Positions 1 to 64,000 of a stretch of 64,000 bases of DNA are shown here, piece after piece; the first letter of the stretch is position 1, and every line of letters begins with the position of its first letter. This DNA is from Solirubrobacter pauli (GTDB taxonomy: Bacteria > Actinomycetota > Thermoleophilia > Solirubrobacterales > Solirubrobacteraceae): contig NZ_RBIL01000001.1 of assembly GCF_003633755.1 (NCBI RefSeq), positions 3,457,426 to 3,521,425 of the forward strand. The letters are read 5' to 3'. The translations under genes and the position numbers were made by a program. Under the pieces are notes generated by a model. It ran no database searches and was not told the origin of the DNA. It saw only the letters and a list, made by a program, of their open reading frames with translations.

Positions 1-1
1 G

Positions 2-943
2 ACCGCCGCACTCGTGCGGGCGTACGGCCTGCCGCGTGAGGCGGTCCGGCCCGAGCACCTGGACGATCGCGAGGTGTGGGCGGCGCTGCTCGAGCGGATG
101 CCGATGACCGCGCTGTTGCGCAACCTCGCGACGCTTACGCGCGTGGGGGTCATCACGCCGGGGTCGGTGGGTGCCGATCTGGCGGCCGAGCAGCTCGGCG
201 ACGTCGAGCGGTTGCGGACCGCGCGGGTGCACCCGATCACGGTGCTGTCCGCGTTGCGCACGTACGCGCGCGGGCGCGGGGTGCGCGGGCAGCACACGTG
301 GGCGCCGGTGGCGCGGATCGTCGACGCGCTCGACGGAGCGTTCTACGCGGCGTTCGGCAACGTCGAGCCGGCGGGAACGCGGATGCTGCTCGCGTTGGAC
401 GTGTCCGGGTCGATGACGTGCGGCGAGATCGCGGGCGTGCCGGGGCTGACGCCGCGGGACGCGTCGGCGGCGATGGCGCTCGTGACCGCGGCCACGGAGG
501 CGCGGCACGAGATCGTCGGGTTCTTCGCCGGCGACGGCGGCTGGAAGTCGGGGCAGCGCGACTGGCACCGCTACGGCGGGATCACGCCGCTCTCGATCAG
601 CCCGCGCCAGCGTTTGACGGATGCGATCGGCGCCGTGTCCAGCCTGCCGTTCGGCGGGACCGACTGCTCGCTGCCGATGCGGTACGCGCTCGCCGAGGGC
701 CGTGAGATCGACACGTTCGTGGTCTACACGGACTCGGAGACGTGGCACGGCGAGATCCACCCGGCCCAGGCGCTGCGGGAGTACCGCGAGCGGACCGGGA
801 TCGCCGCGCGGCTCGTCGTGATCGGCATGGTTGCGAACGGGTTCACGATCGCCGACCCCGAGGACCCGGGGATGCTGGACATCGTCGGGTTCGACGGCGC
901 GACGCCGGAAGTGGTCTCCGGCTTCGCGCGCGGGGTGGTGTAG
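2..943 (+). CDS. TROVE/vWA domain protein (Ro60-like), 5' end missing
   Basis: The reading frame is open to the left edge, so the N-terminus lies outside the window; the first in-window start codon (GTG at 14) is probably internal. The visible 309 codons hold the end of a TROVE HEAT-like region followed by a von Willebrand A domain. The vWA has a MIDAS site: DVSGSM at about 398-415, the downstream threonine in FGGTD, and the later D in VVYTDSE. Ro60-type proteins bind Y RNAs and misfolded RNAs and work with exoribonucleases in RNA quality control. No partner gene is visible on the right, where the next gene is convergent. The family call is confident; any RNA ligand would have to be sought upstream of the window. 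Confidence 0.85.
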   Translation, partial: TAALVRAYGLPREAVRPEHLDDREVWAALLERMPMTALLRNLATLTRVGVITPGSVGADLAAEQLGDVERLRTARVHPITVLSALRTYARGRGVRGQHTWAPVARIVDALDGAFYAAFGNVEPAGTRMLLALDVSGSMTCGEIAGVPGLTPRDASAAMALVTAATEARHEIVGFFAGDGGWKSGQRDWHRYGGITPLSISPRQRLTDAIGAVSSLPFGGTDCSLPMRYALAEGREIDTFVVYTDSETWHGEIHPAQALREYRERTGIAARLVVIGMVANGFTIADPEDPGMLDIVGFDGATPEVVSGFARGVV

Positions 944-946
944 GTG

Positions 947-970
947 AAGGGGGCGCTTCGGCGCCCCCTT
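947..970. terminator. Hairpin between convergent genes
   Basis: A perfect 10-bp stem (AAGGGGGCGC / GCGCCCCCTT) closes a TTCG tetraloop. It fills the 33-nt gap between the TROVE stop and the stop of the convergent amidohydrolase. The TTCG loop makes it very stable. The arms end in AA and TT rather than a long U-tract, so it may serve both strands. Confidence 0.75.
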
Positions 971-976
971 CGCTCG

Positions 977-2293
977 TTAAGCGACCGCTCCGTACTGCTC
1001 GATCGCGTACCCGAGGAGGCCGGCGGCCTCGAGCGCGGGCAGCGGCGCCCGGAACGTGACCTGCACGACGCCCGGCGCGCGACCGATCTCGATCGCGCCC
1101 GTGATCGTGGCGCGGTTCATCACCTCGGGCACGCTCATGTCCAGCAGCTTCGCGGCGCGCGCCAGGCCGTTGTCGGTCGCCGAGTTCAGGTCCGGGCCGG
1201 TGCCGATGACCGAGATCGGCAGCGACTCCTCGATCGCCGTGACGCCCTCGCGCTCGGCCAGCGCCAGCGCGCGGGCGCGCTCGTCGGCGGTCAGCGGACG
1301 CGCCAGGAACGGCAGGTCCTCGAGCACCGGGAACAGCACCGGCCCGTCGATGCCGAGCGCCTTGAGCACCTCGACCTGCAGCGTGACCGTGCCGGCCACG
1401 TCGGCGGTGTGCCCGGCGATCTCGCCGTCGCCCTGCATCGCGTGCATGTCGCCGAGGTAGACGCCGCCGCCCGGCACCTTCACCGGGCAGACGAGGATCG
1501 CGCCGGCGCGCACGGCGTCGATGTCCAGGTGCCCGTCCGTCTTGTGCTGCTGAAGCGCCTGGGCGTCCATCGCGAACCTGTGCGGGGCGCCGACGAGGAA
1601 CGCGCCGAAGTCGCCCGCGTTGTGCGAGTCCGGCATCGGGGCGCTGGGCGTCGTGCCGAGCTGGCCGAGGAACGGCCGCATGCGCGTGACCACGCCGACG
1701 AGGTCGCTCGGCGCGAACGTCAGGATCGGGTTCTGCGCGCTGTTGTCCGGCAGCTGGGCGTAGGCCGCGGCGTCGCCCGCGATCTCGCGTGCGCGGTCCT
1801 CGTGGACCGACAGGCCCAGGCGGCCGTCGAACGCGAGCGTGTAGCCGTTGGTGAACGTGAAGGGCGTCGCGTCCGCCCCGCACGCGACGCAGCGCACCGC
1901 GGTCTCGCCGATGCCCTCGAGCCGCGTCTCGGGCCACTCCGCGCCGCAGCCCGGGCACACCGCCGCGCAGTACGGATCGCCGTTGAAGCGGCCCTCCATC
2001 GCCTGGTCGTTGCCCGATGCGGTCGCGCGCGAGGTGACCGCGATGTCCTTGATGCGGATCGCGATCGCGTCGCCCGGCTCCGCGCCCTCGACCGCGACCG
2101 GCGTGCACACCTCGTGCCCGCCGCGGATCGCGGGCGTGATCATCGGCCCCCAGCACCCGGGCGTCGAGTTCCAGACGATGTGCCCGCCGTCGGCCACGGG
2201 GCCGAGCTGCTGCACGTCCGGGCCGAGCACCCCGTCGGTGAACGTGTCGACGATGACGGTGCGGCGTGCGGTCGACGTGTCCTGAATCGCCAT
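977..2293 (-). CDS. Acetamidase/formamidase family amidohydrolase with Zn-ribbon insertion
   Basis: This 438-residue protein matches the FmdA/AmdA family, which hydrolyses formamide or short amides to ammonia and the acid. Family features seen are the STPGCWGP segment, the GPVLFPVLED and EVMNRATITGA regions, and the GDMHAMQGDGE metal-site segment. I start at ATG 2293 because AAGGAG lies 6-7 nt upstream; a TTG two codons earlier sits inside that ribosome site. An unusual insertion at about residues 113-138 carries two CxxC pairs (CPGC and CVAC), a probable zinc ribbon that I do not associate with classical formamidases. It is last in a run recD2, MoaD-like, amidohydrolase, with only 13 nt after the MoaD-like gene. 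The substrate is unknown. Confidence 0.85.
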   Translation of the reverse strand: MAIQDTSTARRTVIVDTFTDGVLGPDVQQLGPVADGGHIVWNSTPGCWGPMITPAIRGGHEVCTPVAVEGAEPGDAIAIRIKDIAVTSRATASGNDQAMEGRFNGDPYCAAVCPGCGAEWPETRLEGIGETAVRCVACGADATPFTFTNGYTLAFDGRLGLSVHEDRAREIAGDAAAYAQLPDNSAQNPILTFAPSDLVGVVTRMRPFLGQLGTTPSAPMPDSHNAGDFGAFLVGAPHRFAMDAQALQQHKTDGHLDIDAVRAGAILVCPVKVPGGGVYLGDMHAMQGDGEIAGHTADVAGTVTLQVEVLKALGIDGPVLFPVLEDLPFLARPLTADERARALALAEREGVTAIEESLPISVIGTGPDLNSATDNGLARAAKLLDMSVPEVMNRATITGAIEIGRAPGVVQVTFRAPLPALEAAGLLGYAIEQYGAVA

Positions 2294-2306
2294 CTCCAAC
2301 TCCTTT

Positions 2307-2552
2307 TCAGCCGCCGGAGACCGGCAGCAGCAGGGCGACCTCCTGGCCGTGCTCCAGCCGTCGGTCGCGGGTCACGTGCTCGCCCGCGACGACCGGCAGC
2401 ACCGATCGCAGCGCGGGCGCGAGGTCCGGCTCGTCCTGGGCGAGCCGGGCGAAGAGCTCACCGACGGTGGCGCCTTCGGAGATCTGGACAGACTTCAGCG
2501 GCGCGGCCGAGAGGCGCGCGAGCCCAGCGCCGAGACGGACCCGAACCGTCAA
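2307..2552 (-). CDS. MoaD/ThiS-family small sulfur-carrier-like protein
   Basis: The 81-residue protein has a ubiquitin-like pattern: an N-terminal beta strand (VRVRLGAGL), a TVGELFARL helix, EHGQEVALLLPVSGG at the end, and the C-terminal Gly-Gly that is thiocarboxylated in MoaD and ThiS. The start is TTG, overlapping the TGA of the helicase gene by 4 nt (TTGA), so it should be translationally coupled. No moaE, thiF or moeB-like activating gene is nearby. It could be a molybdopterin-synthase small subunit or a carrier for another sulfur transfer. Its place between a helicase and an amidohydrolase does not point to one pathway. Confidence 0.75.
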   Translation of the reverse strand: MTVRVRLGAGLARLSAAPLKSVQISEGATVGELFARLAQDEPDLAPALRSVLPVVAGEHVTRDRRLEHGQEVALLLPVSGG

Positions 2553-4666
2553 TCCGAGGCAAGCCTAACCGCCAGGCGCGAATACCGACGCGACGTGTCC
2601 GGCGTGCCCGCCGCCCGGCCGACCACCGCGCGTGTGCCGACCACCAGCGTCGCCACCCGCGCGCGGGTCATCGCCGTGTAGAGCATCTCGCGCCGCAGGA
2701 AGTACGGGCCGGCCTGCGGATGCGCGACCACGATCGCCACCGGCAGCTCGATCCCCTGGCCCTTGTGGATCGAGCACGCGTAGGCGAGCTGCAACCGCGG
2801 CGCCTCCTCGTCGGGCAGCTCGACGACCATGCCGTCGGCGCTCACGATCAGCTTCTCGTCGCGATGGTCGAGCAGCCGCAGGATCGTGCCGTTCATCAGC
2901 CCGAGCTCGTGCAGGTTGCGCCCCGACAGCATCAGCTTGTCGCCGATCCGCAGGCGCCCGCCCAGCACCGGCTCGCCGCCGCGGTTGAGCGCGCTGCGCA
3001 ACCGCGTGTTGAGCGCCTCGATCCCGAGCGCGCCCCGGTAGACGGGGGCGAACACCTGCAGGTCGGTGACCGGGTCGATCCCGTAGTGCTTCGGGAGCCG
3101 CTGCGCCACCAGCGACTCGATCTCGTCCAGGGCCGCCGCAGGGTCGTCCCGCTCGATCAGGAACAGGTCGCGCTGCAGGCCCTCGTGCGGTGCGAAGTCC
3201 GGCATCTGGCCCTGGCGCACGGCGTGCGCGCCGCGGACGATCATCGACCCCGCGGCCTGGCGGAAGATGTGCGTGAGCTCGGCGACCGGCACGACCTTCG
3301 TGGCCACGAGCTCCGCGAACGGCTTGCCCGCGCCGACCGGCGCCAGCTGATCGGCGTCGCCGACGAGCACGACGTGCGTCACCGCGCCGACCGCCCGCAG
3401 CAGCGTCACCAGCAGCTCCAGGTTCGCCATCGAGGTCTCGTCCACCACGAGCACGTCGCCCTCGATCTCGTCCTTCGTCGGGCCCTGCCCGGGGATCCAG
3501 CCGAGCGCGGAGTGGATCGTCGAGGCCTCCATGTCGGTCGACTCGGCCATCCGCCGCGCCGCGCGGCCGGTCGGGGCGACGAGCGTGACCGACTTCTTCT
3601 GCGCCTTGGCCGCGGCGCAGATGAGCCGGATCGTCGCGGTCTTGCCGGTGCCGGGGCCGCCGGTGACGATCGAGATCCGGGACGTGAACGCCGCGAGCAC
3701 CGCCGCCGCCTGCTCAGGCGCGGGGGTGAGGTCCTCCTCGGCGACGACCGCCGGCTTCAGCGACGGCCGCGAGTCGGCCAGGCGGCCGATCAGGTCGGCC
3801 AGCTCCGCTTCCAGCTTCCAGGTGGGCGGCCGGTACGCCCACAGCGCGCCCGCCTCGTCCTCGAGCACCAGGTCCTCGTGCTCGACCATGTCGTGCAGCA
3901 GCTGCGCGTCGGGCGGCGCGCCGCCCACCAGCGTGCCGGCCTTGCTGACCAGCTCCGGGACGGGCAGGCACGTGGAGCCGTCCCGCTCTGCCTCGGTGAG
4001 CACGTGCACGACCGCCGCGCGGCGCCGGCCCGGCGAGTCGCGCGGGATGCCGGCGGCCTTGGCGATGGTGTCCGCGATCTGGAACCCGACCCCGAAGACG
4101 CTCGTCAGCTCGTACGGCCGCTTGCGCACCATCTCGTGCGCGCGGTCGCCGTACTCGGCGGCGATCCGCGGCACCAGCCACGCGAGCCCGTGCGGCGCGA
4201 GCAGAAGGTGGAGCGCGCGCGTGGAGCGCAACGCGGCCCACGACTTCGCCGCCTCCCGCGAGCGCGGGTGCGAGAGCCCGGCGCGGCGGAACGCGAGCGC
4301 CGGGTCCTGGTCGATCACCTCCAGCACACGCTCGCCGTAGCGGTCGAGCAGGTTCGAGGCGCGCTTGATGCCCACGTGGCGTACGCGCTTGAGGTACGCC
4401 AACAGCGCCTCGTCGCCCGACGGCGGCATCGACTCGGCGATCGAGACCTTCACCTGCGGCCCGTAGCGCTTGTCGTCGTGCCAGACGCCGACGACCTTCA
4501 CGTGCTCGCGCTCCTCGAGGTGCGCGAGCGGCCCGATCAGCACGAGCTCGTCGCTGCCACGGTCGGCGTCCACGACCGCGAAGCCGCTCTCCTCGCTGGA
4601 GAAGCGGATGCGGCGGACGACGATCTCGTCCTCGAACGGCGTGCCGGGCGTGTCCATCACTGGCAT
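2549..4666 (-). CDS. recD2: RecD2-like SF1B DNA helicase
   Basis: The 705-residue protein has the RecD2 layout: an N-terminal OB-like region (about 10-80), helix-hairpin-helix repeats (about 85-210), then the SF1B helicase core. Walker A is GGPGTGKT at 336-343, followed by the motif Ia region VAPTGRAA. Walker B is VVDET at about 407-411, and motif VI is near the C-terminus (YACSIHKGQG). RecD2 is a 5'-3' helicase acting outside RecBCD in DNA repair, and no RecB or RecC is present here. ATG 4657 (residue 4) is an alternative start. It heads the run with the MoaD-like and amidohydrolase genes. Confidence 0.9.
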   Translation of the reverse strand: MPVMDTPGTPFEDEIVVRRIRFSSEESGFAVVDADRGSDELVLIGPLAHLEEREHVKVVGVWHDDKRYGPQVKVSIAESMPPSGDEALLAYLKRVRHVGIKRASNLLDRYGERVLEVIDQDPALAFRRAGLSHPRSREAAKSWAALRSTRALHLLLAPHGLAWLVPRIAAEYGDRAHEMVRKRPYELTSVFGVGFQIADTIAKAAGIPRDSPGRRRAAVVHVLTEAERDGSTCLPVPELVSKAGTLVGGAPPDAQLLHDMVEHEDLVLEDEAGALWAYRPPTWKLEAELADLIGRLADSRPSLKPAVVAEEDLTPAPEQAAAVLAAFTSRISIVTGGPGTGKTATIRLICAAAKAQKKSVTLVAPTGRAARRMAESTDMEASTIHSALGWIPGQGPTKDEIEGDVLVVDETSMANLELLVTLLRAVGAVTHVVLVGDADQLAPVGAGKPFAELVATKVVPVAELTHIFRQAAGSMIVRGAHAVRQGQMPDFAPHEGLQRDLFLIERDDPAAALDEIESLVAQRLPKHYGIDPVTDLQVFAPVYRGALGIEALNTRLRSALNRGGEPVLGGRLRIGDKLMLSGRNLHELGLMNGTILRLLDHRDEKLIVSADGMVVELPDEEAPRLQLAYACSIHKGQGIELPVAIVVAHPQAGPYFLRREMLYTAMTRARVATLVVGTRAVVGRAAGTPDTSRRYSRLAVRLASD

Positions 4667-4694
4667 AGAGGATCGCGCGGCGAGAAGTTCGCCC

Positions 4695-5618
4695 CTAGTA
4701 GCGGCGCGCGCCTACGTAATGCGTGCCCCAGTAGTCGCCGCCGATCGCGTGCTCGCGGACGCCGTGCGTCGTGGCCGAGATGACGGTCGCGTTGCCGGTG
4801 GCGATGCCGACGTGCGACGCGCCCGGCCCGTTGGCGTCGAAGAACACGAGGTCGCCCGCCTGGATGCTCTCGCGGGTGACCGGGGTGCCGACGTTGAACT
4901 GGTCGAAGCTCGTGCGCGGGATCGTGACGCCGGCCTGCGCCATCGCCCACTGCGTCAGGCCCGAGCAGTCCCACGCCGGCCCTTCGCCGCCCAGCTGGTA
5001 CGGCGCGCCGAGCTTCGTCCGCGCCGCGCCGACCGCCGAGCCGCCGCTCGACGACGGAGCCGAGCCGCCGCCGGACACGCCCAGCGCGCCGAGCGTCGCC
5101 GGACCGGCGACGCCGTCCACGACCAGGCCGCGGCTGCGCTGGAAGTCCCGCACCGCCTGGCGGGTGATCGGCCCGTAGACGCCATCGGCGGAGATGCCGA
5201 GCGCCCGCTGGATGGACATGGTGGTGGCCGCGTTCGACGGCGTGACGCCCCGGGACCCGCTCGGCGTCGGCGCGCCGGCCAGGCCGAGCGCGCGCTTGGT
5301 GGCCGGCCCGACGATGCCGTCGACCACCAGCCCGCTGCGCGCCTGGAAGTCCTTCACGGCCCGGCGCGTGATCGGCCCGAACTCACCGTCGGCGGTGATG
5401 CCCAGCGCACGCTGGACCGCGCGCACGTCGTCCCCGGTGGTGCCGCGCTCGAGCTCCTGCGCCGCCGCGGTGCCCGTGGTGGGCACGGCCACCGACGCCG
5501 CGACCAGCGCCGCCGACACCTGCACGTTCGTCACCCGGCTCCTGGTCTGCGCCCGGCGGCGGCGGGAGCGATCCAACGACCGCTCCCACAACTCGACGCT
5601 CGCGAGATCCCGCTCCAT
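4695..5618 (-). CDS. Secreted NlpC/P60 endopeptidase with two peptidoglycan-binding domains
   Basis: The 307-residue protein starts with an arginine-rich stretch and a hydrophobic segment (about 31-54) that ends in an Ala-rich cleavage-like site. Two peptidoglycan_binding_1 repeats follow (about 58-112 and 133-180), each with DGxxGPxTxxAVxxFQ. After a Ser/Gly linker comes an NlpC/P60 domain (about 195-307) with catalytic Cys218 in WDCSG, His269 in ASHVG, and a later polar residue around His285. Such enzymes cut D-Glu-meso-DAP bonds in wall peptides. A GATGAGGG-like ribosome site precedes ATG 5618. It is transcribed away from the sensor-kinase gene. Confidence 0.92.
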
Positions 5619-5737
5619 GCCCTCATCACACCATCAGCCCCCGACGGATCGGGGATGCGCGCCGTCCGTCGGATCACTCAGGCGTCGCTCAGTACAAGTC
5701 CGTTTACCAACGACTGCGGAAGGAAAAACCTGCACGA

Positions 5738-8700
5738 GTGAATCACCGGCGATCGCTCGTTCGCGCCCCTGCCGCCAGCGCGCTGCTCGTCCTTGCGGTC
5801 CTTGCCGCCATCCTCGCCCTGCTGGTCGACCATCGTGTCTCACGGGACACGCTCGAGCGCACTGCGGTCTGGCGCGACGAGCTCGCCACCATCCGCGGCG
5901 AGGCCTCGCTGGCGCGGCTCAACGCCGAGAAGCGCGCCGCCGGGGACATCCGCGCCGACGTCGACGGGCCGCTGAACGGCGCGCTCGACGCCTGCGACGG
6001 GCTGCAGGCCAGCGCGAGCAACGGGCTGGTGGTCCCCGCCGAGCGCCTCTGCCAGCAGGTGCGGCTGTTGCGCTCGACACCCCGCGACGACGTCGTGTTC
6101 GCCGCGCTGCTGCACGAGCGGGACCGGGCGCTCGCGGCGGTCGAGGACCGTCGCCAGCAGGACGAGCGCTGGCTGCTGCGGCTGGAGCTGTTCCTGGGCG
6201 CCCTGCTGGTCGGCCTGTTCGTCGCCGCCTCGCTGATGCTGCGCCGCGCGCGGTTGCGGCTGGCGGCGCAGGGCGAGCAGCACCGGACGGTGCTCGACTC
6301 GGTCGGCGACGGCATCATGACGACCGACGGCGCCGGCATCGTCACCTACGCCAACCCCGCCGCCAACGCGATGCTCGGCGCGGCGGACCTGCGCGGCCAG
6401 TCGCTCGTCGGCTACCCCGGGTCCAAGCCCGCTGCGACCCTGCTCGACGGCAAGACGCGGCACGTGGACAGCGAGCCGTTCGAGAACCCGGAAGGGCTCA
6501 AGCGCATCTTCCGGTACACGATCAGCCCGGTGCGGGTCGGCGAGCGCGTGGTCGGCGTCACGTCGGTGTTCCGGGACGTCTCCGAGCGTGTGCGCCGTGA
6601 GCGCCGGATCGCGGCCGAGCACGCGGCCGCCCGGGTGCTGGCGACGGCGACGAGCCTGGAGGAGGCGGCGTCGCGGCTGGTGCAGGAGGTCTGTGGCGCG
6701 CTGCACTGGGAGGTCGGGGCCGTCTGGGTCGTCGACGGCGTCGACCTGCAGCTGCGCGCGTTCTGGTCGCCGCGCGAGGAGATGGCCGACGAGATCCAGG
6801 CGCGCATGGGCGAGCTGGTGCTCAAGCGCGGCGACGGGCTGGCCGGCCGGGCGTGGGCGGAGCGTGGTCCCGTGTGGATCCGCGACGCGCGGCAGGAGGC
6901 GCGCTTCGCGATCGCGCGCTCGTTCGGCGTGCGTGCCGGCTTCGCCGTGCCCGTGATGAGCGACGCGACGTGCCTGGGCGTGCTGCAGTTCTTCGACACC
7001 AGCGTGCGCGACCGCGACGAGGAGCTGGAAGCGACGATGAGGTCCGTCGCGGGCTATCTCGCCCAGTTCATCGAGCGCCGACGGGCCGAGCTGGAGCTGG
7101 TCCACGCCCGCGACGAGGCGCTCGAGGCGGCGCGGCTGAAGTCCGAGTTCGTCGCCAACGTCAGCCACGAGATCCGCACGCCGATGAACGGCGTGCTCGG
7201 CATGGCCGACCTGCTGCTGGACACGTCGCTCGACGACGAGCAGCGCTCGTTCGCGGAGACCGTCAAGAGCTCCGGCGCGTCGCTGCTGTCGATCATCGAC
7301 GACATCCTCGACTTCTCGAAGATCGAGGCCGGCAAGCTCGACCTGGACCCGATCGTCTTCGACGTCCGTGAGGCGGTCGGCGACGTCTGCGAGCTGCTCG
7401 CGAGCCGCGCGCACGACCGCGGGCTCGAGCTCGTCGCGCAGATCTCCGACGACGTGCCGCAGGCGGTCACCGGCGACGAGGGCCGGCTGCGCCAGATCCT
7501 CACCAACCTGATCGGCAACGCGCTCAAGTTCACGCACGAGGGCGAGGTCGTCGTGACGGTCACCGCCCAGACGGGCGGTCTGCGGATCGCGGTGCGCGAC
7601 ACCGGCATCGGCATCGCCCCCGAGCTCGTCGAGGGCCTGTTCGACTCGTTCAGCCAGGCCGACAGCTCCACCACGCGGCGCTACGGCGGGACCGGGCTCG
7701 GCCTCGCCATCTCCCGTCAGCTGGTGGAGATGATGGGCGGGCGGATCGGCGCGGAGAGCGAGCCGGGGCACGGCAGCACGTTCTGGTTCACCGTCCGGAT
7801 GCCGACCGCGACCGTGCAGTCGGTGCCGTTGCCGCGCGAACTTGCCGGGTTGAGAGTGCTGATCGTCGATGACAACGCGACCAATCGTGAGATCCTCGAG
7901 CGTCGGATCTCCTCGTGGCGGATGAACGCCGACAGCGCCGACGGCGGCGAGGCGGGGCTCGTGAGCGTGCTCAAGGCGCGCGAGGCCGGCACGCCCTACG
8001 ACCTCGTCCTGCTCGACCACCACATGCCCGGGCTCGACGGCCTCGACGTCGCGCGTGAGCTCGGCCCGGACGGCCCGCGCGTGATCCTGCTCAGCTCCGC
8101 GGGCCGCAACCGTGGCGGCCCCGGCATCAACGCCACGCTCACCAAGCCGGTCCGCGACTCGCGTCTGTACGACACGATCGCCAACACGATGGCCGGCGAC
8201 GGCACCCGCGTGCCGGGGCCCGCCGCCCGCCCCGCGCTGCCCGAGGAGCGCAAGAGCGCGCCGATCCTGCTGGCCGAGGACAACCCGACCAACCAGGCCG
8301 TCGCCGTCAACATCCTGCGCAAGCGGGGCTACCGCGTCGAGGTCGTCGGCAACGGGGAGGAAGCGGTGGCGGCCCTGCGTCGCGGCCCGTTCGCCGCGGT
8401 GCTGATGGACTGCCAGATGCCGGTGCTCGACGGCTACGCGGCCACGGCCGAGATCCGCGACCTCGAGGGTGACGCGCGCCACACGCCGATCATCGCGATG
8501 ACCGCGCACGCGATGGAAGGCGCGCGCGAGCGTTGCCTCGAGGCCGGCATGGACGACTACCTGAGCAAGCCGCTGCGGCCCGAGGCGCTCGACGAGGTGC
8601 TCGCCCAGTGGCTCGACAAGCCCGCACCGCCCGTGATCGACCGGAGCTTCCTCGCCGCGCTCGCCAAGGACGTTGGGGGCGAGGACGTGGTGGCGGAGAT

Positions 8701-8968
8701 CTGCGACCTGTTCCTCTCCGACGTCGACGTGCGCGTCCGGGCCATGCGGCGCGCGGCCGAGGACGGCGACGCCGACGCGCTGCGCGGCGCCGCCCACCAG
8801 CTCAAGGGCAGCGCGGCGAACATCGGGGCGGTGGCGGTGTCGGGCGCGGCCGCGGAGGTCGAGCGGATCGCCCACTCGGGCCGTCTCGACGGCGTCGAGG
8901 CGGCGCTCACGCGGCTCGCCGACGTGGTGAGCATGACCTGGGCCGCCTTGGGTAAGAGCGCTCCGTGA
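5738..8968 (+). CDS. Membrane hybrid sensor histidine kinase (PAS-GAF-HisKA-HATPase-REC-REC-HPt)
   Basis: The 1076-residue kinase contains a complete phosphorelay. Transmembrane segments lie at about 13-31 and 148-167 and bracket an extracytoplasmic sensor region. A PAS domain (about 183-285) and a GAF domain (about 300-445) follow. HisKA has its phospho-accepting His477 in NVSHEIRTP. The ATPase domain has the N box (NLIGNALKF), DTGIGI and GGTGLGL. Two receiver domains have acceptor aspartates at about 760 and 891, and the C-terminal HPt has His1020 in AHQLKG. The GTG start has only a distant GGAAGG upstream. Its stop overlaps the start of the next receiver gene by 4 nt (GTGA), so they form one signalling unit. 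The input signal is unknown. Confidence 0.93.
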
Positions 8969-9366
8969 AGATCCTTGTCGCCGAGGACGACCCCGTCTCC
9001 CGCCGCGTTCTGGAAGCCGTGCTGGCGCGGATGGGGCACGAGTGCGAGTCCGCCGAGGACGGCGCGGCGGCATGGGCGCGTTTCCAGGACGCCGTCCCGG
9101 ACGTCCTGATCACGGACTGGATGATGCCCAACCTGGCCGGCCCCGACCTGTGCCGCCAGGTCCGTGCCCGGTACGGCAGCGACTGCTACGTGATCATGCT
9201 GACCGCGCTCAGCGGCGACGGCGACGTGAAGGTCGCGATGGAGGCCGGCGCGGACGACTTCCTCAACAAGCCGCTGGACCGCAACCAGCTGACCATGCGC
9301 CTCGCGGTCGCCGACCGGTTGCGACAGCTCCGTCTCAAGGTGGCCGAGCTCGGCGGAAAGGCGTAG
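8965..9366 (+). CDS. Single-domain response regulator
   Basis: The 133-residue protein is one receiver domain. The acidic pair is D8/D9, the phosphorylation site D51 (LITDWMMP), the switch Thr about 80 (MLTAL), and the conserved Lys102 (NKPLD). There is no output domain, so it probably passes phosphate on or acts by protein contact, as CheY-like regulators do. The GTG start overlaps the kinase TGA, so it is co-translated with the kinase and is its likely partner, perhaps fed by HPt His1020. Confidence 0.92.
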
Positions 9367-9369
9367 CTT
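9364..9369 (+). promoter_or_regulatory. -10 box (TAGCTT), leaderless type, for NAD-GDH
   Basis: TAGCTT sits exactly 7 nt before ATG 9377 and overlaps the TAG stop of the receiver gene. There is no Shine-Dalgarno sequence. The spacing predicts transcription starting at or next to the A of ATG. Confidence 0.5.
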
Positions 9370-9376
9370 CCGCGGC

Positions 9377-12300
9377 ATGTCCACGGGAACGCAGGACGTC
9401 GAGTCGGCGCTGATCGAGTCCGTCTGCGAGCGAGTGCGGGAACGGGTGGCGCCGGAGGACGTCGCCGATGCCGAAGCCTTCGTCCGCCAGTACTACCGCC
9501 GAGCGCCAGCGGCGGACCTGAAGGGGCGCGAGCCCGTCGACCTCTACGGCGCCGCGCTCGCCCACCGCACGTTCGGCGCCGGCCGCGCCGACGGCGAGGT
9601 GCGCGTGCGCGCGTACAACCCGACGTTCGAGCAGCACGGCTGGCAGTCGCCGCACACGGCGATCGACGTCGTCAGCGACGACATGCCGTTCCTCGTCGAC
9701 TCCGTGAGCATGGAGCTGAGCCGCCGCGAGCTCGGCATCCACGTGCTCGTCCACCCCGTGGTGGGCGACGAGTCGTACATGCACATCGAGGTCGACCGCC
9801 AGGCGTCGGGCTTCGACGAGCTCGAGCGCGCGATCGAGCGCGTGCTCGAGCAGGTGCGCGCCGCGGTCGACGACTGGCCGCAGATGCGCGAGCACATGCA
9901 CGCGCTGATCGACGAGCCGTTCCCCGCCGGGCTCGACCGGGACGAGTGCGAGGAGGCGCGCGCGCTACTCGCGTGGATCGCCGACCACCACTTCACCTAC
10001 CTCGGCTACCGCGAGTACGAGCTCACCGAGGAGGACTCGCTGCAGGCGGTCGAGGGCACCGGGCTCGGGCTCCTGCGCGGCGGCAGCGCGCAGTCGACGG
10101 GCTTCGCGAAGCTGCCGCTCGCGGTGCGCGCGCTGGCGCGTGAGCCCGACCCGCTGATCCTCGCCAAGGCGACGACGCGCTCGCCGATCCACCGGCCCGC
10201 CTACCTGGACTACATCGGGGTCAAGAAGTTCGACGGCGACGGCAACGTCGTCGGCGAGCGCCGCTTCCTCGGCCTCTACACGACCGGCGCCTACCGCGAG
10301 GTGCCGGCCAACATCCCGGTGCTGCGCCGCAAGGCCGCGGCCGTCCGCGAGCGCGCCGGCTTCATGCCCGGCAGCCACGACGACAAGGCGCTGATCTCGG
10401 TCATCGACACGTTCCCGCGCGACGAGCTGTTCCAGATCGGCGTCGACGACCTGTACGAGATGGCGAGCGGCATCCTCGAGCTCGGCGAGCGCCAGCGCGT
10501 GCGGCTGTTCATGCGCACGGACCGCTACGAGCGCTTCGTCAGCTGCCTCGTCTTCATCCCCCGCGACCGCTTCAACACCGACAACCGGATCAAGATCGGC
10601 CGGCTGCTCAGCGAGGCGCTCGGCGCGGAGTCGCTCGACTGGGGCCTGCGGCTGACCGAGTGGGTGCTCGTGCGCATCCACTACACGTTGCACCTGCCCG
10701 CCGACGTGCGGCCCGACTACGACGTCGAGGCGCTCGAGGCCCGCATCGTCGAGGCGGTGCGCTCATGGGACGACGACCTGCTGGACGCGCTGCTGGAGGA
10801 GTGCGGCGAGGAGCGCGGGATGACGCTCTACCGCCAGTACGGCTCCGCGTTCCCGCCGCAGTACCGCGACGACCTGCTCGCGCGCTCGGCGGTCGCCGAC
10901 ATCCTGCGGATCGAGGCGCTGACCGACGAGGACGGGCTCGACCTCTCGCTCTACCGGCCGCTGGAGGCGCAGGGCGGCGCGCTGCGCTGCAAGGTCTATC
11001 GGCGCGGCGAGCGCGTGTCGCTGTCGGACGTGCTGCCGATGTTCGAGTCGCTCGGCCTGACCGTCACCGACGAACGGCCCTACCTGGTCACCCCGCGCGA
11101 GGGTCCGCCGGCGTGGCTGTACGACTTCGGCCTGCTCGCCAAGGGCGAGGTCGACGTCGACGCGATCCGCGACCGCTTCCACGAGGGCTTCGAGCGCGTC
11201 TGGCGCGGCGACGCCGAGCAGGACGGCTTCAACGGGCTGATCCTCGCGGCCGGGCTCGACTGGCGCGAGGTGATGCTGCTGCGTGCGGTCGCGCGCTACC
11301 TGCGCCAGGCCGGCATCCCGTTCAGCGACCGCTACATGGAGGCGACGCTGCTCGCCCACGCGGACGTCGCCCGCACGCTGATCGAGCTGTTCCGCGCGCG
11401 CTTCGACCCCGACGGGAGCCGCGGCGGCGCGTCGGCGATCGCCGAGCGGATCGAGCAGGCGATCGACGCCGTCGACTCGCTCGACGAGGACCGGATCCTG
11501 CGCGGATTCCTGAGCGTGGTCACCGCGATGCTGCGCACGAACTTCTTCCTGCCCGGCCCGAAGCCGTACCTCTCGTTCAAGCTCGACCCGCACCAGATCC
11601 CGCTGACGCCGCGGCCGCGCCCGAAGTTCGAGATCTTCGTGCACTCGCCGCGGGTGGAAGGCGTGCACCTGCGCGGCGGCGCGGTCGCGCGCGGCGGCCT
11701 GCGCTGGTCGGACCGGCGCGAGGACTTCCGCACGGAGATCCTCGGCCTGATGAAGGCGCAGATGGTCAAGAACGCCGTCATCGTGCCGGTCGGCTCCAAG
11801 GGCGGGTTCGTCATGAAGCGGCCCGGCGACCAGGTCGTCGAGGTCTACAAGACGTTCCTCTCGGGCCTGCTCGACGTGACCGACAACATCGTCGGCAACG
11901 ACGTCGTGCCGCCCTCGCACGTGGTGCGCGCCGACGGCGACGACCCGTACCTGGTGGTCGCCGCGGACAAGGGCACGGCCACGTTCAGCGACATCGCCAA
12001 CGGCGTCGCGAACGACTACGGCTTCTGGCTCGGCGACGCGTTCGCCTCCGGCGGCTCGGTCGGCTACGACCACAAGGCGATGGGCATCACGGCGCGGAGC
12101 GCGTGGGTGTCCGTCCAGCGCCACTTCCGCGAGCTCGGCGTCGACGTGCAGGCGCAGGACTTCACCGTGGCCGGGATCGGCGACATGAGCGGCGACGTGT
12201 TCGGCAACGGGATGATGCTGTCGCCGCACATCCGGCTCGTGGCCGCGTTCGACCACCGGCACGTCTTCCTCGACCCCGACCCGGACCCGGCGAGCAGCCT

Positions 12301-14041
12301 GGCCGAGCGCGAGCGCCTGTTCGCGCTGCCGCGCTCGAGCTGGGACGACTACGACCGCTCGCTGATCTCCGAGGGCGGCGGCGTCTTCCCGCGCACCGCC
12401 AAGTCGATCGAGCTGACCGAGCAGGTGCGCGCGGCGCTCGACGTCGACGCCGAGCGGCTCACGCCCTCCGAGCTGATCCAGGCGATCCTGCGGGCGCCCG
12501 TCGACCTGCTCTGGAACGGCGGCATCGGCACCTACGTCAAGGCGGCCGAGGAGACCCACGCGGACGTGGGCGACAAGGCCAACGACCCCGTCCGCGTCAA
12601 CGGGCGCGAGCTGCGCGCCCGGGTCGTCGGCGAGGGCGGCAACCTCGGCTGCACGCAGCGCGGGCGGATCGAGTTCGCGGCCCAGGGCGGGCGCATCAAC
12701 ACCGACGCGATCGACAACGCGGGCGGCGTGAACTGCTCCGACCACGAGGTCAACATCAAGGTCCTGCTCGACTCGGTGGTCGCGGCCGGCGACATGACCG
12801 TCAAGCAGCGCAACGCGCTCCTGGCGGAGATGACCGACGCCGTCGCCGAGCGCGTCCTGCGCGGCTCGTACACGCAGACCCAGGCGCTCTCGCTCGCCCG
12901 CTTCCAGGCGTCCGCGATGCTGGATGTGCACGACCGCTTCATGCGCGACCTGGAGGCCACCGGGCGGCTGGACCGCGCAATCGAGGCGCTGCCGGACGCC
13001 GAGGCGATCGCCGAGCGCCGCCAGGCCGGCCTCGGCCTCACCCAGCCGGAGCTCGCGGTGGTGCTCGCCTACTCGAAGATCACGCTCTACGCCGCGCTGC
13101 TGGACTCCGACCTGCCGGACGACCCCGCGCTCGAGGGCGAGCTCGCCGTGTACTTCCCGTCGCCGCTGCCCGAGCGCTACGGCGAGGAGATGACGCGCCA
13201 CCGGCTGCGCCGGGAGATCATCGCCACGCGGGTGGCCAACCAGATCGTCGACCGCGCCGGCACCACGTTCATGTTCCGGCTGCGCGAGGACACGGGCGCC
13301 ACGCACGCGGACATCGCACGCGCGTCGGTGATCGCGCGGGACGTGTTCGACGTGCAGTCGCTCTGGCGCGAGGTCGAGGCGCTCGACGGCGCGGTGACCG
13401 CGGACACGCAGACGTGGATGCTGCTCAGCGGGCGGCGGATGGTCGAGCGCGCGACGCGCTGGCTGCTGCGCACGCGCCCGCGGCCGATGGACATCGGCGC
13501 CGAGGTGGCGCGCTTCGCCGACGGCGTGCACGCCGTCTCGGAGCTGCTGCCCGGCGTGCTCGTCGAGGCCGAGCAGGCCGCCTGGCGGGACCGCGTGGCC
13601 GGGCTCACGGACGCGGGCGTGCCGGAGGCGCTGGCCGCGCGCGTGGCGTCGCAGAGCGTGCTCTTCAGCGCGTTGGACGTGGTCGAGGTCGCGGGCGGCG
13701 GCGACCGTGGGGTGGACGAGGTCGCGGCCTTGCACTTCGAGCTCGGCGGCCGGCTGCACCTGCACTGGCTGCGCGACCAGATCGCGCTGCTCACCCGCGA
13801 CACGCGCTGGTCGACGATGGCGCGCGCCGCGCTGCGTGACGACCTGTTCTCGCTGCACGCCGACCTCACGCGCGAGGTGCTCCGCTACGACTCGCTCGAG
13901 GCCTGGTTCGAGGCCAACCGCGCCGCGGTCGAGCGCGCGCAGGAGATCCTCGGCGAGATCCGCGCGGGCGGCGCGTTCGACCTGACGACGCTGCCGGTGG
14001 CGTTGCGCGAAGTCCGGAATCTCATCCAGCCACGGGGGTAA
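9377..14041 (+). CDS. NAD-specific glutamate dehydrogenase, large (GDH180-type)
   Basis: The 1554-residue protein has the size and signature segments of the bacterial NAD-GDH family, which oxidises L-glutamate to 2-oxoglutarate and ammonia. The N-terminal third (about 1-420) is the ACT-like regulatory region. The catalytic domain includes GGLRWSDRREDFRTE at about 770 and the lysine-rich KAQMVKNAVIVPVGSKGGF near 792-812. The Rossmann region has VAGIGDMSGDVFGNGM at about 933. The C-terminal 350 residues are helical. Homologues of about 1,500-1,650 residues are tetrameric or hexameric catabolic enzymes. It stands only 10 nt after the receiver gene but has its own leaderless-type -10 box. Confidence 0.93.
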   Translation: MSTGTQDVESALIESVCERVRERVAPEDVADAEAFVRQYYRRAPAADLKGREPVDLYGAALAHRTFGAGRADGEVRVRAYNPTFEQHGWQSPHTAIDVVSDDMPFLVDSVSMELSRRELGIHVLVHPVVGDESYMHIEVDRQASGFDELERAIERVLEQVRAAVDDWPQMREHMHALIDEPFPAGLDRDECEEARALLAWIADHHFTYLGYREYELTEEDSLQAVEGTGLGLLRGGSAQSTGFAKLPLAVRALAREPDPLILAKATTRSPIHRPAYLDYIGVKKFDGDGNVVGERRFLGLYTTGAYREVPANIPVLRRKAAAVRERAGFMPGSHDDKALISVIDTFPRDELFQIGVDDLYEMASGILELGERQRVRLFMRTDRYERFVSCLVFIPRDRFNTDNRIKIGRLLSEALGAESLDWGLRLTEWVLVRIHYTLHLPADVRPDYDVEALEARIVEAVRSWDDDLLDALLEECGEERGMTLYRQYGSAFPPQYRDDLLARSAVADILRIEALTDEDGLDLSLYRPLEAQGGALRCKVYRRGERVSLSDVLPMFESLGLTVTDERPYLVTPREGPPAWLYDFGLLAKGEVDVDAIRDRFHEGFERVWRGDAEQDGFNGLILAAGLDWREVMLLRAVARYLRQAGIPFSDRYMEATLLAHADVARTLIELFRARFDPDGSRGGASAIAERIEQAIDAVDSLDEDRILRGFLSVVTAMLRTNFFLPGPKPYLSFKLDPHQIPLTPRPRPKFEIFVHSPRVEGVHLRGGAVARGGLRWSDRREDFRTEILGLMKAQMVKNAVIVPVGSKGGFVMKRPGDQVVEVYKTFLSGLLDVTDNIVGNDVVPPSHVVRADGDDPYLVVAADKGTATFSDIANGVANDYGFWLGDAFASGGSVGYDHKAMGITARSAWVSVQRHFRELGVDVQAQDFTVAGIGDMSGDVFGNGMMLSPHIRLVAAFDHRHVFLDPDPDPASSLAERERLFALPRSSWDDYDRSLISEGGGVFPRTAKSIELTEQVRAALDVDAERLTPSELIQAILRAPVDLLWNGGIGTYVKAAEETHADVGDKANDPVRVNGRELRARVVGEGGNLGCTQRGRIEFAAQGGRINTDAIDNAGGVNCSDHEVNIKVLLDSVVAAGDMTVKQRNALLAEMTDAVAERVLRGSYTQTQALSLARFQASAMLDVHDRFMRDLEATGRLDRAIEALPDAEAIAERRQAGLGLTQPELAVVLAYSKITLYAALLDSDLPDDPALEGELAVYFPSPLPERYGEEMTRHRLRREIIATRVANQIVDRAGTTFMFRLREDTGATHADIARASVIARDVFDVQSLWREVEALDGAVTADTQTWMLLSGRRMVERATRWLLRTRPRPMDIGAEVARFADGVHAVSELLPGVLVEAEQAAWRDRVAGLTDAGVPEALAARVASQSVLFSALDVVEVAGGGDRGVDEVAALHFELGGRLHLHWLRDQIALLTRDTRWSTMARAALRDDLFSLHADLTREVLRYDSLEAWFEANRAAVERAQEILGEIRAGGAFDLTTLPVALREVRNLIQPRG

Positions 14042-14050
14042 GAACCAACC

Positions 14051-14455
14051 ATGTTGTTCGGACAAGAGCACGTCGACAAGTACAAGGCGACCGACGGCCA
14101 GGAGGGCCACGACTGGCAGGGCACCCAGTGCCTGCTGCTGACCACCAAGGGCCGCAAGTCGGGCGAGCCGCGTGAGCTGCCGCTGATCTACGGCAAGTCA
14201 GGCGAGGACTACCTGATCGTCGCCTCCAAGGGCGGCGCCGACGAGCCGCCGGCGTGGTACCTGAACCTGCAGGCCGACCCGACCGCCGAGGTGCAGGTCT
14301 GGGGCGACCGCTTCAAGGCCCGGGCGCGCGTCGCGACGCCCGACGAGAAGGCCGAGATGTGGAAGACGATGACCGCCGAGTGGCCGGCCTACGACGACTA
14401 CCAGAAGAAGACCGACCGGGAGATCCCGATCATCGTGCTGGAGAGGGAGGGTTAG
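14051..14455 (+). CDS. F420-type (Ddn-like) nitroreductase-family oxidoreductase
   Basis: The 134-residue protein matches the deazaflavin-dependent nitroreductase (Ddn/FDOR) family. Family segments seen are LLTTKGRKSGEPRELPLIY, the strand LIVASKGGADEPPAWYLNL, PTAEVQV, and a C-terminal IPIIVLER. These split-barrel proteins bind F420 and reduce quinones or other electron-poor substrates. That makes F420 likely in this organism, although no F420 biosynthesis gene is in the window. It follows NAD-GDH by 9 nt and overlaps the convergent PilZ gene by 26 nt. Confidence 0.85.
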   Translation: MLFGQEHVDKYKATDGQEGHDWQGTQCLLLTTKGRKSGEPRELPLIYGKSGEDYLIVASKGGADEPPAWYLNLQADPTAEVQVWGDRFKARARVATPDEKAEMWKTMTAEWPAYDDYQKKTDREIPIIVLEREG

Positions 14456-14759
14456 GCGACGCCTCCTTGGCGACCGCGGCCAGCTCCGCGCGCGCCTCGT
14501 CGCCCAGCTTCTCGAACCGCAGGGCGTAGATCCGGTAGCCGCGCTCGCCGACCACGCGGGCGCGGCCGTTGATCCGCCCGCGGTCCGGCAGCTCGAACTC
14601 GAACAGCTCGTCGACGGCCATCGGGCGGTTGGCTTTCACGCGCATCCCGCCGGGCCCGAGGTCCAGTGTCATCGCCTCGATCACCTTGCCCGTCTTCCGG
14701 TGCAAAGTGCACTCCAGGGCGATCTCCGTGCGCCAGCTGCGGCGCCGTTCCCCGCTCAT
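14430..14759 (-). CDS. PilZ-domain protein (c-di-GMP receptor candidate)
   Basis: The 109-residue protein has the PilZ pattern: an arginine-rich N-terminus (ERRRSWR) for the RxxxR element, and DLGPGGM at about 37-43 for the D/N-x-S-x-x-G element, with Gly in place of Ser. Beta strands and a C-terminal helix follow. PilZ domains bind c-di-GMP and pass the signal by protein contact. I chose ATG 14759; GTG 14768 adds three residues. GGGAG lies close upstream of the ATG. Three GGDEF-EAL genes and an HD-GYP gene are in the same window, so a ligand source is plausible. Confidence 0.8.
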   Translation of the reverse strand: MSGERRRSWRTEIALECTLHRKTGKVIEAMTLDLGPGGMRVKANRPMAVDELFEFELPDRGRINGRARVVGERGYRIYALRFEKLGDEARAELAAVAKEASPNPPSPAR

Positions 14760-14788
14760 GGCTCCCACACCGACCAGTATGTCTCTTC

Positions 14789-15391
14789 ATGGTCTTCTAC
14801 GAACCCGATAAGCGCGACCGCGGGTTGCTGCCGCACGATCCGTTCAAGGCGTTCGTGGCGCCGCGTCCGATCGGGTGGGTGTCGACCGTGGGCCCCGGCG
14901 GCGAGGTCAACCTGGCGCCGTATTCGTACTTCAACGCCGTCTGCGACGCCCCGCCGACGGTGATGTTCTCCAGCGCCGGGCCCAAGGACTCGGCGACGTT
15001 CGCCCACTCGGGCGGCGAGTTCGTGTGGAACATGGTCACGTGGGACCTGCGCGAGCAGATGAACCTGACCTCGGCGACGCTCCCGCGCGGCGAGAACGAG
15101 TTCGAGCACGCCGGGCTGGAGATGGCGCCGTCGACGCTCGTCGCCCCACCGCGTGTCGCGAACGCGCCAGTCGCGTTCGAGTGCAAGGTCACGCAGGTGG
15201 TCGAGATCGTCGGCGGGAAGAACATCGTCACGTTCGGGCAGGTGGTCGGCGTGCACCTCGACGAGCGCTACGTGGTGGACGGAATCGTCGACCTGACGCG
15301 GCTCAAGCCGATCGCCCGCTGCGGCTACCGGGGCGACTACGCGGTCGTCGACTCGCTGTTCGAGATGATCCGGCCGGACTTCGACTCCTGA
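14789..15391 (+). CDS. Flavin reductase-like (FMN-binding split barrel) protein
   Basis: The 200-residue protein is a flavin-reductase-domain protein. It has the opening RPIGWVST, then NLAPYSYFNAV, PPTVMFSS, FVWNMVTWDL, and the FECKVTQVVEI barrel strand. Relatives bind FMN and reduce it with NAD(P)H, or act as flavin oxidoreductases of unknown substrate. ATG 14789 fits the family N-terminus; the frame is open further upstream but would run across the PilZ promoter. It is transcribed divergently from the PilZ gene, with 29 nt between the starts. Confidence 0.85.
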   Translation: MVFYEPDKRDRGLLPHDPFKAFVAPRPIGWVSTVGPGGEVNLAPYSYFNAVCDAPPTVMFSSAGPKDSATFAHSGGEFVWNMVTWDLREQMNLTSATLPRGENEFEHAGLEMAPSTLVAPPRVANAPVAFECKVTQVVEIVGGKNIVTFGQVVGVHLDERYVVDGIVDLTRLKPIARCGYRGDYAVVDSLFEMIRPDFDS

Positions 15392-15440
15392 AAACCGGTT
15401 CGTTGGTCTTAGCGGGTCCGGTGCGGTTGTATCTGCGCTG

Positions 15441-17384
15441 ATGTTCTTGGAGGCGGCTGGTGGGGTGCTCGTCGGCGGGGGCCTCGCGTGCGTGGCCGCT
15501 GCTGTCGCCGGCCGGCGCTCGTGGCTCGTGGCGACCTTGTTCGCGGCGGCGTTGGCGTGCGCCGCCGTCGACGCGTTCGGCGGCAGCTCGTGGTTCCACA
15601 CCGCCGCCGGCGCGCTCGGCTTCGCGGGCGCGGTGACGATGGTCCTCGAGCGCCTCGGCAAGCCGCTGACGCTGAGCTGGCTGGACTTCGTGATGGGCGG
15701 CTGCGCGGTCGGCGCGCTCAGCGCGACGACCGGCGCCGAGCTCGGGGCCACGCTCGGCGCGAGCGGCGTCGCGGCCGCGCTGGGCCTCGCCCGCTGGCGG
15801 GTGAGCGTGCCGCTCGCCGTCGCCTTGGTCGGCCTGATCGCGCTCGGCGAGCTGCCGTGGCTGTCGGCCGTCCCCTTGGCGGTCGCCGTGTGGCTGCGCG
15901 AGCCGCCCGCGACGCCCTCGCCGGAGTTCAACCCGATCGTGCTCGCGGCGCTGCTGGCGTACGCGACCAGCGCAATGGTGCTGCTCGTGGTCGGCCAGTT
16001 CGTCTCGCTCCCGGCCGACGCCGCCACGCTGGCCACCGTCACGATGCTGACGGGGATGGCGCGGGCCGGCCTGACCGTCGTCGACCGGCTCAAGCACAGC
16101 CACTACCAGGCGGTCACCGACGACCTCACGGGGCTCGGCAACCGCCGCCAGCTCCTCGACGCGTTGCGCGAGGCGATCGCCGCGGATGACCAGGAGGTCG
16201 CGCTGCTGCTGATCGACCTCGACGGCTTCAAGGAGCTCAACGACACGCTCGGCCACCACGCCGGCGACGAGGTGCTCCGCCAGATCGGGCCGCGGCTCGA
16301 GGAAGCGCTCGAGCCGGGCGACACGCTCGCGCGCCTCGGCGGCGACGAGTTCGCGGTCGTGCTCGCCCCCGGTGACGAGACGTCCGCGTCCGCCACCGGC
16401 CTGCGGCTCCGGTCGTCGCTGGAGCGCTCGTTCTCGGTCGGCGGCATCCGCGTGCACATCGACGCGTCGATCGGGATCGCGCTGTTCCCCGAGCACGCGC
16501 AGGACGCGCTCGGCCTGCTCCAGCGCGCCGACGTCGCCATGTACGAGGCCAAGCGCACCCGCACCGGCCACGAGGTCTACCTGCCCGCGCGCGACACGCA
16601 CTCGCGCCGGCGCCTGGAGCTGCTCGGGGAGCTGCGCGACGGCCTCGCCGGCGGCGAGCTGATCCTGCACTACCAGCCGAAGGCGGAGATCGCCACCGGC
16701 GAGGTGCGCGGCGTCGAGGCGCTCGTGCGCTGGGTGCACCCCCGCCGCGGGCTGCTGATGCCCAGCGACTTCCTGCCGCTCGCCGACCACAGCGGGCTCG
16801 GACGCTCGCTGACGGCGTTCGTGCTCGACCGCGCGCTGGTCGAGATCGGCGAGCGGCGTGCGGACGGCTTCGACCTGTCGGTGGCGGTCAACCTCTCGCC
16901 CGCGGACCTGCTCGACCTGGGGCTGCCGTCGGAGGTGGCGCGCACGCTCGAGCGGCACGCCTTCCCGGCGTCCTGCCTGCGGCTGGAGGTCAGCGAGGAC
17001 GCCGTGATGGCCGATCCGGAGCGCTCGCTCGAGGTGCTGCGGGAGCTGCGCGCGATCGGTGTCGCCACGGCGCTCGACGACTTCGGCTCCGGGCACGTGT
17101 CGCTCGGGCACCTCAAGCACCTGGGCGTGGACGAGATCAAGATCGACCGCTCGTTCGTGATGCGGCTCTCCGAGGACGCGCGCGACGCCGCGATCGTGCA
17201 CACCACCGTGGACCTCGGCCGGCGGCTGGGCATGCGGGTGGTCGCCGAGGGCGTCGAGACCGCGGACGCGTGGGACACGCTCGCCGGGCTGCGCTGCGAC
17301 GAGGCGCAGGGGTTCTTCCTCGGCCGCCCGATGACGGCCACCGCGCTCGCGGGCTGGATGCGCGATCGCGCTGCCGCCGCCTGA
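15441..17384 (+). CDS. Membrane-anchored GGDEF-EAL protein
   Basis: The 647-residue protein has about seven hydrophobic segments in residues 1-210, a MASE-like membrane sensor. A diguanylate-cyclase domain follows (about 222-385, GGDEF at 300-304 intact), then an EAL phosphodiesterase domain (about 400-640). EAL landmarks are VEALVRW, the second Glu in LEVSED, DDFGSGHVSL, IKIDRSF, AEGVET and QGFFLG. The inhibitory RxxD site before GGDEF reads EPGD, so product inhibition is probably lost. Both domains look catalytically capable, so the net direction of c-di-GMP change cannot be predicted. No ribosome-binding site is visible before ATG 15441. Confidence 0.93.
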   Translation: MFLEAAGGVLVGGGLACVAAAVAGRRSWLVATLFAAALACAAVDAFGGSSWFHTAAGALGFAGAVTMVLERLGKPLTLSWLDFVMGGCAVGALSATTGAELGATLGASGVAAALGLARWRVSVPLAVALVGLIALGELPWLSAVPLAVAVWLREPPATPSPEFNPIVLAALLAYATSAMVLLVVGQFVSLPADAATLATVTMLTGMARAGLTVVDRLKHSHYQAVTDDLTGLGNRRQLLDALREAIAADDQEVALLLIDLDGFKELNDTLGHHAGDEVLRQIGPRLEEALEPGDTLARLGGDEFAVVLAPGDETSASATGLRLRSSLERSFSVGGIRVHIDASIGIALFPEHAQDALGLLQRADVAMYEAKRTRTGHEVYLPARDTHSRRRLELLGELRDGLAGGELILHYQPKAEIATGEVRGVEALVRWVHPRRGLLMPSDFLPLADHSGLGRSLTAFVLDRALVEIGERRADGFDLSVAVNLSPADLLDLGLPSEVARTLERHAFPASCLRLEVSEDAVMADPERSLEVLRELRAIGVATALDDFGSGHVSLGHLKHLGVDEIKIDRSFVMRLSEDARDAAIVHTTVDLGRRLGMRVVAEGVETADAWDTLAGLRCDEAQGFFLGRPMTATALAGWMRDRAAAA

Positions 17385-17399
17385 AGCGGTCCACGGCTT

Positions 17400-17405
17400 T
17401 AGCCT
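17400..17405 (+). promoter_or_regulatory. -10 box (TAGCCT), leaderless type
   Basis: TAGCCT is 7 nt before ATG 17413. It argues for that ATG, rather than GTG 17407, as the start of the secreted protein. Confidence 0.5.
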
Positions 17406-17412
17406 GGTGAGC

Positions 17413-19170
17413 ATGCTTCGCGTGCTGGCGGTGGCGGTCCTGGCCGTGGTCATGTGTCCGGTGGCCCATGCGGCACCGCGGACCGTCGCGCGCAGCGGCG
17501 ACTTCACGCTGCAGGCCGAGCGCAAGGGCGGCGAGGTGTGCCTCACGCTGCGCCGCGACCGGCGCTACCAGGGCGAGGCGTGCGGCCGGCAGCCGCGCTC
17601 GCCGCACCGCACCGTGTCGGTGTTCCCCGACGTCTACTCGACGGCCTACGCCGCCGCGGTCGGGCCGACGGTCCGGCGTGCGGAAGCCGAGGACGCGCGC
17701 GGGCGCCGCACGTCGCACAAGGTCTTCGCGGCCCGCGGGTTCGCAGCCCGCTTCGTGGTCGTCCCGCCGAAGCCGGGCGCGGTGTTCGTCCGCTTCTACG
17801 GGGCGGACGGGAAGCTGCTCGGGATCGACGCCGGGCCCGTCGGCTACATCGCCCCCGCCGACGAGACGCAGATCCTCGGCGACCGCGACGCGGGCGTGAA
17901 GGTGCACACGGAGCCGCAGCTCGCGCCCACCCCGGATCAGGCCGACCGGCTCCGGACCCTGGCGTGCGTCGACGTCGTCAACGCGTCGGGCGGCAGCGGC
18001 GTCTGCGGTGAAGGCACCGACGACGCCCTGATCATCCTGGACAGCTGCGACGGTCCAGGGATCCTCGGCGCGGTCGTCGGCTCGGGCATCGCCGGCCTCC
18101 GGCTCCAGCTCGGCAGCGGCGCGACGGTCGAGCTGCCGGCGAAGGCGCTGTCGCCGGCGTTCGCGGGGCGGCGTGCGGTCGGGGCGGAGGTGCCGGCCGG
18201 CGAGGCCATCCGCTCCGCGACGGCGTTCGACGCCTCCGGGCGGGACGTGGCCGGCGTGGGCGTCGGCCTGGCCCCGAGCGGCCTGCCGTGCACGGAGGAG
18301 GAGCGCGGGGAGAACTTCTCGGCACCCTTGGTGCCGGTCTCGCCCCCGGCTGCTCCCGTGGCGGCGGCGGTCGCGGGCGGCCTGCCGCTGGTCGTGGCCG
18401 ACCAGGGCGAGACGCTGTGCGCCGAGCTCGGGACGCTCACGCCGCAGCTGTGCCCGGCGGCACCCGTCGACTCGGATCCGCCGCGGCTGCTGCGGCGCGG
18501 CGCCACGGTCGCGGGCGTGCTCAGCGCCGACGCCGCGCGGGTCACGCTCGAGCTCGACCGCGGCCGTGACGTGACCGTGCCGACGACCACCGCTCCGGCC
18601 TACACCGGCCGCTGGGCGGGCAAGGTGCGGTTCTTCGCGGCGGAGGTCCCGGCGGCGCGCACCGTCGTCCGCACCGTCGTCCGCGACGCTCGCGGTCGGA
18701 CGATCGGCGTCAGCGATCGCGGCCTCGGCCGCTCGAGCGTGAACCGGCGGGTGCTCGCCGAGCAGGGCGGCGTGCGCCTGCAAGTGGTGCGCCAGGCCGG
18801 CGCGCAGCCGTGCGTCACCGCGTTCGTGGCCGACCTCGCTCCGGCGCCGTCGTTCTGCACGGTGCGCGATCCCGGCCGGCCGATCGACGGTCCCTTCCAC
18901 ACCTACCGCGCGGCCGTCGTCGTCTCGTGCACCCCGCGGCTCGCGCTGGCCTACGGGCGCATCGCGGACGGGATGGCGGTGCCGGAGGTCGTCCTGGCCG
19001 GCGGCCGGCGCATCAAGGGCCAGCGGGTCGCGCTGCCCGACGACGACGCATGGTTCGCCTTCGTGCCGGACGCTGCCGTGGAGTGGCTCCGTGCCGGCAA
19101 GGTGCAGGCGCAGCTGAACCTGCCGCCCGCCAGCGCGCAGTGCGGGTACAGCGCCGGCCGCGCCTTCTGA
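17413..19170 (+). CDS. Secreted protein of unknown function
   Basis: I do not recognise a family. The 585-residue product begins with a clear signal peptide (MLRVLAVAVLAVVMC... ending AHAAP, about 22 residues). The mature part seems made of related beta-rich segments, each with DFTLQ-like, GGEVCLTL-like and KVFAARG-like pieces and regularly spaced cysteines. Pairs such as VCLTL/EACGR and LCAELG/LCPAA suggest disulfides. Segments of about 150-200 residues look internally repeated. A stem-loop follows the gene. It lies between two c-di-GMP genes, which says nothing firm about its role. Confidence 0.75.
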   Translation: MLRVLAVAVLAVVMCPVAHAAPRTVARSGDFTLQAERKGGEVCLTLRRDRRYQGEACGRQPRSPHRTVSVFPDVYSTAYAAAVGPTVRRAEAEDARGRRTSHKVFAARGFAARFVVVPPKPGAVFVRFYGADGKLLGIDAGPVGYIAPADETQILGDRDAGVKVHTEPQLAPTPDQADRLRTLACVDVVNASGGSGVCGEGTDDALIILDSCDGPGILGAVVGSGIAGLRLQLGSGATVELPAKALSPAFAGRRAVGAEVPAGEAIRSATAFDASGRDVAGVGVGLAPSGLPCTEEERGENFSAPLVPVSPPAAPVAAAVAGGLPLVVADQGETLCAELGTLTPQLCPAAPVDSDPPRLLRRGATVAGVLSADAARVTLELDRGRDVTVPTTTAPAYTGRWAGKVRFFAAEVPAARTVVRTVVRDARGRTIGVSDRGLGRSSVNRRVLAEQGGVRLQVVRQAGAQPCVTAFVADLAPAPSFCTVRDPGRPIDGPFHTYRAAVVVSCTPRLALAYGRIADGMAVPEVVLAGGRRIKGQRVALPDDDAWFAFVPDAAVEWLRAGKVQAQLNLPPASAQCGYSAGRAF

Positions 19171-19184
19171 TCGTTCGCCGCGCA

Positions 19185-19214
19185 GTGGCCGGGCGCCTCA
19201 CCGCGCCCGGCCAC
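19185..19214 (+). terminator. Stem-loop after secreted-protein gene
   Basis: A perfect 12-bp inverted repeat (GTGGCCGGGCGC / GCGCCCGGCCAC) has a 6-nt loop, beginning 15 nt after the stop of the preceding gene. There is no U-tract, which is common for high-GC actinobacterial terminators. Confidence 0.65.
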
Positions 19215-19272
19215 GCGCGATGGCGCGCAGACGCGCTGACCCGATCGCCCGTCGCGTCCGAATACACGGGGT

Positions 19273-21453
19273 ATGCGCAGCCACCGTTCAGAGATCGCCG
19301 GCGTGGTCATGGCCGATGCGACCAAGCCCGGCTTCCCGCTCACCTATGTCAGCCCCGGCTTCGAGGAGATGACGGGCTACTCGGCGGCTGACGTCCTCGG
19401 GCGGTCGTGTGCGCTGCTGCAGGGCGCCGAGACGGACCCGCGCGGCATCGCGGTGCTGCGCGAGGCGCTGCGGGACGGGCGCGAGGCGTACGCCACGATG
19501 CTCAACTACCGCGCCGACGGCACCCCGTTCTGGTGCGAGATCGCGCTCGCGCCGCAGCGCGACGAGGGCGGCCGCGTGGTCCAGTACCTCGGCGTCCAGA
19601 AGGACGTGACCTTCCGCCGCCAGGCCGAGGAGCGCATCCACGAGCTGGCCTACTACGACAGCCTGACCGGCCTGGCGAACCGCGCCACCCTGCACAAGGA
19701 GCTGCACGCCGCGCTGGCCCACGCCCAGCGTGACACCGACGAGCTGGCGCTGCTCTTCATCGATCTCGACGACTTCAAGCGCATCAACGACAGCCTGGGC
19801 CACCACACGGGTGACCTGCTGCTGAAGGCGGTCGCGGACCGGCTGCGCGACGTCGTGCGTCCGGGGGACCTGGTCGCGCGCCAGGGCGGCGACGAGTTCA
19901 CGGTGCTGCTGCGCAAGGTGCCGAGCGACGTCTCGGCGGTGGCCAGCGACGTCGCGGGGCGCATCGTCACGGCGCTGCACGAGCCGCTCGACGTGGACGG
20001 CATCCCGGTCGACGTGCGCACGAGCGTCGGCATCAGCACCTATCCGCGCGACGCGGAGACCGCCGAGGACCTGCTGCGGCACGCGGACGCGGCCATGTAC
20101 GTCGCCAAGGGCGGCGGCAAGGACGGCTTCCACGTCTACCGCTCGCGGGGCAAGACCATCGAGACCGCCGAGCGCACCGACGACTTCGATCCACAGGCGG
20201 CGCACGAGGAGCTCGACCGGATCCTCGCGGGGCGTGACCTGCGCGCGGTGTTCCAGCCGATCGTCGACATCGCCGGCGGCAGCGTGGTGGCCTACGAAGC
20301 GCTCGCCCGCGGCCCGGAGGGGTCATCGCTCCAGCGGCCCGACCGGCTGTTCGAGGCCGCGGCCGCGGCGGGGCGCACGGCGGAGCTCGACTGGCTGTGC
20401 CGCGCCGTCGCCATCGAGGCGGCCCTGGAGGCTGGGCTCGGCCGCACCGCGACGCTGTTCCTGAACTGCGAGCCCGCCGCGATCGGCACGCCGTGCCCGG
20501 AGCCGTTCCGCGAGCTGTGGACGCAGGCCGGCGAGGAGCTCGACCTCGTGCTGGAGATCACCGAGCGCGCGGTCACCGACCGGCCCGCCGAGCTTGCCCA
20601 GGTCATCGCCGAGCACCGCGATCACGGTCGTGGCGTTGCGCTCGACGACCTCGGCGCGGACGTCCGCTCGCTGGCGCTGCTGCCGTTCGTGGCCCCCGAC
20701 GTGATGAAGCTCGACCTCAGCCTGGTGCAGGACCGCCCGTCGACCGACCAGGCGGCGATCGTCAGCGCGGTCGCCGCCGAGCGGGAGCGGACCGGCGCGC
20801 AGATCCTCGCCGAGGGCATCGAGGACGAACGGCACCTCGCCGTTGCCCAGGCGCTGGGCGCGACGCTCGGCCAGGGCTGGTTCTGGGGCCGGCCCGGCCC
20901 GCTGCCGCAGCGCACGGGCGGGACGACCGTGCGCCGCCACGCCCATCCGCCGCGCCGTCCGGGCCGCACGCCGTTCGAGGTCGTCGCCGCCGAGCGCGAG
21001 ACCGCGCGCGCCACCAAGCGCCTGCTGCTGCCGATGAGCCACCACCTCGAGCACCGCGCGCTGCGGATCGGCGAGGGCGCCGTGATCCTGTCGGCGTTCC
21101 AGGACGCCAAGCACTTCACCCCCAAGACCGTGCGCCGCTACGAGACGCTCGTGCGCGGCGCGAGCCTGGTCGGCGCGTTCGGCGTCGGCCTCGGCGAGGA
21201 GCCGGTGCCGGGCGTCCGCGGCGCGTGCATCGACGCCGACGACCCGCTCGCCGGCGAGTGGAGCGTGATCGTGCTCGGTCCGCACTTCGCCGGCGCGCTC
21301 GTCGCCCAGGACCTCGGCGACACCGGGGCGGACCGCGAGCGCCGCTTCGAGTTCGCGACGGTCTACGACCGCGACCTGGTCATCGCGGCGGCGCAGACGC
21401 TGCTGACCCGGATCACACCGGTGCGGAGCGCGCTGCTGGACGGGGTGCTGTAG
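19273..21453 (+). CDS. LOV-GGDEF-EAL-DICT protein (blue-light c-di-GMP switch)
   Basis: The 726-residue protein begins with a LOV domain (about 1-115). The photoactive cysteine is C46 in GRSCALLQGAETD, matching the LOV consensus GxNCRFLQGxxTD with Ser in place of Asn. N78 of NYRADGTPFW and Q109 of YLGVQKDVT are the flavin contacts. GGDEF follows (205-209 intact) with an RPGD inhibitory site at 196-199. The EAL domain has EAL at 342-344, LEITER, DDLG, MKLD, AEGIED and GQGWFWG. The last 130 residues (SHHLEHRALRIGEGAVILSA..., FQDAKHF) look like a DICT sensory domain. The protein likely turns blue light into a change in c-di-GMP; which enzymatic activity light favours cannot be read from sequence. 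Confidence 0.88.
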   Translation: MRSHRSEIAGVVMADATKPGFPLTYVSPGFEEMTGYSAADVLGRSCALLQGAETDPRGIAVLREALRDGREAYATMLNYRADGTPFWCEIALAPQRDEGGRVVQYLGVQKDVTFRRQAEERIHELAYYDSLTGLANRATLHKELHAALAHAQRDTDELALLFIDLDDFKRINDSLGHHTGDLLLKAVADRLRDVVRPGDLVARQGGDEFTVLLRKVPSDVSAVASDVAGRIVTALHEPLDVDGIPVDVRTSVGISTYPRDAETAEDLLRHADAAMYVAKGGGKDGFHVYRSRGKTIETAERTDDFDPQAAHEELDRILAGRDLRAVFQPIVDIAGGSVVAYEALARGPEGSSLQRPDRLFEAAAAAGRTAELDWLCRAVAIEAALEAGLGRTATLFLNCEPAAIGTPCPEPFRELWTQAGEELDLVLEITERAVTDRPAELAQVIAEHRDHGRGVALDDLGADVRSLALLPFVAPDVMKLDLSLVQDRPSTDQAAIVSAVAAERERTGAQILAEGIEDERHLAVAQALGATLGQGWFWGRPGPLPQRTGGTTVRRHAHPPRRPGRTPFEVVAAERETARATKRLLLPMSHHLEHRALRIGEGAVILSAFQDAKHFTPKTVRRYETLVRGASLVGAFGVGLGEEPVPGVRGACIDADDPLAGEWSVIVLGPHFAGALVAQDLGDTGADRERRFEFATVYDRDLVIAAAQTLLTRITPVRSALLDGVL

Positions 21454-22477
21454 CGAACCGGGCCTCGTGCACCGGCTTGCAGCGGTCGTAGAGCCAGGTC
21501 AGCACCGAGATCAGGAACGCGAAGAACAGCGCCGTGCCGAGCGGGAAGTTCTCCACCGGCGTGAAGAAGCGGCTCGCGAGGAAGATCAGGCCGAGGTTGA
21601 CGACGAGCAGCGCGGGCAGCTCCGCGAGCCCGAAGCGGGCGCTGATCGCCTCGTTGGCGGCGACGATGGCGACGACCGCGATCGCGACCTCGAGGGCCGT
21701 CGTCTCGACGTGCGGGAGGATCTCCGCGAACAGGATCGCCAGCAGGCCGAGCAGCACTGCCTTCTCGGCCAGCGCGCGCCACGGCACGCCGTGCGGGGCC
21801 GGCGGCCGGTGCGGCACCGGGGCGGCGGCGAGCTGCCAGCCGTGGTCGGGTTCCGGCATCCGCGGGCGCGCCACGAGCTGGAACAGGGCGACGAGCGCGA
21901 GGACGCCGAGCGCGGACAGCACGCCGACCCACGGGTGGTCGGCGACCGTGTCCGTGAAGTCGCGCTGGGCGATGTGGATCCAGTACTCCTGCGGAAGCTT
22001 GACGCAGACCCAGAGGACGATCGCCGTCCACAGCCAGAACCGCGGCGACCACGTGGCCGGGTCCCACCGCAGCGCGACCACGGCGTGGACGATGAAGAAG
22101 AACTCGAACGTGTTCGGGAACACGAGCAGCATCGCCCGGCTGTCGAGCAGCTCGAAGGCCAGCACGCCGACGAGCCGGTAGTAGAAGAGGAACTGGCCGA
22201 TCCGGAAGGCCGCGTGGCTCGTCCAGTTGCGGAGCATCGAGACGTACGCGATCGCCAGGTAGTAGATGTCGAGCGCCTTGTCGACGCTCTGGTACGGGCC
22301 GTCCGGGCCGAGGTCGACGTCGGTGAACGCGGCCAGCAGCGAGTTGTCGACCGCGTCGAGGACGAGCGCCACCACGATCAGCAGCTCGAAGCGCGGGATC
22401 AGCAGCGGCACGAGCAGCCGCGCCAGCACGAGCGCGACGATCAGCGCCCACTCGCTCACGGACGGATCGGGGATCAC
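21413..22477 (-). CDS. Multi-pass membrane protein, unknown function
   Basis: The 354-residue protein has about eight to nine hydrophobic segments and an extended proline-rich cytoplasmic-type loop near residues 205-235. I do not recognise the family. Polar residues inside membrane segments (LDAVDNS, FFYYRLVG, FPNTFEFFF) may mark a functional core. The start is GTG with no clear ribosome-binding site. It converges on the LOV gene with a 41-nt overlap and diverges from the DedA-like gene. Confidence 0.75.
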   Translation of the reverse strand: MIPDPSVSEWALIVALVLARLLVPLLIPRFELLIVVALVLDAVDNSLLAAFTDVDLGPDGPYQSVDKALDIYYLAIAYVSMLRNWTSHAAFRIGQFLFYYRLVGVLAFELLDSRAMLLVFPNTFEFFFIVHAVVALRWDPATWSPRFWLWTAIVLWVCVKLPQEYWIHIAQRDFTDTVADHPWVGVLSALGVLALVALFQLVARPRMPEPDHGWQLAAAPVPHRPPAPHGVPWRALAEKAVLLGLLAILFAEILPHVETTALEVAIAVVAIVAANEAISARFGLAELPALLVVNLGLIFLASRFFTPVENFPLGTALFFAFLISVLTWLYDRCKPVHEARFATAPRPAARSAPV

Positions 22478-22504
22478 CGAGCTAAAGCTTCCTCAATGCG
22501 CGTA

Positions 22505-22521
22505 ACCCGCGCTGTGCGGGT
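22505..22521. promoter_or_regulatory. Small inverted repeat between divergent membrane-protein genes
   Basis: ACCCGC-GCTGT-GCGGGT (6-5-6) lies in the 58-bp gap between the GTG starts at 22477 (minus) and 22536 (plus). It may be an operator or an RNA hairpin. The arms are short, so this is tentative. Confidence 0.3.
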
Positions 22522-22535
22522 GCGATAGGTAGGGG

Positions 22536-23213
22536 GTGAGCCGCGTGCGTGATCGCCGGCGCGCGGCCGCGCGTCTTGCCCTGCTGGGCGTGCTGATCGC
22601 CGCCGCCTTCGTGGCCGTGACCGTCGCCGGGATCGGGCCCGCCGAGGTGCGGGGCTGGGTGCGCGAGGCGGGTGCGCTCGGGCCGCTGCTGTTCGTCCTC
22701 GCGGGCGGCGCGCTCGGGCTGGCGCTGTTCCCGGGGCAGGTGACGGCGACGGCCGCGGGCGCGCTGTTCGGCGCGGTCGCCGGCACGCCGATCGCGCTGC
22801 TCGCCGCGCTGCTGACCGCCGCGGGCTCGCTCCTGCTGGCCCGCAGGATCGGCGCGGACGCGCTGCTTGCCCTGCTCAGCCCACGCGCGCGGCACCGGCG
22901 GGCGTGGGTGGCCGAGCACGGCTTCGGCGCGGTCCTCGCCTCCCGGCTCGTGCCCGGGGTGCCGTCGGGCATCGTCAACTACCTCGCCGGTGTGGCGGGC
23001 ATCGGCATGCGGGCGTTCCTGGCGGCGGTCGCGCTGGGTGCGCTGCCGAAGACGATCGCGTACGTCGCGCTCGGCGGTGCGCTCGCCGACCCGCTGTCGG
23101 CGCGCGGCGCGGTCGCCGTCGGCCTCTACGTCACGGCGGCCCTGGCGGGCCTGCTCGTCGCGCGGCGGCTGGTCGCGGCGCGGCCGACGACCGCTCACGG
23201 CGCCCGTGCGTAG
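22536..23213 (+). CDS. TVP38/TMEM64-family (VTT/DedA-like) membrane protein
   Basis: The 225-residue protein has four to five membrane helices and the VTT-domain hallmarks. These are the reentrant segment ALFPGQVTATAAGALFGAVAG at about 66-86, with the FPGQ/G-rich pattern, and the second reentrant region SRLVPGVPSGIVNYLAGVAG. Bacterial relatives are linked to lipid scrambling or polyprenyl-phosphate recycling. GTG 22545 is an alternative start, with AGGGGG 9 nt upstream. The end overlaps the convergent META lipoprotein gene by 19 nt. Confidence 0.85.
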   Translation: MSRVRDRRRAAARLALLGVLIAAAFVAVTVAGIGPAEVRGWVREAGALGPLLFVLAGGALGLALFPGQVTATAAGALFGAVAGTPIALLAALLTAAGSLLLARRIGADALLALLSPRARHRRAWVAEHGFGAVLASRLVPGVPSGIVNYLAGVAGIGMRAFLAAVALGALPKTIAYVALGGALADPLSARGAVAVGLYVTAALAGLLVARRLVAARPTTAHGARA

Positions 23214-23932
23214 GTGACGGCGATCGTCCCGGTGGCGGTCAGCAACGTCAACGTGGAGCCTTCGACGCTGAAGCCCGCCGCCTTGGCCAGCGCGGCCAGA
23301 TACCGCTGCTCCTGCTCCATCAAGGGCTTGGCGCAGGCCATCTCGGTGTGGAAGATGCCGGTGATCTCCAGGTCGCCGCTCCACTTGGCCGAGTAGCGGT
23401 TGCAGCCCGCGTGGCCCGACAGCGTGCCGTCGGCCTCGAAGGTGGCGGTCAGCTCCGTGCCCTCGAGCGGCCCCGTGACGGCGTCGCGCTGCAGGAACGA
23501 GGTGACCGTCCACGCGCCGAGCGGGCTCGCCGGCGCGAAGCGCAGCTGCTCCGCGTCGTCGGCGTCGGCGAGCACGAGCTGCTCGCCGTCGGTGCGCCAG
23601 CGCGCCACTCGCGCGAGCGCCGCGGTGAACGCGGCCTCGACCTCGGCGGCGGGGGAGCCGCAGGCCATCCTCGTGCCGGCGACCGTGCCCAGCCGCAGCG
23701 TGTCGCCCTCGGCGGCGTAGCTCGTCGAGTAGCGGTTGCAGCCGCTCGAGCCCGACAGCGTCCCGGCCTTGAACGTCGCGCTCGGCGTCGCGGCCTCCCA
23801 GCCGGGCACGTCGACGCCCGAGACCAGCACCCACGGCGTGCCCTCCAGCGTGGCGCCGCTCGCGGCCCGGTCGTCATTCCCGCAGGCGGTCAGCAGCAGC
23901 AGGAGGAGGGCACAGGCGAAGAGCGGTCGCAT
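23195..23932 (-). CDS. Lipoprotein with two META (HslJ-like) domains
   Basis: The 245-residue protein begins with a lipoprotein signal (lipobox LLTAC, cysteine at about 17), so it should be anchored outside the membrane. Two META domains follow (about 30-125 and 135-240). Each carries GTLSGSSGCNRYS or GTLSGHAGCNRYS and a later MAC motif (TRMACG, TEMACA). META proteins such as HslJ are associated with heat or antibiotic tolerance in other bacteria. ATG 23932 gives the correct signal peptide; GGAGGT stands directly before it, unusually close. Confidence 0.88.
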   Translation of the reverse strand: MRPLFACALLLLLLTACGNDDRAASGATLEGTPWVLVSGVDVPGWEAATPSATFKAGTLSGSSGCNRYSTSYAAEGDTLRLGTVAGTRMACGSPAAEVEAAFTAALARVARWRTDGEQLVLADADDAEQLRFAPASPLGAWTVTSFLQRDAVTGPLEGTELTATFEADGTLSGHAGCNRYSAKWSGDLEITGIFHTEMACAKPLMEQEQRYLAALAKAAGFSVEGSTLTLLTATGTIAVTYARAP

Positions 23933-23989
23933 ACCTCCATTACGTCGTCGTGCGGGAGTGATCACACCTCACCCCGCGAAGGTGATCCC

Positions 23990-25171
23990 TCAGCGGCGCA
24001 GCTTGAGCGCCTGCTTGACCGTAGCCCCGGCGGACGGCTTGAGCTCGACCGAGACGGTCTGCGCGCGACGCGACCCGAGCGCCCGCGCGCCCCGGCGCGA
24101 CGGCTTGACCGTGACCGTGCCCGACTTGCCGCCTGCGACCCGGTACGCGCGCGACCCGACCGTGGTCTTGCCCTTCTTGATCCGCACCGTCCCCTTGCAC
24201 GCAGCGGTGCCGGTGCACCTGAGGCTGACGGCGATCCGGCCCTTGCGGTAGCGCAGGGCGGTGGAGCGCAGCGCCGGCCCGACGACGGTCCGCGCCCCGC
24301 CCCAGTGCGGGTAGACGCCGGGCGCCAGGACGCGTTCGGCCCCCGCGCCCGTGAGGTCCTTGATGACGATCTGGTCGCCGCGGTCGAACGCGACCCGGTC
24401 GCCTTCCGGAGAGAAGACGGGGGTGGTGTCGGTGGTGCCGGTGGTCACGTCGCCGATCGCCGCGCCGGTGGCGACCGAGTAGCGCACGATCTGGCCTTCG
24501 ATGCCCGTCTCCTGGCCCGGGGTGAGGGCGGCGATGACCTCGGTGCCGGCCGCGTTCGCGCTCGGGAAGCCGATGCCGCCGCGGGCGTCGGACGCGAGCA
24601 CGCCCACGCACGTGCCGGAGACGGCCGGTGCCTCGGCGGGGGTGGCCATCGTGCACACGCGGGACGGCACGCCCCGGCTCGTGTCCGCGGGCAGCGCGCC
24701 GATCGCGGTGTTCCCGAGCCAGCCGTGGGAGATCACGCAGTACGAGCAGAACCCGACGCCTTCGCTCTCGGCCGCGCCGACCGTAAGCCGTCGGACCCAG
24801 ACCGCGTTGGTCCCGCCGAACCCGTCCGGGCCCGGGTACCACCAGAGGTAGCGCGAGCCGTCGGGAGACATCAGCGGCTGGTTGACGACCGAGCCGGTGA
24901 ACCCGATCGGCGCGGGCGCGCCGCCGGTGACCGGGGCCTTGACGAGGGCGCCCGACGAGTCGACCCAGGACGCGGTGGTGCCGTCGCGCGTGACCCCCGC
25001 GACCCGGCCCTGCGGCGCGAGCTGGCGGGGTGCCTCACCCGTGTCGGGGTCGACGGCGCATACCGCAGCCCCGCACTGGAAGACGATCGTCGACGCACCG
25101 GCGGGCGTGGACCCGAGTGCAAGTAGGCACGCGGCGCTGAGCGCGGCGAGAAAGATCCGGCTGCCTCCCAT
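23990..25171 (-). CDS. Secreted TolB/PD40-type beta-propeller protein
   Basis: The 393-residue product has a signal peptide (about 1-25, ending PAGAS). WD40-like/PD40 segments follow, such as LMSPDGSRYLWW and VFSPEGDRVAFDRGDQIVIKDL. A C-terminal 100-residue all-beta domain is rich in Lys and Arg (RKGRIAVSLRC, GTVRIKKGKTTV) and carries a Cys pair. Its function is unknown; such proteins may bind wall or sugar polymers. I chose ATG 25171 because a TAGGGT box lies 7 nt upstream. The propeller protein at 51319-52572 has the same overall plan. Confidence 0.78.
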   Translation of the reverse strand: MGGSRIFLAALSAACLLALGSTPAGASTIVFQCGAAVCAVDPDTGEAPRQLAPQGRVAGVTRDGTTASWVDSSGALVKAPVTGGAPAPIGFTGSVVNQPLMSPDGSRYLWWYPGPDGFGGTNAVWVRRLTVGAAESEGVGFCSYCVISHGWLGNTAIGALPADTSRGVPSRVCTMATPAEAPAVSGTCVGVLASDARGGIGFPSANAAGTEVIAALTPGQETGIEGQIVRYSVATGAAIGDVTTGTTDTTPVFSPEGDRVAFDRGDQIVIKDLTGAGAERVLAPGVYPHWGGARTVVGPALRSTALRYRKGRIAVSLRCTGTAACKGTVRIKKGKTTVGSRAYRVAGGKSGTVTVKPSRRGARALGSRRAQTVSVELKPSAGATVKQALKLRR

Positions 25172-25178
25172 CCCCAGG

Positions 25179-25184
25179 ACCCTA
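25179..25184 (-). promoter_or_regulatory. -10 box (TAGGGT), leaderless type
   Basis: On the minus strand TAGGGT ends 7 nt before ATG 25171 of the propeller protein, and no ribosome-binding site is present. Confidence 0.45.
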
Positions 25185-25196
25185 CTCATCGTCGTT

Positions 25197-25214
25197 TTGG
25201 AACGATCGGTCAAA
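25197..25214. promoter_or_regulatory. TetR-type operator candidate upstream of SDR gene
   Basis: TTGGAACGATCGGTCAAA is an 18-bp imperfect palindrome (14 of 18 positions symmetric) centred on CGATCG. It lies about 22-39 nt before the predicted leaderless start at 25236, covering the -35 region of the SDR promoter. NemR-like TetR regulators bind CCGATCGGTC-type boxes, and a TetR gene is directly downstream of the SDR gene. Confidence 0.6.
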
Positions 25215-25222
25215 AACGGTGC

Positions 25223-25228
25223 TACGGT
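25223..25228 (+). promoter_or_regulatory. -10 box (TACGGT), leaderless type, for SDR gene
   Basis: TACGGT is 7 nt before ATG 25236, downstream of the palindromic operator candidate. There is no ribosome-binding site. Confidence 0.5.
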
Positions 25229-25235
25229 GATTGCC

Positions 25236-26021
25236 ATGACAACCACCGACGCTCTCCCCACCCCCGCCCTGGTCACGCCGCGCGACCTCGAAGGCCGCAA
25301 GGCGCTCGTCACCGGCGGCACGCGCGGCATCGGCGCCGCGATCGTGCAGCGGTTGCTCGACGCCGGCGCCGACGTGGTCACGACCGCCCGCTCGGCGACC
25401 GAGACCACGCCCGCCGACGCCACGTTCTTCACCGGCGACGTGAGCACCGAGGCGGGTGCACGCGCGATCGTCGCGCAGGCCGTCGAGGCGCTCGGCGGCG
25501 TCGACATCGTCGTCAACAACGCCGCCGCGGCGCGCGCGCACTTCAGCGGCCCCGGCACGATCCCGGACGCCGAGTGGCAGGACGCGCTGGACCTGAACTT
25601 CCTGTCGGCCGTGCGCATCAACAACGCGGTGCTGCCGCAGCTGCTCGAACGCGGTCACGGCGCCATCGTGAACCTGTCGTCGTCCGCGGCGCTCTCCATG
25701 CCCGCCCCGCTGCTGCACTACGGCGCCGCGAAGGCCGCGCTGATCGCCTACGGCGCCGGCCTCGCCAAGGAGCTCGCACCGGCCGGCATCCGCGTGAACA
25801 CGGTCACGCCCGGCAACGTGGTCACGCCGGGGGCGGACGAGATCCGGCAGGCGATCGCCGACCAGTTCTCCGTGTCGCTGGACGCCGTCGCGGGCGGCAA
25901 CCCGCTCGGGCGGCCGGGCGTCGCGACCGAGCTCGCCGAGCTGGTCGGGTTCCTGGTCTCCGACCGCGCGTCGTTCATCACGGGCGCGAACCTGGTCGCC
26001 GACGGCGGCGAGACCGCCTAG
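25236..26021 (+). CDS. Short-chain dehydrogenase/reductase
   Basis: The 261-residue classical SDR has the cofactor motif TGGTRGIG (about 26-33), NNAA (about 91-94), the catalytic Ser in NLSSSA, and YGAAK for the Tyr-Lys pair. It ends with the usual FITGANLVADGG. It should oxidise or reduce a carbonyl or alcohol with NAD(P)(H); substrate unknown. The TetR gene follows 10 nt later, so the pair is probably an autoregulated unit responding to a reactive or toxic compound. Confidence 0.92.
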   Translation: MTTTDALPTPALVTPRDLEGRKALVTGGTRGIGAAIVQRLLDAGADVVTTARSATETTPADATFFTGDVSTEAGARAIVAQAVEALGGVDIVVNNAAAARAHFSGPGTIPDAEWQDALDLNFLSAVRINNAVLPQLLERGHGAIVNLSSSAALSMPAPLLHYGAAKAALIAYGAGLAKELAPAGIRVNTVTPGNVVTPGADEIRQAIADQFSVSLDAVAGGNPLGRPGVATELAELVGFLVSDRASFITGANLVADGGETA

Positions 26022-26024
26022 CCT
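26019..26024 (+). promoter_or_regulatory. -10 box (TAGCCT), leaderless type, for TetR gene
   Basis: TAGCCT overlaps the SDR stop codon (TAG) and lies 7 nt before GTG 26032. This suggests an internal promoter in addition to read-through from the SDR gene. Confidence 0.45.
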
Positions 26025-26031
26025 CATTCGC

Positions 26032-26613
26032 GTGGCCCGACCGCGTGAGTTCGACGAGGACGCCGTCGTCGCCGCGGCCCGCGACCGGTTCTGGGACGCG
26101 GGCTACGCGGCGACGTCGCTCAGCGACCTGACCGAGGCCACGGGGCTCGGCCGCGCGAGCCTCTATGGCGCGTTCGGCGACAAGCACGCGCTGTACCTGC
26201 GGGTGTTCGACGACTACATCGTGGGTGCGGTCGGAGGCGTCCGGGAGGCGCTGGCCGGCGACGACGCCGGTGCGCTCGAGCGGATCCGCGCCCGGCTGCT
26301 GGCGAACGCGGCCGGAGCGGCGGCGAACCCGCGCGGCTGCCTGCTCGCGCGCGGCACGGCGGAGCTCGCGGCGCGCGACGTCGACGTCGCCGAGCGGTCC
26401 GGCCGTGCGCACGAGACCATGCGCGCGGCGTACACGGCGGCGGTAGCGGCGGCGCAGCGAGCGGGGGACCTCGCGCCGTCGGCCGACCCGCACGCGCTCG
26501 GGGACCTGCTGCTGGCCGTCGATCGCGGCACCGAGGCGCTCGGCCGTGGCGGCCTCGACGAGGCGTCGCTGCGCGCGCTCGTCGAGACCGCGGTGGCCGG
26601 TCTGCCTAGGTGA
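26032..26613 (+). CDS. TetR/AcrR-family regulator
   Basis: The 193-residue protein has an N-terminal HTH (about 8-55) with [28 protein letters not shown]. The C-terminal ligand domain contains [18 protein letters not shown], a segment typical of the NemR/AcrR-like group; its single Cys may be a reactive sensor, as in NemR. It probably represses the SDR gene and itself through the palindrome at 25197-25214. It overlaps the convergent aldo/keto reductase gene by 8 nt. Confidence 0.88.
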
Positions 26614-27445
26614 ACAGCGCGGTCAGGTCCAGCTCGGCCATCTCGTCGTCGGTCGGCCGGCGCTCGTAGCGCTCCGCGGCGTCCAGCAGCTTCGGCAGCA
26701 CGTGGACGTCGCCGGTCGTGAGCAGGAAGACCTGCGGGTTGCCGAGCACCCAGTGGACGGCCCTGTCGATGTCGGCCTGGTCGGTGAGCGGCTCGTACCA
26801 GGTCGCGGCGGTGTGCGCGCGGCCCTCCCAGGGTGCGCGGGCGAGCGCCTTGATCGTCTGCAGGGCGACGTCGCGCGTCGCGCACAGCTCCGCGAGCTCG
26901 TCGAACGTCTCCGCGTAGCGCGGGTCGCGCATCTGGACGGCGTTGTACGGGCAGAGCACCGAGTCGAACGCGAACCGCTGCAGGCTGCGCTGGTGCATCT
27001 TCGGCACCGAGAGCCCGTGGCCGGTCACGCCGATGTGCTTGACCAGGCCCTCCTCGCGCGCCTCGAGGCAGGCTTCCAGCGCGCCGCCGGGGCTGAGCGC
27101 GACGTCCCACTCGATGACGTCGACGAGGTTGTGCAGCTGGATCGAGTCGACGTGGTCGACGCCCAGCCGCTCGAGTGACCGCCGGATTTCCTCGCGCGCC
27201 TTCGCGTACGTGCGCTCGCCGGTCTTCGTCGCCACGAAGAAGTCGTGCTCCTTGAGCCACGTGGCGATCCGCAGCTCCGCGTCGCCGTAGCTCGCGGCGA
27301 CGTCGATGTGGTTGATGCCGTGCTCGAGGAGCACCTGGAGCGTGGCGTCGGCGTCCGCCTTGCTGACGTCGCCGAGGGCCGCCGCTCCGAAGATCACGCG
27401 GCTGGACTCGTGTCCGGTCGCGCCGAAGGGGGCGCGCTCGATCAT
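26606..27445 (-). CDS. Aldo/keto reductase
   Basis: The 279-residue TIM-barrel enzyme keeps the catalytic tetrad: the Asp in [12 protein letters not shown], the Tyr in the same segment, Lys in FVATKTGER, and His in SIQLHNLVD. It should reduce aldehydes or ketones with NADPH. A TAAGCT box six nt before ATG 27445 suggests leaderless transcription. The terminator-like stem at 27465-27494 separates it from the hydrolase gene upstream. Confidence 0.9.
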
Positions 27446-27451
27446 CGGCCG

Positions 27452-27457
27452 AGCTTA
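27452..27457 (-). promoter_or_regulatory. -10 box (TAAGCT), leaderless type, for aldo/keto reductase
   Basis: TAAGCT on the minus strand ends 6 nt before ATG 27445. Confidence 0.4.
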
Positions 27458-27464
27458 CGCGCTT

Positions 27465-27494
27465 GCCGCCGGCCGTGGCTGCGCGGCCGGCGGC
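27465..27494 (-). terminator. Stem-loop after alpha/beta hydrolase gene
   Basis: A perfect 10-bp inverted repeat (GCCGCCGGCC / GGCCGGCGGC) has a 10-nt loop. It begins 12 nt beyond the hydrolase stop on the minus strand. No U-tract. Confidence 0.55.
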
Positions 27495-27506
27495 GGGGCG
27501 CGGTGA

Positions 27507-28220
27507 TCAGGCCGTGGTCGCGCGCGCGGCGTCGTTGATCAGCTGGGCGACGGCGACCGGCTGGGACACGGTCACGCCGTGGGAGGCGTCGACCTCGACG
27601 GTGGTCGAACCGGCGCGCTCGGCCATGAACCGCATCGAATCCGGCGGGACGGCGAGGTCCTGGCGGGCGATCAGCGTCCAGGAGGGAATCGTCTTCCAGG
27701 TCGCCTTGGTGGCGCGGTCCTCGAGCGCGGTGGCGGCGATCGGGCGCTGCGTGGTGGCGAGCAGCGCGGCGAGCTCCGGCTCCACGTCCGCGATGAAGAC
27801 GTCGTGGTAGCGCTCCTGCTGGATGTACAGGTCCGTGCCGGTCGTGCCGTCGGGCAGCGGGAACGGGACCGGGTTGAGCGCCTCGCCGAGCTGCGCGCCG
27901 GGGAACTTGCCGGCGAGCTCGGCCGTGCTCTCGCCGACGTCCAGGTTGAAGCTGGAGATGTAGACGAGCGCTTTCACGTTCGCGGCGCCTTCGGCCGCCT
28001 CGGTCATGACCGAGCCGCCGTACGAGTGCCCCGCGACGACGACCGGCCCGTCGATGCTGTCGATGATGCTGCGGACGTAGGCGGCGTCGGCCTGCAGGCC
28101 GCGCAGCGGGTTCGCGACCGAGATGACGGTGTGGCCCTCGCGCTTGAGCGCGGGGATCACGTCGTTCCAGCTGGCGGACTCGGCGAAGGCGCCGTGGATG
28201 AGCACGATCGTGGCGGGCAT
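27507..28220 (-). CDS. Alpha/beta hydrolase
   Basis: The 237-residue protein is an alpha/beta-fold esterase-type hydrolase. It opens with TIVLIHGAFAESASW (oxyanion loop), has the nucleophile elbow GHSYGG at about 68-73, a catalytic-acid region in the second half, and His in DASHGVTVSQP. ATG 28220 is supported by AGGAGGT about 10 nt upstream. The gene is divergent from the GntR regulator, and a perfect palindrome lies in its promoter region. Confidence 0.9.
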   Translation of the reverse strand: MPATIVLIHGAFAESASWNDVIPALKREGHTVISVANPLRGLQADAAYVRSIIDSIDGPVVVAGHSYGGSVMTEAAEGAANVKALVYISSFNLDVGESTAELAGKFPGAQLGEALNPVPFPLPDGTTGTDLYIQQERYHDVFIADVEPELAALLATTQRPIAATALEDRATKATWKTIPSWTLIARQDLAVPPDSMRFMAERAGSTTVEVDASHGVTVSQPVAVAQLINDAARATTA

Positions 28221-28265
28221 GGAGAACTCGACCTCCTGGGGTGGTGGACACCTGCGGTATGCGGA

Positions 28266-28281
28266 ATGCAATATATTGCAT
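28266..28281. promoter_or_regulatory. Perfect 16-bp palindrome, probable GntR operator
   Basis: ATGCAATATATTGCAT is a perfect palindrome in the region shared by the hydrolase (start 28220, minus) and the GntR gene (start 28333, plus). Its AT content is striking against the surrounding DNA. Perfect palindromes of this size with a TA-rich centre are typical FCD-family GntR operators, and the site could control both genes. Confidence 0.75.
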
Positions 28282-28332
28282 GACAATGTGAGATCGTCAA
28301 GTTGGTCGATGTCCACGTGCCAAGCTCGTCGC

Positions 28333-28986
28333 ATGCCGATTCCCTCCGACGACTCGCCGGTGATCGAGCGCAAGCTGCTCCGCGACGACGTCTACGGGCG
28401 GCTGCGCAACGCGATCGTCGACGGCACGCTCGCCCCGGGCGAGCAGCTGCGCGACGCCGATCTCGCCGCGTGGCTGGGCGTGAGCCGCACCCCGGTGCGC
28501 GAGGCGCTGCTGCGGCTGTCGGAGGCCGGGCTCGTCGTCGTCCAGCCCGGCCGCTCGACCGCGGTCAGCTCGGTGGACCGGCGTGCGGTGCGGGACGCGC
28601 GCGACGTCGTGGCCGCGATGCACGAGGTGGCGGTGCGCGAGGCGGTGGGCGGCCTCACGGACACGCATCTCGACGCGATGCGCGACGCCAACCGGCGGTT
28701 CGCCCAGGCCGTCGCCGACGGCGATCTCGAGGCCGCGTTGCGCGCCGACGACGACCTGCACGGCGTGCCCGTCAGGGTCGCCGCGAACCGCGCGCTGATC
28801 GCGGTGCTGGACCAGTTCACGCCGGTGCTGCGCCGCGCCGAGCGCCTGCGGTTCTCGACGCGCAGCGGGCAGGCGTCGATCGAGCGCCACGACGAGCTGA
28901 TCCGCCTGTGCGCGGCCGGCGACGCCGCCGGGGCGGCCGCGGTGGCCTTCGACACGTTCCACAGCCTCGCCGTCGACGAGGGCTGA
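28333..28986 (+). CDS. GntR-family (FCD) transcriptional regulator
   Basis: The 217-residue protein has a winged HTH (about 12-75) with LRDADLAAWLGVSRTPVREALLRLSEAGLV, the GntR signature. An all-helical FCD domain follows, with metal/ligand-site candidates D and H in the DDDLHG and ERHDELI segments. ATG 28309 in frame would add eight residues; neither start has a ribosome site. It is expected to control the divergent hydrolase through the palindrome at 28266-28281. The effector is probably a small carboxylate, as for most FCD regulators. Confidence 0.88.
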   Translation: MPIPSDDSPVIERKLLRDDVYGRLRNAIVDGTLAPGEQLRDADLAAWLGVSRTPVREALLRLSEAGLVVVQPGRSTAVSSVDRRAVRDARDVVAAMHEVAVREAVGGLTDTHLDAMRDANRRFAQAVADGDLEAALRADDDLHGVPVRVAANRALIAVLDQFTPVLRRAERLRFSTRSGQASIERHDELIRLCAAGDAAGAAAVAFDTFHSLAVDEG

Positions 28987-28992
28987 GCGGCT

Positions 28993-30045
28993 TCAGGCCC
29001 GGCCGGCGAGCACGTCGGCGAGCGCGAACGAGACCGGACGGTCCAGCTGCGCGTAGCCGCACGTGCGCGGGTCGCGGTCCGGCCGCCAGCGCACGAACTG
29101 CGGCGGGTGCCGGAAGCGCGCGCCCTCCAGGTAGTCGTAGCGGACCTCGACCACCCGTTCCGGGCGCAGCGGCGTGAACGTCAGGTCCTTCTTCGGGTTC
29201 CAGCGGCTCCCGCCCTCGGGACCCTGCGTCAGCTCCGCCGCCCAGTGCCAGGGGTGCTCGGAGAAGTCGACCACGAGCGGCTGCAGCTCGGCGTAGAGCT
29301 CCCGGCGGCGGGCCATCGGGAACGCGCCGATCACGCCGACCGAGGCCAGCCGGCCGGTCTCGCCCTGCCACTGCGAAGCCGGCGCCGCCTCGTCGACGTA
29401 GAGCCCGAGCAGCAGGGACCCGATCGCCTCGGGATCGGCCTTGTGCGTGCGGTACCCGGCGAGCACGCAGTCCGCGGTGCGCACGTGCTTGATCTTCGTC
29501 ATCACGCGCTTGTCCGGCTGGTAGGTGAGGTCGGGCCGCTTCGCGATCAGCCCGTCGAGCCCGGCGCCCTCGAAGCGCTCGAACCAGGCGGCGGCGGTCG
29601 CCTCGTCGCGCGTGATCGGGGTGACGTGCACGGGCGGCTCGGCGTCGCGCAGCGCCTCCTCGAGCAGCGCGCGCCGCCGCTCGAACGGCAGCCCGGTCAG
29701 GTCGTCGTCACCGAGCGCGAGCAGGTCGAACGCGACGAAGCTCGCGGGCGTCTCGGCGGCCAGCCGCGTCACCCGGCTCGCGGCCGGGTGGATGCGCTGC
29801 TGCAGCGCCCAGAAGTCCAAGCCGCCGTCGCCGGCGATCACGATCTCGCCGTCGATCACGGCCCGCGCCGGGAAGCTCGCCCGCACCGCCTCCACGACCT
29901 CCGGGAAGTACCGCGTCATCGGCCGCTCCTTGCGGCTGCCGATCTCCACCTCGTCACCGTCGCGGAAGACGATCGAGCGGAACCCGTCCCACTTGGGCTC
30001 GTAGAACTGCCCGGCGGGGATGCTCGCCGCCGGCTTGGCGAGCAT
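28993..30045 (-). CDS. ATP-dependent DNA ligase, LigC-like
   Basis: The 350-residue protein is an ATP-dependent ligase. The adenylation motif I is EPKWDGFR with nucleophile Lys18. Motif III is VAFDLLALG, IV is GLDGLIAKR, and V is MTKIKHVR. An OB-fold domain with PERVVEVRYDYLEGARFRHPP follows. No polymerase, nuclease or Ku domain is attached or nearby, which points to the LigC group (repair-type ligation). The same frame reads upstream through a LigC-like N-terminus (RGIDLPLTPPVAP) without ATG, GTG or TTG. A CTG at 30093 overlapping the stop of the acyltransferase gene may be the real start. Confidence 0.88.
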   Translation of the reverse strand: MLAKPAASIPAGQFYEPKWDGFRSIVFRDGDEVEIGSRKERPMTRYFPEVVEAVRASFPARAVIDGEIVIAGDGGLDFWALQQRIHPAASRVTRLAAETPASFVAFDLLALGDDDLTGLPFERRRALLEEALRDAEPPVHVTPITRDEATAAAWFERFEGAGLDGLIAKRPDLTYQPDKRVMTKIKHVRTADCVLAGYRTHKADPEAIGSLLLGLYVDEAAPASQWQGETGRLASVGVIGAFPMARRRELYAELQPLVVDFSEHPWHWAAELTQGPEGGSRWNPKKDLTFTPLRPERVVEVRYDYLEGARFRHPPQFVRWRPDRDPRTCGYAQLDRPVSFALADVLAGRA

Positions 30046-30089
30046 CGGCGCGACGGGTGGTGTCAGCGGGAGGTCGATGCCTCGCGCCC

Positions 30090-30854
30090 TCAGTGCTCGA
30101 TCGCGTCTTGGATGCGCGCGGTGAGCTGGTCGGGCGTCTCGCCCGGGCGCGGCTGCAGCGGGCGCGCGAAGGTGACCTTCGTCTTGCCGCGCCGGTTCAG
30201 CCCGCGGCCCTTGGGCATGACGAGCGCGGTGCCCTCGATGTGGATCGGGATGATCGGGACGCCGGCGGTGAGCGCGAGCTCGGCGACACCCGCGCGGTAG
30301 CCCTCGGGGCCTGCGCCGCGGGTGCCCTGCGGGAACAGCATCACGTTCCGGCCGCTGCGCAGGTGCGCCGCCGCGGCGGCGAGGCCGCGCCGCTGGCCGC
30401 CGCCGCGGTCGAACGGGAACGTGTTGATCCAGAAGCCGGACGCGAGCGCGTACCCGCGCTTGCGGTAGAAGCGGTCGGAGGCGGCGCCGACCACGGTGCG
30501 GCTGCGCCAGGCGTGCGGCAGCGCGAGCAGCACGAGCGGCGTGTCGATGTCGCTCTCGTGATTGGGAGCGAGGATCGCCGGCTGCGGCGCGTGGACGAGG
30601 TCCTCGGCGCCGATGATCGTCGGCATCGCGACGGCGCGCGTGGCGGGGAACAGCAGCGCCTGCTGCGCGAGCTCGCGGATCAGCGCCGGGCGGGGCTCAC
30701 GCAGCCACGCCTGGTCCTCGACGCCGCGCTCGCCCCACGGGTCCTTGCCCGCCCGCAGCGTGCTCCACTTCGACGGCGCGCTCGGCGCGCGGCTGCCGGC
30801 CTTGTTCGAGCCGGCGAGCTTCTCCAGTCGGCGCCCACCGGACGCGAACTTCAC
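30090..30854 (-). CDS. PlsC-type lysophospholipid acyltransferase
   Basis: The 254-residue protein has the 1-acylglycerol-3-phosphate acyltransferase motifs. Motif I HX4D is in APNHESDIDTP, motif II is near NTFPFDRGGG, motif III is FPQGTRG, and motif IV is in GVPIIPIHIEG. It transfers an acyl group to a lysophospholipid or similar alcohol at the membrane face. Its start overlaps the stop of the LarA-family gene by 4 nt, and it is fourth in the operon that begins with the acyl-CoA reductase. Acting with the fatty-alcohol enzymes is therefore plausible. Confidence 0.88.
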   Translation of the reverse strand: MKFASGGRRLEKLAGSNKAGSRAPSAPSKWSTLRAGKDPWGERGVEDQAWLREPRPALIRELAQQALLFPATRAVAMPTIIGAEDLVHAPQPAILAPNHESDIDTPLVLLALPHAWRSRTVVGAASDRFYRKRGYALASGFWINTFPFDRGGGQRRGLAAAAAHLRSGRNVMLFPQGTRGAGPEGYRAGVAELALTAGVPIIPIHIEGTALVMPKGRGLNRRGKTKVTFARPLQPRPGETPDQLTARIQDAIEH

Positions 30855-32485
30855 GCTTCAACCTGCGCGTAGAACAGCGGCGGGCAGTGGAAGTGGGTCA
30901 GCGACGGATCGCGGCCCACGACCTGCTCGGCCATCTCGAGCGCGTCGCGCATCGTGTCGGCGCGGCGGAAGCCGAGCCGGCGGCAGGCCTCGGCGTCGCC
31001 GCCGACGAAGATCACGTCGCCGAGGTGCTGGAGGCCGTGCGCGCCCCAGTACCACATGTAGAACGGGTGCACGCCGTGGTACGCGTGGCTCGTCCGGTAC
31101 AGGTGGCGGTACCACTCGTCCTCGGCGTAGCTCTTCTCGAAGCGGCGCTCGATCTCGATCGGGTCGGTCGTCGTCGCCAGCACCTCCTCGTAGAAGTCGA
31201 CGTACGAGGGGTGGTGGACGGGGTGGAACTCGCGCGTGACCGGGTGCGTGAAGATCATCACGCCGCCCTCGCGCACGAGCGGGACGCCCTGGTAGAGGTT
31301 GAAGAAGTACCCGAGCCCCATGCACATCACGAGGATCGGGTTCAGGATCGAGTCGACGTTGTACGGGCCCACGTACGGCAGGCCGGCGGTGACGATGTCC
31401 GCCTGGCCGCGCACCGCGACCGCCTGCTGGGCCGCGACGTGCTCCAGCGTCACCTCGTGCACGGGGCCGACCGCGCCCGCCTGCACGCCCGTGATCGCGT
31501 ACGGCGCCGTGGACTTGTGGAACAGCGCCCGGCGCAGCTTGGGGTTCATCCGGTCCGTCGTGCGCTTGAGGCCCGCGAACGTCGTCTGCTCGCGCGCCGT
31601 CCAGCGGGCTTCCGGCTTGGCCAGGAAGCCCAACGGCCCGTCGAACATGTCGTTGTTGAGCGACGTCTCGATGTGGAAGATCGGCACCGCCGCCTCGACG
31701 ATGTCGCCCTGGCGCGCCGTCGAGTGGTGCATCTCCGACTTCGCCGGGTCCATGAAGGACTTCGAGTGGCGCATCGTGTGCACGTTGTGGTGCGCCTTGA
31801 CGCTGTTGTACGTGCCCAGGCCGACCGCGACCGACTTGTGGCCACCGTCCATCGAGACGATGTTGATGTTCACGTAGACCAGCAGGTCCGACTCGGCCGC
31901 GCGCTTGGACAGCTCGACCATCTCGCCGTGGCGCGTCTCGCCCAGCGAGACGATCCCGTCGGGATCCTCGGCGTCGTGGTTGTAGAGCCGGTCGGGATAG
32001 AACTCGTCGAACACGCGCGCGCCGACGGCCCGCTTGAGCTCGGCCGCGGTCATCCGCCGGTGCAGCGCGAGCGCCGCGATCATGTGGATGTCCTCGACGC
32101 CCGCCCGGTAGGCGCGCTCGAGCACGTGCTCGATGATCCGCCCGCGGATGTCCGGCGTCTTCATCGGCGGCAGCGGCAGCGAGATGTCGTCGAACGCGAT
32201 CGTGAGCTTCATGCCCGGGCGCAGCAGCGCGTCGAGCGGGTCCATGCCCAGGGGCGAGTCCAGCGCCGCGCAGATCGCGGCGTCGACGTCGATCAGGCCC
32301 TTCAGCGGCGGCGGCGGGTAGACGATGCGCGAGCCCACCGGCAGGCGCTCGAGCCGGAACTGCTCGCCGGAGTGGAACAGCGTCGGCGGCGAGTGCTCGT
32401 GCACCTCGACGACGCACGCCTCGCGCTCGGCGGCGGGATGGCGGCGCTTGGTGCGCTCGATCATGCGGGTCGGGGCAATGCTCAT
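30851..32485 (-). CDS. LarA-family (nickel-pincer nucleotide) racemase/epimerase homologue
   Basis: The 544-residue protein belongs to the LarA/DUF2088 family. Compared with lactate racemase, it keeps the Lys that binds the nickel-pincer cofactor (K217 in MDGGHKSV), the nickel-ligand His 16 residues later (H233), and the first catalytic His (H142 in LHRRMT). The second catalytic His, ten residues before the Lys, is replaced (NINIV region), and DHTRP-type residues read DDISLPLP at 99-106. The fold and cofactor are likely kept, but the substrate or reaction must differ. It is longer than LarA (about 420-430 residues). ATG 32485 overlaps the dehydrogenase stop (ATGA). The larB-C-E genes are 4 kb away. 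Confidence 0.82.
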   Translation of the reverse strand: MSIAPTRMIERTKRRHPAAEREACVVEVHEHSPPTLFHSGEQFRLERLPVGSRIVYPPPPLKGLIDVDAAICAALDSPLGMDPLDALLRPGMKLTIAFDDISLPLPPMKTPDIRGRIIEHVLERAYRAGVEDIHMIAALALHRRMTAAELKRAVGARVFDEFYPDRLYNHDAEDPDGIVSLGETRHGEMVELSKRAAESDLLVYVNINIVSMDGGHKSVAVGLGTYNSVKAHHNVHTMRHSKSFMDPAKSEMHHSTARQGDIVEAAVPIFHIETSLNNDMFDGPLGFLAKPEARWTAREQTTFAGLKRTTDRMNPKLRRALFHKSTAPYAITGVQAGAVGPVHEVTLEHVAAQQAVAVRGQADIVTAGLPYVGPYNVDSILNPILVMCMGLGYFFNLYQGVPLVREGGVMIFTHPVTREFHPVHHPSYVDFYEEVLATTTDPIEIERRFEKSYAEDEWYRHLYRTSHAYHGVHPFYMWYWGAHGLQHLGDVIFVGGDAEACRRLGFRRADTMRDALEMAEQVVGRDPSLTHFHCPPLFYAQVEA

Positions 32486-33624
32486 GCGGCGATCTCGAAG
32501 ACGGTCTTGACGCGCCCGGCGCGTGCGGATTTGGGCGCGGTCTCCAGAGCCTTCTGGAAGCTGCGCAACGGCCAACCGCGGTCGATCAACCGACCCGGCT
32601 TCAACGTACGAGCGAAGTTCAACGCGGCGGGGAAGTCATGCTCGTAGCCGTAGGCGCCGCGCAGCTCGAGCTCGCGCAGCCACGCGGCGGCCAGGTCGAC
32701 CTTCAGCTCACCCGGCATGCCGACGAGCACCACACGCCCACGCGGCCGCGTGATCGTGATCGCCTGCTCGATGCTCGTCCCCGTCCCCACGCAATCAAGT
32801 ACACGGTCGAAGCCGCCAAGCAACAGCTCGCGGTTCAGATGACCGACCAATCTGCGGGAATGCGTGATCCGGGCGGCGTCGATGTAGAGGTTCTCGGGCG
32901 TGAGGACGTCGTCGGCGCCGAAGCGGCGCGCCGCGGTCTGCTGGCCCGCATGCTTGGCGACGACGATGATCGTCGCGCTCGGCGCCGCCTCGCGGACGGC
33001 GGCCAGCGTCAGCAGCCCGATCGTGCCCGCGCCGATGATGCAGATCGTCTCGCCCGGCTGGACGTCCGCCTGGCGCGCGGCGTGCAGCGCGCACGCGAGC
33101 GGCTCCACGAGCACGGCGTCCTCGTCGGACAGGTCGTCCGGCACCGTGTGCAGCTGGGACTCGTGCGCGACCAGGCCCTCGCTCCAGCCGCCGCCGGTCT
33201 CGCGGCAGAAGCCGGTCTGCAGGCCGGCGGACAGGTTCCCGTCGATCACGTTGCGGCACAGCGCCGGCAGCCCCTGCGCGCACTCGGTGCAGGGCGGCGT
33301 GACGCCGCGCACCGTGCAGCCGAGCGCGGGCTGGACGACGACGCGCTCGCCGCGTCGCGGACCCGCGCCGATCTCGCCCACGATCTCGTGGCCGGGGACG
33401 AACGGCGTGCTGGTGAGCGTGGCGAGGTGCAGCGACGCCTTGCCCGTGACGAGCGCGAGGTCCGAGCCGCAGATGCCGGTCAGCTTCGGGCGCACGGGCA
33501 CCCAGCCGGGGCCGGGCACGCGCGGCGGGCGCACCTCGCTGAGCGCGAGCGAGCCCGAGCCGGGCAGCTTCGCGCGCTGGGCCACGTACCTGGCGACCGA
33601 GGGCGTGTAGGTGACGGCCTGCAT
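32482..33624 (-). CDS. Zinc-dependent medium-chain alcohol dehydrogenase
   Basis: The 380-residue MDR protein has catalytic-zinc residues (Cys in GICGSD, the GHE segment FVPGHEIVGE, and a Glu/Cys near LVEPLACALHAA). A structural-zinc Cys cluster lies at about 103-124 (CTVRG..., PPCTEC, ALC). The Rossmann motif GAGTIGLL is at about 198-205. It should interconvert an alcohol and an aldehyde or ketone with NAD(P). It lies 4 nt after the acyl-CoA reductase gene and overlaps the LarA-family gene by 4 nt. A fatty alcohol/aldehyde or a product of the LarA homologue are candidate substrates. Confidence 0.9.
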   Translation of the reverse strand: MQAVTYTPSVARYVAQRAKLPGSGSLALSEVRPPRVPGPGWVPVRPKLTGICGSDLALVTGKASLHLATLTSTPFVPGHEIVGEIGAGPRRGERVVVQPALGCTVRGVTPPCTECAQGLPALCRNVIDGNLSAGLQTGFCRETGGGWSEGLVAHESQLHTVPDDLSDEDAVLVEPLACALHAARQADVQPGETICIIGAGTIGLLTLAAVREAAPSATIIVVAKHAGQQTAARRFGADDVLTPENLYIDAARITHSRRLVGHLNRELLLGGFDRVLDCVGTGTSIEQAITITRPRGRVVLVGMPGELKVDLAAAWLRELELRGAYGYEHDFPAALNFARTLKPGRLIDRGWPLRSFQKALETAPKSARAGRVKTVFEIAA

Positions 33625-33628
33625 GCCG

Positions 33629-35857
33629 CTAGATCGCCGCCTTCTCCGTGCCCCACGTCTCGATCGGCCAGCGACGGCGGCGCGCCTCGCGGGAGAGCCG
33701 GAAGTCCGGGTTGATCGCGTGCGGGTGGCCGACGAGCTCGAGCAGCGGGAGGTCCGCCAGTGAGTCCCCGTAGGCGTGGCAGTCCGACAGCTCGACGCCG
33801 TGGTCGGCGGCGAGGCGGGCGGCGAGCGACGCGCGGCCGTCGGCGGTCAGCGGCGGCTCCTCCAGCTCACCCGTGAAGCGCCCGACGCGCTCGACGAGCT
33901 TCGCGGCGTGGACCTCGTCGGCGAGGTGCTTGAGCGGGTCGACCAGGAAGTCCAGCGCGCTCGTGATCAGGATCACGCGGTCGCCACGGCGCTTGTGCTC
34001 GCGGATGCGGCGCACGGCCTCGTTCTGGATCCGCGGCTGGATGAAGTCCGGCAGCGCGTCCTCGGCCTGGCGCTTGAGCTCGCGCGCCGGGAGGTCCTTG
34101 TAGAGCTTGTAGAAGTTGCGGTTGAAGGCCGTGCGGCTGCGGCGGTCCTCGATGATCCAGCTCGGGACCTTGGTCGCCACGCCGGCCGTCCACACGAGCT
34201 TGTCCAGCTCGGGCATGTCGCGCGTGCGCAGCCAGGCGTAGAAGTGCGCGACGGTCGAGTCGAGCACGACGCCCTCGACGTCGAAGAGCGCGAGGGCGGG
34301 CGGGCCCTCGGGCGCGGGACGACGACCGGCCGAGCGGGTCTTCTTCGGCCCGGGAGGCGCCGGCACGGCGATCTTGCGCAGCGCCGGCAGGTGGACCTCG
34401 CCGAGGTAGTGGTCCCAGTCGATCTCGTCGACGTCGAAGCCGAAGCGCTCCTGGTCGTCCGGGTGCAGCGACTCCAGCAGCGCGCGGGCGTTGCGGTCGT
34501 CGAACACGCAGTCCAGCTCGCCGTAGGGCTTGTAGATCTCGTTCAGCCGCTTCAGCCGGTCGAGCTTGCGCTGGTTCTTGTGGAGCTTGAGCTCGACGTC
34601 GTTGCTGCGCGGGATCGGCAGCTTGTCGACGAGCGTGCGACCGCGCTCGAGCACCTTGGTGGCGCGGTCGAGCGTCGTCAGGATCTCGCGGCCGGAGGAG
34701 AACTTCCAGTCGGGCACGCTGACAGGCAGGCCGTCCTCGTCCGGGATCGGGAAGTCGCGGAAGTAGCGCGTCGTCATCTCGGCGAGGTCGCCGATCGTGA
34801 ACGGGTTGCGCATGCCCGTGCTGACGTTGAACACCCGCGGCGTCTCCGGCGGGTGCGCCGCGGCGGCGAGGCACGCGTTCGCGACGAAGTCGACGGGGAT
34901 GATGTCGATCCGGATGCTCCGGTTGGCGCCGAAGCGGCCGGGGATGATGCCGGCGCCGTAGCCGAGCATGATCGGGTCGGCGACCTTCAGCGACTCCATC
35001 CAGCCGGGGTACGGCGTGTGCAGCGCCGACTCGACGATCGCCGGGCGCACGATCGTCAGGTTGCGCGGGTTGGCCGTGATCAGCGTGCGCTCGCCGAGCG
35101 CCTTCGAGAGGCCGTAGGTGTCGCTCCAGCCGAGCGCGCGGGCGCGCTCGCGACCGCGCTCGGTCAGCTGGTCGCGGACCCACTCGTAGCGCAGGATCTC
35201 GGCGCGCGTGCCGACCGCCGGGCCGCCGGCGGGGCCGATCGCGCGGTGCGCCTCGGCGACGAAGCGGTGCTGGTGGACCGGGAGGCGCGACTCGGCCTCG
35301 ATGTCCCGGCGCCACGCCTTGGCGGCGTCCAGCTCGGCGTTGAGGTCCAGCCACGGCTCGGTCGGCGCGGTGCCGGACGGCTTCTCGAGCACGAGCCCGG
35401 TGCGCATCCCGGCCGCGTAGGCGGTGGAGACGTGGATGAAGTACGGATCGCTGCCGGCGGCGCGCACGGACTCGAGCAGGCGCGCCGGGCCCTTGGAGTT
35501 GAGCTCCAGCGCCTCGTCGAGCGGCTGCTCGAACGAGACCGAGGCCGCGCAGTGGATGACGACGTCGATCCCCGCGCCGACGTCCAGGCCCTCGCGGCCG
35601 AGGTCGCCGCTGATGGCCTTGACCCGCGAGCCGTCGAGGCCCTCGCACGGGCCGCTGGTCAGGATCTCCTCGGAGAGGCGCTTGGCCGCGTCACCGCGCA
35701 GGAGCAGGGTGACGTCGGTCTCCGGCAGCTCACGCAGGATCTGGCCGAGCACGGCCTTGCCGAGGAAGCCGGAGGCTCCCGTGAGCAGAATCGTCTGGCC
35801 GGCCAGCCGCTGGCGGATGGTCGCGGGGAATACGTCTTCGTCAGGCAGAGCGAGCAC
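33629..35857 (-). CDS. Fatty acyl-CoA reductase-HAD phosphatase fusion
   Basis: The 742-residue protein joins two enzymes. Residues 1-500 are an extended SDR of the fatty acyl-CoA reductase type, with GASGFLG at 27-33 and catalytic Tyr248/Lys252 (YGLSK). A C-terminal FAR-like region follows (about 400-490). Residues 520-742 are a HAD-IB (SerB-like) hydrolase with motif I FDVEG (D526, second acid is Glu instead of Asp), motif II ITSAL, a motif III Lys, and motif IV YGDSLADL. Reduction of an acyl-CoA/ACP to aldehyde or alcohol, plus a phosphatase step, is inferred. The GTG start faces the TetR gene. It heads the five-gene operon. Confidence 0.85.
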   Translation of the reverse strand: MLALPDEDVFPATIRQRLAGQTILLTGASGFLGKAVLGQILRELPETDVTLLLRGDAAKRLSEEILTSGPCEGLDGSRVKAISGDLGREGLDVGAGIDVVIHCAASVSFEQPLDEALELNSKGPARLLESVRAAGSDPYFIHVSTAYAAGMRTGLVLEKPSGTAPTEPWLDLNAELDAAKAWRRDIEAESRLPVHQHRFVAEAHRAIGPAGGPAVGTRAEILRYEWVRDQLTERGRERARALGWSDTYGLSKALGERTLITANPRNLTIVRPAIVESALHTPYPGWMESLKVADPIMLGYGAGIIPGRFGANRSIRIDIIPVDFVANACLAAAAHPPETPRVFNVSTGMRNPFTIGDLAEMTTRYFRDFPIPDEDGLPVSVPDWKFSSGREILTTLDRATKVLERGRTLVDKLPIPRSNDVELKLHKNQRKLDRLKRLNEIYKPYGELDCVFDDRNARALLESLHPDDQERFGFDVDEIDWDHYLGEVHLPALRKIAVPAPPGPKKTRSAGRRPAPEGPPALALFDVEGVVLDSTVAHFYAWLRTRDMPELDKLVWTAGVATKVPSWIIEDRRSRTAFNRNFYKLYKDLPARELKRQAEDALPDFIQPRIQNEAVRRIREHKRRGDRVILITSALDFLVDPLKHLADEVHAAKLVERVGRFTGELEEPPLTADGRASLAARLAADHGVELSDCHAYGDSLADLPLLELVGHPHAINPDFRLSREARRRRWPIETWGTEKAAI

Positions 35858-35871
35858 CGTACCAAGGCTCT

Positions 35872-35889
35872 CTACTAACGTGTCAGTAG
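35872..35889. promoter_or_regulatory. TetR operator candidate in 32-bp divergent gap
   Basis: CTACTAACGTGTCAGTAG is an 18-bp imperfect palindrome (14 of 18 symmetric, ends CTACT/AGTAG). It ends directly before ATG 35890 and contains the TAACGT -10-like box of the TetR gene. A regulator bound here would block its own leaderless promoter and probably the divergent acyl-CoA reductase operon. Confidence 0.7.
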
Positions 35890-36480
35890 ATGCCCTCTCA
35901 GGCCCGCATCTTGGAGGCGGCTCGCGGCGAGTTCGCGCTCCACGGCTACGCCGCGCGGCTGCAGGACATCGCCGAGCGGGCGGGCCTGACGCACCCCACG
36001 CTGCTCTACCACTTCAAGTCCAAGGAACGGCTCTACGCCGCGGTGATCGAGCAGGCGATGCTCGACTGGGCGGACATGACGTCGCAGGTCGTCGCGGTCG
36101 CGCCGGTCGGGTTCGACCGCGTCGCGGCGCTCGTCCGGGCGGGCATGGAGTTCTTCGCCACGCACGCCGACTTCGTCGTCATCTGGCGCCGGGAGGCGAT
36201 CGAGGGTGGCGGCCGGCTCGAGGGCGCGATGGCCGAGCACATGCGCCCGTTCCTGGACCGCGCGATCGCGTTCCTGGAGCGCGAGATGGCCGCCGGCCGG
36301 CTGCGCGAGCACGACCCCAGCGAGCTGATGCAGATCGTCTACGGGGCGGTCTCCACCTACTTCTCCGACGCGGGCTTCCGGGCCCGGCTCTTCGGCGGCG
36401 ACCCGACATCGGCCGAGGCGCGCGAGCGGTTCGGCGACGCGCTCACCGCGATGTTGCGGGACGCGCTGGCTCCACGTTGA
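35890..36480 (+). CDS. TetR/AcrR-family regulator
   Basis: The 196-residue protein has an HTH at about 5-50 (ARLQDIAERAGLTHPTLLYHFKSKERLY) and a larger C-terminal ligand domain with aromatic residues (MEFFATHADFVVIWRRE). It likely represses the divergent five-gene lipid/LarA operon and itself through the palindrome just before its start. A long-chain acyl-CoA or fatty alcohol would be a reasonable ligand given that operon, but this is inference. The start codon follows a TAACGT box by 8 nt, so translation is probably leaderless. It overlaps the convergent larE gene by 38 nt. Confidence 0.88.
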   Translation: MPSQARILEAARGEFALHGYAARLQDIAERAGLTHPTLLYHFKSKERLYAAVIEQAMLDWADMTSQVVAVAPVGFDRVAALVRAGMEFFATHADFVVIWRREAIEGGGRLEGAMAEHMRPFLDRAIAFLEREMAAGRLREHDPSELMQIVYGAVSTYFSDAGFRARLFGGDPTSAEARERFGDALTAMLRDALAPR

Positions 36481-37267
36481 GCCGGCCGCTCTTGAACGGC
36501 TTGATGTCGATCACCGCGTGCTTGTAGCCGGCGCGCTTGATCGCGGCGACGATCCCCGGCTCGGCTGACAGCGCGCGGTCCAGGTCCTCGATGGCGACTT
36601 CCAGCCGGCCGAGGATGCCGTGGTGGCGGACGCGGATCACCGGGAACCCGAGCGCCTTGACGGCCTGCTCGGCGCGGTCGATCTGCGCGAGCGTCTCGGG
36701 GTCGACCCCCGTGCCGTAGGGGATGCGGGACGCGAGGCACGGGGACGCCGGCTTCTCCGCGCTCGGCAGCTCCAGCAGGCGCGCCAGCTCTCGCACCTCG
36801 GCCTTGCTGGTGTTGACCAGCGGGTGGACGACGTCGTGCTCGGCGGCGGCCTTCAGGCCCGGACGCCAGTCGCCCTGGTCGTCCTGGTTGGCCCCGGACA
36901 GCAGCGGGACGCCGGGGTAGCGGGCTGCGAGCGTGTCGTAGAGCTCGGACTTGCAGAAGTAGCACCGGTCCCGGCCGTTGGCGCGGTAGCCCTCGCGGGC
37001 GAGCTCGTTCGTGCGGACGATCTCGTGCTCGATGCCGATGTGGGCGGCGACGCGCTGGGCGCCTTCGAGCTCGCCGCTGGCGACGCTGGGAGAGACGGCG
37101 GTGACGGCCTTCGCCTTGTCGCCGAGGGCCCGATGGGCGATCGCGGCGACGACGGAGGAGTCGACCCCGCCGGAGAACGCGACGACAGCGTGCCCGAGCT
37201 CGCGAACATAAAGCTCCAGGACGTTTAAGTTCGCCAGGACGTTTAAGTTCGTGTCAGGTCCGGGCAT
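36443..37267 (-). CDS. larE: LarE, sacrificial/Fe-S sulfur transferase for nickel-pincer cofactor
   Basis: The 274-residue protein is an ATP-pyrophosphatase-type sulfurtransferase, with PP-loop SGGVDSS at 32-38. LarE adenylates and then thiolates the two carboxylates of the pincer nucleotide. Three cysteines (C102 and C105 in CYFC, C177 in SPCLASR) match the subgroup reported to hold a [4Fe-4S] cluster, unlike the single-Cys sacrificial type. It is last in larB-larC-larE, its start overlapping the larC stop by 14 nt. Near the N-terminus an exact 18-bp tandem duplication repeats NLNVL, and this may be recent. Confidence 0.9.
   Translation of the reverse strand: MPGPDTNLNVLANLNVLELYVRELGHAVVAFSGGVDSSVVAAIAHRALGDKAKAVTAVSPSVASGELEGAQRVAAHIGIEHEIVRTNELAREGYRANGRDRCYFCKSELYDTLAARYPGVPLLSGANQDDQGDWRPGLKAAAEHDVVHPLVNTSKAEVRELARLLELPSAEKPASPCLASRIPYGTGVDPETLAQIDRAEQAVKALGFPVIRVRHHGILGRLEVAIEDLDRALSAEPGIVAAIKRAGYKHAVIDIKPFKSGRLNVEPARPATSR
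37216..37251. repeat. Exact 18-bp tandem duplication inside larE
   Basis: CCAGGACGTTTAAGTTCG occurs twice head to tail (37216-37233 and 37234-37251). It adds six codons near the LarE N-terminus in frame. The TTTAA core is unusually AT-rich for this DNA. Confidence 0.9.
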
Positions 37268-38393
37268 GGGCCTCGCTCAGGGCTCGCGCCCAGACGACCT
37301 TCACGGGCTCGCCGGTGATGCGCGCGGCGCGCTCGCAGTCGGCGTGCTCGGGGGCCAGGTTGACGACCTTGCCGTCCAGCCGGCCGACCTTGATCTTCAC
37401 GGGCTCGCCGCCGACTTCGACGGTGAGGAAGTCGCGCTGCAGCTCAACCCGGTCCAGGTGCGCGACGCGGACGCCGAGCGTGCTCGTCTCGCGCAGGACG
37501 GCCTCGACTACGGCGCGCTGGTGCTCGGGCCGGGCCAGCGCCGAGAACACGAACCCGGGGCGGCCGTGCTTCATGCTCACCGGCGCGGTCCAGACGTCCA
37601 GCGCGCCGGCGGCGAAGCAGGCCGCGGCGGCGTCGGGCGCCAGCTCGGGGATGAGGTCGTCCAGGTTCGCCTCGATCAGGCTCACCGTGCCGGTCGTCGC
37701 CTCCGTGCCGATGATCGCGCGCACCACATTCGGAAACGGCTTGAGGTCCCGCGTGCCGGCGCCGTAGCCGGTCTTGTCGAGCGTCATCCGCGGCAGCGGG
37801 CCGTAGCCCTCGGCGAGCGCGGCGACCAGCGCCGCACCGGTCGGCGTGACGAGCTCCAGCTCGAGCTCGACCCCGTGGATCGGGGCCCCCTTGAGCAGCT
37901 CGAGCGTGGCGGGCGCGGGCAGCGGCAGGTTGCCGTGCGCGGCCTTCACGAACCCCCGGCCCATCGGCAGCGGCGAGCACAGCACCTTGTCGATGCCCAG
38001 CGACTCCAGCGCGAGCGCGACGCCGACGATCTCGCCGATCGCGTCGATCGCGCCGACCTCGTGGAAGTGCACGCGCTCCGGCGGCATGTCGTGGATGCGG
38101 CCCTCGGCGATCGCGAGCCGCTTGAACGCCTCCTGTGCCCGCGCCGCCGCCCGCTCCGGCAGGTCGGCGGCCGCGATCAGCTCGCGGATCGTCCCCCAGT
38201 CGCGGTGCGGCTGCTCGGCCGCGCCGGTGACCGTCGTCGTGACGGCGGTGATGCCGTGCCGGTCGGCGGTGCCGCGCTCGACCTCGAGCTCGAACGCGGA
38301 GAGGTCCACCGTCGCGCCCGCGTCCAGGAGCGCCCCGAGCAGCATGTCGCCCGCGACGCCGCCGATGCAGTCCACGTACAGGACCCGGGTCAT
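37254..38393 (-). CDS. larC: LarC, CTP-dependent nickel-insertion cyclometallase
   Basis: The 379-residue protein is full-length LarC, with the LarC1 and LarC2 parts in one uninterrupted frame (the Lactobacillus gene needs a frameshift). It opens with VLYVDCIGGVAGDMLLGALLDAG. It has the His-rich segment GRIHDMPPERVHFHEVGAIDAIG in the first half, and the C-terminal part ends with EPVKIKVGRLDGKVVNLAPEHADC. LarC inserts nickel into the bisthiocarboxylate pincer nucleotide using CTP. Start ATG 38393 overlaps the larB stop (ATGA). Confidence 0.93.
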   Translation of the reverse strand: MTRVLYVDCIGGVAGDMLLGALLDAGATVDLSAFELEVERGTADRHGITAVTTTVTGAAEQPHRDWGTIRELIAAADLPERAAARAQEAFKRLAIAEGRIHDMPPERVHFHEVGAIDAIGEIVGVALALESLGIDKVLCSPLPMGRGFVKAAHGNLPLPAPATLELLKGAPIHGVELELELVTPTGAALVAALAEGYGPLPRMTLDKTGYGAGTRDLKPFPNVVRAIIGTEATTGTVSLIEANLDDLIPELAPDAAAACFAAGALDVWTAPVSMKHGRPGFVFSALARPEHQRAVVEAVLRETSTLGVRVAHLDRVELQRDFLTVEVGGEPVKIKVGRLDGKVVNLAPEHADCERAARITGEPVKVVWARALSEAHART

Positions 38394-39058
38394 GCGCTCT
38401 GCCTCGCGATCCGCGCGGCGATCGTCCCCGCGCCGAAGCCGTCGTCGATGTTCACCACAGCCACGCCCGCGGCGCAGCTCGTGATCATCGCCAGCAGGGC
38501 GGAGACGCCGCCGAACGTCGCGCCGTAGCCCGTGCTCGTCGGCACGGCGATCACCGGCGCGCCGACGAGCCCGCCGACCACCGACGCCAGCGCCGCGTCC
38601 CACCCGGCCACGACGACCACGCAGTCGGCGCGCTTGAGGTCCGGCAGCGCGGGCTCGAGCCGGTGCAGCCCGGCCACGCCCGCGTCCACGTGCACCACCA
38701 CGTTGGTGCCGAGCAGCTCGGCGCGCACCTGCGCCTCGCGCACGACCGGGAGGTCGGACGTGCCCCCGGACACGATCGCGACGGTCCCGCGCGCCTCCGG
38801 CACGTCACGCGCCACCCACGCGAGCCGCGCCCGCTCGTCCTCCTGCGCGTCCGGCGCGACCTCGCGCAGCGCGGCGCGCGCCTCCGCGTCGGCCCGCGTG
38901 ACCAGCACGCTGGACGCCTCGGCGTCCAGCAACGCCTGCGCGATCGCCCGGATCTCCGCGGGCGTCTTGCCCTCGGCCACGATCGCCTCGGGCGCGCCTT
39001 GACGGGCCTCGCGGCTGGTGTCCACCCGCGCGAAGCCGAGGTCGGCAAAAGAGTCCAT
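38390..39058 (-). CDS. larB: LarB, pincer-nucleotide carboxylase/hydrolase
   Basis: The 222-residue protein matches LarB, which carboxylates nicotinic acid adenine dinucleotide and hydrolyses the phosphoanhydride, the first step of nickel-pincer synthesis. The PurE-like core is clear: VSGGTSDLPV, HVDAGVAGLHR, and VVVAGWDAALASVVGGLVGAPVIAVPTSTGYG. It is first in larB-C-E. A minus-strand TAACCT box lies 10 nt before ATG 39058. Confidence 0.93.
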   Translation of the reverse strand: MDSFADLGFARVDTSREARQGAPEAIVAEGKTPAEIRAIAQALLDAEASSVLVTRADAEARAALREVAPDAQEDERARLAWVARDVPEARGTVAIVSGGTSDLPVVREAQVRAELLGTNVVVHVDAGVAGLHRLEPALPDLKRADCVVVVAGWDAALASVVGGLVGAPVIAVPTSTGYGATFGGVSALLAMITSCAAGVAVVNIDDGFGAGTIAARIARQSA

Positions 39059-39093
39059 CTGGCTTCGCAGGTTATCCGCGGGGTACGGCCAGC

Positions 39094-39112
39094 CCCACCG
39101 GCGTGAGGTGGG
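39094..39112. promoter_or_regulatory. Inverted repeat in the larB/small-protein divergent region
   Basis: CCCACC-N7-GGTGGG lies in the 148-bp gap between larB (minus) and the 78-residue gene (plus). Apart from this and the TAACCT box nearer larB, I see nothing strong in the gap. Confidence 0.3.
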
Positions 39113-39206
39113 TTGCAGGTCGGGAACTGACGCGCTGGCCCCCTGGGGAGAGAAATCACTCCGAAGGACTATTCACTGCACACCCCGACCTGCCGAGGAT
39201 CCCGTC

Positions 39207-39443
39207 ATGACCACCAGCACGCACGAGCTCGCCCACCGCGCCAACGACGGCATCTCCGTGACGATGTCCTGGGACGCGGTCACCGATCGGGTGACGGTGG
39301 CGGTCACCGACTCCAAGACCGACGACGCGTTCGAGGTCGTCGTGGCCCCGGGCGAGCGGGCCATGGACGTCTTTCATCATCCGTACGCGTACCGGGCGGT
39401 GCGCGAGGACCGCAGCGGCGCGAGGCTCGTCCAGACGACATGA
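39207..39443 (+). CDS. Small conserved actinobacterial protein, unknown function
   Basis: The 78-residue protein has the pattern HELAHRANDGISVTMSW, DRVTVAVTDSKTDDAFEVVV, then ALDVF/AMDVFHHPYAY near the end. I recall this as a widespread small protein of actinobacteria with no assigned function. It is a single small alpha/beta domain with no membrane segment. ATG 39207 has GAGGA about 8 nt upstream. The ACT-domain gene follows 16 nt later. Confidence 0.8.
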   Translation: MTTSTHELAHRANDGISVTMSWDAVTDRVTVAVTDSKTDDAFEVVVAPGERAMDVFHHPYAYRAVREDRSGARLVQTT

Positions 39444-39459
39444 GCGGGCGCAAGATGGG

Positions 39460-39855
39460 ATGATCCCGGTCGCGATGGTGAACGCGACCGACCTCACGGT
39501 TGTGCTGCGTGACGAGCCGGGCGGCCTCGCCCGGGTCGCCGAGGTCGCCGTGACGGCCGGGGTGCACCTGCGCGGGCTCGCGGGGTTCACCGGAGACGAG
39601 CACGGGTTCGTGCACGCGCTGGTGGACACGAGCGACGTCGCGGCGGTCACCGCCGCGCTCAAGCAGGCGCGGATCAAGGTGGCCGACTCGCGCGAGGTGC
39701 TGGTGGTGCCGGTCGGGCCCGGTGGGCTGGTCGACGTCATGCGCTCGCTGGCCGAGGGCAACGTCAACGTGGACCTCGCGTACACCGCGCTCGGGGGCGA
39801 CCGGGTCGTGATCGCCACCGACGACATCTACAACGCACGCGAAGCGCTCACTTAG
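39460..39855 (+). CDS. ACT-domain protein
   Basis: The 131-residue protein appears to consist of two ACT modules. The first has LTVVLRDEPGGLARVAEVAVTAGVHLRGLAGF, the second VVPVGPGGLVDVMRSLAEGNVNVDLAYTAL. ACT modules bind amino acids or related ligands and regulate metabolic enzymes, but here no enzyme is fused. ATG 39475 (MVNATD) is an alternative start. No ligand can be proposed from context. Confidence 0.8.
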   Translation: MIPVAMVNATDLTVVLRDEPGGLARVAEVAVTAGVHLRGLAGFTGDEHGFVHALVDTSDVAAVTAALKQARIKVADSREVLVVPVGPGGLVDVMRSLAEGNVNVDLAYTALGGDRVVIATDDIYNAREALT

Positions 39856-39875
39856 GCTGGTAACTTGCCGCCGGC

Positions 39876-41555
39876 ATGGCGGTGTGCCGGATCTGCTCGG
39901 GCGAGCTCGAGCTGCGCGTACGCGGCAACGGAGCCGCGGTTACCGCTGCCCATTTCTCGCCGTCCGCGCACCTGGTCGGCCAGCACGGTGACCTGCTCGG
40001 CTGCGTCGAGTGCGGCACGATCCAGCAGCCGGTGCTGCCGCAGGGCGCCGCGCTGCACGCGCTGTACCGCGAGATGCGCGACGACGACTACCTCGCCGAG
40101 GAAGCGGGCCGGCGCGCGACCGCCAAACGGCTGCTCGACCTGATCGCCGCGCACCGGCCGGACGGCCGCCTGCTCGACGTCGGCTGCGGGCACGGGCTCC
40201 TGCTCGACGAGGCGCGCAAGCGCGGGTACGAGACGGTCGGGCTCGAGCTGAGCCGCTCGAACGCCCGCCACGCGCGCGAGGCGCTCGGGCTCGATGTCAG
40301 AGAAGTGCCCTTGGAGGCGTTCGAGCACGCGACGAACGGCGACGCGCCCGGCGCCTTCGACGCGATCGTGCTCGCCGACGTGATCGAGCACCTCGACGAC
40401 CCGGTGGCCGCGATCGACCAGTGCGCCGCGCTGCTGCGGCCGGGCGGCGTGCTGTGCGTCGTCACGCCCGACCCCGCCTCGCTGACCGCGAAGGTCGCGG
40501 GGAAGCGCTGGTGGGGCTACCTGCCGGCGCACACGGTGCTGCTTCCACGCCGCACGCTGCGCGAGCTGATCAGCGCCGCCGGGCTCGTGATCTCCGACGA
40601 CGTGCCGTTCAAGCGGACGTTCGCCGCCAAGCGCTGGGTCGGTGGGCTGGCCGAACGGCTGCCGGCCGGCGAGTCGCTCGCCGCGCTCGCGGATCGCCTG
40701 CCGCCGGTGCAGCTCTCGCTCAGCCTCGGCGACGAGCGCGTGATCCTCGCGCACCGCACGCCGGTCACGCCCGCCGCGGAGCCGCTGCTGCGGCACACGA
40801 ACGGCCGTGCGCCGATCCACGTCGTGCTGCCCGCGTACCGGGCGGTGCGCACGATTCCGGACGTCGTCGCGCAGATGCCCAAGGACGCGGCCGACCACGC
40901 GCTGCTGATCGACGACGCGTCCCCGGACGAGACAACCACGGTCGCGCTGCTGCACGGCCTGGACGTGCTCCGCCACCCCGCGAACCGCGGCTACGGCGGG
41001 TCGCAGAAGACGGGCTACACCCGCGCGCTGCGCGACGGCGCGGCCGTGATCGTGATGGTCCACGCCGACAACCAGTACGACCCCGGCCTCGTCGCCGACA
41101 TGGCCGAGCCGATCCTCGCGGGCGACGCCGACGTCGTGATCGGGTCGCGGCTGCTGGTCGACCGCGCGGTCGCGGGCGGGATGCCGCGCTGGAAGTGGGT
41201 CGGCAACCGGCTGCTGACCGGGATCGAGAACGCGGTGTTCGGCGTGCGCTTCTCCGAGTACCACACGGGCTATCGCGCCTTCAGCGCCGACTTCCTGCGC
41301 TCGGTGCCGTTCCTGCGCAACTCCGACGACTTCGTGTTCGACCAGGAGATATTCGCCCAGATGCTCGCGCGCGGCGCGCGTGTGGTCGAGATCCCGATCC
41401 CGACGCGCTACTTCCACGAGGCCTCGAGCGTCGACCTGGTCACCAGCCTTCGCTACGCGTTCAAGACGCTGTGGGTGCTCGCGCGGTTCAGGCTGGACCG
41501 CCGCTGGACCCTGCTGCGCCGACCCGCCGCATGGCTCTCAGCACGCGACGACTAG
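39876..41555 (+). CDS. Methyltransferase-glycosyltransferase (GT2) fusion
   Basis: The 559-residue protein carries an N-terminal zinc-ribbon-like pair (C4xxC7, C43xxC46). A class I SAM methyltransferase follows (about 70-245) with LLDVGCGHGLLL, VGLELS and ADVIEHLDDP. A GT2 domain (about 310-559) has VVLPAYRAVRTI, LLIDDASPDET, NRGYGGSQKTGY, and the DxD-like HADNQYDP. The GT2 part resembles polyprenyl-phosphate sugar synthases and has no membrane helices. Fusion implies that sugar transfer and methylation act on the same envelope glycan or its lipid carrier. The next gene, a membrane glycosyltransferase, overlaps by 25 nt. Confidence 0.88.
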   Translation: MAVCRICSGELELRVRGNGAAVTAAHFSPSAHLVGQHGDLLGCVECGTIQQPVLPQGAALHALYREMRDDDYLAEEAGRRATAKRLLDLIAAHRPDGRLLDVGCGHGLLLDEARKRGYETVGLELSRSNARHAREALGLDVREVPLEAFEHATNGDAPGAFDAIVLADVIEHLDDPVAAIDQCAALLRPGGVLCVVTPDPASLTAKVAGKRWWGYLPAHTVLLPRRTLRELISAAGLVISDDVPFKRTFAAKRWVGGLAERLPAGESLAALADRLPPVQLSLSLGDERVILAHRTPVTPAAEPLLRHTNGRAPIHVVLPAYRAVRTIPDVVAQMPKDAADHALLIDDASPDETTTVALLHGLDVLRHPANRGYGGSQKTGYTRALRDGAAVIVMVHADNQYDPGLVADMAEPILAGDADVVIGSRLLVDRAVAGGMPRWKWVGNRLLTGIENAVFGVRFSEYHTGYRAFSADFLRSVPFLRNSDDFVFDQEIFAQMLARGARVVEIPIPTRYFHEASSVDLVTSLRYAFKTLWVLARFRLDRRWTLLRRPAAWLSARDD

Positions 41556-42730
41556 CGATCGCGATCCTGGCCGCCGCGCTGGCGATCCGCGTCGCGTGGG
41601 TCTTCGCGACGCCGGACTACCGGCTCGTGCACGACGCGCTCGACTACAACCGCCACGCGATCTCGCTCGCCAACGGCGACGGCTTCGCGCTCAGCTACGG
41701 CCGCCCGACCGCGTTCCGCCCGCCCGCGTATCCGCTCTTCCTCGCCGGCGTCTACTGGATCTTCGGACCCTCGCTGGAGTGGGCGCGGCTGGCCAACGCG
41801 CTGGTGGGTACCGGCATCGTCGCGCTGATCGGCGTGATCGCCTTCCAGGTCTGGGGCCGGCGCGTCGCGCTGATCGCGATGGCGCTCGGCGCGGTCTACA
41901 TCCCGCTGATCCTCGTCGGCCAGTCCGTGATGAGCGAGCCGCTGTTCGTGCTCTGCCTGCTGGGGGCGATCGCGTGCGCGATCCAGCGCTGGCCGGTCGC
42001 CGCGGGCGTGCTGATGGGGCTCGCGGTGCTCGGCCGGGCCAACGCGCTGATCCTGCTGCTGCCGCTCGCGTGGGCGGTCTGGAAGGGACCCAAGCCCGCG
42101 CTGATCATGGTCGTCGCCTGCGCGCTGACGATCGTGCCGTGGACGATCCGCAACTACGTCGTGCTCGACCACTTCGTGCCGGTCTCCACGCAGCTGGGAA
42201 GCGCGCTCGCCGGCACCTACAACAGCGAGGCGATGAACAACCGGGAGAACCCGGCCGCGTGGATGTCGCTCAAGCGAGTCGACGACTACCGGCCGATCTT
42301 CAACCGCGTCCGCGAGACGAACGAGGCCGTGCTGGAGCAGGAGCTGCGCAGCGCGTCGCTGGACTACATCAAGGACCATCCCGGCTCGCCCCTGAAGGTC
42401 GCCTACTGGACCACGCGCCGGATGCTCGACCTCGGCGGCTGGGACTGGGCGATCCACACCGCGGGAACGGTCAGCGCCGGCAAGCGCGCGGGCGCGGCGG
42501 GGATCATCTGCTTCTGGGCGTTCGCGCTGCTGGCGATCGGCGGCGCGTTCACCCGACGCGCCCGCGAGGCGCCGCTGTGGCTGTGGGCCGTGCCGGTGCT
42601 GATGTACCTCGGCGTGGTCTTCCTGGTGGTCGAGACGCCGCGCTACCGGCTGGCGATCGACCCGTTCGTGATCATGCTCGCCGCGCTGGCGGTCTCAGCG
42701 CTCACGACCAAGCGGGCCCAGGTCCCATAG
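41531..42730 (+). CDS. GT39/ArnT-like integral membrane glycosyltransferase
   Basis: The 399-residue protein has about ten membrane helices. A first periplasmic loop holds HDALDYNRHAISLANGDGFALS and the PTAFRPPAYPLFLAG segment, typical of GT-C (ArnT/PMT-like) enzymes with the catalytic Asp in that loop (DALDY). Such enzymes use polyprenyl-phosphate sugars outside the membrane. The upstream GT2 fusion could supply that donor. Start ATG 41531 lies within the end of the GT2 gene. The last 36 nt overlap the convergent patatin gene. Confidence 0.85.
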   Translation: MALSTRRLAIAILAAALAIRVAWVFATPDYRLVHDALDYNRHAISLANGDGFALSYGRPTAFRPPAYPLFLAGVYWIFGPSLEWARLANALVGTGIVALIGVIAFQVWGRRVALIAMALGAVYIPLILVGQSVMSEPLFVLCLLGAIACAIQRWPVAAGVLMGLAVLGRANALILLLPLAWAVWKGPKPALIMVVACALTIVPWTIRNYVVLDHFVPVSTQLGSALAGTYNSEAMNNRENPAAWMSLKRVDDYRPIFNRVRETNEAVLEQELRSASLDYIKDHPGSPLKVAYWTTRRMLDLGGWDWAIHTAGTVSAGKRAGAAGIICFWAFALLAIGGAFTRRAREAPLWLWAVPVLMYLGVVFLVVETPRYRLAIDPFVIMLAALAVSALTTKRAQVP

Positions 42731-43846
42731 CCCCTCGTCGTGCGGCTCCTCGAGCCAGGCGCGCGCGTCGGTGCGGCCTCGCTCGATCAGCGCCTTCGCG
42801 AACTCGGGCGCGAAGAACAGGTAGCTGAGCAGCTCGCCGTGCAGCGGGTCGGCGTCGGCGTCGATCAGCCGGCCGAGGAACGCGAGCTGCGGGGAGCGCG
42901 CCGCGTGCAGCAGCCCGCCGTAGTGCTTGCGGAAGACGTCGCGGGCGATCTGGCCGATCGTGTCGCGTTCGGGCGGCGCGACGAAGATGTACGGGATCCG
43001 CCGCTCGGGGCCGGCGAGCCGGTTGATCGTGGTCAGCGTCTGCAGGTCCTCCACGAGCGGGTCGGCGAGGAGCGCGTCGAGCACGAGCGCGGCGCCCGCG
43101 GCGAGGTCCGGGCGGTCGTCGGCGCCCGGTTGGCCGGGGTGGATCGAGTGCAGGCCGATCACGATCACCCGCTTGGCGCCGAACGCCAGCGCCGGCTTGA
43201 TCGGCGCGTTCAGCCGCGTGCCGCCGTCGAAGTGCCACCCGTCGGCGAGCCGGACGGCCGGGAACAGCGCGGGGATCGCCGACGACGCGCGCACGTGGGT
43301 CTCGGTGAGCGCGGCCGGCACGTAGTCGATCCCGCGCTTGTCGTCGCGCACGCTGTCCGGCGTGCCGCCGGTGTGGAAGACGATGCTGCGGCCGGTGCGC
43401 GCCGACAGCGTCACCACCGCGGCGGTGATCAGCTGGCCGTTGTCGACGTGCTCGCCGATCGCGTCGAACGGGATCGCGCGCTCGAGGGTCGGGCCGAGCG
43501 GCGTCGTGTCCAGCAGCGACGGGATGTCGAGCGACAGCAGGCCCGTGAAGTTGACGGCGCCGCGCGCCAGGCGCTCGAGGTCCTTCAGCGAGGGCGTGGC
43601 CATCACGTCGCCCCAGTGCAGGCGCTCCCACACCTCGCGGCCCGCGGCGAGCGTGGGGTCGCCGCCGTCCGGGACGGTCGCGGCGATGTAGGAGCCGTTG
43701 ATCGCGCCGACGCTCGCCCCGACGATGATGTTCGGCCGCTCGTTGACCGGCAGCGCGGGAAGCAGGACGGACAGCACGCCGGCCTCGTACGCGCCCCGCG
43801 CGCCGCCACCGGCGAGGACGAGGCCGACCGGATTACGCGAGGGCAC
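42695..43846 (-). CDS. Patatin-like phospholipase
   Basis: The 383-residue protein has the patatin dyad: oxyanion GGGARGAYEAG at about 13-23, nucleophile GASVG at about 43-47, and Asp in the DGG segment (about 210) of WHFDGGTRLN. The extended C-terminal half is helical. It should hydrolyse acyl esters of phospholipids. The GTG start overlaps the upstream small gene by 14 nt, so it is translated together with the ATPase/HEPN-like pair. It could be a lipid-attacking effector of that unit, or a housekeeping RssA-like lipase that happens to be last in the operon. Confidence 0.88.
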   Translation of the reverse strand: MPSRNPVGLVLAGGGARGAYEAGVLSVLLPALPVNERPNIIVGASVGAINGSYIAATVPDGGDPTLAAGREVWERLHWGDVMATPSLKDLERLARGAVNFTGLLSLDIPSLLDTTPLGPTLERAIPFDAIGEHVDNGQLITAAVVTLSARTGRSIVFHTGGTPDSVRDDKRGIDYVPAALTETHVRASSAIPALFPAVRLADGWHFDGGTRLNAPIKPALAFGAKRVIVIGLHSIHPGQPGADDRPDLAAGAALVLDALLADPLVEDLQTLTTINRLAGPERRIPYIFVAPPERDTIGQIARDVFRKHYGGLLHAARSPQLAFLGRLIDADADPLHGELLSYLFFAPEFAKALIERGRTDARAWLEEPHDEGLWDLGPLGRER

Positions 43847-44210
43847 GGGCCACCGTCGTCAGGAACGAGCGCGCGGTGGCGAGGTGCGTGCGCAGCTCCT
43901 CCTGCGTGAGCCCCACCTCGTAGGCGCGGTGATGGCACGCGTTCGAGAGCGCCGTCCACGCGAAGTCGGCCTCGCGCGCCTCGGGCTTGTCGCCGAGGTA
44001 GGCCGGCAGGCACACCCAGCGGTCGCGCAGGCTCGTGTCCAGCATCCCGGCCGCCTTGTCGTTCCAGAACACGTCGAGCGTGCGCTCGAGCGACTGGCGG
44101 ATCAGCGCCGCGGCGGCGTGCGGCCACGCGCCGGACGTGCTCGGGTCGAACTCGTCGAGCTGACGCTGCGCCTCGTCGAGCACCTTCGAGACGGTCAGGC
44201 GCTCGCTCAC
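43833..44210 (-). CDS. Small HEPN-like protein coupled to ATPase gene
   Basis: The 125-residue protein has no family I can name with certainty. It is predicted mostly helical, and carries R38-QSL-E42 and N90-ACH-H94. The same R-x3-E and N-x3-H arrangement is present at the C-terminus of the ATPase encoded just upstream (R672/E676, N745/H749). Arg-Glu-His sets of this kind form the active site of HEPN/PrrC-type RNases, so an RNase or regulatory HEPN fold is suggested. GTG 44210 overlaps the ATPase TGA by 4 nt, and the patatin gene overlaps its end by 14 nt. It might be an inactive partner or inhibitor instead of a nuclease. Confidence 0.65.
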   Translation of the reverse strand: MSERLTVSKVLDEAQRQLDEFDPSTSGAWPHAAAALIRQSLERTLDVFWNDKAAGMLDTSLRDRWVCLPAYLGDKPEAREADFAWTALSNACHHRAYEVGLTQEELRTHLATARSFLTTVARALA

Positions 44211-46540
44211 TTGGCGGTCGTCTCCAGGTCGCGGATGAAGCTGCGCGTGCTGTCCGGGAGGTGGGCGAGCGTCTCGCGCTCGAGCACGTTGCCGTGCGCG
44301 CCGCGGTTGAGCGCGGCGATCAGCGCGGCCGGGCGGTCGCCGTAGCGGCGCTTGATCTCGGCGCCGACCTCGCCGTGGCGGCCGGCGTCGCCGAACAGCA
44401 CCAGCGCGAGCGTCTCGCGCAGCGACCGCGCCTCGGCGATCTGCTCGTCGGCCTCGGTGAGGTCCGTGCCGTGCTGGGCGGCGCGGCGGCGGACGATGTT
44501 CGCCGCGGCCGCCTCGACCGCGCTGCGGCAGAACATCGGCACCACGCGCGCCTGCACCTCGACCGGCAGCCGGTCCGGCTTGGCGTAGCCGCGCGCGCCG
44601 TCGAGGTAGCGCTGGACCGGGCTGCGCGAGACCTGCACGTCCACCGACGACTGCGCGCGGCGGTCGACGTGCAGCATCGTCGCGTCCAGCCGCAGCCGCC
44701 GGATCGCCTCCGGCAGACGGTCGTCGTGCGTGAAGACGATGATCTGGCGCGTGCGGGCGGCGCGGTGCAGCACCTTGGCCAGGCCGTCGACCTTCGCGGG
44801 GTCCATCGCCTGCACCGGGTCGTCGATCACGGCGAAGCGGAAGGGGGACTCCTCGAGCGCCGCGCGCGGGAGGAAGACCGACACGGAGAGCGCGAGCAGC
44901 TCGCCCTGGGACATCACGCCGAGCGCGTTGGCCTCGGTGTCGTCGGCGCGCACGTCGAAGTCCGCGCGGCCGCCCTTGCCGACCTTCTTGAGCGTGATCT
45001 CGTGCAGGTCGACCGAGCTGCCCTGGCGCAGCTCCTGCCAGTTGGCGATCGCGGACTGGGAGATCGGGGCGAAGCGCTCGCGTCGCAGCTCGTCGGTGGC
45101 GCCCTTGAGCCACTTCTCGGCGTCCTTGATCGCCTTCAGCGTGGCCGCCGCGGTCTCCACGTCCTTCGCGCGCCCGAGCCAGCCGCGCAGCTGGCCGGCC
45201 AGCTCCTGCCAGGCGGCGCCCTTGCGCTCGAGCTCGGTCGCGGCGCGCTGGGTGAGGTCGCGCAACGCGGCCGTCGAGGCCTTCAGCTCCTCCTCGCTCG
45301 CGCGCGCGAGCTCGAGCTCCTCGTCGACCAGCCCGAGATGCCGGGCGGCGTGCGGCGCGGCGAGCGCGTTGCCGTCCAGCAGCGACTCCACGCGCCGGCG
45401 CGCGACGGCCAGCTGCGCGTTCGCGCGCGTGAGCGCCTGCGCCTCCTCTTCGAGCTGCGCGGCCTCCTCCTGGGCGGCGGCGACCCACGCCTCGTCGAGC
45501 ACGTCGGGGGTCTTGCACACCGGGCAGTCGTCGGTGAGGCGCTGCGGGTCCTTGAACGCGAGCGCCTGGCGCAGCAGAGCGGCCAGGTTCGTGGCGCGCG
45601 CCGCGTCGGTGGCGCTCGCGTCGGCGTGCGCGCGCTCGGCGCCCTTGAGGTCCTGGAACGCGTCGCGGATGTCGGTGTCCGAGGGGAGCGCGAGCGCAGC
45701 CAGCCGGCGCAGCAGCGTCAGGTCCTCGGTGTAGCTCGGGGTCTCCTCCAGCAGCCCTTCCAGCTGCGCGAGGTCGGGCTTGCGGCCGCCGATCGCGGAC
45801 CCCACCAGCGCGGAGCGGTCGTCCTCGGGGTCGAGCCGGGCGAGCAGCTGGTCGCGCTCGGCTGTGACCGCTTTGCGCTGCCCGTCGAGCTGCAGGCGCG
45901 TCTGCGCGAGCTGCGCGGCGAGCGCGTCCAGGTCGCCGAGGCCGAGCACGGGCGTGAGCGCGTCGTACAGCGAGCTCAGCGTGTCGAACATCGTCGCCAG
46001 CTCCGCGTACGCGAGGAACGGCCGGAAGCTCGGCAGGTCGCGGTCCCAGCCGTGCTGCGCGAGCGTGGCGGCCGGTTGCGCGCGCCCGCTGGCGTCCCCG
46101 TACGGCGCGCCGTGCGGCCATTGCTGGTCCAGCGTGACGACCTCGCCGCCCTCGAGCTGCAGCTGCGCGGCGATCGTCGTCGGCGCGGTGTGGTGCAGGC
46201 ACTGCCACGTCTCGCTCCACGCCTTCGGACGCTTCTCCCAGCGCTTGAGCGCGCCGGTCATCAGCAGCTCCAGCCCTTCGGCGAACGACGACTTGCCGCT
46301 GCCGTTGCGGCCCACCACGACCGTGAGCCCGGGCGACGGGTCGAGCTTGAGCGTCGCCGGCCGCCCGATCCCCCGGAACCCCTCGACCGTGACCTCCTTC
46401 AGCCACACCGGCGGCGAGGTGTTCGTCGTCGGCGCGGGCGCGGCGCTGTCGGCGGCCACCTCGATCACGCGCTTGGCCTCGTCGTCGAGGTCGCTCGCGC
46501 CGAGCCGCTCCAGCAGGAGGGTGCGAAGTACCGGATCCAT
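44207..46540 (-). CDS. Rad50/RloC-like ATPase with CxxC hook and HEPN-like tail
   Basis: The 777-residue protein is an SMC-type ABC ATPase. Walker A is GRNGSGKSS at 77-85, and coiled-coil arms flank a zinc-hook motif CPVC (C339/C342). The ABC signature is MSQGE at 543-547, Walker B VIDDP at about 572-576, and the H-loop His605 in FTHDD. After the ATPase come about 140 helical residues with R672-SAV-E676 and N745-RGA-H749, the residue set of PrrC/RloC anticodon nucleases and other HEPN RNases. RloC has the same order (ATPase, zinc hook, nuclease). ATG 46540 fits the family start; a GTG 18 codons upstream is possible. The HEPN-like and patatin genes follow with overlaps. Confidence 0.85.
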   Translation of the reverse strand: MDPVLRTLLLERLGASDLDDEAKRVIEVAADSAAPAPTTNTSPPVWLKEVTVEGFRGIGRPATLKLDPSPGLTVVVGRNGSGKSSFAEGLELLMTGALKRWEKRPKAWSETWQCLHHTAPTTIAAQLQLEGGEVVTLDQQWPHGAPYGDASGRAQPAATLAQHGWDRDLPSFRPFLAYAELATMFDTLSSLYDALTPVLGLGDLDALAAQLAQTRLQLDGQRKAVTAERDQLLARLDPEDDRSALVGSAIGGRKPDLAQLEGLLEETPSYTEDLTLLRRLAALALPSDTDIRDAFQDLKGAERAHADASATDAARATNLAALLRQALAFKDPQRLTDDCPVCKTPDVLDEAWVAAAQEEAAQLEEEAQALTRANAQLAVARRRVESLLDGNALAAPHAARHLGLVDEELELARASEEELKASTAALRDLTQRAATELERKGAAWQELAGQLRGWLGRAKDVETAAATLKAIKDAEKWLKGATDELRRERFAPISQSAIANWQELRQGSSVDLHEITLKKVGKGGRADFDVRADDTEANALGVMSQGELLALSVSVFLPRAALEESPFRFAVIDDPVQAMDPAKVDGLAKVLHRAARTRQIIVFTHDDRLPEAIRRLRLDATMLHVDRRAQSSVDVQVSRSPVQRYLDGARGYAKPDRLPVEVQARVVPMFCRSAVEAAAANIVRRRAAQHGTDLTEADEQIAEARSLRETLALVLFGDAGRHGEVGAEIKRRYGDRPAALIAALNRGAHGNVLERETLAHLPDSTRSFIRDLETTAK

Positions 46541-46648
46541 CGACCCGCGATCGTAGAACCCGGCGCGGTCGCCGAGCGCGGCGGCCGCTCTCACGACCGC
46601 CGCGTTCCGGGCGCGGACACGCGGCGCAGGCCGCGCGCCCGTCGAAGA

Positions 46649-46894
46649 CTACGCCAGGACCAGCGCCTCGGCGCGCAGGCGCAGGCCGCCCGCCAGCGCC
46701 GTGCGCAGCTCGTCGGCGTCGTAGCGCGCCAGCTGCCCGGTCACCCACGGGATGCCGAAGCCGGGGACCGTCATGGCCTCCGCGGTGGTGATCCACACGT
46801 AGCCCAGGTCGCCGACGCGGAAGCTCTGCACCATCGGCTCCCCGTCGAAGCGGTGGGCGTGATCGGTGTTCGGCTGCTCACGAATCAGATCCAC
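46649..46894 (-). CDS. Small protein of unknown function (81 aa)
   Basis: I do not recognise it. The start at GTG 46894 is supported by GGGAGG 8 nt upstream; an earlier GTG at 46945 has none. The product has a beta-rich middle (MVQSFRVGDLGYVWITTAEA) and a C-terminal helix (DELRTALAGGLRLRAEALVLA). It is separated from the ATPase gene by 108 nt, so co-transcription is possible but not certain. Confidence 0.55.
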   Translation of the reverse strand: MDLIREQPNTDHAHRFDGEPMVQSFRVGDLGYVWITTAEAMTVPGFGIPWVTGQLARYDADELRTALAGGLRLRAEALVLA

Positions 46895-46970
46895 GCGCGC
46901 AGCCTCCCGGGTGGCGGTGGGGCGCGTCAACGCGCCAACGGCCACAACCCCCCGGCCGGGCTAATGCGCG

Positions 46971-47243
46971 CTATTCCGAATGTCGGAGCAGGTAGTCGAT
47001 GTAGATCGGGCGGCGCGCGTCCATGGCCTCCTCGTCATGGCGCAGGACGTCCAGGACCTGGCGGCTCCAGTGCGCGACCTCTTCCTGGCCCTGCTCGGCG
47101 TCGCCCTCGGCGGCTTCGGCGGCCGGGGTCTCGGACAGCAGCCGCCAGAAGAACTTCACATCGAGATGGTGCTCGGCGCGCTTGACGGCGCGGTCGTGCA
47201 GCTCACGGGAGGACAGCGCGTCGAGCTCTTCGAAGGTGGTCAC
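46971..47243 (-). CDS. Small conserved protein of unknown function (90 aa)
   Basis: The 90-residue product is helical and acidic, with RELHDRAVKRAEHHLDVKFFWRLL in the first half and ARRPIYIDYLLRHSE at the end. I recall similar small proteins in other actinobacteria without assigned function. The GTG start overlaps the TGA of the GGDEF-EAL gene by 4 nt. A TAACCT box 7 nt upstream could also give a separate leaderless transcript. Confidence 0.7.
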   Translation of the reverse strand: MTTFEELDALSSRELHDRAVKRAEHHLDVKFFWRLLSETPAAEAAEGDAEQGQEEVAHWSRQVLDVLRHDEEAMDARRPIYIDYLLRHSE

Positions 47244-49270
47244 GGCTCGGAGGTTATCCGCGGACCGGGTGCGCCGAACAGGTACCCCTGGGCGTACGGG
47301 CATCCGAGCGCGAGCAGCTGCGCGGCCTGCTCCTCGTCCTCCACGCCCTCGGCGACGGCGGCGATGCCGAGGGCGGAGGCGAGCGACACGATCGCCGCGA
47401 CGATCGCGGCGTCGCCGGGGGACGTGCCGAGCGCGGCGACGAACGAGCGGTCGATCTTGACGGCGCGCACGGGGAGGTCGCGCAGCGAGGAGTAGCCCGT
47501 GCCGAAGTCGTCCAGCACGAGCCCGACGCCCAGCTCGCGCAACGCGGCCACGTTGGCACGAGCCGTCTTCGGCGCGCCCTGGAGCACGCGCTCCTGCAGC
47601 TCCAGCCGCAGCCGGCCGGGCGGCAGGCCGCTCGCGTCGAGGGCGTCGGCGACCACGGTGGGCAGGTCGGGCTGCGCGAGCTGGCGCGGCGAGAGGTTGA
47701 CCCACACCGCCGGGCCGTCCTCGGCGCGCCCGAACGCCGATGCGCTCTCCCGGCAGGCCTGCATCAGCGTCCAGGCGCCGATCTCGACGATCAGCGCGCT
47801 CTCCTCCGCGACGCCGATGAAGTCCGCCGGGGCGCTCATCACGCCGCCCGGCGAGTCCCACCGCAGCAGCGCCTCGTGCCCGATCACCGTGCGGTCGGCC
47901 AGCGCCACGATCGGCTGGAAGGCGAGCCGCAGCTGGCCGAGCGAGAGCGCGCGCTCGAGCGCGGCCGCCGTGCGCAGGCGCTCGCGCGCGTGCCGGCGCA
48001 AGCGCGTGTCGAACACCTCGACGCGGCCGCGGCCCTCGGCCTTGGCGCGGTAGGCGGCGGCGTCGGCGTCCGCCAGCAGCGCGTCCGGGTCCTGGCGGCC
48101 GGCCGCCCCCAGCGCGATGCCGATCGAGGCGGAGAGGCGATGCTCGATGCCGTCGACGTCCAGCGGCTCGTGCAGCGCCTCGGTCAGGCGGTGGCCGAGC
48201 GCGATCGCCGTGTGCTCGTCGATGTCCTCGCAGACGACCACGAACTCGTCGCCGCCGAGCCGCGCGACCGTGTCGGCCGGGCGGACCGTCGCCACGAGCC
48301 GGCGTGCCAGCGCGATCAGCAGCGCGTCCCCCGCCGCGTGGCCGTAGAGGTCGTTGACGGCCTTGAAGTCGTCGAGGTCGATGAACAGCACGCACGCGGC
48401 GCCGTCGTCGCGGCTCGTGCGCGCGAGCGCGTGGATGAGCCGCTCCCGGCACAGCGCCCGGTTCGCGAGCCCGGTCAGCGGGTCGTGCAGCGCCTCGTGG
48501 CGCATCCGCTCGTCCCCGCGCAGGCGCCCGAACGCGGTCGCGAGCACGTTCGCCATCGCGCGCAGGAAGCTCTCCTCGTCGAGCCCGAGGTCGCCCTCCA
48601 CGCAGATCTCGCCGAAGACCTCGTCGCCCGACGCGATCTCGAACGTCGTCAGGTCCTCGCTGTCGCCGCCCCAGCCGGCGAGCACCTCGTCACCGCGCCG
48701 CACGACGACGTACTCGAGCGCGAGCGTCTCGCGCATGCGGTCGACCGCCTCCACGGCGAGGTCGCCGACGTCGGCGCCGGACAGCGCGCGCCCGCCCAGC
48801 GCCGCGATCGCCGCCTGCTGGCGCGACTGGCGCTGCAGCCGCGCCATCGCCTCGCGGTAGGTCGTCATGTCGCGCCCGATCGCGAGCAGGAGCGGCCCCG
48901 CCTCGGTCTCGACGATGCCCCAGCTCATCTCGCCCACGAACTCGCTGCCGTCGCGGCGCAGGCCGTCGGCGCGGATCGTGAACCGCAGCGGGTGCTCGGT
49001 CGCGAAGTACAGCTCCATGTTGCGCGTGTAGCGCGCCCGCACCGCCTCCGGCCAGAGGACCTGGACCGGCCGCCCGACCAGCTCGCCCGGGTCGTACCCG
49101 AACAGCGTCTCGGCGTGCGCGTTGACGAACACGATCCGTCCGTCGCGGCCAGTCGCCACGGTGGCGTCCGGCAGGCCCTCGAGCACGGCCCGCAGCGCCT
49201 TCTCGCCGAAGAGCAGCCGTTCCAGCTCGCTGGAATCCGTCCCCCCGGCCTCGTACTCGTCGGCATCCAT
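47240..49270 (-). CDS. PAS-GAF-GGDEF-EAL protein
   Basis: The 676-residue cytosolic protein has a PAS domain (about 24-140), a GAF-like region (about 150-255), GGDEF (about 262-420) and EAL (about 430-670). GGDEF is intact (RLGGDEFVVV) with an RPAD inhibitory site upstream. EAL landmarks are GHEALLRW, LELQER, DDFGTGYSSL, VKIDRSF, AEGVED and QGYLFG, so both activities look possible. No membrane segment. It follows the VOC gene by 26 nt and is coupled to the 90-residue gene. Confidence 0.93.
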   Translation of the reverse strand: MDADEYEAGGTDSSELERLLFGEKALRAVLEGLPDATVATGRDGRIVFVNAHAETLFGYDPGELVGRPVQVLWPEAVRARYTRNMELYFATEHPLRFTIRADGLRRDGSEFVGEMSWGIVETEAGPLLLAIGRDMTTYREAMARLQRQSRQQAAIAALGGRALSGADVGDLAVEAVDRMRETLALEYVVVRRGDEVLAGWGGDSEDLTTFEIASGDEVFGEICVEGDLGLDEESFLRAMANVLATAFGRLRGDERMRHEALHDPLTGLANRALCRERLIHALARTSRDDGAACVLFIDLDDFKAVNDLYGHAAGDALLIALARRLVATVRPADTVARLGGDEFVVVCEDIDEHTAIALGHRLTEALHEPLDVDGIEHRLSASIGIALGAAGRQDPDALLADADAAAYRAKAEGRGRVEVFDTRLRRHARERLRTAAALERALSLGQLRLAFQPIVALADRTVIGHEALLRWDSPGGVMSAPADFIGVAEESALIVEIGAWTLMQACRESASAFGRAEDGPAVWVNLSPRQLAQPDLPTVVADALDASGLPPGRLRLELQERVLQGAPKTARANVAALRELGVGLVLDDFGTGYSSLRDLPVRAVKIDRSFVAALGTSPGDAAIVAAIVSLASALGIAAVAEGVEDEEQAAQLLALGCPYAQGYLFGAPGPRITSEP
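47251..47256 (-). promoter_or_regulatory. -10 box (TAACCT), leaderless type, for the 90-aa gene
   Basis: Minus-strand TAACCT ends 7 nt before GTG 47243. It is part of a 13-nt string, AGGTTATCCGCGG on the plus strand, that also occurs before larB (39069-39081). Confidence 0.35.
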
Positions 49271-49296
49271 CTACGGCTCGCCGAGAGCCTATCCGG

Positions 49297-49728
49297 CTAG
49301 AGCAGCCCTTTATCGCGCAATTGCGCGAGGGCCTCGTCGCGCTTGTCGAGGTCGAGGCCCATGCCGGCGAGCACCGCCGGCGTCTTCGTGAACTGGATGT
49401 CCCGGTAGTCGACGACCTCGACCCGGTTGCCCCACGGGTCGCGGAAGTCCAGCCGCGAACCCGGCTCGATCGCGACGTCGGCCGCCTCGAGGGCGGCCCG
49501 CACCGCGTCTTTGTCGTCGACCACGAGCCCGAAGTGGCGGCCGTGGTCGGGCCCTTGCTCGCGCCCTTCGGAGAGCGCGAGGAACTGGTCTCCCAGGTCG
49601 ATGAACGCCATGCCCGGGGCGACACCGCGCAGATGGAGCTCGAAGAACCGGCCGTAGAACTCGAGCGCCGCGTCGATGCTGTCGACTTCGAGCGCCACGT
49701 GGTTGATCCCGACGAGCTTGGAGAGCAT
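49297..49728 (-). CDS. VOC (glyoxalase/dioxygenase-fold) protein
   Basis: The 143-residue protein is a vicinal-oxygen-chelate fold protein. It opens with GINHVALEVDSIDAALEFYGRFFELHLRG, has the metal-type His in FGLVVDDKDAV, and FRDPWGNRVEVVDY near the end, giving a possible His/His/Glu metal site. The reaction is unknown. No ribosome-binding site lies before ATG 49728; instead the start is preceded by a 7-3-7 inverted repeat and, further up, by a five-codon ORF with a perfect ribosome site. Confidence 0.85.
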   Translation of the reverse strand: MLSKLVGINHVALEVDSIDAALEFYGRFFELHLRGVAPGMAFIDLGDQFLALSEGREQGPDHGRHFGLVVDDKDAVRAALEAADVAIEPGSRLDFRDPWGNRVEVVDYRDIQFTKTPAVLAGMGLDLDKRDEALAQLRDKGLL

Positions 49729-49729
49729 C

Positions 49730-49746
49730 GCGTGATCACATCACGC
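49730..49746. promoter_or_regulatory. Inverted repeat directly before the VOC start
   Basis: GCGTGAT-CAC-ATCACGC is a perfect 7-3-7 repeat one base upstream of ATG 49728. It could be an operator or a leader hairpin covering the start codon. Confidence 0.55.
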
Positions 49747-49767
49747 GCGGCTGACCGAAGGGGGCGA

Positions 49768-49785
49768 TTAGAACTTGAAGCCCAT
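49768..49785 (-). CDS. Five-codon leader ORF (MGFKF) before the VOC gene
   Basis: ATG-GGC-TTC-AAG-TTC-TAA is preceded by AGGAGG (plus-strand CCTCCT at 49793-49798) at a 7-nt spacing, the most canonical ribosome site near this operon. It ends 39 nt before the VOC start, which has no ribosome site of its own. It may be a leader peptide or a ribosome loading site for the downstream gene. It could also be chance. Confidence 0.4.
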   Translation of the reverse strand: MGFKF

Positions 49786-49812
49786 GACGTGTCCTCCTGA
49801 CAACGGTGATCG

Positions 49813-49860
49813 ACGCCCGCCGAGGGCGTGTTTTGCAGGGATTTTGCGACTTGGAGTCGC
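49813..49860 (-). promoter_or_regulatory. Two hairpins in the VOC leader region
   Basis: ACGCCC-N5-GGGCGT (49813-49829) and GCGACT-TGG-AGTCGC (49846-49860) lie upstream of the mini-ORF in the 188-bp gap before the VOC gene. With the start-proximal repeat they would give a structured minus-strand leader. Further upstream (to 49916) I see no other clear element. Confidence 0.4.
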
Positions 49861-49916
49861 GCTGTGCTCCGTTCATCGGTCACACAGCACGACTTCTGTA
49901 GCCCTACAAATCACAA

Positions 49917-51248
49917 CTACCCCGTACGGGGGAGGGCGTGCGCGTGCACGCGGCGGCCGAACGCCAACTCGGCCTCGAAGTCGGCGTCGTCGCCGTGGGC
50001 GAAGCGCAGCTCACCGGCGGTGAGCAGGCTGATGAAGACCTCGACCACGGTCGGGTCGAGCTGGTGGCCGGAGACGCGCCGCAGCTCCGCGACGGCGTCG
50101 GTGGGAGAGATCGGCTTGCGGTAGGAGTCGCGGGCGGTGATCACGTCGTAGGTGTCGGCGACGGCGAGCAGCCGGGCGCCGACCGGGATCTCCTCGCCCG
50201 CGAGCGCACGCGGGTAGCCGCGGCCGTCCCAGCGCTCGTGGTGCGCGTGCACGATCTCGGCGACCGGGCCGTAGCCGTCGATCCGCCGGACGATGTTCGC
50301 CCCATCCTCCGGGTGGCGCTTGACGGCCTCCCACTGCTCGTCGGTGAGCCGCGCGTCGGCGAGCAGGATCGAGTCCGGGAACGCGAACTTGCCGATGTCG
50401 TGCAGCAGGGCGGCGGTGTGCACGAGCTCCTGCTCGTCCTCGCTCCAGCCGAGCGCCTCGGCCAGGGCGCGGGCGTAGCGGGCGACCGCGGCGCTGTGGC
50501 GTGCCGTCATCCGGTCGCGCAGCGCGAGCGTCTCGATCATCGACACGAGCACGCCGAGCTGCAGCGCGGCCAGCCGCTCCGCCCGCTCGCGCGAGAGCAG
50601 CAGCTCGCGCAGCAGGTACTGGAACACGAGCAGCACGAGCAGCATCAGCGCGATCGCGGCCACGCCGGTGCGCACGTAGAACGCGGCGACGAGCGCGCAC
50701 AGCGCCGCGCTCAGCACCTCGCTCGGCAGGACCGGGATGAAGATCTTGCGGAACTCGCCCGCGAGCGAGACGCGCGTGGCGAACGCGTGGTGGCCGCCGA
50801 TCATGAGGAAGTTCATGAGGTTCGTGAGCAGGAAGACGCCGATCACGAGCAGCGGGAAGGCGGCGGACATCTCGCTGATGTCGGCGGCGTCGATGATCAG
50901 CCCGCCGACCAGCGGGAAGCTCGCGAACGTCGCCAGGTTCGCCAGCAGCAGCGGGCCGGGGGTGCGGGAGCGCAGCTGGTCGAGCAGGACGCTCGTGACG
51001 CCGATCGCGGCGGCCGGCGCGGGGCCGAGCAGCGCCATCGCCAGCACGAGCGCGAGGAACGAGCCGCTGATGCGCTGCCCGTGGTGGCGGACCGCGAACA
51101 GGTCGCTCGTGAGCGCGAGTCCGAGGATGACTGCGACGAGCGCCGGCGGGTCCCACTGGGCGCTGGTCGAGGTGAGTGCGGCCACGGCGATCGAAGCCGC
51201 CAGTACGGCGGCTTCGACGACGAACAGCAATGTCGATCGGGTCGACAT
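49917..51248 (-). CDS. Membrane HD-GYP phosphodiesterase
   Basis: The 443-residue protein has about six to seven membrane helices in residues 1-215 and a short linker. An HD-GYP domain follows (about 230-415) with HDIGKF at 283-288, a further metal His in KRHPEDG, HHERWDGRGYP at 336-346, and ADTYD. HD-GYP enzymes hydrolyse c-di-GMP to GMP. No receiver domain is present, so the membrane part is the likely sensor. A TAGTCT box is 9 nt before ATG 51248. Confidence 0.92.
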   Translation of the reverse strand: MSTRSTLLFVVEAAVLAASIAVAALTSTSAQWDPPALVAVILGLALTSDLFAVRHHGQRISGSFLALVLAMALLGPAPAAAIGVTSVLLDQLRSRTPGPLLLANLATFASFPLVGGLIIDAADISEMSAAFPLLVIGVFLLTNLMNFLMIGGHHAFATRVSLAGEFRKIFIPVLPSEVLSAALCALVAAFYVRTGVAAIALMLLVLLVFQYLLRELLLSRERAERLAALQLGVLVSMIETLALRDRMTARHSAAVARYARALAEALGWSEDEQELVHTAALLHDIGKFAFPDSILLADARLTDEQWEAVKRHPEDGANIVRRIDGYGPVAEIVHAHHERWDGRGYPRALAGEEIPVGARLLAVADTYDVITARDSYRKPISPTDAVAELRRVSGHQLDPTVVEVFISLLTAGELRFAHGDDADFEAELAFGRRVHAHALPRTG

Positions 51249-51318
51249 CGGTCGTCAAGACTAAGCCGTCCCTGCCCACTCCCTGCGAGTTTCCATCCAG
51301 GTTGGCGCTGGAGGTCGT

Positions 51319-52572
51319 TCAGCGGACCACGATGCCCCCGCCCGCGGAGGCCGCATGGCCGTCGACGGTCGTGCGCGCGTAGACGATCACCCCGCGATCG
51401 CGACGGATCGCCTGCGCGAGGATGCGCTTGCCCGCCCGCGTCAGGCGCACCCGCACGCGCCGTTGCTCACCGACAGGGATGCTGAAGCGTCGCGCGCGGC
51501 TCACGACGGGGCGGTTCCCGGCCGTGAGGCGCAGGGTTCCCGCGCACGCACCCGGACCGGACACGCAACGCACGGTCACGCGCAGGGTGGACGCCAGGCG
51601 CTGGGACGGCTGCTCGGGCAGCTCCAGCTCGGCGCGGGCGCACGGGCCCGGGCCGGCGCCGATCGCGAGCGGCGACTCGACCGGCGCGACCAGCAGACAG
51701 CCGTTCGCGCTCCACAGCACGTGCCGCTCGTCAGCGGTGAAGGACTCCAGCCGTCGCGTCGGGACGCCGAACGGGCGTACCGTGCCGTCCGGCTCGAGCA
51801 CCTTCAGCCCGTAGCTCTGGCGGTAGACGACCCGCGCGCCGGCGATCACGGGCCGGTAGCCCGTGCCGGCGATCCGGCGCGGTGCCCCGCCCGGCAGCAG
51901 GTCGTACAGGGACTCGGGCCCGGTGACCACGGCGGCGCGACCGTCCGGGCCGAGCGCGACCCAGTCGGGGAAGCCCGGGAACGACGGGGTGGCGACGACC
52001 GCGCCGGTCCGCCAGTTGCGGATCACGACCCGCTTGGCGTCCTCCTCCGCGTACGACATCAGGTCCCCCGCGACGGTGGCGGTCTGCGCGTCCCCCTGGT
52101 CCGGGATCGGCAGGACGTGCGCGCCGGCCGCGTCGTGCACGACGAGCCGGTCCTGCTCGTGCACGATCAGGCGGTCCCCGTCGACGGTCGCGGTGCGCAG
52201 ATCGGCCGCGCGTGCGTCGAGCGGGGCGACGCGGGTCCAGGGACCCGTCGGCGGACCGCTGAAGAGGTGCGAATCCAGCTCACCGTCCGGCGTCTCGACC
52301 AGCAGGTGCAGCGCCACCCGCTGCGCCGAGGCGGACAGCTCCGGCATCGGGGTGTGCCTGGGCGGCACGCGGTACGCGAACACCCGGCGCGGCGTCCCGC
52401 CCGTGAGCGGGACCGCGTAGACGCCCAGCTCGCGCCCGCGCGTGCGCGTGAAGAACGCGGAGTCGCCGGAGAGCGCGTACGCGTCGCCGCCCACGAGCGC
52501 GTCCCCGGGATCCAGCGTGGTGAGCGGCGTCGGCATGGCCAGGGCGCTCACAAGCGCGAGAGTGGTGAGCAT
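51319..52572 (-). CDS. Secreted beta-propeller-like protein
   Basis: The 417-residue product has a short signal peptide (MLTTLALVSALAMPTP). A run of beta-propeller blades follows (about 25-300; GDRLIVHEQDRLVVHDAAG, ALGPDGRAAVVTG, FTADERHVLWSANG). The C-terminal beta domain is rich in Arg, has paired Cys (VRCVSGPGACAGTLRL), and resembles the end of the protein at 23990-25171. Function unknown. ATG 52572 gives the best signal peptide; the frame is open further upstream. Confidence 0.72.
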   Translation of the reverse strand: MLTTLALVSALAMPTPLTTLDPGDALVGGDAYALSGDSAFFTRTRGRELGVYAVPLTGGTPRRVFAYRVPPRHTPMPELSASAQRVALHLLVETPDGELDSHLFSGPPTGPWTRVAPLDARAADLRTATVDGDRLIVHEQDRLVVHDAAGAHVLPIPDQGDAQTATVAGDLMSYAEEDAKRVVIRNWRTGAVVATPSFPGFPDWVALGPDGRAAVVTGPESLYDLLPGGAPRRIAGTGYRPVIAGARVVYRQSYGLKVLEPDGTVRPFGVPTRRLESFTADERHVLWSANGCLLVAPVESPLAIGAGPGPCARAELELPEQPSQRLASTLRVTVRCVSGPGACAGTLRLTAGNRPVVSRARRFSIPVGEQRRVRVRLTRAGKRILAQAIRRDRGVIVYARTTVDGHAASAGGGIVVR

Positions 52573-52688
52573 GCTCGACCCGAATACCCCGCCTGGGGCT
52601 AGCCGTACCCGGCTCGGGGGAGTCCGGTAGGTCGGCTCGCCGGGAGCCTCCACGGATTTCGGGCCCCGCTGAGCCGAACATCTGCAGC

Positions 52689-54869
52689 GTGACCGAGAAC
52701 AAGAACTTCGCCGCCCGGATGGGCCGCTGGAGCGCCCAGCACCGCAAGAAGGCCATCTTCGGCTGGCTCGCCTTCGTCGTGCTCTCGCTGGTGGTCGGCG
52801 GAGCGCTCGGCGTGAAGGCCCCCGAGGACGAGAACACCTACGTCGGCGACTCCGGCAAGGCCCACGCGCTCGTCGACCAGCACTTCCCCTCCGAGAACGC
52901 GGAGAGCATCCTCGTCAAGGGCAAGGACGCGAAGGCCGTGCGCGCTGCAGTCGACGACACGGTCGCCGCGGTCTCCGAGCAAAAGGCCGTCTACGACGTG
53001 CAGTCGCCGTACGAGAAGGGCAACGAGGGCCAGCTCGCGAAGGACGGCGCGGCGCTCGTGACCTTCAAGCTGCGCGGCGATGAGGCCGCGGCGGAGACGT
53101 CGGTCGAGCCGGTGCTGGCCGCCGTGGCCGGCGTGCAGGCTGCGCATCGCGACGTCTTCGTCGGCGAGTTCGGGTCCGCCTCCGCGAGCAAGGCGCTGTC
53201 GAAGGCGTTCGAGGACGACTTCAAGAAGGCCGAGACGCTCTCGCTGCCGATCACCCTGCTCATCCTCGTGCTCGCGTTCGGCGCCCTGGTGGCCGCCGGC
53301 GTGCCGCTGCTGCTCGGGTTGTCGGCGGTAATGGCGGCGCTGGGCCTGGTCGCGCTGCCGTCGCAGCTCGTCCCGCTCGGCGAGAACACCGCCTCGATCG
53401 TCCTGCTCGTCGGCCTGGCCGTGGGCGTCGACTACACGCTGTTCTACCTGCGCCGTGAGCGCGAGGAGCGTGCGCGCGGCGCTTCACACCGCGATGCGAT
53501 CCACACCGCCGCCGCCACCTCCGGCCGCGCGGTGCTCATCTCCGGCCTGACCGTCATCGTCGCCATGGCCGGCATGTTCCTGGCCGGCGACCAGACGTTC
53601 ACCGCGCTCGGCGTCGGTGCGATCACCGTCGTGCTGGTGGCCATGATCGGCTCCGTCACGGTCGTCCCCGCGATCCTCTCCGTGCTCGGCGACAAGGTCG
53701 AGAAGGGCCGCGTCCCGTTCCTGCACCGCCTGCGCCGCGAAGGCGGCGAGAGCCGCGTGTGGGGCAAGATCCTCGACGTCGTCCTGCGCCGCCCGGCCGT
53801 GTCGGCCGTGCTGGCCACCGCGGTGCTCCTCGCGCTGGCGTTCCCCGCGCTCGGCATGCGCGCGGTGCTCTCCGGCACGGACGACCTGCCGCGCGACCTG
53901 CCGGTGATGCAGGTCTACGACAAGATGGAGGCGTCGTTCCCGGGTGGCCAGATCCCGGCCGTCGTGACCATCAAGGGCGACGACGTCACGTCCCCCGCGG
54001 TGGTCGCTTCGATCAAGGACCTCGAGCGGCGCGCCGTCGACTCCGGCCGCTTCAACGCGCCGGTCGACGTCACCGTCTCCAAGGACAAGCACGTCGCCCA
54101 GATCGCGATCCCGATCAAGGGCAGCGGCACCGACGACCTCTCCAACGACGGCCTGGCGGACCTGCGCCAGTCGCTGGTGGCGCAGACCGTCGGCGGCGCG
54201 GACGGCGTGTCCGCGGCCTACGTGTCCGGCATGACCGCCGAGACCAAGGACTACGTCGACTTCCTCAAGGGCCGCGCACCGCTGGTCGTCGGGTTCGTGC
54301 TCGTGCTCGCGTTCCTGCTGCTGCTCGTCACGTTCCGCTCGCTGATCATCCCGATCAAGGCGATCGTGCTGAACCTGCTGTCGGTCGGCGCCGCGTACGG
54401 CGTGCTGACCTGGGTCTTCCAGGACGGCCACTTCGAGCACGCGCTCGGCTTCGAGTCCAACGGCGGCGTCACCGCGTGGCTGCCGATCTTCCTGTTCGTG
54501 ATCCTGTTCGGCCTGTCGATGGACTACCACGTGTTCATCCTCAGCCGGGTCAAGGAGGCGGTGGACCGCGGCATGAAGACCGAGGACGCCGTGACGCACG
54601 CGATCAAGGCCACCGCCTCGACCGTGACCAGCGCCGCGATCGTGATGGTCGCCGTGTTCGCGATCTTCGCGACGCTGAGCTTCATCGACTTCAAGCAGAT
54701 GGGCATCGGCCTCTCGGTCGCGATCCTCATCGACGCGACGCTGGTGCGGGCGGTGCTCCTGCCGGCGACGATGAAGCTGCTGGGCAAGTGGAACTGGTAC
54801 CTGCCGAAGCGGCTGCACTGGCTGCCCGAGTTCCGCCACGAAGCAGAGCCTTCGCCGTCTCAGGCCTAG
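52689..54869 (+). CDS. MMPL-family (RND) transporter
   Basis: The 726-residue protein has the MMPL layout: one helix near the N-terminus, a first extracytoplasmic domain (about 45-180), a bundle of five helices (about 185-345) containing the proton-relay-type segment VDYTLFYLRREREE, a second extracytoplasmic domain, and a second bundle with MDYHVFILSRVKE. Such proteins export lipids or drugs. The GTG start has no clear ribosome site. The last 143 nt are overlapped on the other strand by the EamA gene. Confidence 0.92.
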   Translation: MTENKNFAARMGRWSAQHRKKAIFGWLAFVVLSLVVGGALGVKAPEDENTYVGDSGKAHALVDQHFPSENAESILVKGKDAKAVRAAVDDTVAAVSEQKAVYDVQSPYEKGNEGQLAKDGAALVTFKLRGDEAAAETSVEPVLAAVAGVQAAHRDVFVGEFGSASASKALSKAFEDDFKKAETLSLPITLLILVLAFGALVAAGVPLLLGLSAVMAALGLVALPSQLVPLGENTASIVLLVGLAVGVDYTLFYLRREREERARGASHRDAIHTAAATSGRAVLISGLTVIVAMAGMFLAGDQTFTALGVGAITVVLVAMIGSVTVVPAILSVLGDKVEKGRVPFLHRLRREGGESRVWGKILDVVLRRPAVSAVLATAVLLALAFPALGMRAVLSGTDDLPRDLPVMQVYDKMEASFPGGQIPAVVTIKGDDVTSPAVVASIKDLERRAVDSGRFNAPVDVTVSKDKHVAQIAIPIKGSGTDDLSNDGLADLRQSLVAQTVGGADGVSAAYVSGMTAETKDYVDFLKGRAPLVVGFVLVLAFLLLLVTFRSLIIPIKAIVLNLLSVGAAYGVLTWVFQDGHFEHALGFESNGGVTAWLPIFLFVILFGLSMDYHVFILSRVKEAVDRGMKTEDAVTHAIKATASTVTSAAIVMVAVFAIFATLSFIDFKQMGIGLSVAILIDATLVRAVLLPATMKLLGKWNWYLPKRLHWLPEFRHEAEPSPSQA

Positions 54870-55662
54870 CGCCCAGCGCGATCCCGATGGCCACGAGCGC
54901 CGTCCCCGCGAGGTCTGCGGCGGACGGCGCTCGGCCGTTGAGGGCCGCGTCGGCGGCGACGGCGGCGATCGGCATGAAGCCGACGAGCAGGCCGGCGCGA
55001 CCGGACCCGAGGCTCTGGACGGCGCTGAACCAGAGCACGAAGGCGAGCGCGGTCGTGATCACCGCCAGGTAGAGGATCGCGGCGGTGTGGGTGAGCGTGG
55101 GCGTGGGGATCTCGCCGCGTGAGAGCACCGCCAGCTGGACCGTCGCCAGGATCGCGGCCCAGGCCGCGACGCGCATCGGGCCGAGGCGGGGGAGCAGCGG
55201 CGCGGCGAGCAGCGTGAAGCCGACCTCGCCGACGAGCGCGCCGATCGCGAGCAGGGTCCCGAGGAGCGTCACGCCGGAGTCGGCGCCGTTGACGATGGCG
55301 GCGCCGGCGACCACGACCAGCGCGGCCGGCAGCACCTGGCGGTGGCCGGTCGCGAGCGCGAGCACGACGGGCGACGCGCCGATGATCACGCCGGCGTTGG
55401 TCGCGCCGATGTGGTCGACGGCGGCGAGCACCGCGAGGTTGAAGCCGACCATGCCGACCGCGGCCGTGGCGTTCAGCAGCGCGAGCTCCTTCAACGTGGG
55501 ACGGCCGAGCCGGCCTTTGAGCAGCGCGATCAGGATCAGCGCGCCCAGCGCGTACCGGATGAGCTGGCCCGCCGTGTACGAGTAGTCCGTGAGCGCGCCT
55601 GAGACCGGGAACGACGCACCGACGACGCTGGCGGCGATCGCGCCCTTGATCCATCCGTTCAT
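54727..55662 (-). CDS. EamA/DMT-family transporter
   Basis: The 311-residue protein has ten membrane helices in two EamA repeats (about 5-130 and 140-265). Relatives export amino acids or metabolites. After the last helix a 40-residue Ala/Ser/Pro-rich tail (GGTRAASAAASAGTSS...) is translated antisense to the MMPL C-terminus, giving an unusually long 143-nt convergent overlap. A local frameshift or loss of an earlier stop could explain it. It is divergent from, and probably controlled by, the MocR gene. Confidence 0.87.
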   Translation of the reverse strand: MNGWIKGAIAASVVGASFPVSGALTDYSYTAGQLIRYALGALILIALLKGRLGRPTLKELALLNATAAVGMVGFNLAVLAAVDHIGATNAGVIIGASPVVLALATGHRQVLPAALVVVAGAAIVNGADSGVTLLGTLLAIGALVGEVGFTLLAAPLLPRLGPMRVAAWAAILATVQLAVLSRGEIPTPTLTHTAAILYLAVITTALAFVLWFSAVQSLGSGRAGLLVGFMPIAAVAADAALNGRAPSAADLAGTALVAIGIALGARPETAKALLRGGTRAASAAASAGTSSTCPAASSSPAGAPPAPASRR

Positions 55663-55682
55663 GGCTGGTGACGGTACGGGCG

Positions 55683-55732
55683 CTCTGGCCTGGGTGTAAG
55701 GTCCAGATCGGTGTCTGAAAACCAGGCCAGAG
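55683..55732. promoter_or_regulatory. MocR/EamA control region with nested inverted repeats
   Basis: CTCTGGCCTGG (55683-55693) and CCAGGCCAGAG (55722-55732) are perfect 11-bp inverted copies. A closer pair TCTGG...CCAGA (55684-55707) lies within. Paired half-sites of this kind are usual for MocR regulators beside EamA genes. The right arm falls in the first MocR codons. Confidence 0.65.
55697..55702 (+). promoter_or_regulatory. -10 box (TAAGGT), leaderless type, for MocR gene
   Basis: TAAGGT ends 8 nt before GTG 55711 and lies between the MocR half-sites, so regulator binding would block it. Confidence 0.45.
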
Positions 55733-57126
55733 AGGTGCTGGTCGGCTTGGAGCGCGGCGCCGGCCCACTGCAGCGCCAGGTCGAGGACCAGCTGCGCGCG
55801 GCGATCCGCTCGGGGTCGCTCGTCGCCGGCGAGCGCCTCCCGTCCTCACGCGTCCTGGCCGCGGACCTCTCCGTGTCGCGGGGCGTCGTGAGCGACGCCT
55901 ACGCCCAGCTGGCCGCCGAGGGCTGGCTGGAGGTCGCCCCGCGCCTGGGCCCCCGGGTCGCCACGAACCTAAAGGGGTCAGACCCCTTCACGCGACAGGT
56001 GTCGCACGAAGGGGTCAGACCCCGACGCGCGACAGATGTCGCGGTGCGGTACGACCTGCGGCCGGGGCGGCCCGACCTGGCGCGGTTCCCGCGGGCGGAC
56101 TGGCTGCGGTCGCTGGGGGTGGTGGTGCGTGGCGCCGGCGACGTGGAGCTCGACTACCCGCCGACGGCCGGCGCGCCGCGGCTGCGGGCCGTGCTCGCCG
56201 CGTACCGCGGACGGGTGCGGGGCACGCTGGCGACCGCCGACGACGTGCTCGTCGGGCTGGGCGCGGCGCAGGGGTTCATCACGCTCGCGGTCGCCCTGCA
56301 CGGGGCGCGGGTGGCGGTCGAGCGCCCGGGGCACGTCGGCATCCGGGAGCTGCTGCGGGTGCGTGGGCTGGAGCCGGTGCCGGTGCGGGTGGACGGCGAG
56401 GGCATCGTGGTCGACGAGCTGCCCGACGACGTACGCGCGGTGCTCGTCACGCCCGCGCATCAGTTCCCGACCGGGGTCGTGATGTCGGCGGCGCGGCGCG
56501 CTGAGCTGCTCGCCTGGGCGGAGGCGCACGGCGCGATGATCGTCGAGGACGACTACGACGCCGAGTACCGCTACGACCGCGCACCCGTCGGCGCGCTCCA
56601 GGGCCTGCGGCCGGACCTCGTGTTCCACATCGGGTCGGTGTCGAAGACGCTCGCGCCCGCGCTGCGGCTGGGCTGGCTGATCGCGCCCGCCGCCTGGCAC
56701 GCGCGCCTGCTGGAAGCCCGCGAGGGTCTCGACCACGGCCTTCCCGCGCTCGAGCAGCTGGCGCTCGCCGACTTCATCGAGCGCGGTGCGTACGACCGGC
56801 ACATCCGGCGGTCGGCGCGCGCGTACCGCCGTCGCCGCGACGCGCTGCTCGAAGCGCTGGCGGCGTCGCTGCCCGACGCGACCGTCAGCGGCGCCGCCGC
56901 GGGCCTGCACGTGGCCGTCCACATCCCCGACGCGGACGAGGACGCGCTCGTCGCGGCCTGCCGCGAGCAGGGCGTGGTGCTCGACGGCGCCGCGCAGCAC
57001 GGCGCGACCGGCGCGGGCGCCACGCTGCTGATCTCGTTCGCCGCCGTGCCCGACGCGGCCGCGGGCCACGTCGTGGAGCTGCTCGTCAAGGCGCGGGCAC
57101 GATCACGACCGAGTCGCCGATCGTGA
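55711..57126 (+). CDS. MocR-type regulator (GntR HTH-aminotransferase)
   Basis: The 471-residue protein has a GntR-type winged HTH (about 15-85; LPSSRVLAADLSVSRGVVSDAYAQL) and a class I aminotransferase-like domain (about 110-460) with the PLP lysine in SVSKTLAPALRLGW. MocR proteins use PLP to sense amino compounds and control a divergent gene, here EamA. The linker between domains (about 88-111) is encoded by a tandem inverted-repeat element, which alters linker length. Its end overlaps the convergent S33 hydrolase gene by 41 nt. Confidence 0.9.
   Translation: MSENQAREVLVGLERGAGPLQRQVEDQLRAAIRSGSLVAGERLPSSRVLAADLSVSRGVVSDAYAQLAAEGWLEVAPRLGPRVATNLKGSDPFTRQVSHEGVRPRRATDVAVRYDLRPGRPDLARFPRADWLRSLGVVVRGAGDVELDYPPTAGAPRLRAVLAAYRGRVRGTLATADDVLVGLGAAQGFITLAVALHGARVAVERPGHVGIRELLRVRGLEPVPVRVDGEGIVVDELPDDVRAVLVTPAHQFPTGVVMSAARRAELLAWAEAHGAMIVEDDYDAEYRYDRAPVGALQGLRPDLVFHIGSVSKTLAPALRLGWLIAPAAWHARLLEAREGLDHGLPALEQLALADFIERGAYDRHIRRSARAYRRRRDALLEALAASLPDATVSGAAAGLHVAVHIPDADEDALVAACREQGVVLDGAAQHGATGAGATLLISFAAVPDAAAGHVVELLVKARARSRPSRRS
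55972..56042. repeat. Tandem composite inverted-repeat element inside the MocR gene
   Basis: Two copies, 37 nt apart, each contain GGGGTC-A-GACCCC followed by GCGACA-N2-TGTCGC: the first at 55974-56005, the second at 56011-56042, with the outer AAGGGGTC/GACCCCTT stem starting at 55972. The element is in frame and encodes interdomain linker. It looks like an inserted miniature palindromic repeat. Confidence 0.85.
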
Positions 57127-58891
57127 CGGTGGCGACCGGGCTCGCCTGCGTCCAGCGGACCGTGGCGGTGACGCCGTCGGCGTGCAGCCGCGCCTCGACT
57201 CCACCTGTCGCCGGGGCGTACGTGCCGGTGCCGCTGACCGGCAGATCCCCGACGAGGCGGCTGTTGACCAGCCGGAAGGCCACGTGGTCGTCCTCGTCGG
57301 TCGCCGTGAAGTGCCCGCCGCGCAGCCCGGGGCCGCGGTTGCCGGACGAGTAGAGCCGTCGCGCGATCGCGTCGCCGAACGCGCCCGCCATGACCGTCGC
57401 GACCCGGCGCGCGCCCTCACCCGGGTCCGGCCCGGAGGCCAGCCGGGCCGGCGCGGCGGCCGCCACCGTCAGCGGGTACGCGCCCGCGGTGTGCACCGCG
57501 GGGATGAGCGCGGCGCAGCGGTCGTCCAGCCCACCGCGCAGGAACGAGCGGATCACCGTCCGCGCGCAGCGCATCCCCTCGACGAGGTGCGTGCCGCCCT
57601 GTGAGGTGACGTGGACGGTGTTGCGCAAGACGACCGTGCGGACCGTGCCGCCGAGCGCCTCCGCGACGACCGGCGCGTCGGAGACCGGCGTGAGCGAGTC
57701 GAGGTCGCCGCCGGCGAGCAGCACCGGCACCGACGCGGGCAGGCGGCGGTCCGGCAGCGCGGGCGGGCGGCGCAGCGGCGGCGGCCAGCGACGGCAGACG
57801 TCGTAGGGCTGCGTGAAGCCGCTGACGCTCGTCCACTCGCGCAACGTGAACGGGGCGAAGGTCGCGGGCGGCGGCGTGGCGCGCCCGAGCACCTGCGGGT
57901 AGTCGGCGCACGCGACCGCGAGGTACGCGCCGCGCGAGAAGTACTCCGCTTCGGTCGGCGTGTGGCTCCAGGTGCTCGCCTGGCCGGCCAGCCGCAGGAG
58001 CGGCACGGCGTCGCCGGCGAGCGCCGCCGTGACCGCCGGATCCAGCTCGCGCAGGATCACCGGGTCCGAGGCGGAGTCCTGCACGAGGTCGGACAGCGCG
58101 CGGGGGTCCACGGACACGCGCAGCGGCGTGCCGTCCGCGTCCTTGGTCCGGCCGGAGAGCGGGGCCACGCGCACCCGCTCCAGCAGCTGCCCCAGCCGCG
58201 CGACCGACCCGGGCGAGACCGTCTCCAGCGCACTGCGGGCCGTCGCCGCCGACGACGCGTACCACGGGTCGGTGTCCCGCCGCGGGTAGGCGGAGTCGAG
58301 CGTGACCGAGTGCAGGAGCGACGGGTGCCGCGCGGCGAAGTCCTGCACGAAGTACGTGCCGTAGGAGTCGCCGTAGAGGTCGACCTGGCCCAGCTTCAGC
58401 GCGCGGACGACCGCCGCGAGGTCGTCGACGGCGTACGCGGTGGCGAACAGCGACGGGTCGCCGTAGCGGCGCCGGATCTCGCTCGCGCACCGGGCCGCGG
58501 GGCGCGCGAACCCCGGCCCGCTCGTCCGGCCGTCGAACGACTGCACCGAGCGGCAGTCGATGAGCGCCGACCCGCCGGTGCCGCGGTTGTCGACCAGCAG
58601 CAGGTCGCGCGACTCGAGCAGCGGGCCGAAGATCGCGCGGTACTCGGCGCGCGTGCCCGTCGACGGATAGCCCGGGCCGCCTTCGACGGCGACGATCGGC
58701 GGTCCATCCGGCTTCCGCGCCCGGTACAGCCGGAACGCGACGTCGATCGACCGCCCGCGCGGCCGCTCGGGGTCGAGCGGCCGCCGCAGCTCCCCGCACA
58801 CCGCGCCGCCACACCGCCGCAGCTCGCCCGCAGCCTGCGCCGGCGCGGCGAAGGCCAGGACGAGCGCGGCGACGGCGAGCGCGCGCAGCAT
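57086..58891 (-). CDS. Secreted S33-family alpha/beta hydrolase (tripeptidyl aminopeptidase-like)
   Basis: The 601-residue protein has a signal peptide (about 1-20, AQA cleavage). An alpha/beta hydrolase core follows with the oxyanion loop VEGGPGYPS, VDNRGTGGS, and nucleophile elbow GDSYG at about 173-177. A cap domain, the acid in LLAGGDLDSLTP and the His in NTVHVTSQGG come next. The C-terminal extension after about 470 is a separate beta domain of unknown role. Relatives cleave N-terminal di- or tripeptides outside the cell. A TAGTCT box is 6 nt before ATG 58891. Confidence 0.88.
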   Translation of the reverse strand: MLRALAVAALVLAFAAPAQAAGELRRCGGAVCGELRRPLDPERPRGRSIDVAFRLYRARKPDGPPIVAVEGGPGYPSTGTRAEYRAIFGPLLESRDLLLVDNRGTGGSALIDCRSVQSFDGRTSGPGFARPAARCASEIRRRYGDPSLFATAYAVDDLAAVVRALKLGQVDLYGDSYGTYFVQDFAARHPSLLHSVTLDSAYPRRDTDPWYASSAATARSALETVSPGSVARLGQLLERVRVAPLSGRTKDADGTPLRVSVDPRALSDLVQDSASDPVILRELDPAVTAALAGDAVPLLRLAGQASTWSHTPTEAEYFSRGAYLAVACADYPQVLGRATPPPATFAPFTLREWTSVSGFTQPYDVCRRWPPPLRRPPALPDRRLPASVPVLLAGGDLDSLTPVSDAPVVAEALGGTVRTVVLRNTVHVTSQGGTHLVEGMRCARTVIRSFLRGGLDDRCAALIPAVHTAGAYPLTVAAAAPARLASGPDPGEGARRVATVMAGAFGDAIARRLYSSGNRGPGLRGGHFTATDEDDHVAFRLVNSRLVGDLPVSGTGTYAPATGGVEARLHADGVTATVRWTQASPVATVTIGDSVVIVPAP

Positions 58892-58897
58892 GCGCCG

Positions 58898-58903
58898 AGA
58901 CTA
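58898..58903 (-). promoter_or_regulatory. -10 box (TAGTCT), leaderless type, for S33 hydrolase
   Basis: Minus-strand TAGTCT, overlapping the stop of the upstream SGNH gene, ends 6 nt before ATG 58891. Confidence 0.4.
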
Positions 58904-60058
58904 GTTCAGAGCCATGTTCGGCTCGCCCTTCGCGTTCAGGCCCGTGCCGCGGGCACACGCCCCGCCACGTGGCGCACCGCTGTTGTAGGCCTGGCGGAAG
59001 CAGTTGCGCAGCGCGAGCTGGCCCCAGTAGTTCGGGTGCCCGTCCTCCTGCAGCTGGTACGGGCCGAAGATCGTCGACGTGGTGCGGATCTGGTGCACCC
59101 ACTCGGTCTTGTCGACCGCGCCCGGCGACTGCCAGGTCGCGACGCCCTTCTCCTCCAGCAGCCCGACCGTGCTCTCGCACAGGCGGCGCCCGTTGAGCGC
59201 CCCGACGGCGTCCAGGACCTGCACGTTGGACATGCCCGCGACCGCGTTCTTCACGGTGTTGTTGAGCGTCTCCACGACGGTGTTGCGCGCCCAGTTGACG
59301 TCGGCGTTCCAGGCGCCGCAGCCGCCGACCGACTGGCGCGACCAGCCGGTCTCCGGGTAGCGCATCCCGCCCGACAGCGGCAACGGCGCCGAGTACGTCT
59401 GCGCGAGGATCTCGTAGCGGGACTCGTCGTAGCCGGCGTTGCCCATCGCCTGCTTGAGGCGGTTGAAGGCCGCGCGCACGTTGGTCGTGATCGCGTTGAT
59501 GTTCGCGGCCGAGAACATCGCGGTCAGGTTCGAGTCGTCGTGGCAGTAGTTCTTCCACCAGGACGGCGACGTGATCCAGTTGGTCACGCACGTCTCGAGG
59601 ATGTCGGCGAACCCGTAGTCGTTGGCGCCGATCAGCACGACGACCGCCTTGATGTCCGGGTCCGTGCTCGCGAGGTCCTGCAGCATCCGCGCCTGGCCCT
59701 TGTTCGCGCCGGAGACCGCGAAGTCCAGGCCGGGCTTCCACTTGCCGTCGCTGGTGCGCGAGTAGGTCCGAGCGCCGGAGCAGGCGAGGTTGACGCTCTT
59801 CACGCGGTCGCCGATGTGCACCTCGGCCGATCGCGACCGATGGCAGCCGGGCGTCGACTCCGCGCCGCCCGCGTCGTCGTACGCCCCGGCGCCGAGCGCG
59901 TCGGTCTTCGACGCGGACTGGTTCGTGTTGCCCGCCCAGCGCCCGGCCTCGCCGGAGATCGCGGAGTCGCCGACGGCGACCACGGTGTCCGCGGACGCCG
60001 CGGATGGCAGGGCGGCAGCGACACAGAGTGCGGCCAGGGGGATCCAGCGTGCGCGCAT
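58901..60058 (-). CDS. Secreted SGNH hydrolase
   Basis: The 385-residue protein has a signal peptide (about 1-23) and the SGNH blocks: GDSAISGEAGRW (block I Ser), a Gly in LACSGARTY (block II), GANDYGF (block III Asn), and DGHPNYWG (block V Asp-His). It should be an extracellular esterase or lipase; several Cys suggest disulfides. ATG 60058 has GGAGA 6-7 nt upstream and is preferred over the two upstream ATGs (60076 and 60073). It precedes the S33 hydrolase gene by only 9 nt, so they may be one operon. Confidence 0.9.
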   Translation of the reverse strand: MRARWIPLAALCVAAALPSAASADTVVAVGDSAISGEAGRWAGNTNQSASKTDALGAGAYDDAGGAESTPGCHRSRSAEVHIGDRVKSVNLACSGARTYSRTSDGKWKPGLDFAVSGANKGQARMLQDLASTDPDIKAVVVLIGANDYGFADILETCVTNWITSPSWWKNYCHDDSNLTAMFSAANINAITTNVRAAFNRLKQAMGNAGYDESRYEILAQTYSAPLPLSGGMRYPETGWSRQSVGGCGAWNADVNWARNTVVETLNNTVKNAVAGMSNVQVLDAVGALNGRRLCESTVGLLEEKGVATWQSPGAVDKTEWVHQIRTTSTIFGPYQLQEDGHPNYWGQLALRNCFRQAYNSGAPRGGACARGTGLNAKGEPNMALN

Positions 60059-60139
60059 CGGGGCTCTCCTCATCACTCGAACGGGTGGATCAGATCACGT
60101 GCGGCTTGGCACAAGCTTGGGTTAAGGCAGGATCCCCCG

Positions 60140-61330
60140 GTGCTGACCGTCGAGATCGATCCCGCCGAAGCGGGATTCGATGCGCGCCGCCTCGCGCGCA
60201 TCGACACCCACTACGCCCGCTACGTCGACGAGGGCAAGCTGCCCGGCTTCCTGGCCGTGGTGGCGCGCGACGGCAAGGTCGTGCACGTGGCCAAGGCCGG
60301 TCGCGCGGACCTCGAGGCCGGCCGCGCGGTCGCCGACGACACGCTCTGGCGCATCTACTCGATGACCAAGCCGATCACCTCCGTCGCCGCGATGCTGCTG
60401 TGGGAGGAGGGCGCGTTCGAGCTCAAGGACCCGGTCGCCAAGTACATCCCCGCGTTCGCGGACGCGCGCGTGTGGGCGGGCGGGAACCAGAACGCGCCGG
60501 TCACGCGGCCGGCGGTCGAGCCCGTGCGCATCTGGCACCTCCTCACGCACACGGCGGGCATGACGTACGGCTTCCACTACGCGCACCCGCTCGACGGCGT
60601 CTATCGCGCGCACGGCTACGAGTTCGGCAGCCGCGACTCGCTCGAGGACACGGTGAACGCGTGGGCGCGGCTGCCGCTGCTGTTCGAGCCGGGCACCGAG
60701 TTCAACTACTCGGTGGCGACCGACGTCGTCGGCCGGCTGGTCGAGGTGCTCTCCGGGCAGCCACTGGACGTGTTCCTCCAGGAGCGCATCTTCGATCCGC
60801 TGGGGATGACCGACACCGCGTTCAGCGCCGTCGACCCCGACCGGATGGCCGCCCTGTACGAGCCCGGCCTCAAGCGCAACGACCGCCTCGGCGCGCCCGC
60901 GCTGCATCCGCCGGAGATGCTCTCGGGTGGCGGTGGGCTCGTCGGCACCGCGGCCGACTACCACCGCTTCACGTCGATGCTGGTCCGCGACGGCGCGCCG
61001 CTCCTCGCCCCGCGCACGCTGCGCCTGATGGCCCAGAACCACCTGCCGGGCGGCGCGGAGCTCAAGGACATCGCGCGCCCGACGATCTCCGAGACGCAGA
61101 ACGACGGCATGGGCTTCGGGCTGGGCTTCTCCGTCGTGCTCGATCCCCCGGCGACCAAGATCGCCACCGCGCCGGGCGAGCTCGCCTGGGGTGGCCTGGC
61201 GAGCACCGCGTTCTGGGTCTCCCCGCAGGACCGACTGAGCGTGCAGTTCTTCACGCAGCTGATCCCGTCGAGCACGTACCCGCTGCGGTCGCAGCTGCGT
61301 CAGCTCGTCTATCAGGCGATGATGGAGTGA
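60140..61330 (+). CDS. Serine hydrolase, class C beta-lactamase/esterase family
   Basis: The 396-residue protein has the SxxK catalytic motif in YSMTKP (about 76-81), the second motif Tyr in FNYSVATD (about 193), and a third-motif-like WGGLAS. It lacks a signal peptide, so it is likely a cytosolic esterase (EstB-like) rather than a beta-lactamase. Its TGA overlaps the ATG of the GST-like gene (TGATG), showing translational coupling. Confidence 0.9.
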   Translation: MLTVEIDPAEAGFDARRLARIDTHYARYVDEGKLPGFLAVVARDGKVVHVAKAGRADLEAGRAVADDTLWRIYSMTKPITSVAAMLLWEEGAFELKDPVAKYIPAFADARVWAGGNQNAPVTRPAVEPVRIWHLLTHTAGMTYGFHYAHPLDGVYRAHGYEFGSRDSLEDTVNAWARLPLLFEPGTEFNYSVATDVVGRLVEVLSGQPLDVFLQERIFDPLGMTDTAFSAVDPDRMAALYEPGLKRNDRLGAPALHPPEMLSGGGGLVGTAADYHRFTSMLVRDGAPLLAPRTLRLMAQNHLPGGAELKDIARPTISETQNDGMGFGLGFSVVLDPPATKIATAPGELAWGGLASTAFWVSPQDRLSVQFFTQLIPSSTYPLRSQLRQLVYQAMME

Positions 61331-62040
61331 TGCGCGCGAAGCTCGTCGGCGTTCCCGGATCGCATCCCGTCATCAGCGCGGAGCTGATGCTCCGCCACAA
61401 GGGCGTCGAGTACACCCGCCTGGACCTGCCGAACATGACCCACAAGGTCATGCTGCCGCTGCTGCGCTTCCGCGGCTCGACGGTGCCGGTGATGACGATC
61501 GAAGGCAAGCGCGTCTCCGGCACGATGCGGATCGCGCGGGCGCTGGAGACGCTCGTCCCGGAGCCGCCGATGCTGATCCAGGACACGGGCGAGGAGGCGT
61601 GGGCGGACTCCGTGCTGCAGGACGGCGTGCGCCAGCTCGCCCGCTACGCGATCGGCCAGGACGAGGAGGCGATGGCGAGCTTCCTGCATCAGCCGCTGCT
61701 CGGCATCCCGGTGGGCGTCGTCAAGCCGACCCTGCCGGTGCTGCGCCCGGTCGTCGCGCGCCAGATGCGGCCCAAGCCGGGCACCGCGCAGGCGTGCCTG
61801 CAGGCCCTGCCCGGGCAGCTGGACCGCGTCGACGCGCTCCTGGCCGAGGGCGTGATCGGTGGCGAGCGGCCGAACGTCGTCGACTTCCAGGTCGCGCCGT
61901 CGGTGCGGTTGATGCTCACCTTCGACCAGCTGCGCGAGCACATCGACGCGCGCCCCGCGGGGCAGCACGCCCGGCGCTACGTTCCCGATTATCCCGGCCG
62001 GTTCCGGGCAGTATTCCCGGACGCATGGCTGCCGCTGTAA
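61330..62040 (+). CDS. Glutathione S-transferase-like protein
   Basis: The 236-residue protein has a thioredoxin-like N-terminal domain (LVGVPGSHPVISAELMLRHKGVEYTRLDLP, then STVPVMTIEGKRVSGTMRIARALE) and a helical C-terminal domain. Actinobacteria generally use mycothiol rather than glutathione, so the thiol cofactor is uncertain. It is the middle gene of a coupled trio and overlaps the next gene by 16 nt. Confidence 0.8.
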   Translation: MRAKLVGVPGSHPVISAELMLRHKGVEYTRLDLPNMTHKVMLPLLRFRGSTVPVMTIEGKRVSGTMRIARALETLVPEPPMLIQDTGEEAWADSVLQDGVRQLARYAIGQDEEAMASFLHQPLLGIPVGVVKPTLPVLRPVVARQMRPKPGTAQACLQALPGQLDRVDALLAEGVIGGERPNVVDFQVAPSVRLMLTFDQLREHIDARPAGQHARRYVPDYPGRFRAVFPDAWLPL

Positions 62041-62897
62041 GACACGACGTCACCATCGGGAGCGAGGTCGCCGCCTGGCTCTGGCATCCCGAGGGCGCGA
62101 AGGGCTGCGTCGTGCTGGGCCACGGGCTCTCCGCCGTGCGCGACCAGCGGCTCGACGCCTTCGCCGAGCGCTTCGCCGAGGCCGGCCTCGCGGCGCTCGC
62201 GTTCGACTACCGCCACTTCGGCGCGAGCAGCGGGCAGCCCCGCCAGCTGCTGGACATCAAGCGCCAGCTCGAGGATTGGCGCACCGCGGTCGCCTACGCC
62301 CGCGGGCTCGAGGGCGTCGAGCGCGTCGGCCTGTTCGGCTCCTCGTTCGGCGGCGGCCACGCGACCGAGATCGCCGCGAGCGACCCGAGCATCAGCGCGG
62401 TCGTCCTGCAGTGCGCGATGGTCGACGGCCTGCCGGCCGCCCTCAAGATCCCGCCCAAGACGACCGCGAAGCTGGCGAAGGTCGCGCTGCAGGACGAGAT
62501 CGGCTCACGGCTCGGGCGCAAGCCCAAGTACGTGCCTGCGGTCGGCGCCCCGGGGGAGCTCGCGCTCATGAGCACCGAGGACGCCGTCTCCGGCTTCGCG
62601 TCGATGACGCCCGAGAACTCGCTCTGGGTGAACGCCGTGGCCGCCCGCATCGGCCTGTGGGTCGGCACCTACCGGCCGGCCCGCAACGCGGCGTCGATCA
62701 CGTGCCCGGTCCTGGTCGCGCTGTGCGAGAAGGACTCGCTCGTCTCCAACGAGGCGCTCGAGAAGCTGGCGGACGCGGCGCCGCAGGGCGAGCTCGTCCG
62801 CTACCCGATCGGCCACTTCGAGCTCTACAGCGGCGAGTGGTTCGAGCGGGCGGTGACGCGCGAAGCGGAGTTCTTCGCGCGCCACCTGAGCGCGTGA
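62025..62897 (+). CDS. Alpha/beta hydrolase
   Basis: The 290-residue protein has an alpha/beta hydrolase fold with GHGLSAVRDQRLDAF (oxyanion region), FDYRHFGASSG, nucleophile elbow GSSFGG at about 103-108, the acid in VALCEKDSLV, and His in YPIGHFELY. It resembles DUF1749/acyl-transferase-like serine hydrolases of actinobacteria. It is the last gene of the trio with the serine hydrolase and GST-like genes. The substrate is unknown, but the set suggests breakdown or detoxification of an ester. Confidence 0.88.
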   Translation: MAAAVRHDVTIGSEVAAWLWHPEGAKGCVVLGHGLSAVRDQRLDAFAERFAEAGLAALAFDYRHFGASSGQPRQLLDIKRQLEDWRTAVAYARGLEGVERVGLFGSSFGGGHATEIAASDPSISAVVLQCAMVDGLPAALKIPPKTTAKLAKVALQDEIGSRLGRKPKYVPAVGAPGELALMSTEDAVSGFASMTPENSLWVNAVAARIGLWVGTYRPARNAASITCPVLVALCEKDSLVSNEALEKLADAAPQGELVRYPIGHFELYSGEWFERAVTREAEFFARHLSA

Positions 62898-62898
62898 G

Positions 62899-63717
62899 CT
62901 ACTCGCTGATCTGGATGTAGACGCGCTTGCGGGCGCCGGCCGCCGTCGCCGTGCCGTCGCTGTTGCGCGCGCTGAACACGAACGCGTTCGGCGTCTTGGC
63001 GTTGGCCGGCGCGCACTCGACCGCCGCGGTCTGGCAGCGCGCGACGCTGACCTCGCCACCGAAGTTCGGGTCGGCGGTGCCGTCGCCGGACTGGTCGATC
63101 TTGTTCTGGATCGCGATCGTCGCCTGCAGGCCCTTGCCCTCGAGCGAGGCGCCGGCGTCGATGTAGACGTTCGCGTTCGTCTGGTAGGCGTCGAGGATCG
63201 TGAAGCCGCCCGACTGCTCCTCGATCTGCCCCGCCTCGTTGACGAGCAGCCAGCGGGTCTTCAGGGACGCGGCGTCGGCGCCGTCCACGCGGTCGGCGTT
63301 CAGGCCCGTGGCCACGCCGGTCGCGTTGGTGGTGAACGGGCGCTTGCCGTCGCCGCCGTTGCCGACGGTGATCGTGCCCGCCGTCTCCCCGCCCGCGGCG
63401 TTGAACTCGAACGCGAACCCGTTCGCGAGGTTGTTGGCCCGGATGCACGGGTTCTTCGGCGGGTTGGCCGCCGAGCCGCCCGCCGTCGACCGGCAGCCGT
63501 AGATCGCGCCGCCGCCCGTCGCGGACTTGTTGGACTGCCGCGTCGTGTAGCCGGCGGCGTTGTTGGAGATGATCTCCGTCTCCTTGGTGGCGGTGCCGTT
63601 GCGCGTCCCCTCGCGGAGGGCGTCACCGGTGGCCGCGACCCCGAGCGGCGCGATCCCGAGGACCAGGATCGTGGACGCGATGACGACGTGGCGGGTACGG
63701 GTGTTGAATGAGCGCAT
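62899..63717 (-). CDS. Secreted protein of unknown function
   Basis: The 272-residue product begins with a signal or anchor segment (about 8-30). It is rich in Gly, Thr and Asn, with REGTRNGTATKETEII, YTTRQSNKSATGGG, and a NATGVATGLNADRVDG segment of the kind found in actinobacterial surface and stalk-like proteins. Four Cys may form disulfides. I recall related proteins in Thermoleophilia but no assigned function. ATG 63717 has no clear ribosome site. It converges on the alpha/beta hydrolase gene with a 1-nt gap. Confidence 0.7.
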   Translation of the reverse strand: MRSFNTRTRHVVIASTILVLGIAPLGVAATGDALREGTRNGTATKETEIISNNAAGYTTRQSNKSATGGGAIYGCRSTAGGSAANPPKNPCIRANNLANGFAFEFNAAGGETAGTITVGNGGDGKRPFTTNATGVATGLNADRVDGADAASLKTRWLLVNEAGQIEEQSGGFTILDAYQTNANVYIDAGASLEGKGLQATIAIQNKIDQSGDGTADPNFGGEVSVARCQTAAVECAPANAKTPNAFVFSARNSDGTATAAGARKRVYIQISE

Positions 63718-63870
63718 GATGAGTGCTGCGCCGCACGGGCCATGGCGGATGCCCCAGTTGGCGTGCCCGCGATGCCGCAACCGAGAGGTTGCTCAACACC
63801 CGGTGGTCGAACGCGAATCCGACATCCGGTCCAATGTGAGACGCCAGTGGGGCCGCCACCCTCCGGGGCT

Positions 63871-64000
63871 ATGAAACCTGCTCGAGCCGCGTCGCGGCTG
63901 GCGGCGATGGCGTGCGCGCTCGGCCTGGTCATGGCCGCGCCCGCTTCTGCCGCCGACCTCGACCTTGAGACGCTGGACGGGCCGACCGCGGTCAAGCTGA
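63871..64000 (+). CDS. Secreted protein, 3' end beyond window
   Basis: Only the first 43 codons are visible. They encode a signal peptide (MKPARAASRLAAMAC..., ending ASAADLD) and the first mature residues. No family can be named. It is divergent from the preceding secreted-protein gene across 153 bp. That gap holds a small GCAACC-GAGA-GGTTGC hairpin (63777-63792) and nothing else clear. Confidence 0.65.
   Translation, partial: MKPARAASRLAAMACALGLVMAAPASAADLDLETLDGPTAVKL

What the first reader, a model, noticed from the sequence alone, without database searches (positions are those of the whole stretch)
19273..21453. LOV-GGDEF-EAL-DICT blue-light c-di-GMP protein
The N-terminal domain matches LOV closely, including the adduct-forming Cys46 (GRSCALLQGAETD), but with Ser in place of the Asn before Cys and Cys88 in place of the usual Asn in FWN. 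Both changed positions touch the flavin ring, so photocycle kinetics may be unusual. A C-terminal DICT domain adds a second sensory input.
Basis: partly seen in the sequence, partly recalled or inferred. Interest (0 to 1): 0.55.

Follow-up and report, generated by a model that had tools for sequence, protein, structure and literature searches.

The report
Light-sensing enzyme with drifting flavin pocket
This gene encodes a predicted bacterial blue-light switch for the messenger c-di-GMP, one of a small group of proteins in which the normally fixed flavin-binding motif of the light sensor differs from species to species, which predicts fast-resetting light sensors and, in some cousins, sensors that lack the usual light chemistry.

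Summary
In detail: window 19273-21453 (+) encodes 726 aa, LOV-GGDEF-EAL-DICT, with adduct Cys46 preceded by Ser45 and with Cys88 in the FWN position. Sixteen such proteins (window included) lie in 15 of 146 genomes of the same taxonomic family; 14 show all four domains, two are cut by contig ends. Ser45 is shared (8 of 16), and its AsLOV2 counterpart contacts the FMN ribityl chain, not the ring. Cys88 is unique (1 of 16; 0 of 80 other LOVs). In the 80 other LOVs the motif's Asn and Arg never vary. Published variants of these positions for which I saw recovery times recover faster, so a fast-resetting sensor is predicted. DICT travels with EAL: EAL-DICT recurs alone, and one protein elsewhere reads EAL-DICT-LOV-GGDEF. 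GGDEF and EAL catalytic residues are intact. Best reading: a photoactive, fast-cycling LOV acting on a bifunctional c-di-GMP enzyme whose hydrolase is paired with an unknown DICT input. No function was measured.

The parts
19273..21453 (+). whole gene, 726 aa LOV-GGDEF-EAL-DICT
   Evidence: ORF, Pfam
19294..19626 (+). LOV domain, residues 8-118; only about 10 residues precede the first strand, so probably no A'alpha cap helix (inference)
19405..19407 (+). Ser45, position of Asn449 (AsLOV2) / Asn61 (YtvA)
19408..19410 (+). Cys46, adduct cysteine position
19411..19413 (+). Ala47, position of Arg451 / Arg63 (FMN phosphate contact)
19504..19506 (+). Asn78, position of Asn482 / Asn94, kept in 16 of 16
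19534..19536 (+). Cys88, position of Asn492 / Asn104; 1 of 16
19597..19599 (+). Gln109, position of Gln513 / Gln123, kept in 15 of 16
19603..19665 (+). sensor-effector linker D111-L131, 21 residues (short-linker class by the LadC definition)
   Evidence: sequence; definition
19648..20121 (+). GGDEF domain, residues 126-283; RPGD inhibitory-site motif 196-199 and GGDEF motif 205-209 intact
20206..20895 (+). EAL domain, residues 312-541; E342 N398 E428 D458 D459 K479 E514 Q534 present; loop 6 reads DDLGADVRSLA
20983..21420 (+). DICT region, residues 571-716 (Pfam match 577-680)

Best explanation
A blue-light-regulated c-di-GMP enzyme built of two sensor-enzyme cassettes, LOV-GGDEF and EAL-DICT. 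Blue light makes a Cys46-flavin adduct; the change passes through Gln109 and the 21-residue helical linker to the GGDEF domain and on to EAL, shifting the balance of synthesis and hydrolysis, most likely with net phosphodiesterase output, while DICT sets EAL activity by an unknown input. The altered motif (Ser45, Ala47, Cys88) loosens the hold on the flavin tail and the C4=O contact, so the adduct decays fast (seconds or less) and flavin type or occupancy may be relaxed; the protein would then respond mainly to bright light. Shown here: domains, conservation, catalytic residues, pattern among relatives. Inferred: flavin binding, photochemistry, kinetics, direction of output, any DICT signal.
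For: Domains and intact motifs; LOV fold and solved LOV relatives; the Cys, Asn482 and Gln513 positions are kept in the window protein, and in 12, 16 and 15 of 16. Variants at the changed positions with recovery times that I saw recover faster: AsLOV2 N449S 0.99 s, about 60-fold, and N449E slightly faster (PMC10751770); YtvA R63K 312 s, N104A 620 s and N104D 1100 s against 2100 s in wet E. coli cells (PMC4161478); AsLOV2 N492A 54 s against 80 s (PMC3903614, table). N104I and N104S keep flavin fluorescence in a YtvA-based protein, N104S at reduced level (PMC4041573). YtvA binds riboflavin, FMN and FAD with comparable affinity, and the riboflavin form recovers faster (PMC3836802). The 21-residue linker equals the short LadC class, and the LadC authors suggest EAL as the light target in LOV-GGDEF-EAL proteins (PMC10396304). 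SL2 is a LOV-GGDEF-EAL blue-light phosphodiesterase (PMC8846402). EAL and DICT are the best conserved domains (70.1 and 71.7% mean pairwise; LOV 66.0, GGDEF 58.0).
Against: The variants are single changes in other LOV scaffolds; neither Asn-to-Cys at the 492/104 position nor Arg-to-Ala at 451/63 was among those I saw, and the text of PMC3903614 says variants of N414, N492, F494 and Q513 typically lengthened the photocycle, although its table gives N492A as shorter. A, I, K and T at Asn449 of AsLOV2 gave no flavin-bound protein and N492Q did not express, so this LOV might bind flavin poorly or not at all; two relatives carry Lys there. Four of 16 have lost the adduct Cys, so the photochemistry is not essential to the architecture. 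LOV-GGDEF truncations of 21-residue-linker LOV-GGDEF-EAL proteins showed no light-regulated cyclase activity, one of them lacking the GGDEF residues. EAL loop 6 differs from the usual DFG(T/A)GYSS (recalled consensus). DICT could not be modelled (mean pLDDT 41.8).
Confidence: 0.55

Rival explanations
1. The LOV domain of this group is on the way from photosensor to another role, a flavin redox sensor or a structural dimerisation part, with the adduct chemistry lost in one branch and only residual in the window protein.
For: 4 of 16 have Pro for Cys, one of them also Ser for Gln, forming one branch (UFBoot 100 full length, 96 without LOV, 100 LOV alone). Motif positions that do not vary in 80 other LOVs vary here although the LOV as a whole is no less alike (66.0 against 59.9% mean pairwise). 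Natural Cys-less LOVs, also with Pro, are known, and one from halobacteria binds flavin and changes conformation on reduction (PMC4682037 passages).
Against: The Cys, Asn482 and Gln513 positions are all kept in the window protein; the Cys-less branch is separate from the window's.
Confidence: 0.25
2. An ordinary LOV-GGDEF-EAL photoreceptor with average kinetics; the substitutions compensate each other and have little effect.
For: N104 changes have only moderate effect in YtvA (PMC4161478); LOV-GGDEF-EAL proteins are common (SL2; many, where the query favours them).
Against: Three pocket positions are altered at once, two of them invariant in 80 of 80 other LOVs.
Confidence: 0.15
3. Cys88 makes a second thiol chemistry in the pocket: a Cys46-Cys88 disulfide or an alternative adduct, giving a redox-gated light sensor peculiar to this protein.
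For: Cys46 and Cys88 are the only cysteines in residues 1-120, both at flavin-pocket positions; two bases separate the Cys88 codon from the AAC of three relatives. Relocated cysteines can support photocycling in AsLOV2 (C450V/F494C, C450V/Q513C; PMC3903614).
Against: Found in 1 of 16 proteins; the position lies at the ring edge (C4=O), not over C4a; distances were not measured here.
Confidence: 0.05

Closest known systems
SL2 of Synechococcus elongatus (LOV-GGDEF-EAL)
   Same: domain order LOV-GGDEF-EAL, adduct Cys
   Different: the passage read gives SL2 a canonical LOV with two Arg on the FMN phosphate and names no DICT (PMC8846402); here the motif is GRSCALLQ and DICT follows EAL
LadC LOV-activated diguanylate cyclases, short-linker class
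   Same: LOV-GGDEF with a 21-residue linker
   Different: LadCs were chosen for characteristic LOV motifs and have no EAL or DICT; the A'alpha helix at the LadC dimer interface is probably missing here
Actinobacterial EAL-DICT proteins (Catellatospora L009, L010; own paralog L137)
   Same: EAL-DICT cassette; own paralog 56% identical over residues 309-716
   Different: no LOV-GGDEF
EAL-DICT-LOV-GGDEF protein of another family of the same phylum (L282, ORF 1425-3647)
   Same: the same four domains
   Different: cassettes in reversed order and a canonical GRNCRFLQ LOV
Natural Cys-less LOVs such as BAT-LOV (PMC4682037)
   Same: Pro at the Cys position in four relatives L129-L132
   Different: the window protein keeps Cys

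Membership tests
LOV photoreceptor domain | PAS fold related to solved LOV domains | tested here: met
LOV photoreceptor domain | adduct-forming Cys | tested here: met
   Cys46; 12 of 16 in the group
LOV photoreceptor domain | nine residues treated as LOV-conserved in PMC9098866 (G N C R F L Q N N; filter there at least 8 of 9) | tested here: not met
   window 5 of 9; group 5-8 of 9; 78 of 80 other LOVs 8-9, but these were chosen for two of the nine
LOV photoreceptor domain | flavin binding and reversible 390 nm adduct | not testable with these tools
   needs purified protein
short-linker LadC-type LOV-GGDEF | 21 residues from D of D(I/V)(T/S) to L of DxLT | tested here: met
   D111-L131, sequence and definition
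active diguanylate cyclase | GG(D/E)EF and RxxD | tested here: met
   GGDEF, RPGD
active EAL phosphodiesterase | eight metal and catalytic residues (set recalled) | tested here: met
active EAL phosphodiesterase | loop 6 DFG(T/A)GYSS (recalled) | tested here: not met
   DDLGADVRSLA; the 15 of 16 proteins covered all have the DDxGADxRSLA form
DICT domain | PF10069 above curated cut-off | tested here: met
   46.6 against 23.8 bits
DICT domain | sensory function | not testable with these tools
   no PDB sequence relative (best E 0.024), AF2 model unusable

The most novel reading that the evidence does not exclude
A natural series inside one conserved c-di-GMP enzyme in which the flavin-holding motif of LOV has been released from constraint: fast-cycling Ser forms, Lys and Pro forms, a form with a second pocket cysteine (the window's), and Cys-less forms that may sense redox instead of light, all driving the same EAL-DICT output.
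Probability: 0.2. Interest if true: 0.7.

Novelty: new variant of a known kind. Interest (0 to 1): 0.45.

Why it matters
It would give natural counterparts of N449S, called the fastest literature-known AsLOV2 single variant in PMC10751770, useful for understanding how light-sensor reset times evolve and as starting points for fast optogenetic switches; and the joining of LOV-GGDEF with EAL-DICT in two orders makes a testable route to the unknown signal of DICT.

Tried and rejected
Whether Ser45 and Cys88 are one joint adaptation: rejected, since Ser45 is shared by 8 of 16 and Cys88 by 1 of 16. Conserved operon: seven neighbour proteins of the window were compared with frames in the 15 relatives' loci (4-10 kb each); at E 1e-8 the only matches were of the neighbouring GGDEF-EAL protein to the LOV-GGDEF-EAL-DICT proteins themselves. 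DICT and LOV relatives in viral contigs: none confirmed. DICT input through the genes beside the own MerR-DICT regulator (L138, one genome only): eight frames gave a T2SSE ATPase, a MarR-type protein, a sigma-70 factor, an NAD-binding protein, an alpha/beta hydrolase, glpX and two without a family; no carotenoid or photolyase gene, so no support for a light role. DICT structure by AF2: two attempts, both unusable; no fold search was made with the second model. PDB sequence search with DICT: nothing significant. Literature search found no paper; that rested on my unverified guess that the genome is Solirubrobacter and gave nothing useful.

The external LOV sample is not random: LOV domains from loci fetched, kept if they have Cys, Asn and Gln at positions 450, 482 and 513: 80 distinct of 220 unique domain hits. 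65 of the 80 come, found with a canonical LOV at E 1e-18 or better; the window's own LOV passed that threshold (3.3e-29), so LOVs as divergent as it could be seen. Not all places were fetched. Without the Gln condition the sample is 87: position 449 N 85, S 2; 451 R 86, A 1; 492 N 85, Q 2; the two Ser cases (L105, L268) both lack the Gln. So Ser before Cys occurs outside the group, rarely. One further hit with Cys at 492 (L201) lacks the other LOV residues and was not counted.

Full report
The LOV assignment rests on PDB sequence relatives (best 9vf7, 8e-34, query residues 8-117; phototropin and bacterial LOV chains follow) and on an AF2 model with block pLDDT 92-96 over residues 11-110; GGDEF and EAL model well too, while DICT does not (block values 30-55 from residue 551). 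Foldseek lists PAS-GGDEF-EAL of PA0861 (5xgb), DosP, PA0575 and MorA first, the LadC structure 8c05 at rank 15 and the LOV structure 9vf7 (MrLOVe) from rank 27; whole-chain superpositions are poor (TM about 0.3), as expected for a multidomain chain.

Relatives. In 146 genomes of the same taxonomic family the LOV query leads to 16 proteins (window included) with this architecture, in 15 genomes of 4 of 25 genera; G011 has two. Fourteen show LOV, GGDEF, EAL and DICT in one frame; L123 and L130 are cut by contig ends. L133 has a GAF domain in front. In one search only 2 of the 7 genomes of the window's genus carry it. A DICT query at E 1e-30 in 399 genomes drawn from the class matched 6 genomes outside this taxonomic family, all in frames of 322-572 residues, too short for the four domains.

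The flavin pocket. Spacings agree with residue numbers in the papers (YtvA 62-79, 62-94, 94-104; AsLOV2 492-513). In the 16 proteins the residue before Cys is S 8, N 4, K 2, D 1, P 1; the adduct position C 12, P 4; the next residue S 8, A 2, N 2, K 2, G 1, R 1; the second phosphate-Arg position R 9, T 3, S 2, A 1, K 1; the N482 position N 16; the N492 position N 15, C 1 (window); the Q513 position Q 15, S 1. Among 80 distinct other LOVs chosen for Cys, Asn482 and Gln513, position 449 is N in 80, 451 is R in 80, and 492 is N in 78 and Q in 2; without the Gln condition Ser stands at 449 in 2 of 87 and Ala at 451 in 1 of 87. The group's LOV is nevertheless not degraded overall: 66.0% mean pairwise identity against 59.9% in the other LOVs. 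So the change is focused on the segment that holds Cys and the flavin tail. By the nine conserved residues of PMC9098866 (passages) the window protein scores 5 and falls below that paper's threshold of 8.

Function of the changed residues, from passages read. N449 of AsLOV2 contacts the ribityl chain; N449S is the fastest single variant cited (0.99 s, about 60-fold), while A, I, K and T there gave no flavin-loaded protein (PMC10751770). N61, R63, Q66 and R79 of YtvA hold the ribityl chain and phosphate (PMC3836802). N104 of YtvA H-bonds C4=O (PMC10949197), with moderate effects when changed (PMC4161478); AsLOV2 N492A is a little faster in the table of PMC3903614, whose text says that N492 and other variants typically lengthened the photocycle. 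The substitutions Asn492Cys and Arg451Ala themselves were not among the variants I saw. Fast recovery is therefore a prediction, not a result.

Tree. The Pro-for-Cys members L129-L132 form one branch (UFBoot 100 full length, 96 without LOV, 100 LOV alone); the window groups with L119 (98, 93, 85) (L123 was left out of the tree without LOV). Several deeper nodes are poorly supported, so the order of changes is not resolved. G011 carries both a Cys form (L121) and a Pro form (L131).

Enzyme domains. GGDEF and RxxD are intact in the window protein; L126 has GADEF and L131 GGNEF. All eight EAL residues examined are present wherever the region is covered. EAL and DICT are the best conserved domains, GGDEF the least. 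The linker from D111 to L131 is 21 residues, the short class of LadC; the authors report about 15-fold light activation for short-linker LadCs and cite no light-regulated cyclase activity in truncated LOV-GGDEF-EAL proteins of that linker length, suggesting EAL as target (PMC10396304 passages). I therefore favour phosphodiesterase as the main light output, at modest confidence.

DICT. In the fetched loci EAL-DICT without LOV recurs in many genomes, MerR-DICT occurs in the own genome (L138), and among DICT frames outside the group only one also holds LOV: L184/L282, EAL-DICT-LOV-GGDEF with a canonical LOV (some frames are cut by the ends of the loci). The same two cassettes thus occur joined in both orders, which suggests a working link between them; that the two joinings are independent is inferred from the order, not from a tree. 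What DICT senses is unknown; the two papers of the library in which I read the word say little of it (PMC8846402; PMC7063779; searches).

Novelty. LOV-GGDEF-EAL light enzymes, Cys-less LOVs with Pro, and the effect of N449S are known. A group that combines these changes naturally, and the pairing with DICT, I did not see in the listings and passages of the searches made; most subscription papers are not held. I rate it a new variant of a known kind.

Noticed in passing
window 15441-17384 (+) and about 47258-48526 (-): two further GGDEF-EAL matches in the window; the genome has 57 places matching the query at E 0.001, so it is rich in c-di-GMP genes
   Followed up: no
window about 14475-14750 (-), probably ORF 14430-14768: PilZ domain match (8.7e-10), a possible c-di-GMP effector 4.5 kb upstream of the LOV gene; my own scan used another frame and found nothing
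   Followed up: partly
window 14666-15391 (+): flavin reductase-like protein, PF01613
   Followed up: no
L137 5021-6430 (-), about 33 kb before the window start: EAL-DICT paralog, 56% identical to residues 309-716
   Followed up: partly
L138 4282-5187 (-): MerR-DICT regulator in the same genome, near a sigma factor gene and divergent from an NAD-binding protein gene
   Followed up: partly
L136 4857-6389 (+): canonical LOV-GAF-SpoIIE phosphatase-like protein in the same genome
   Followed up: no
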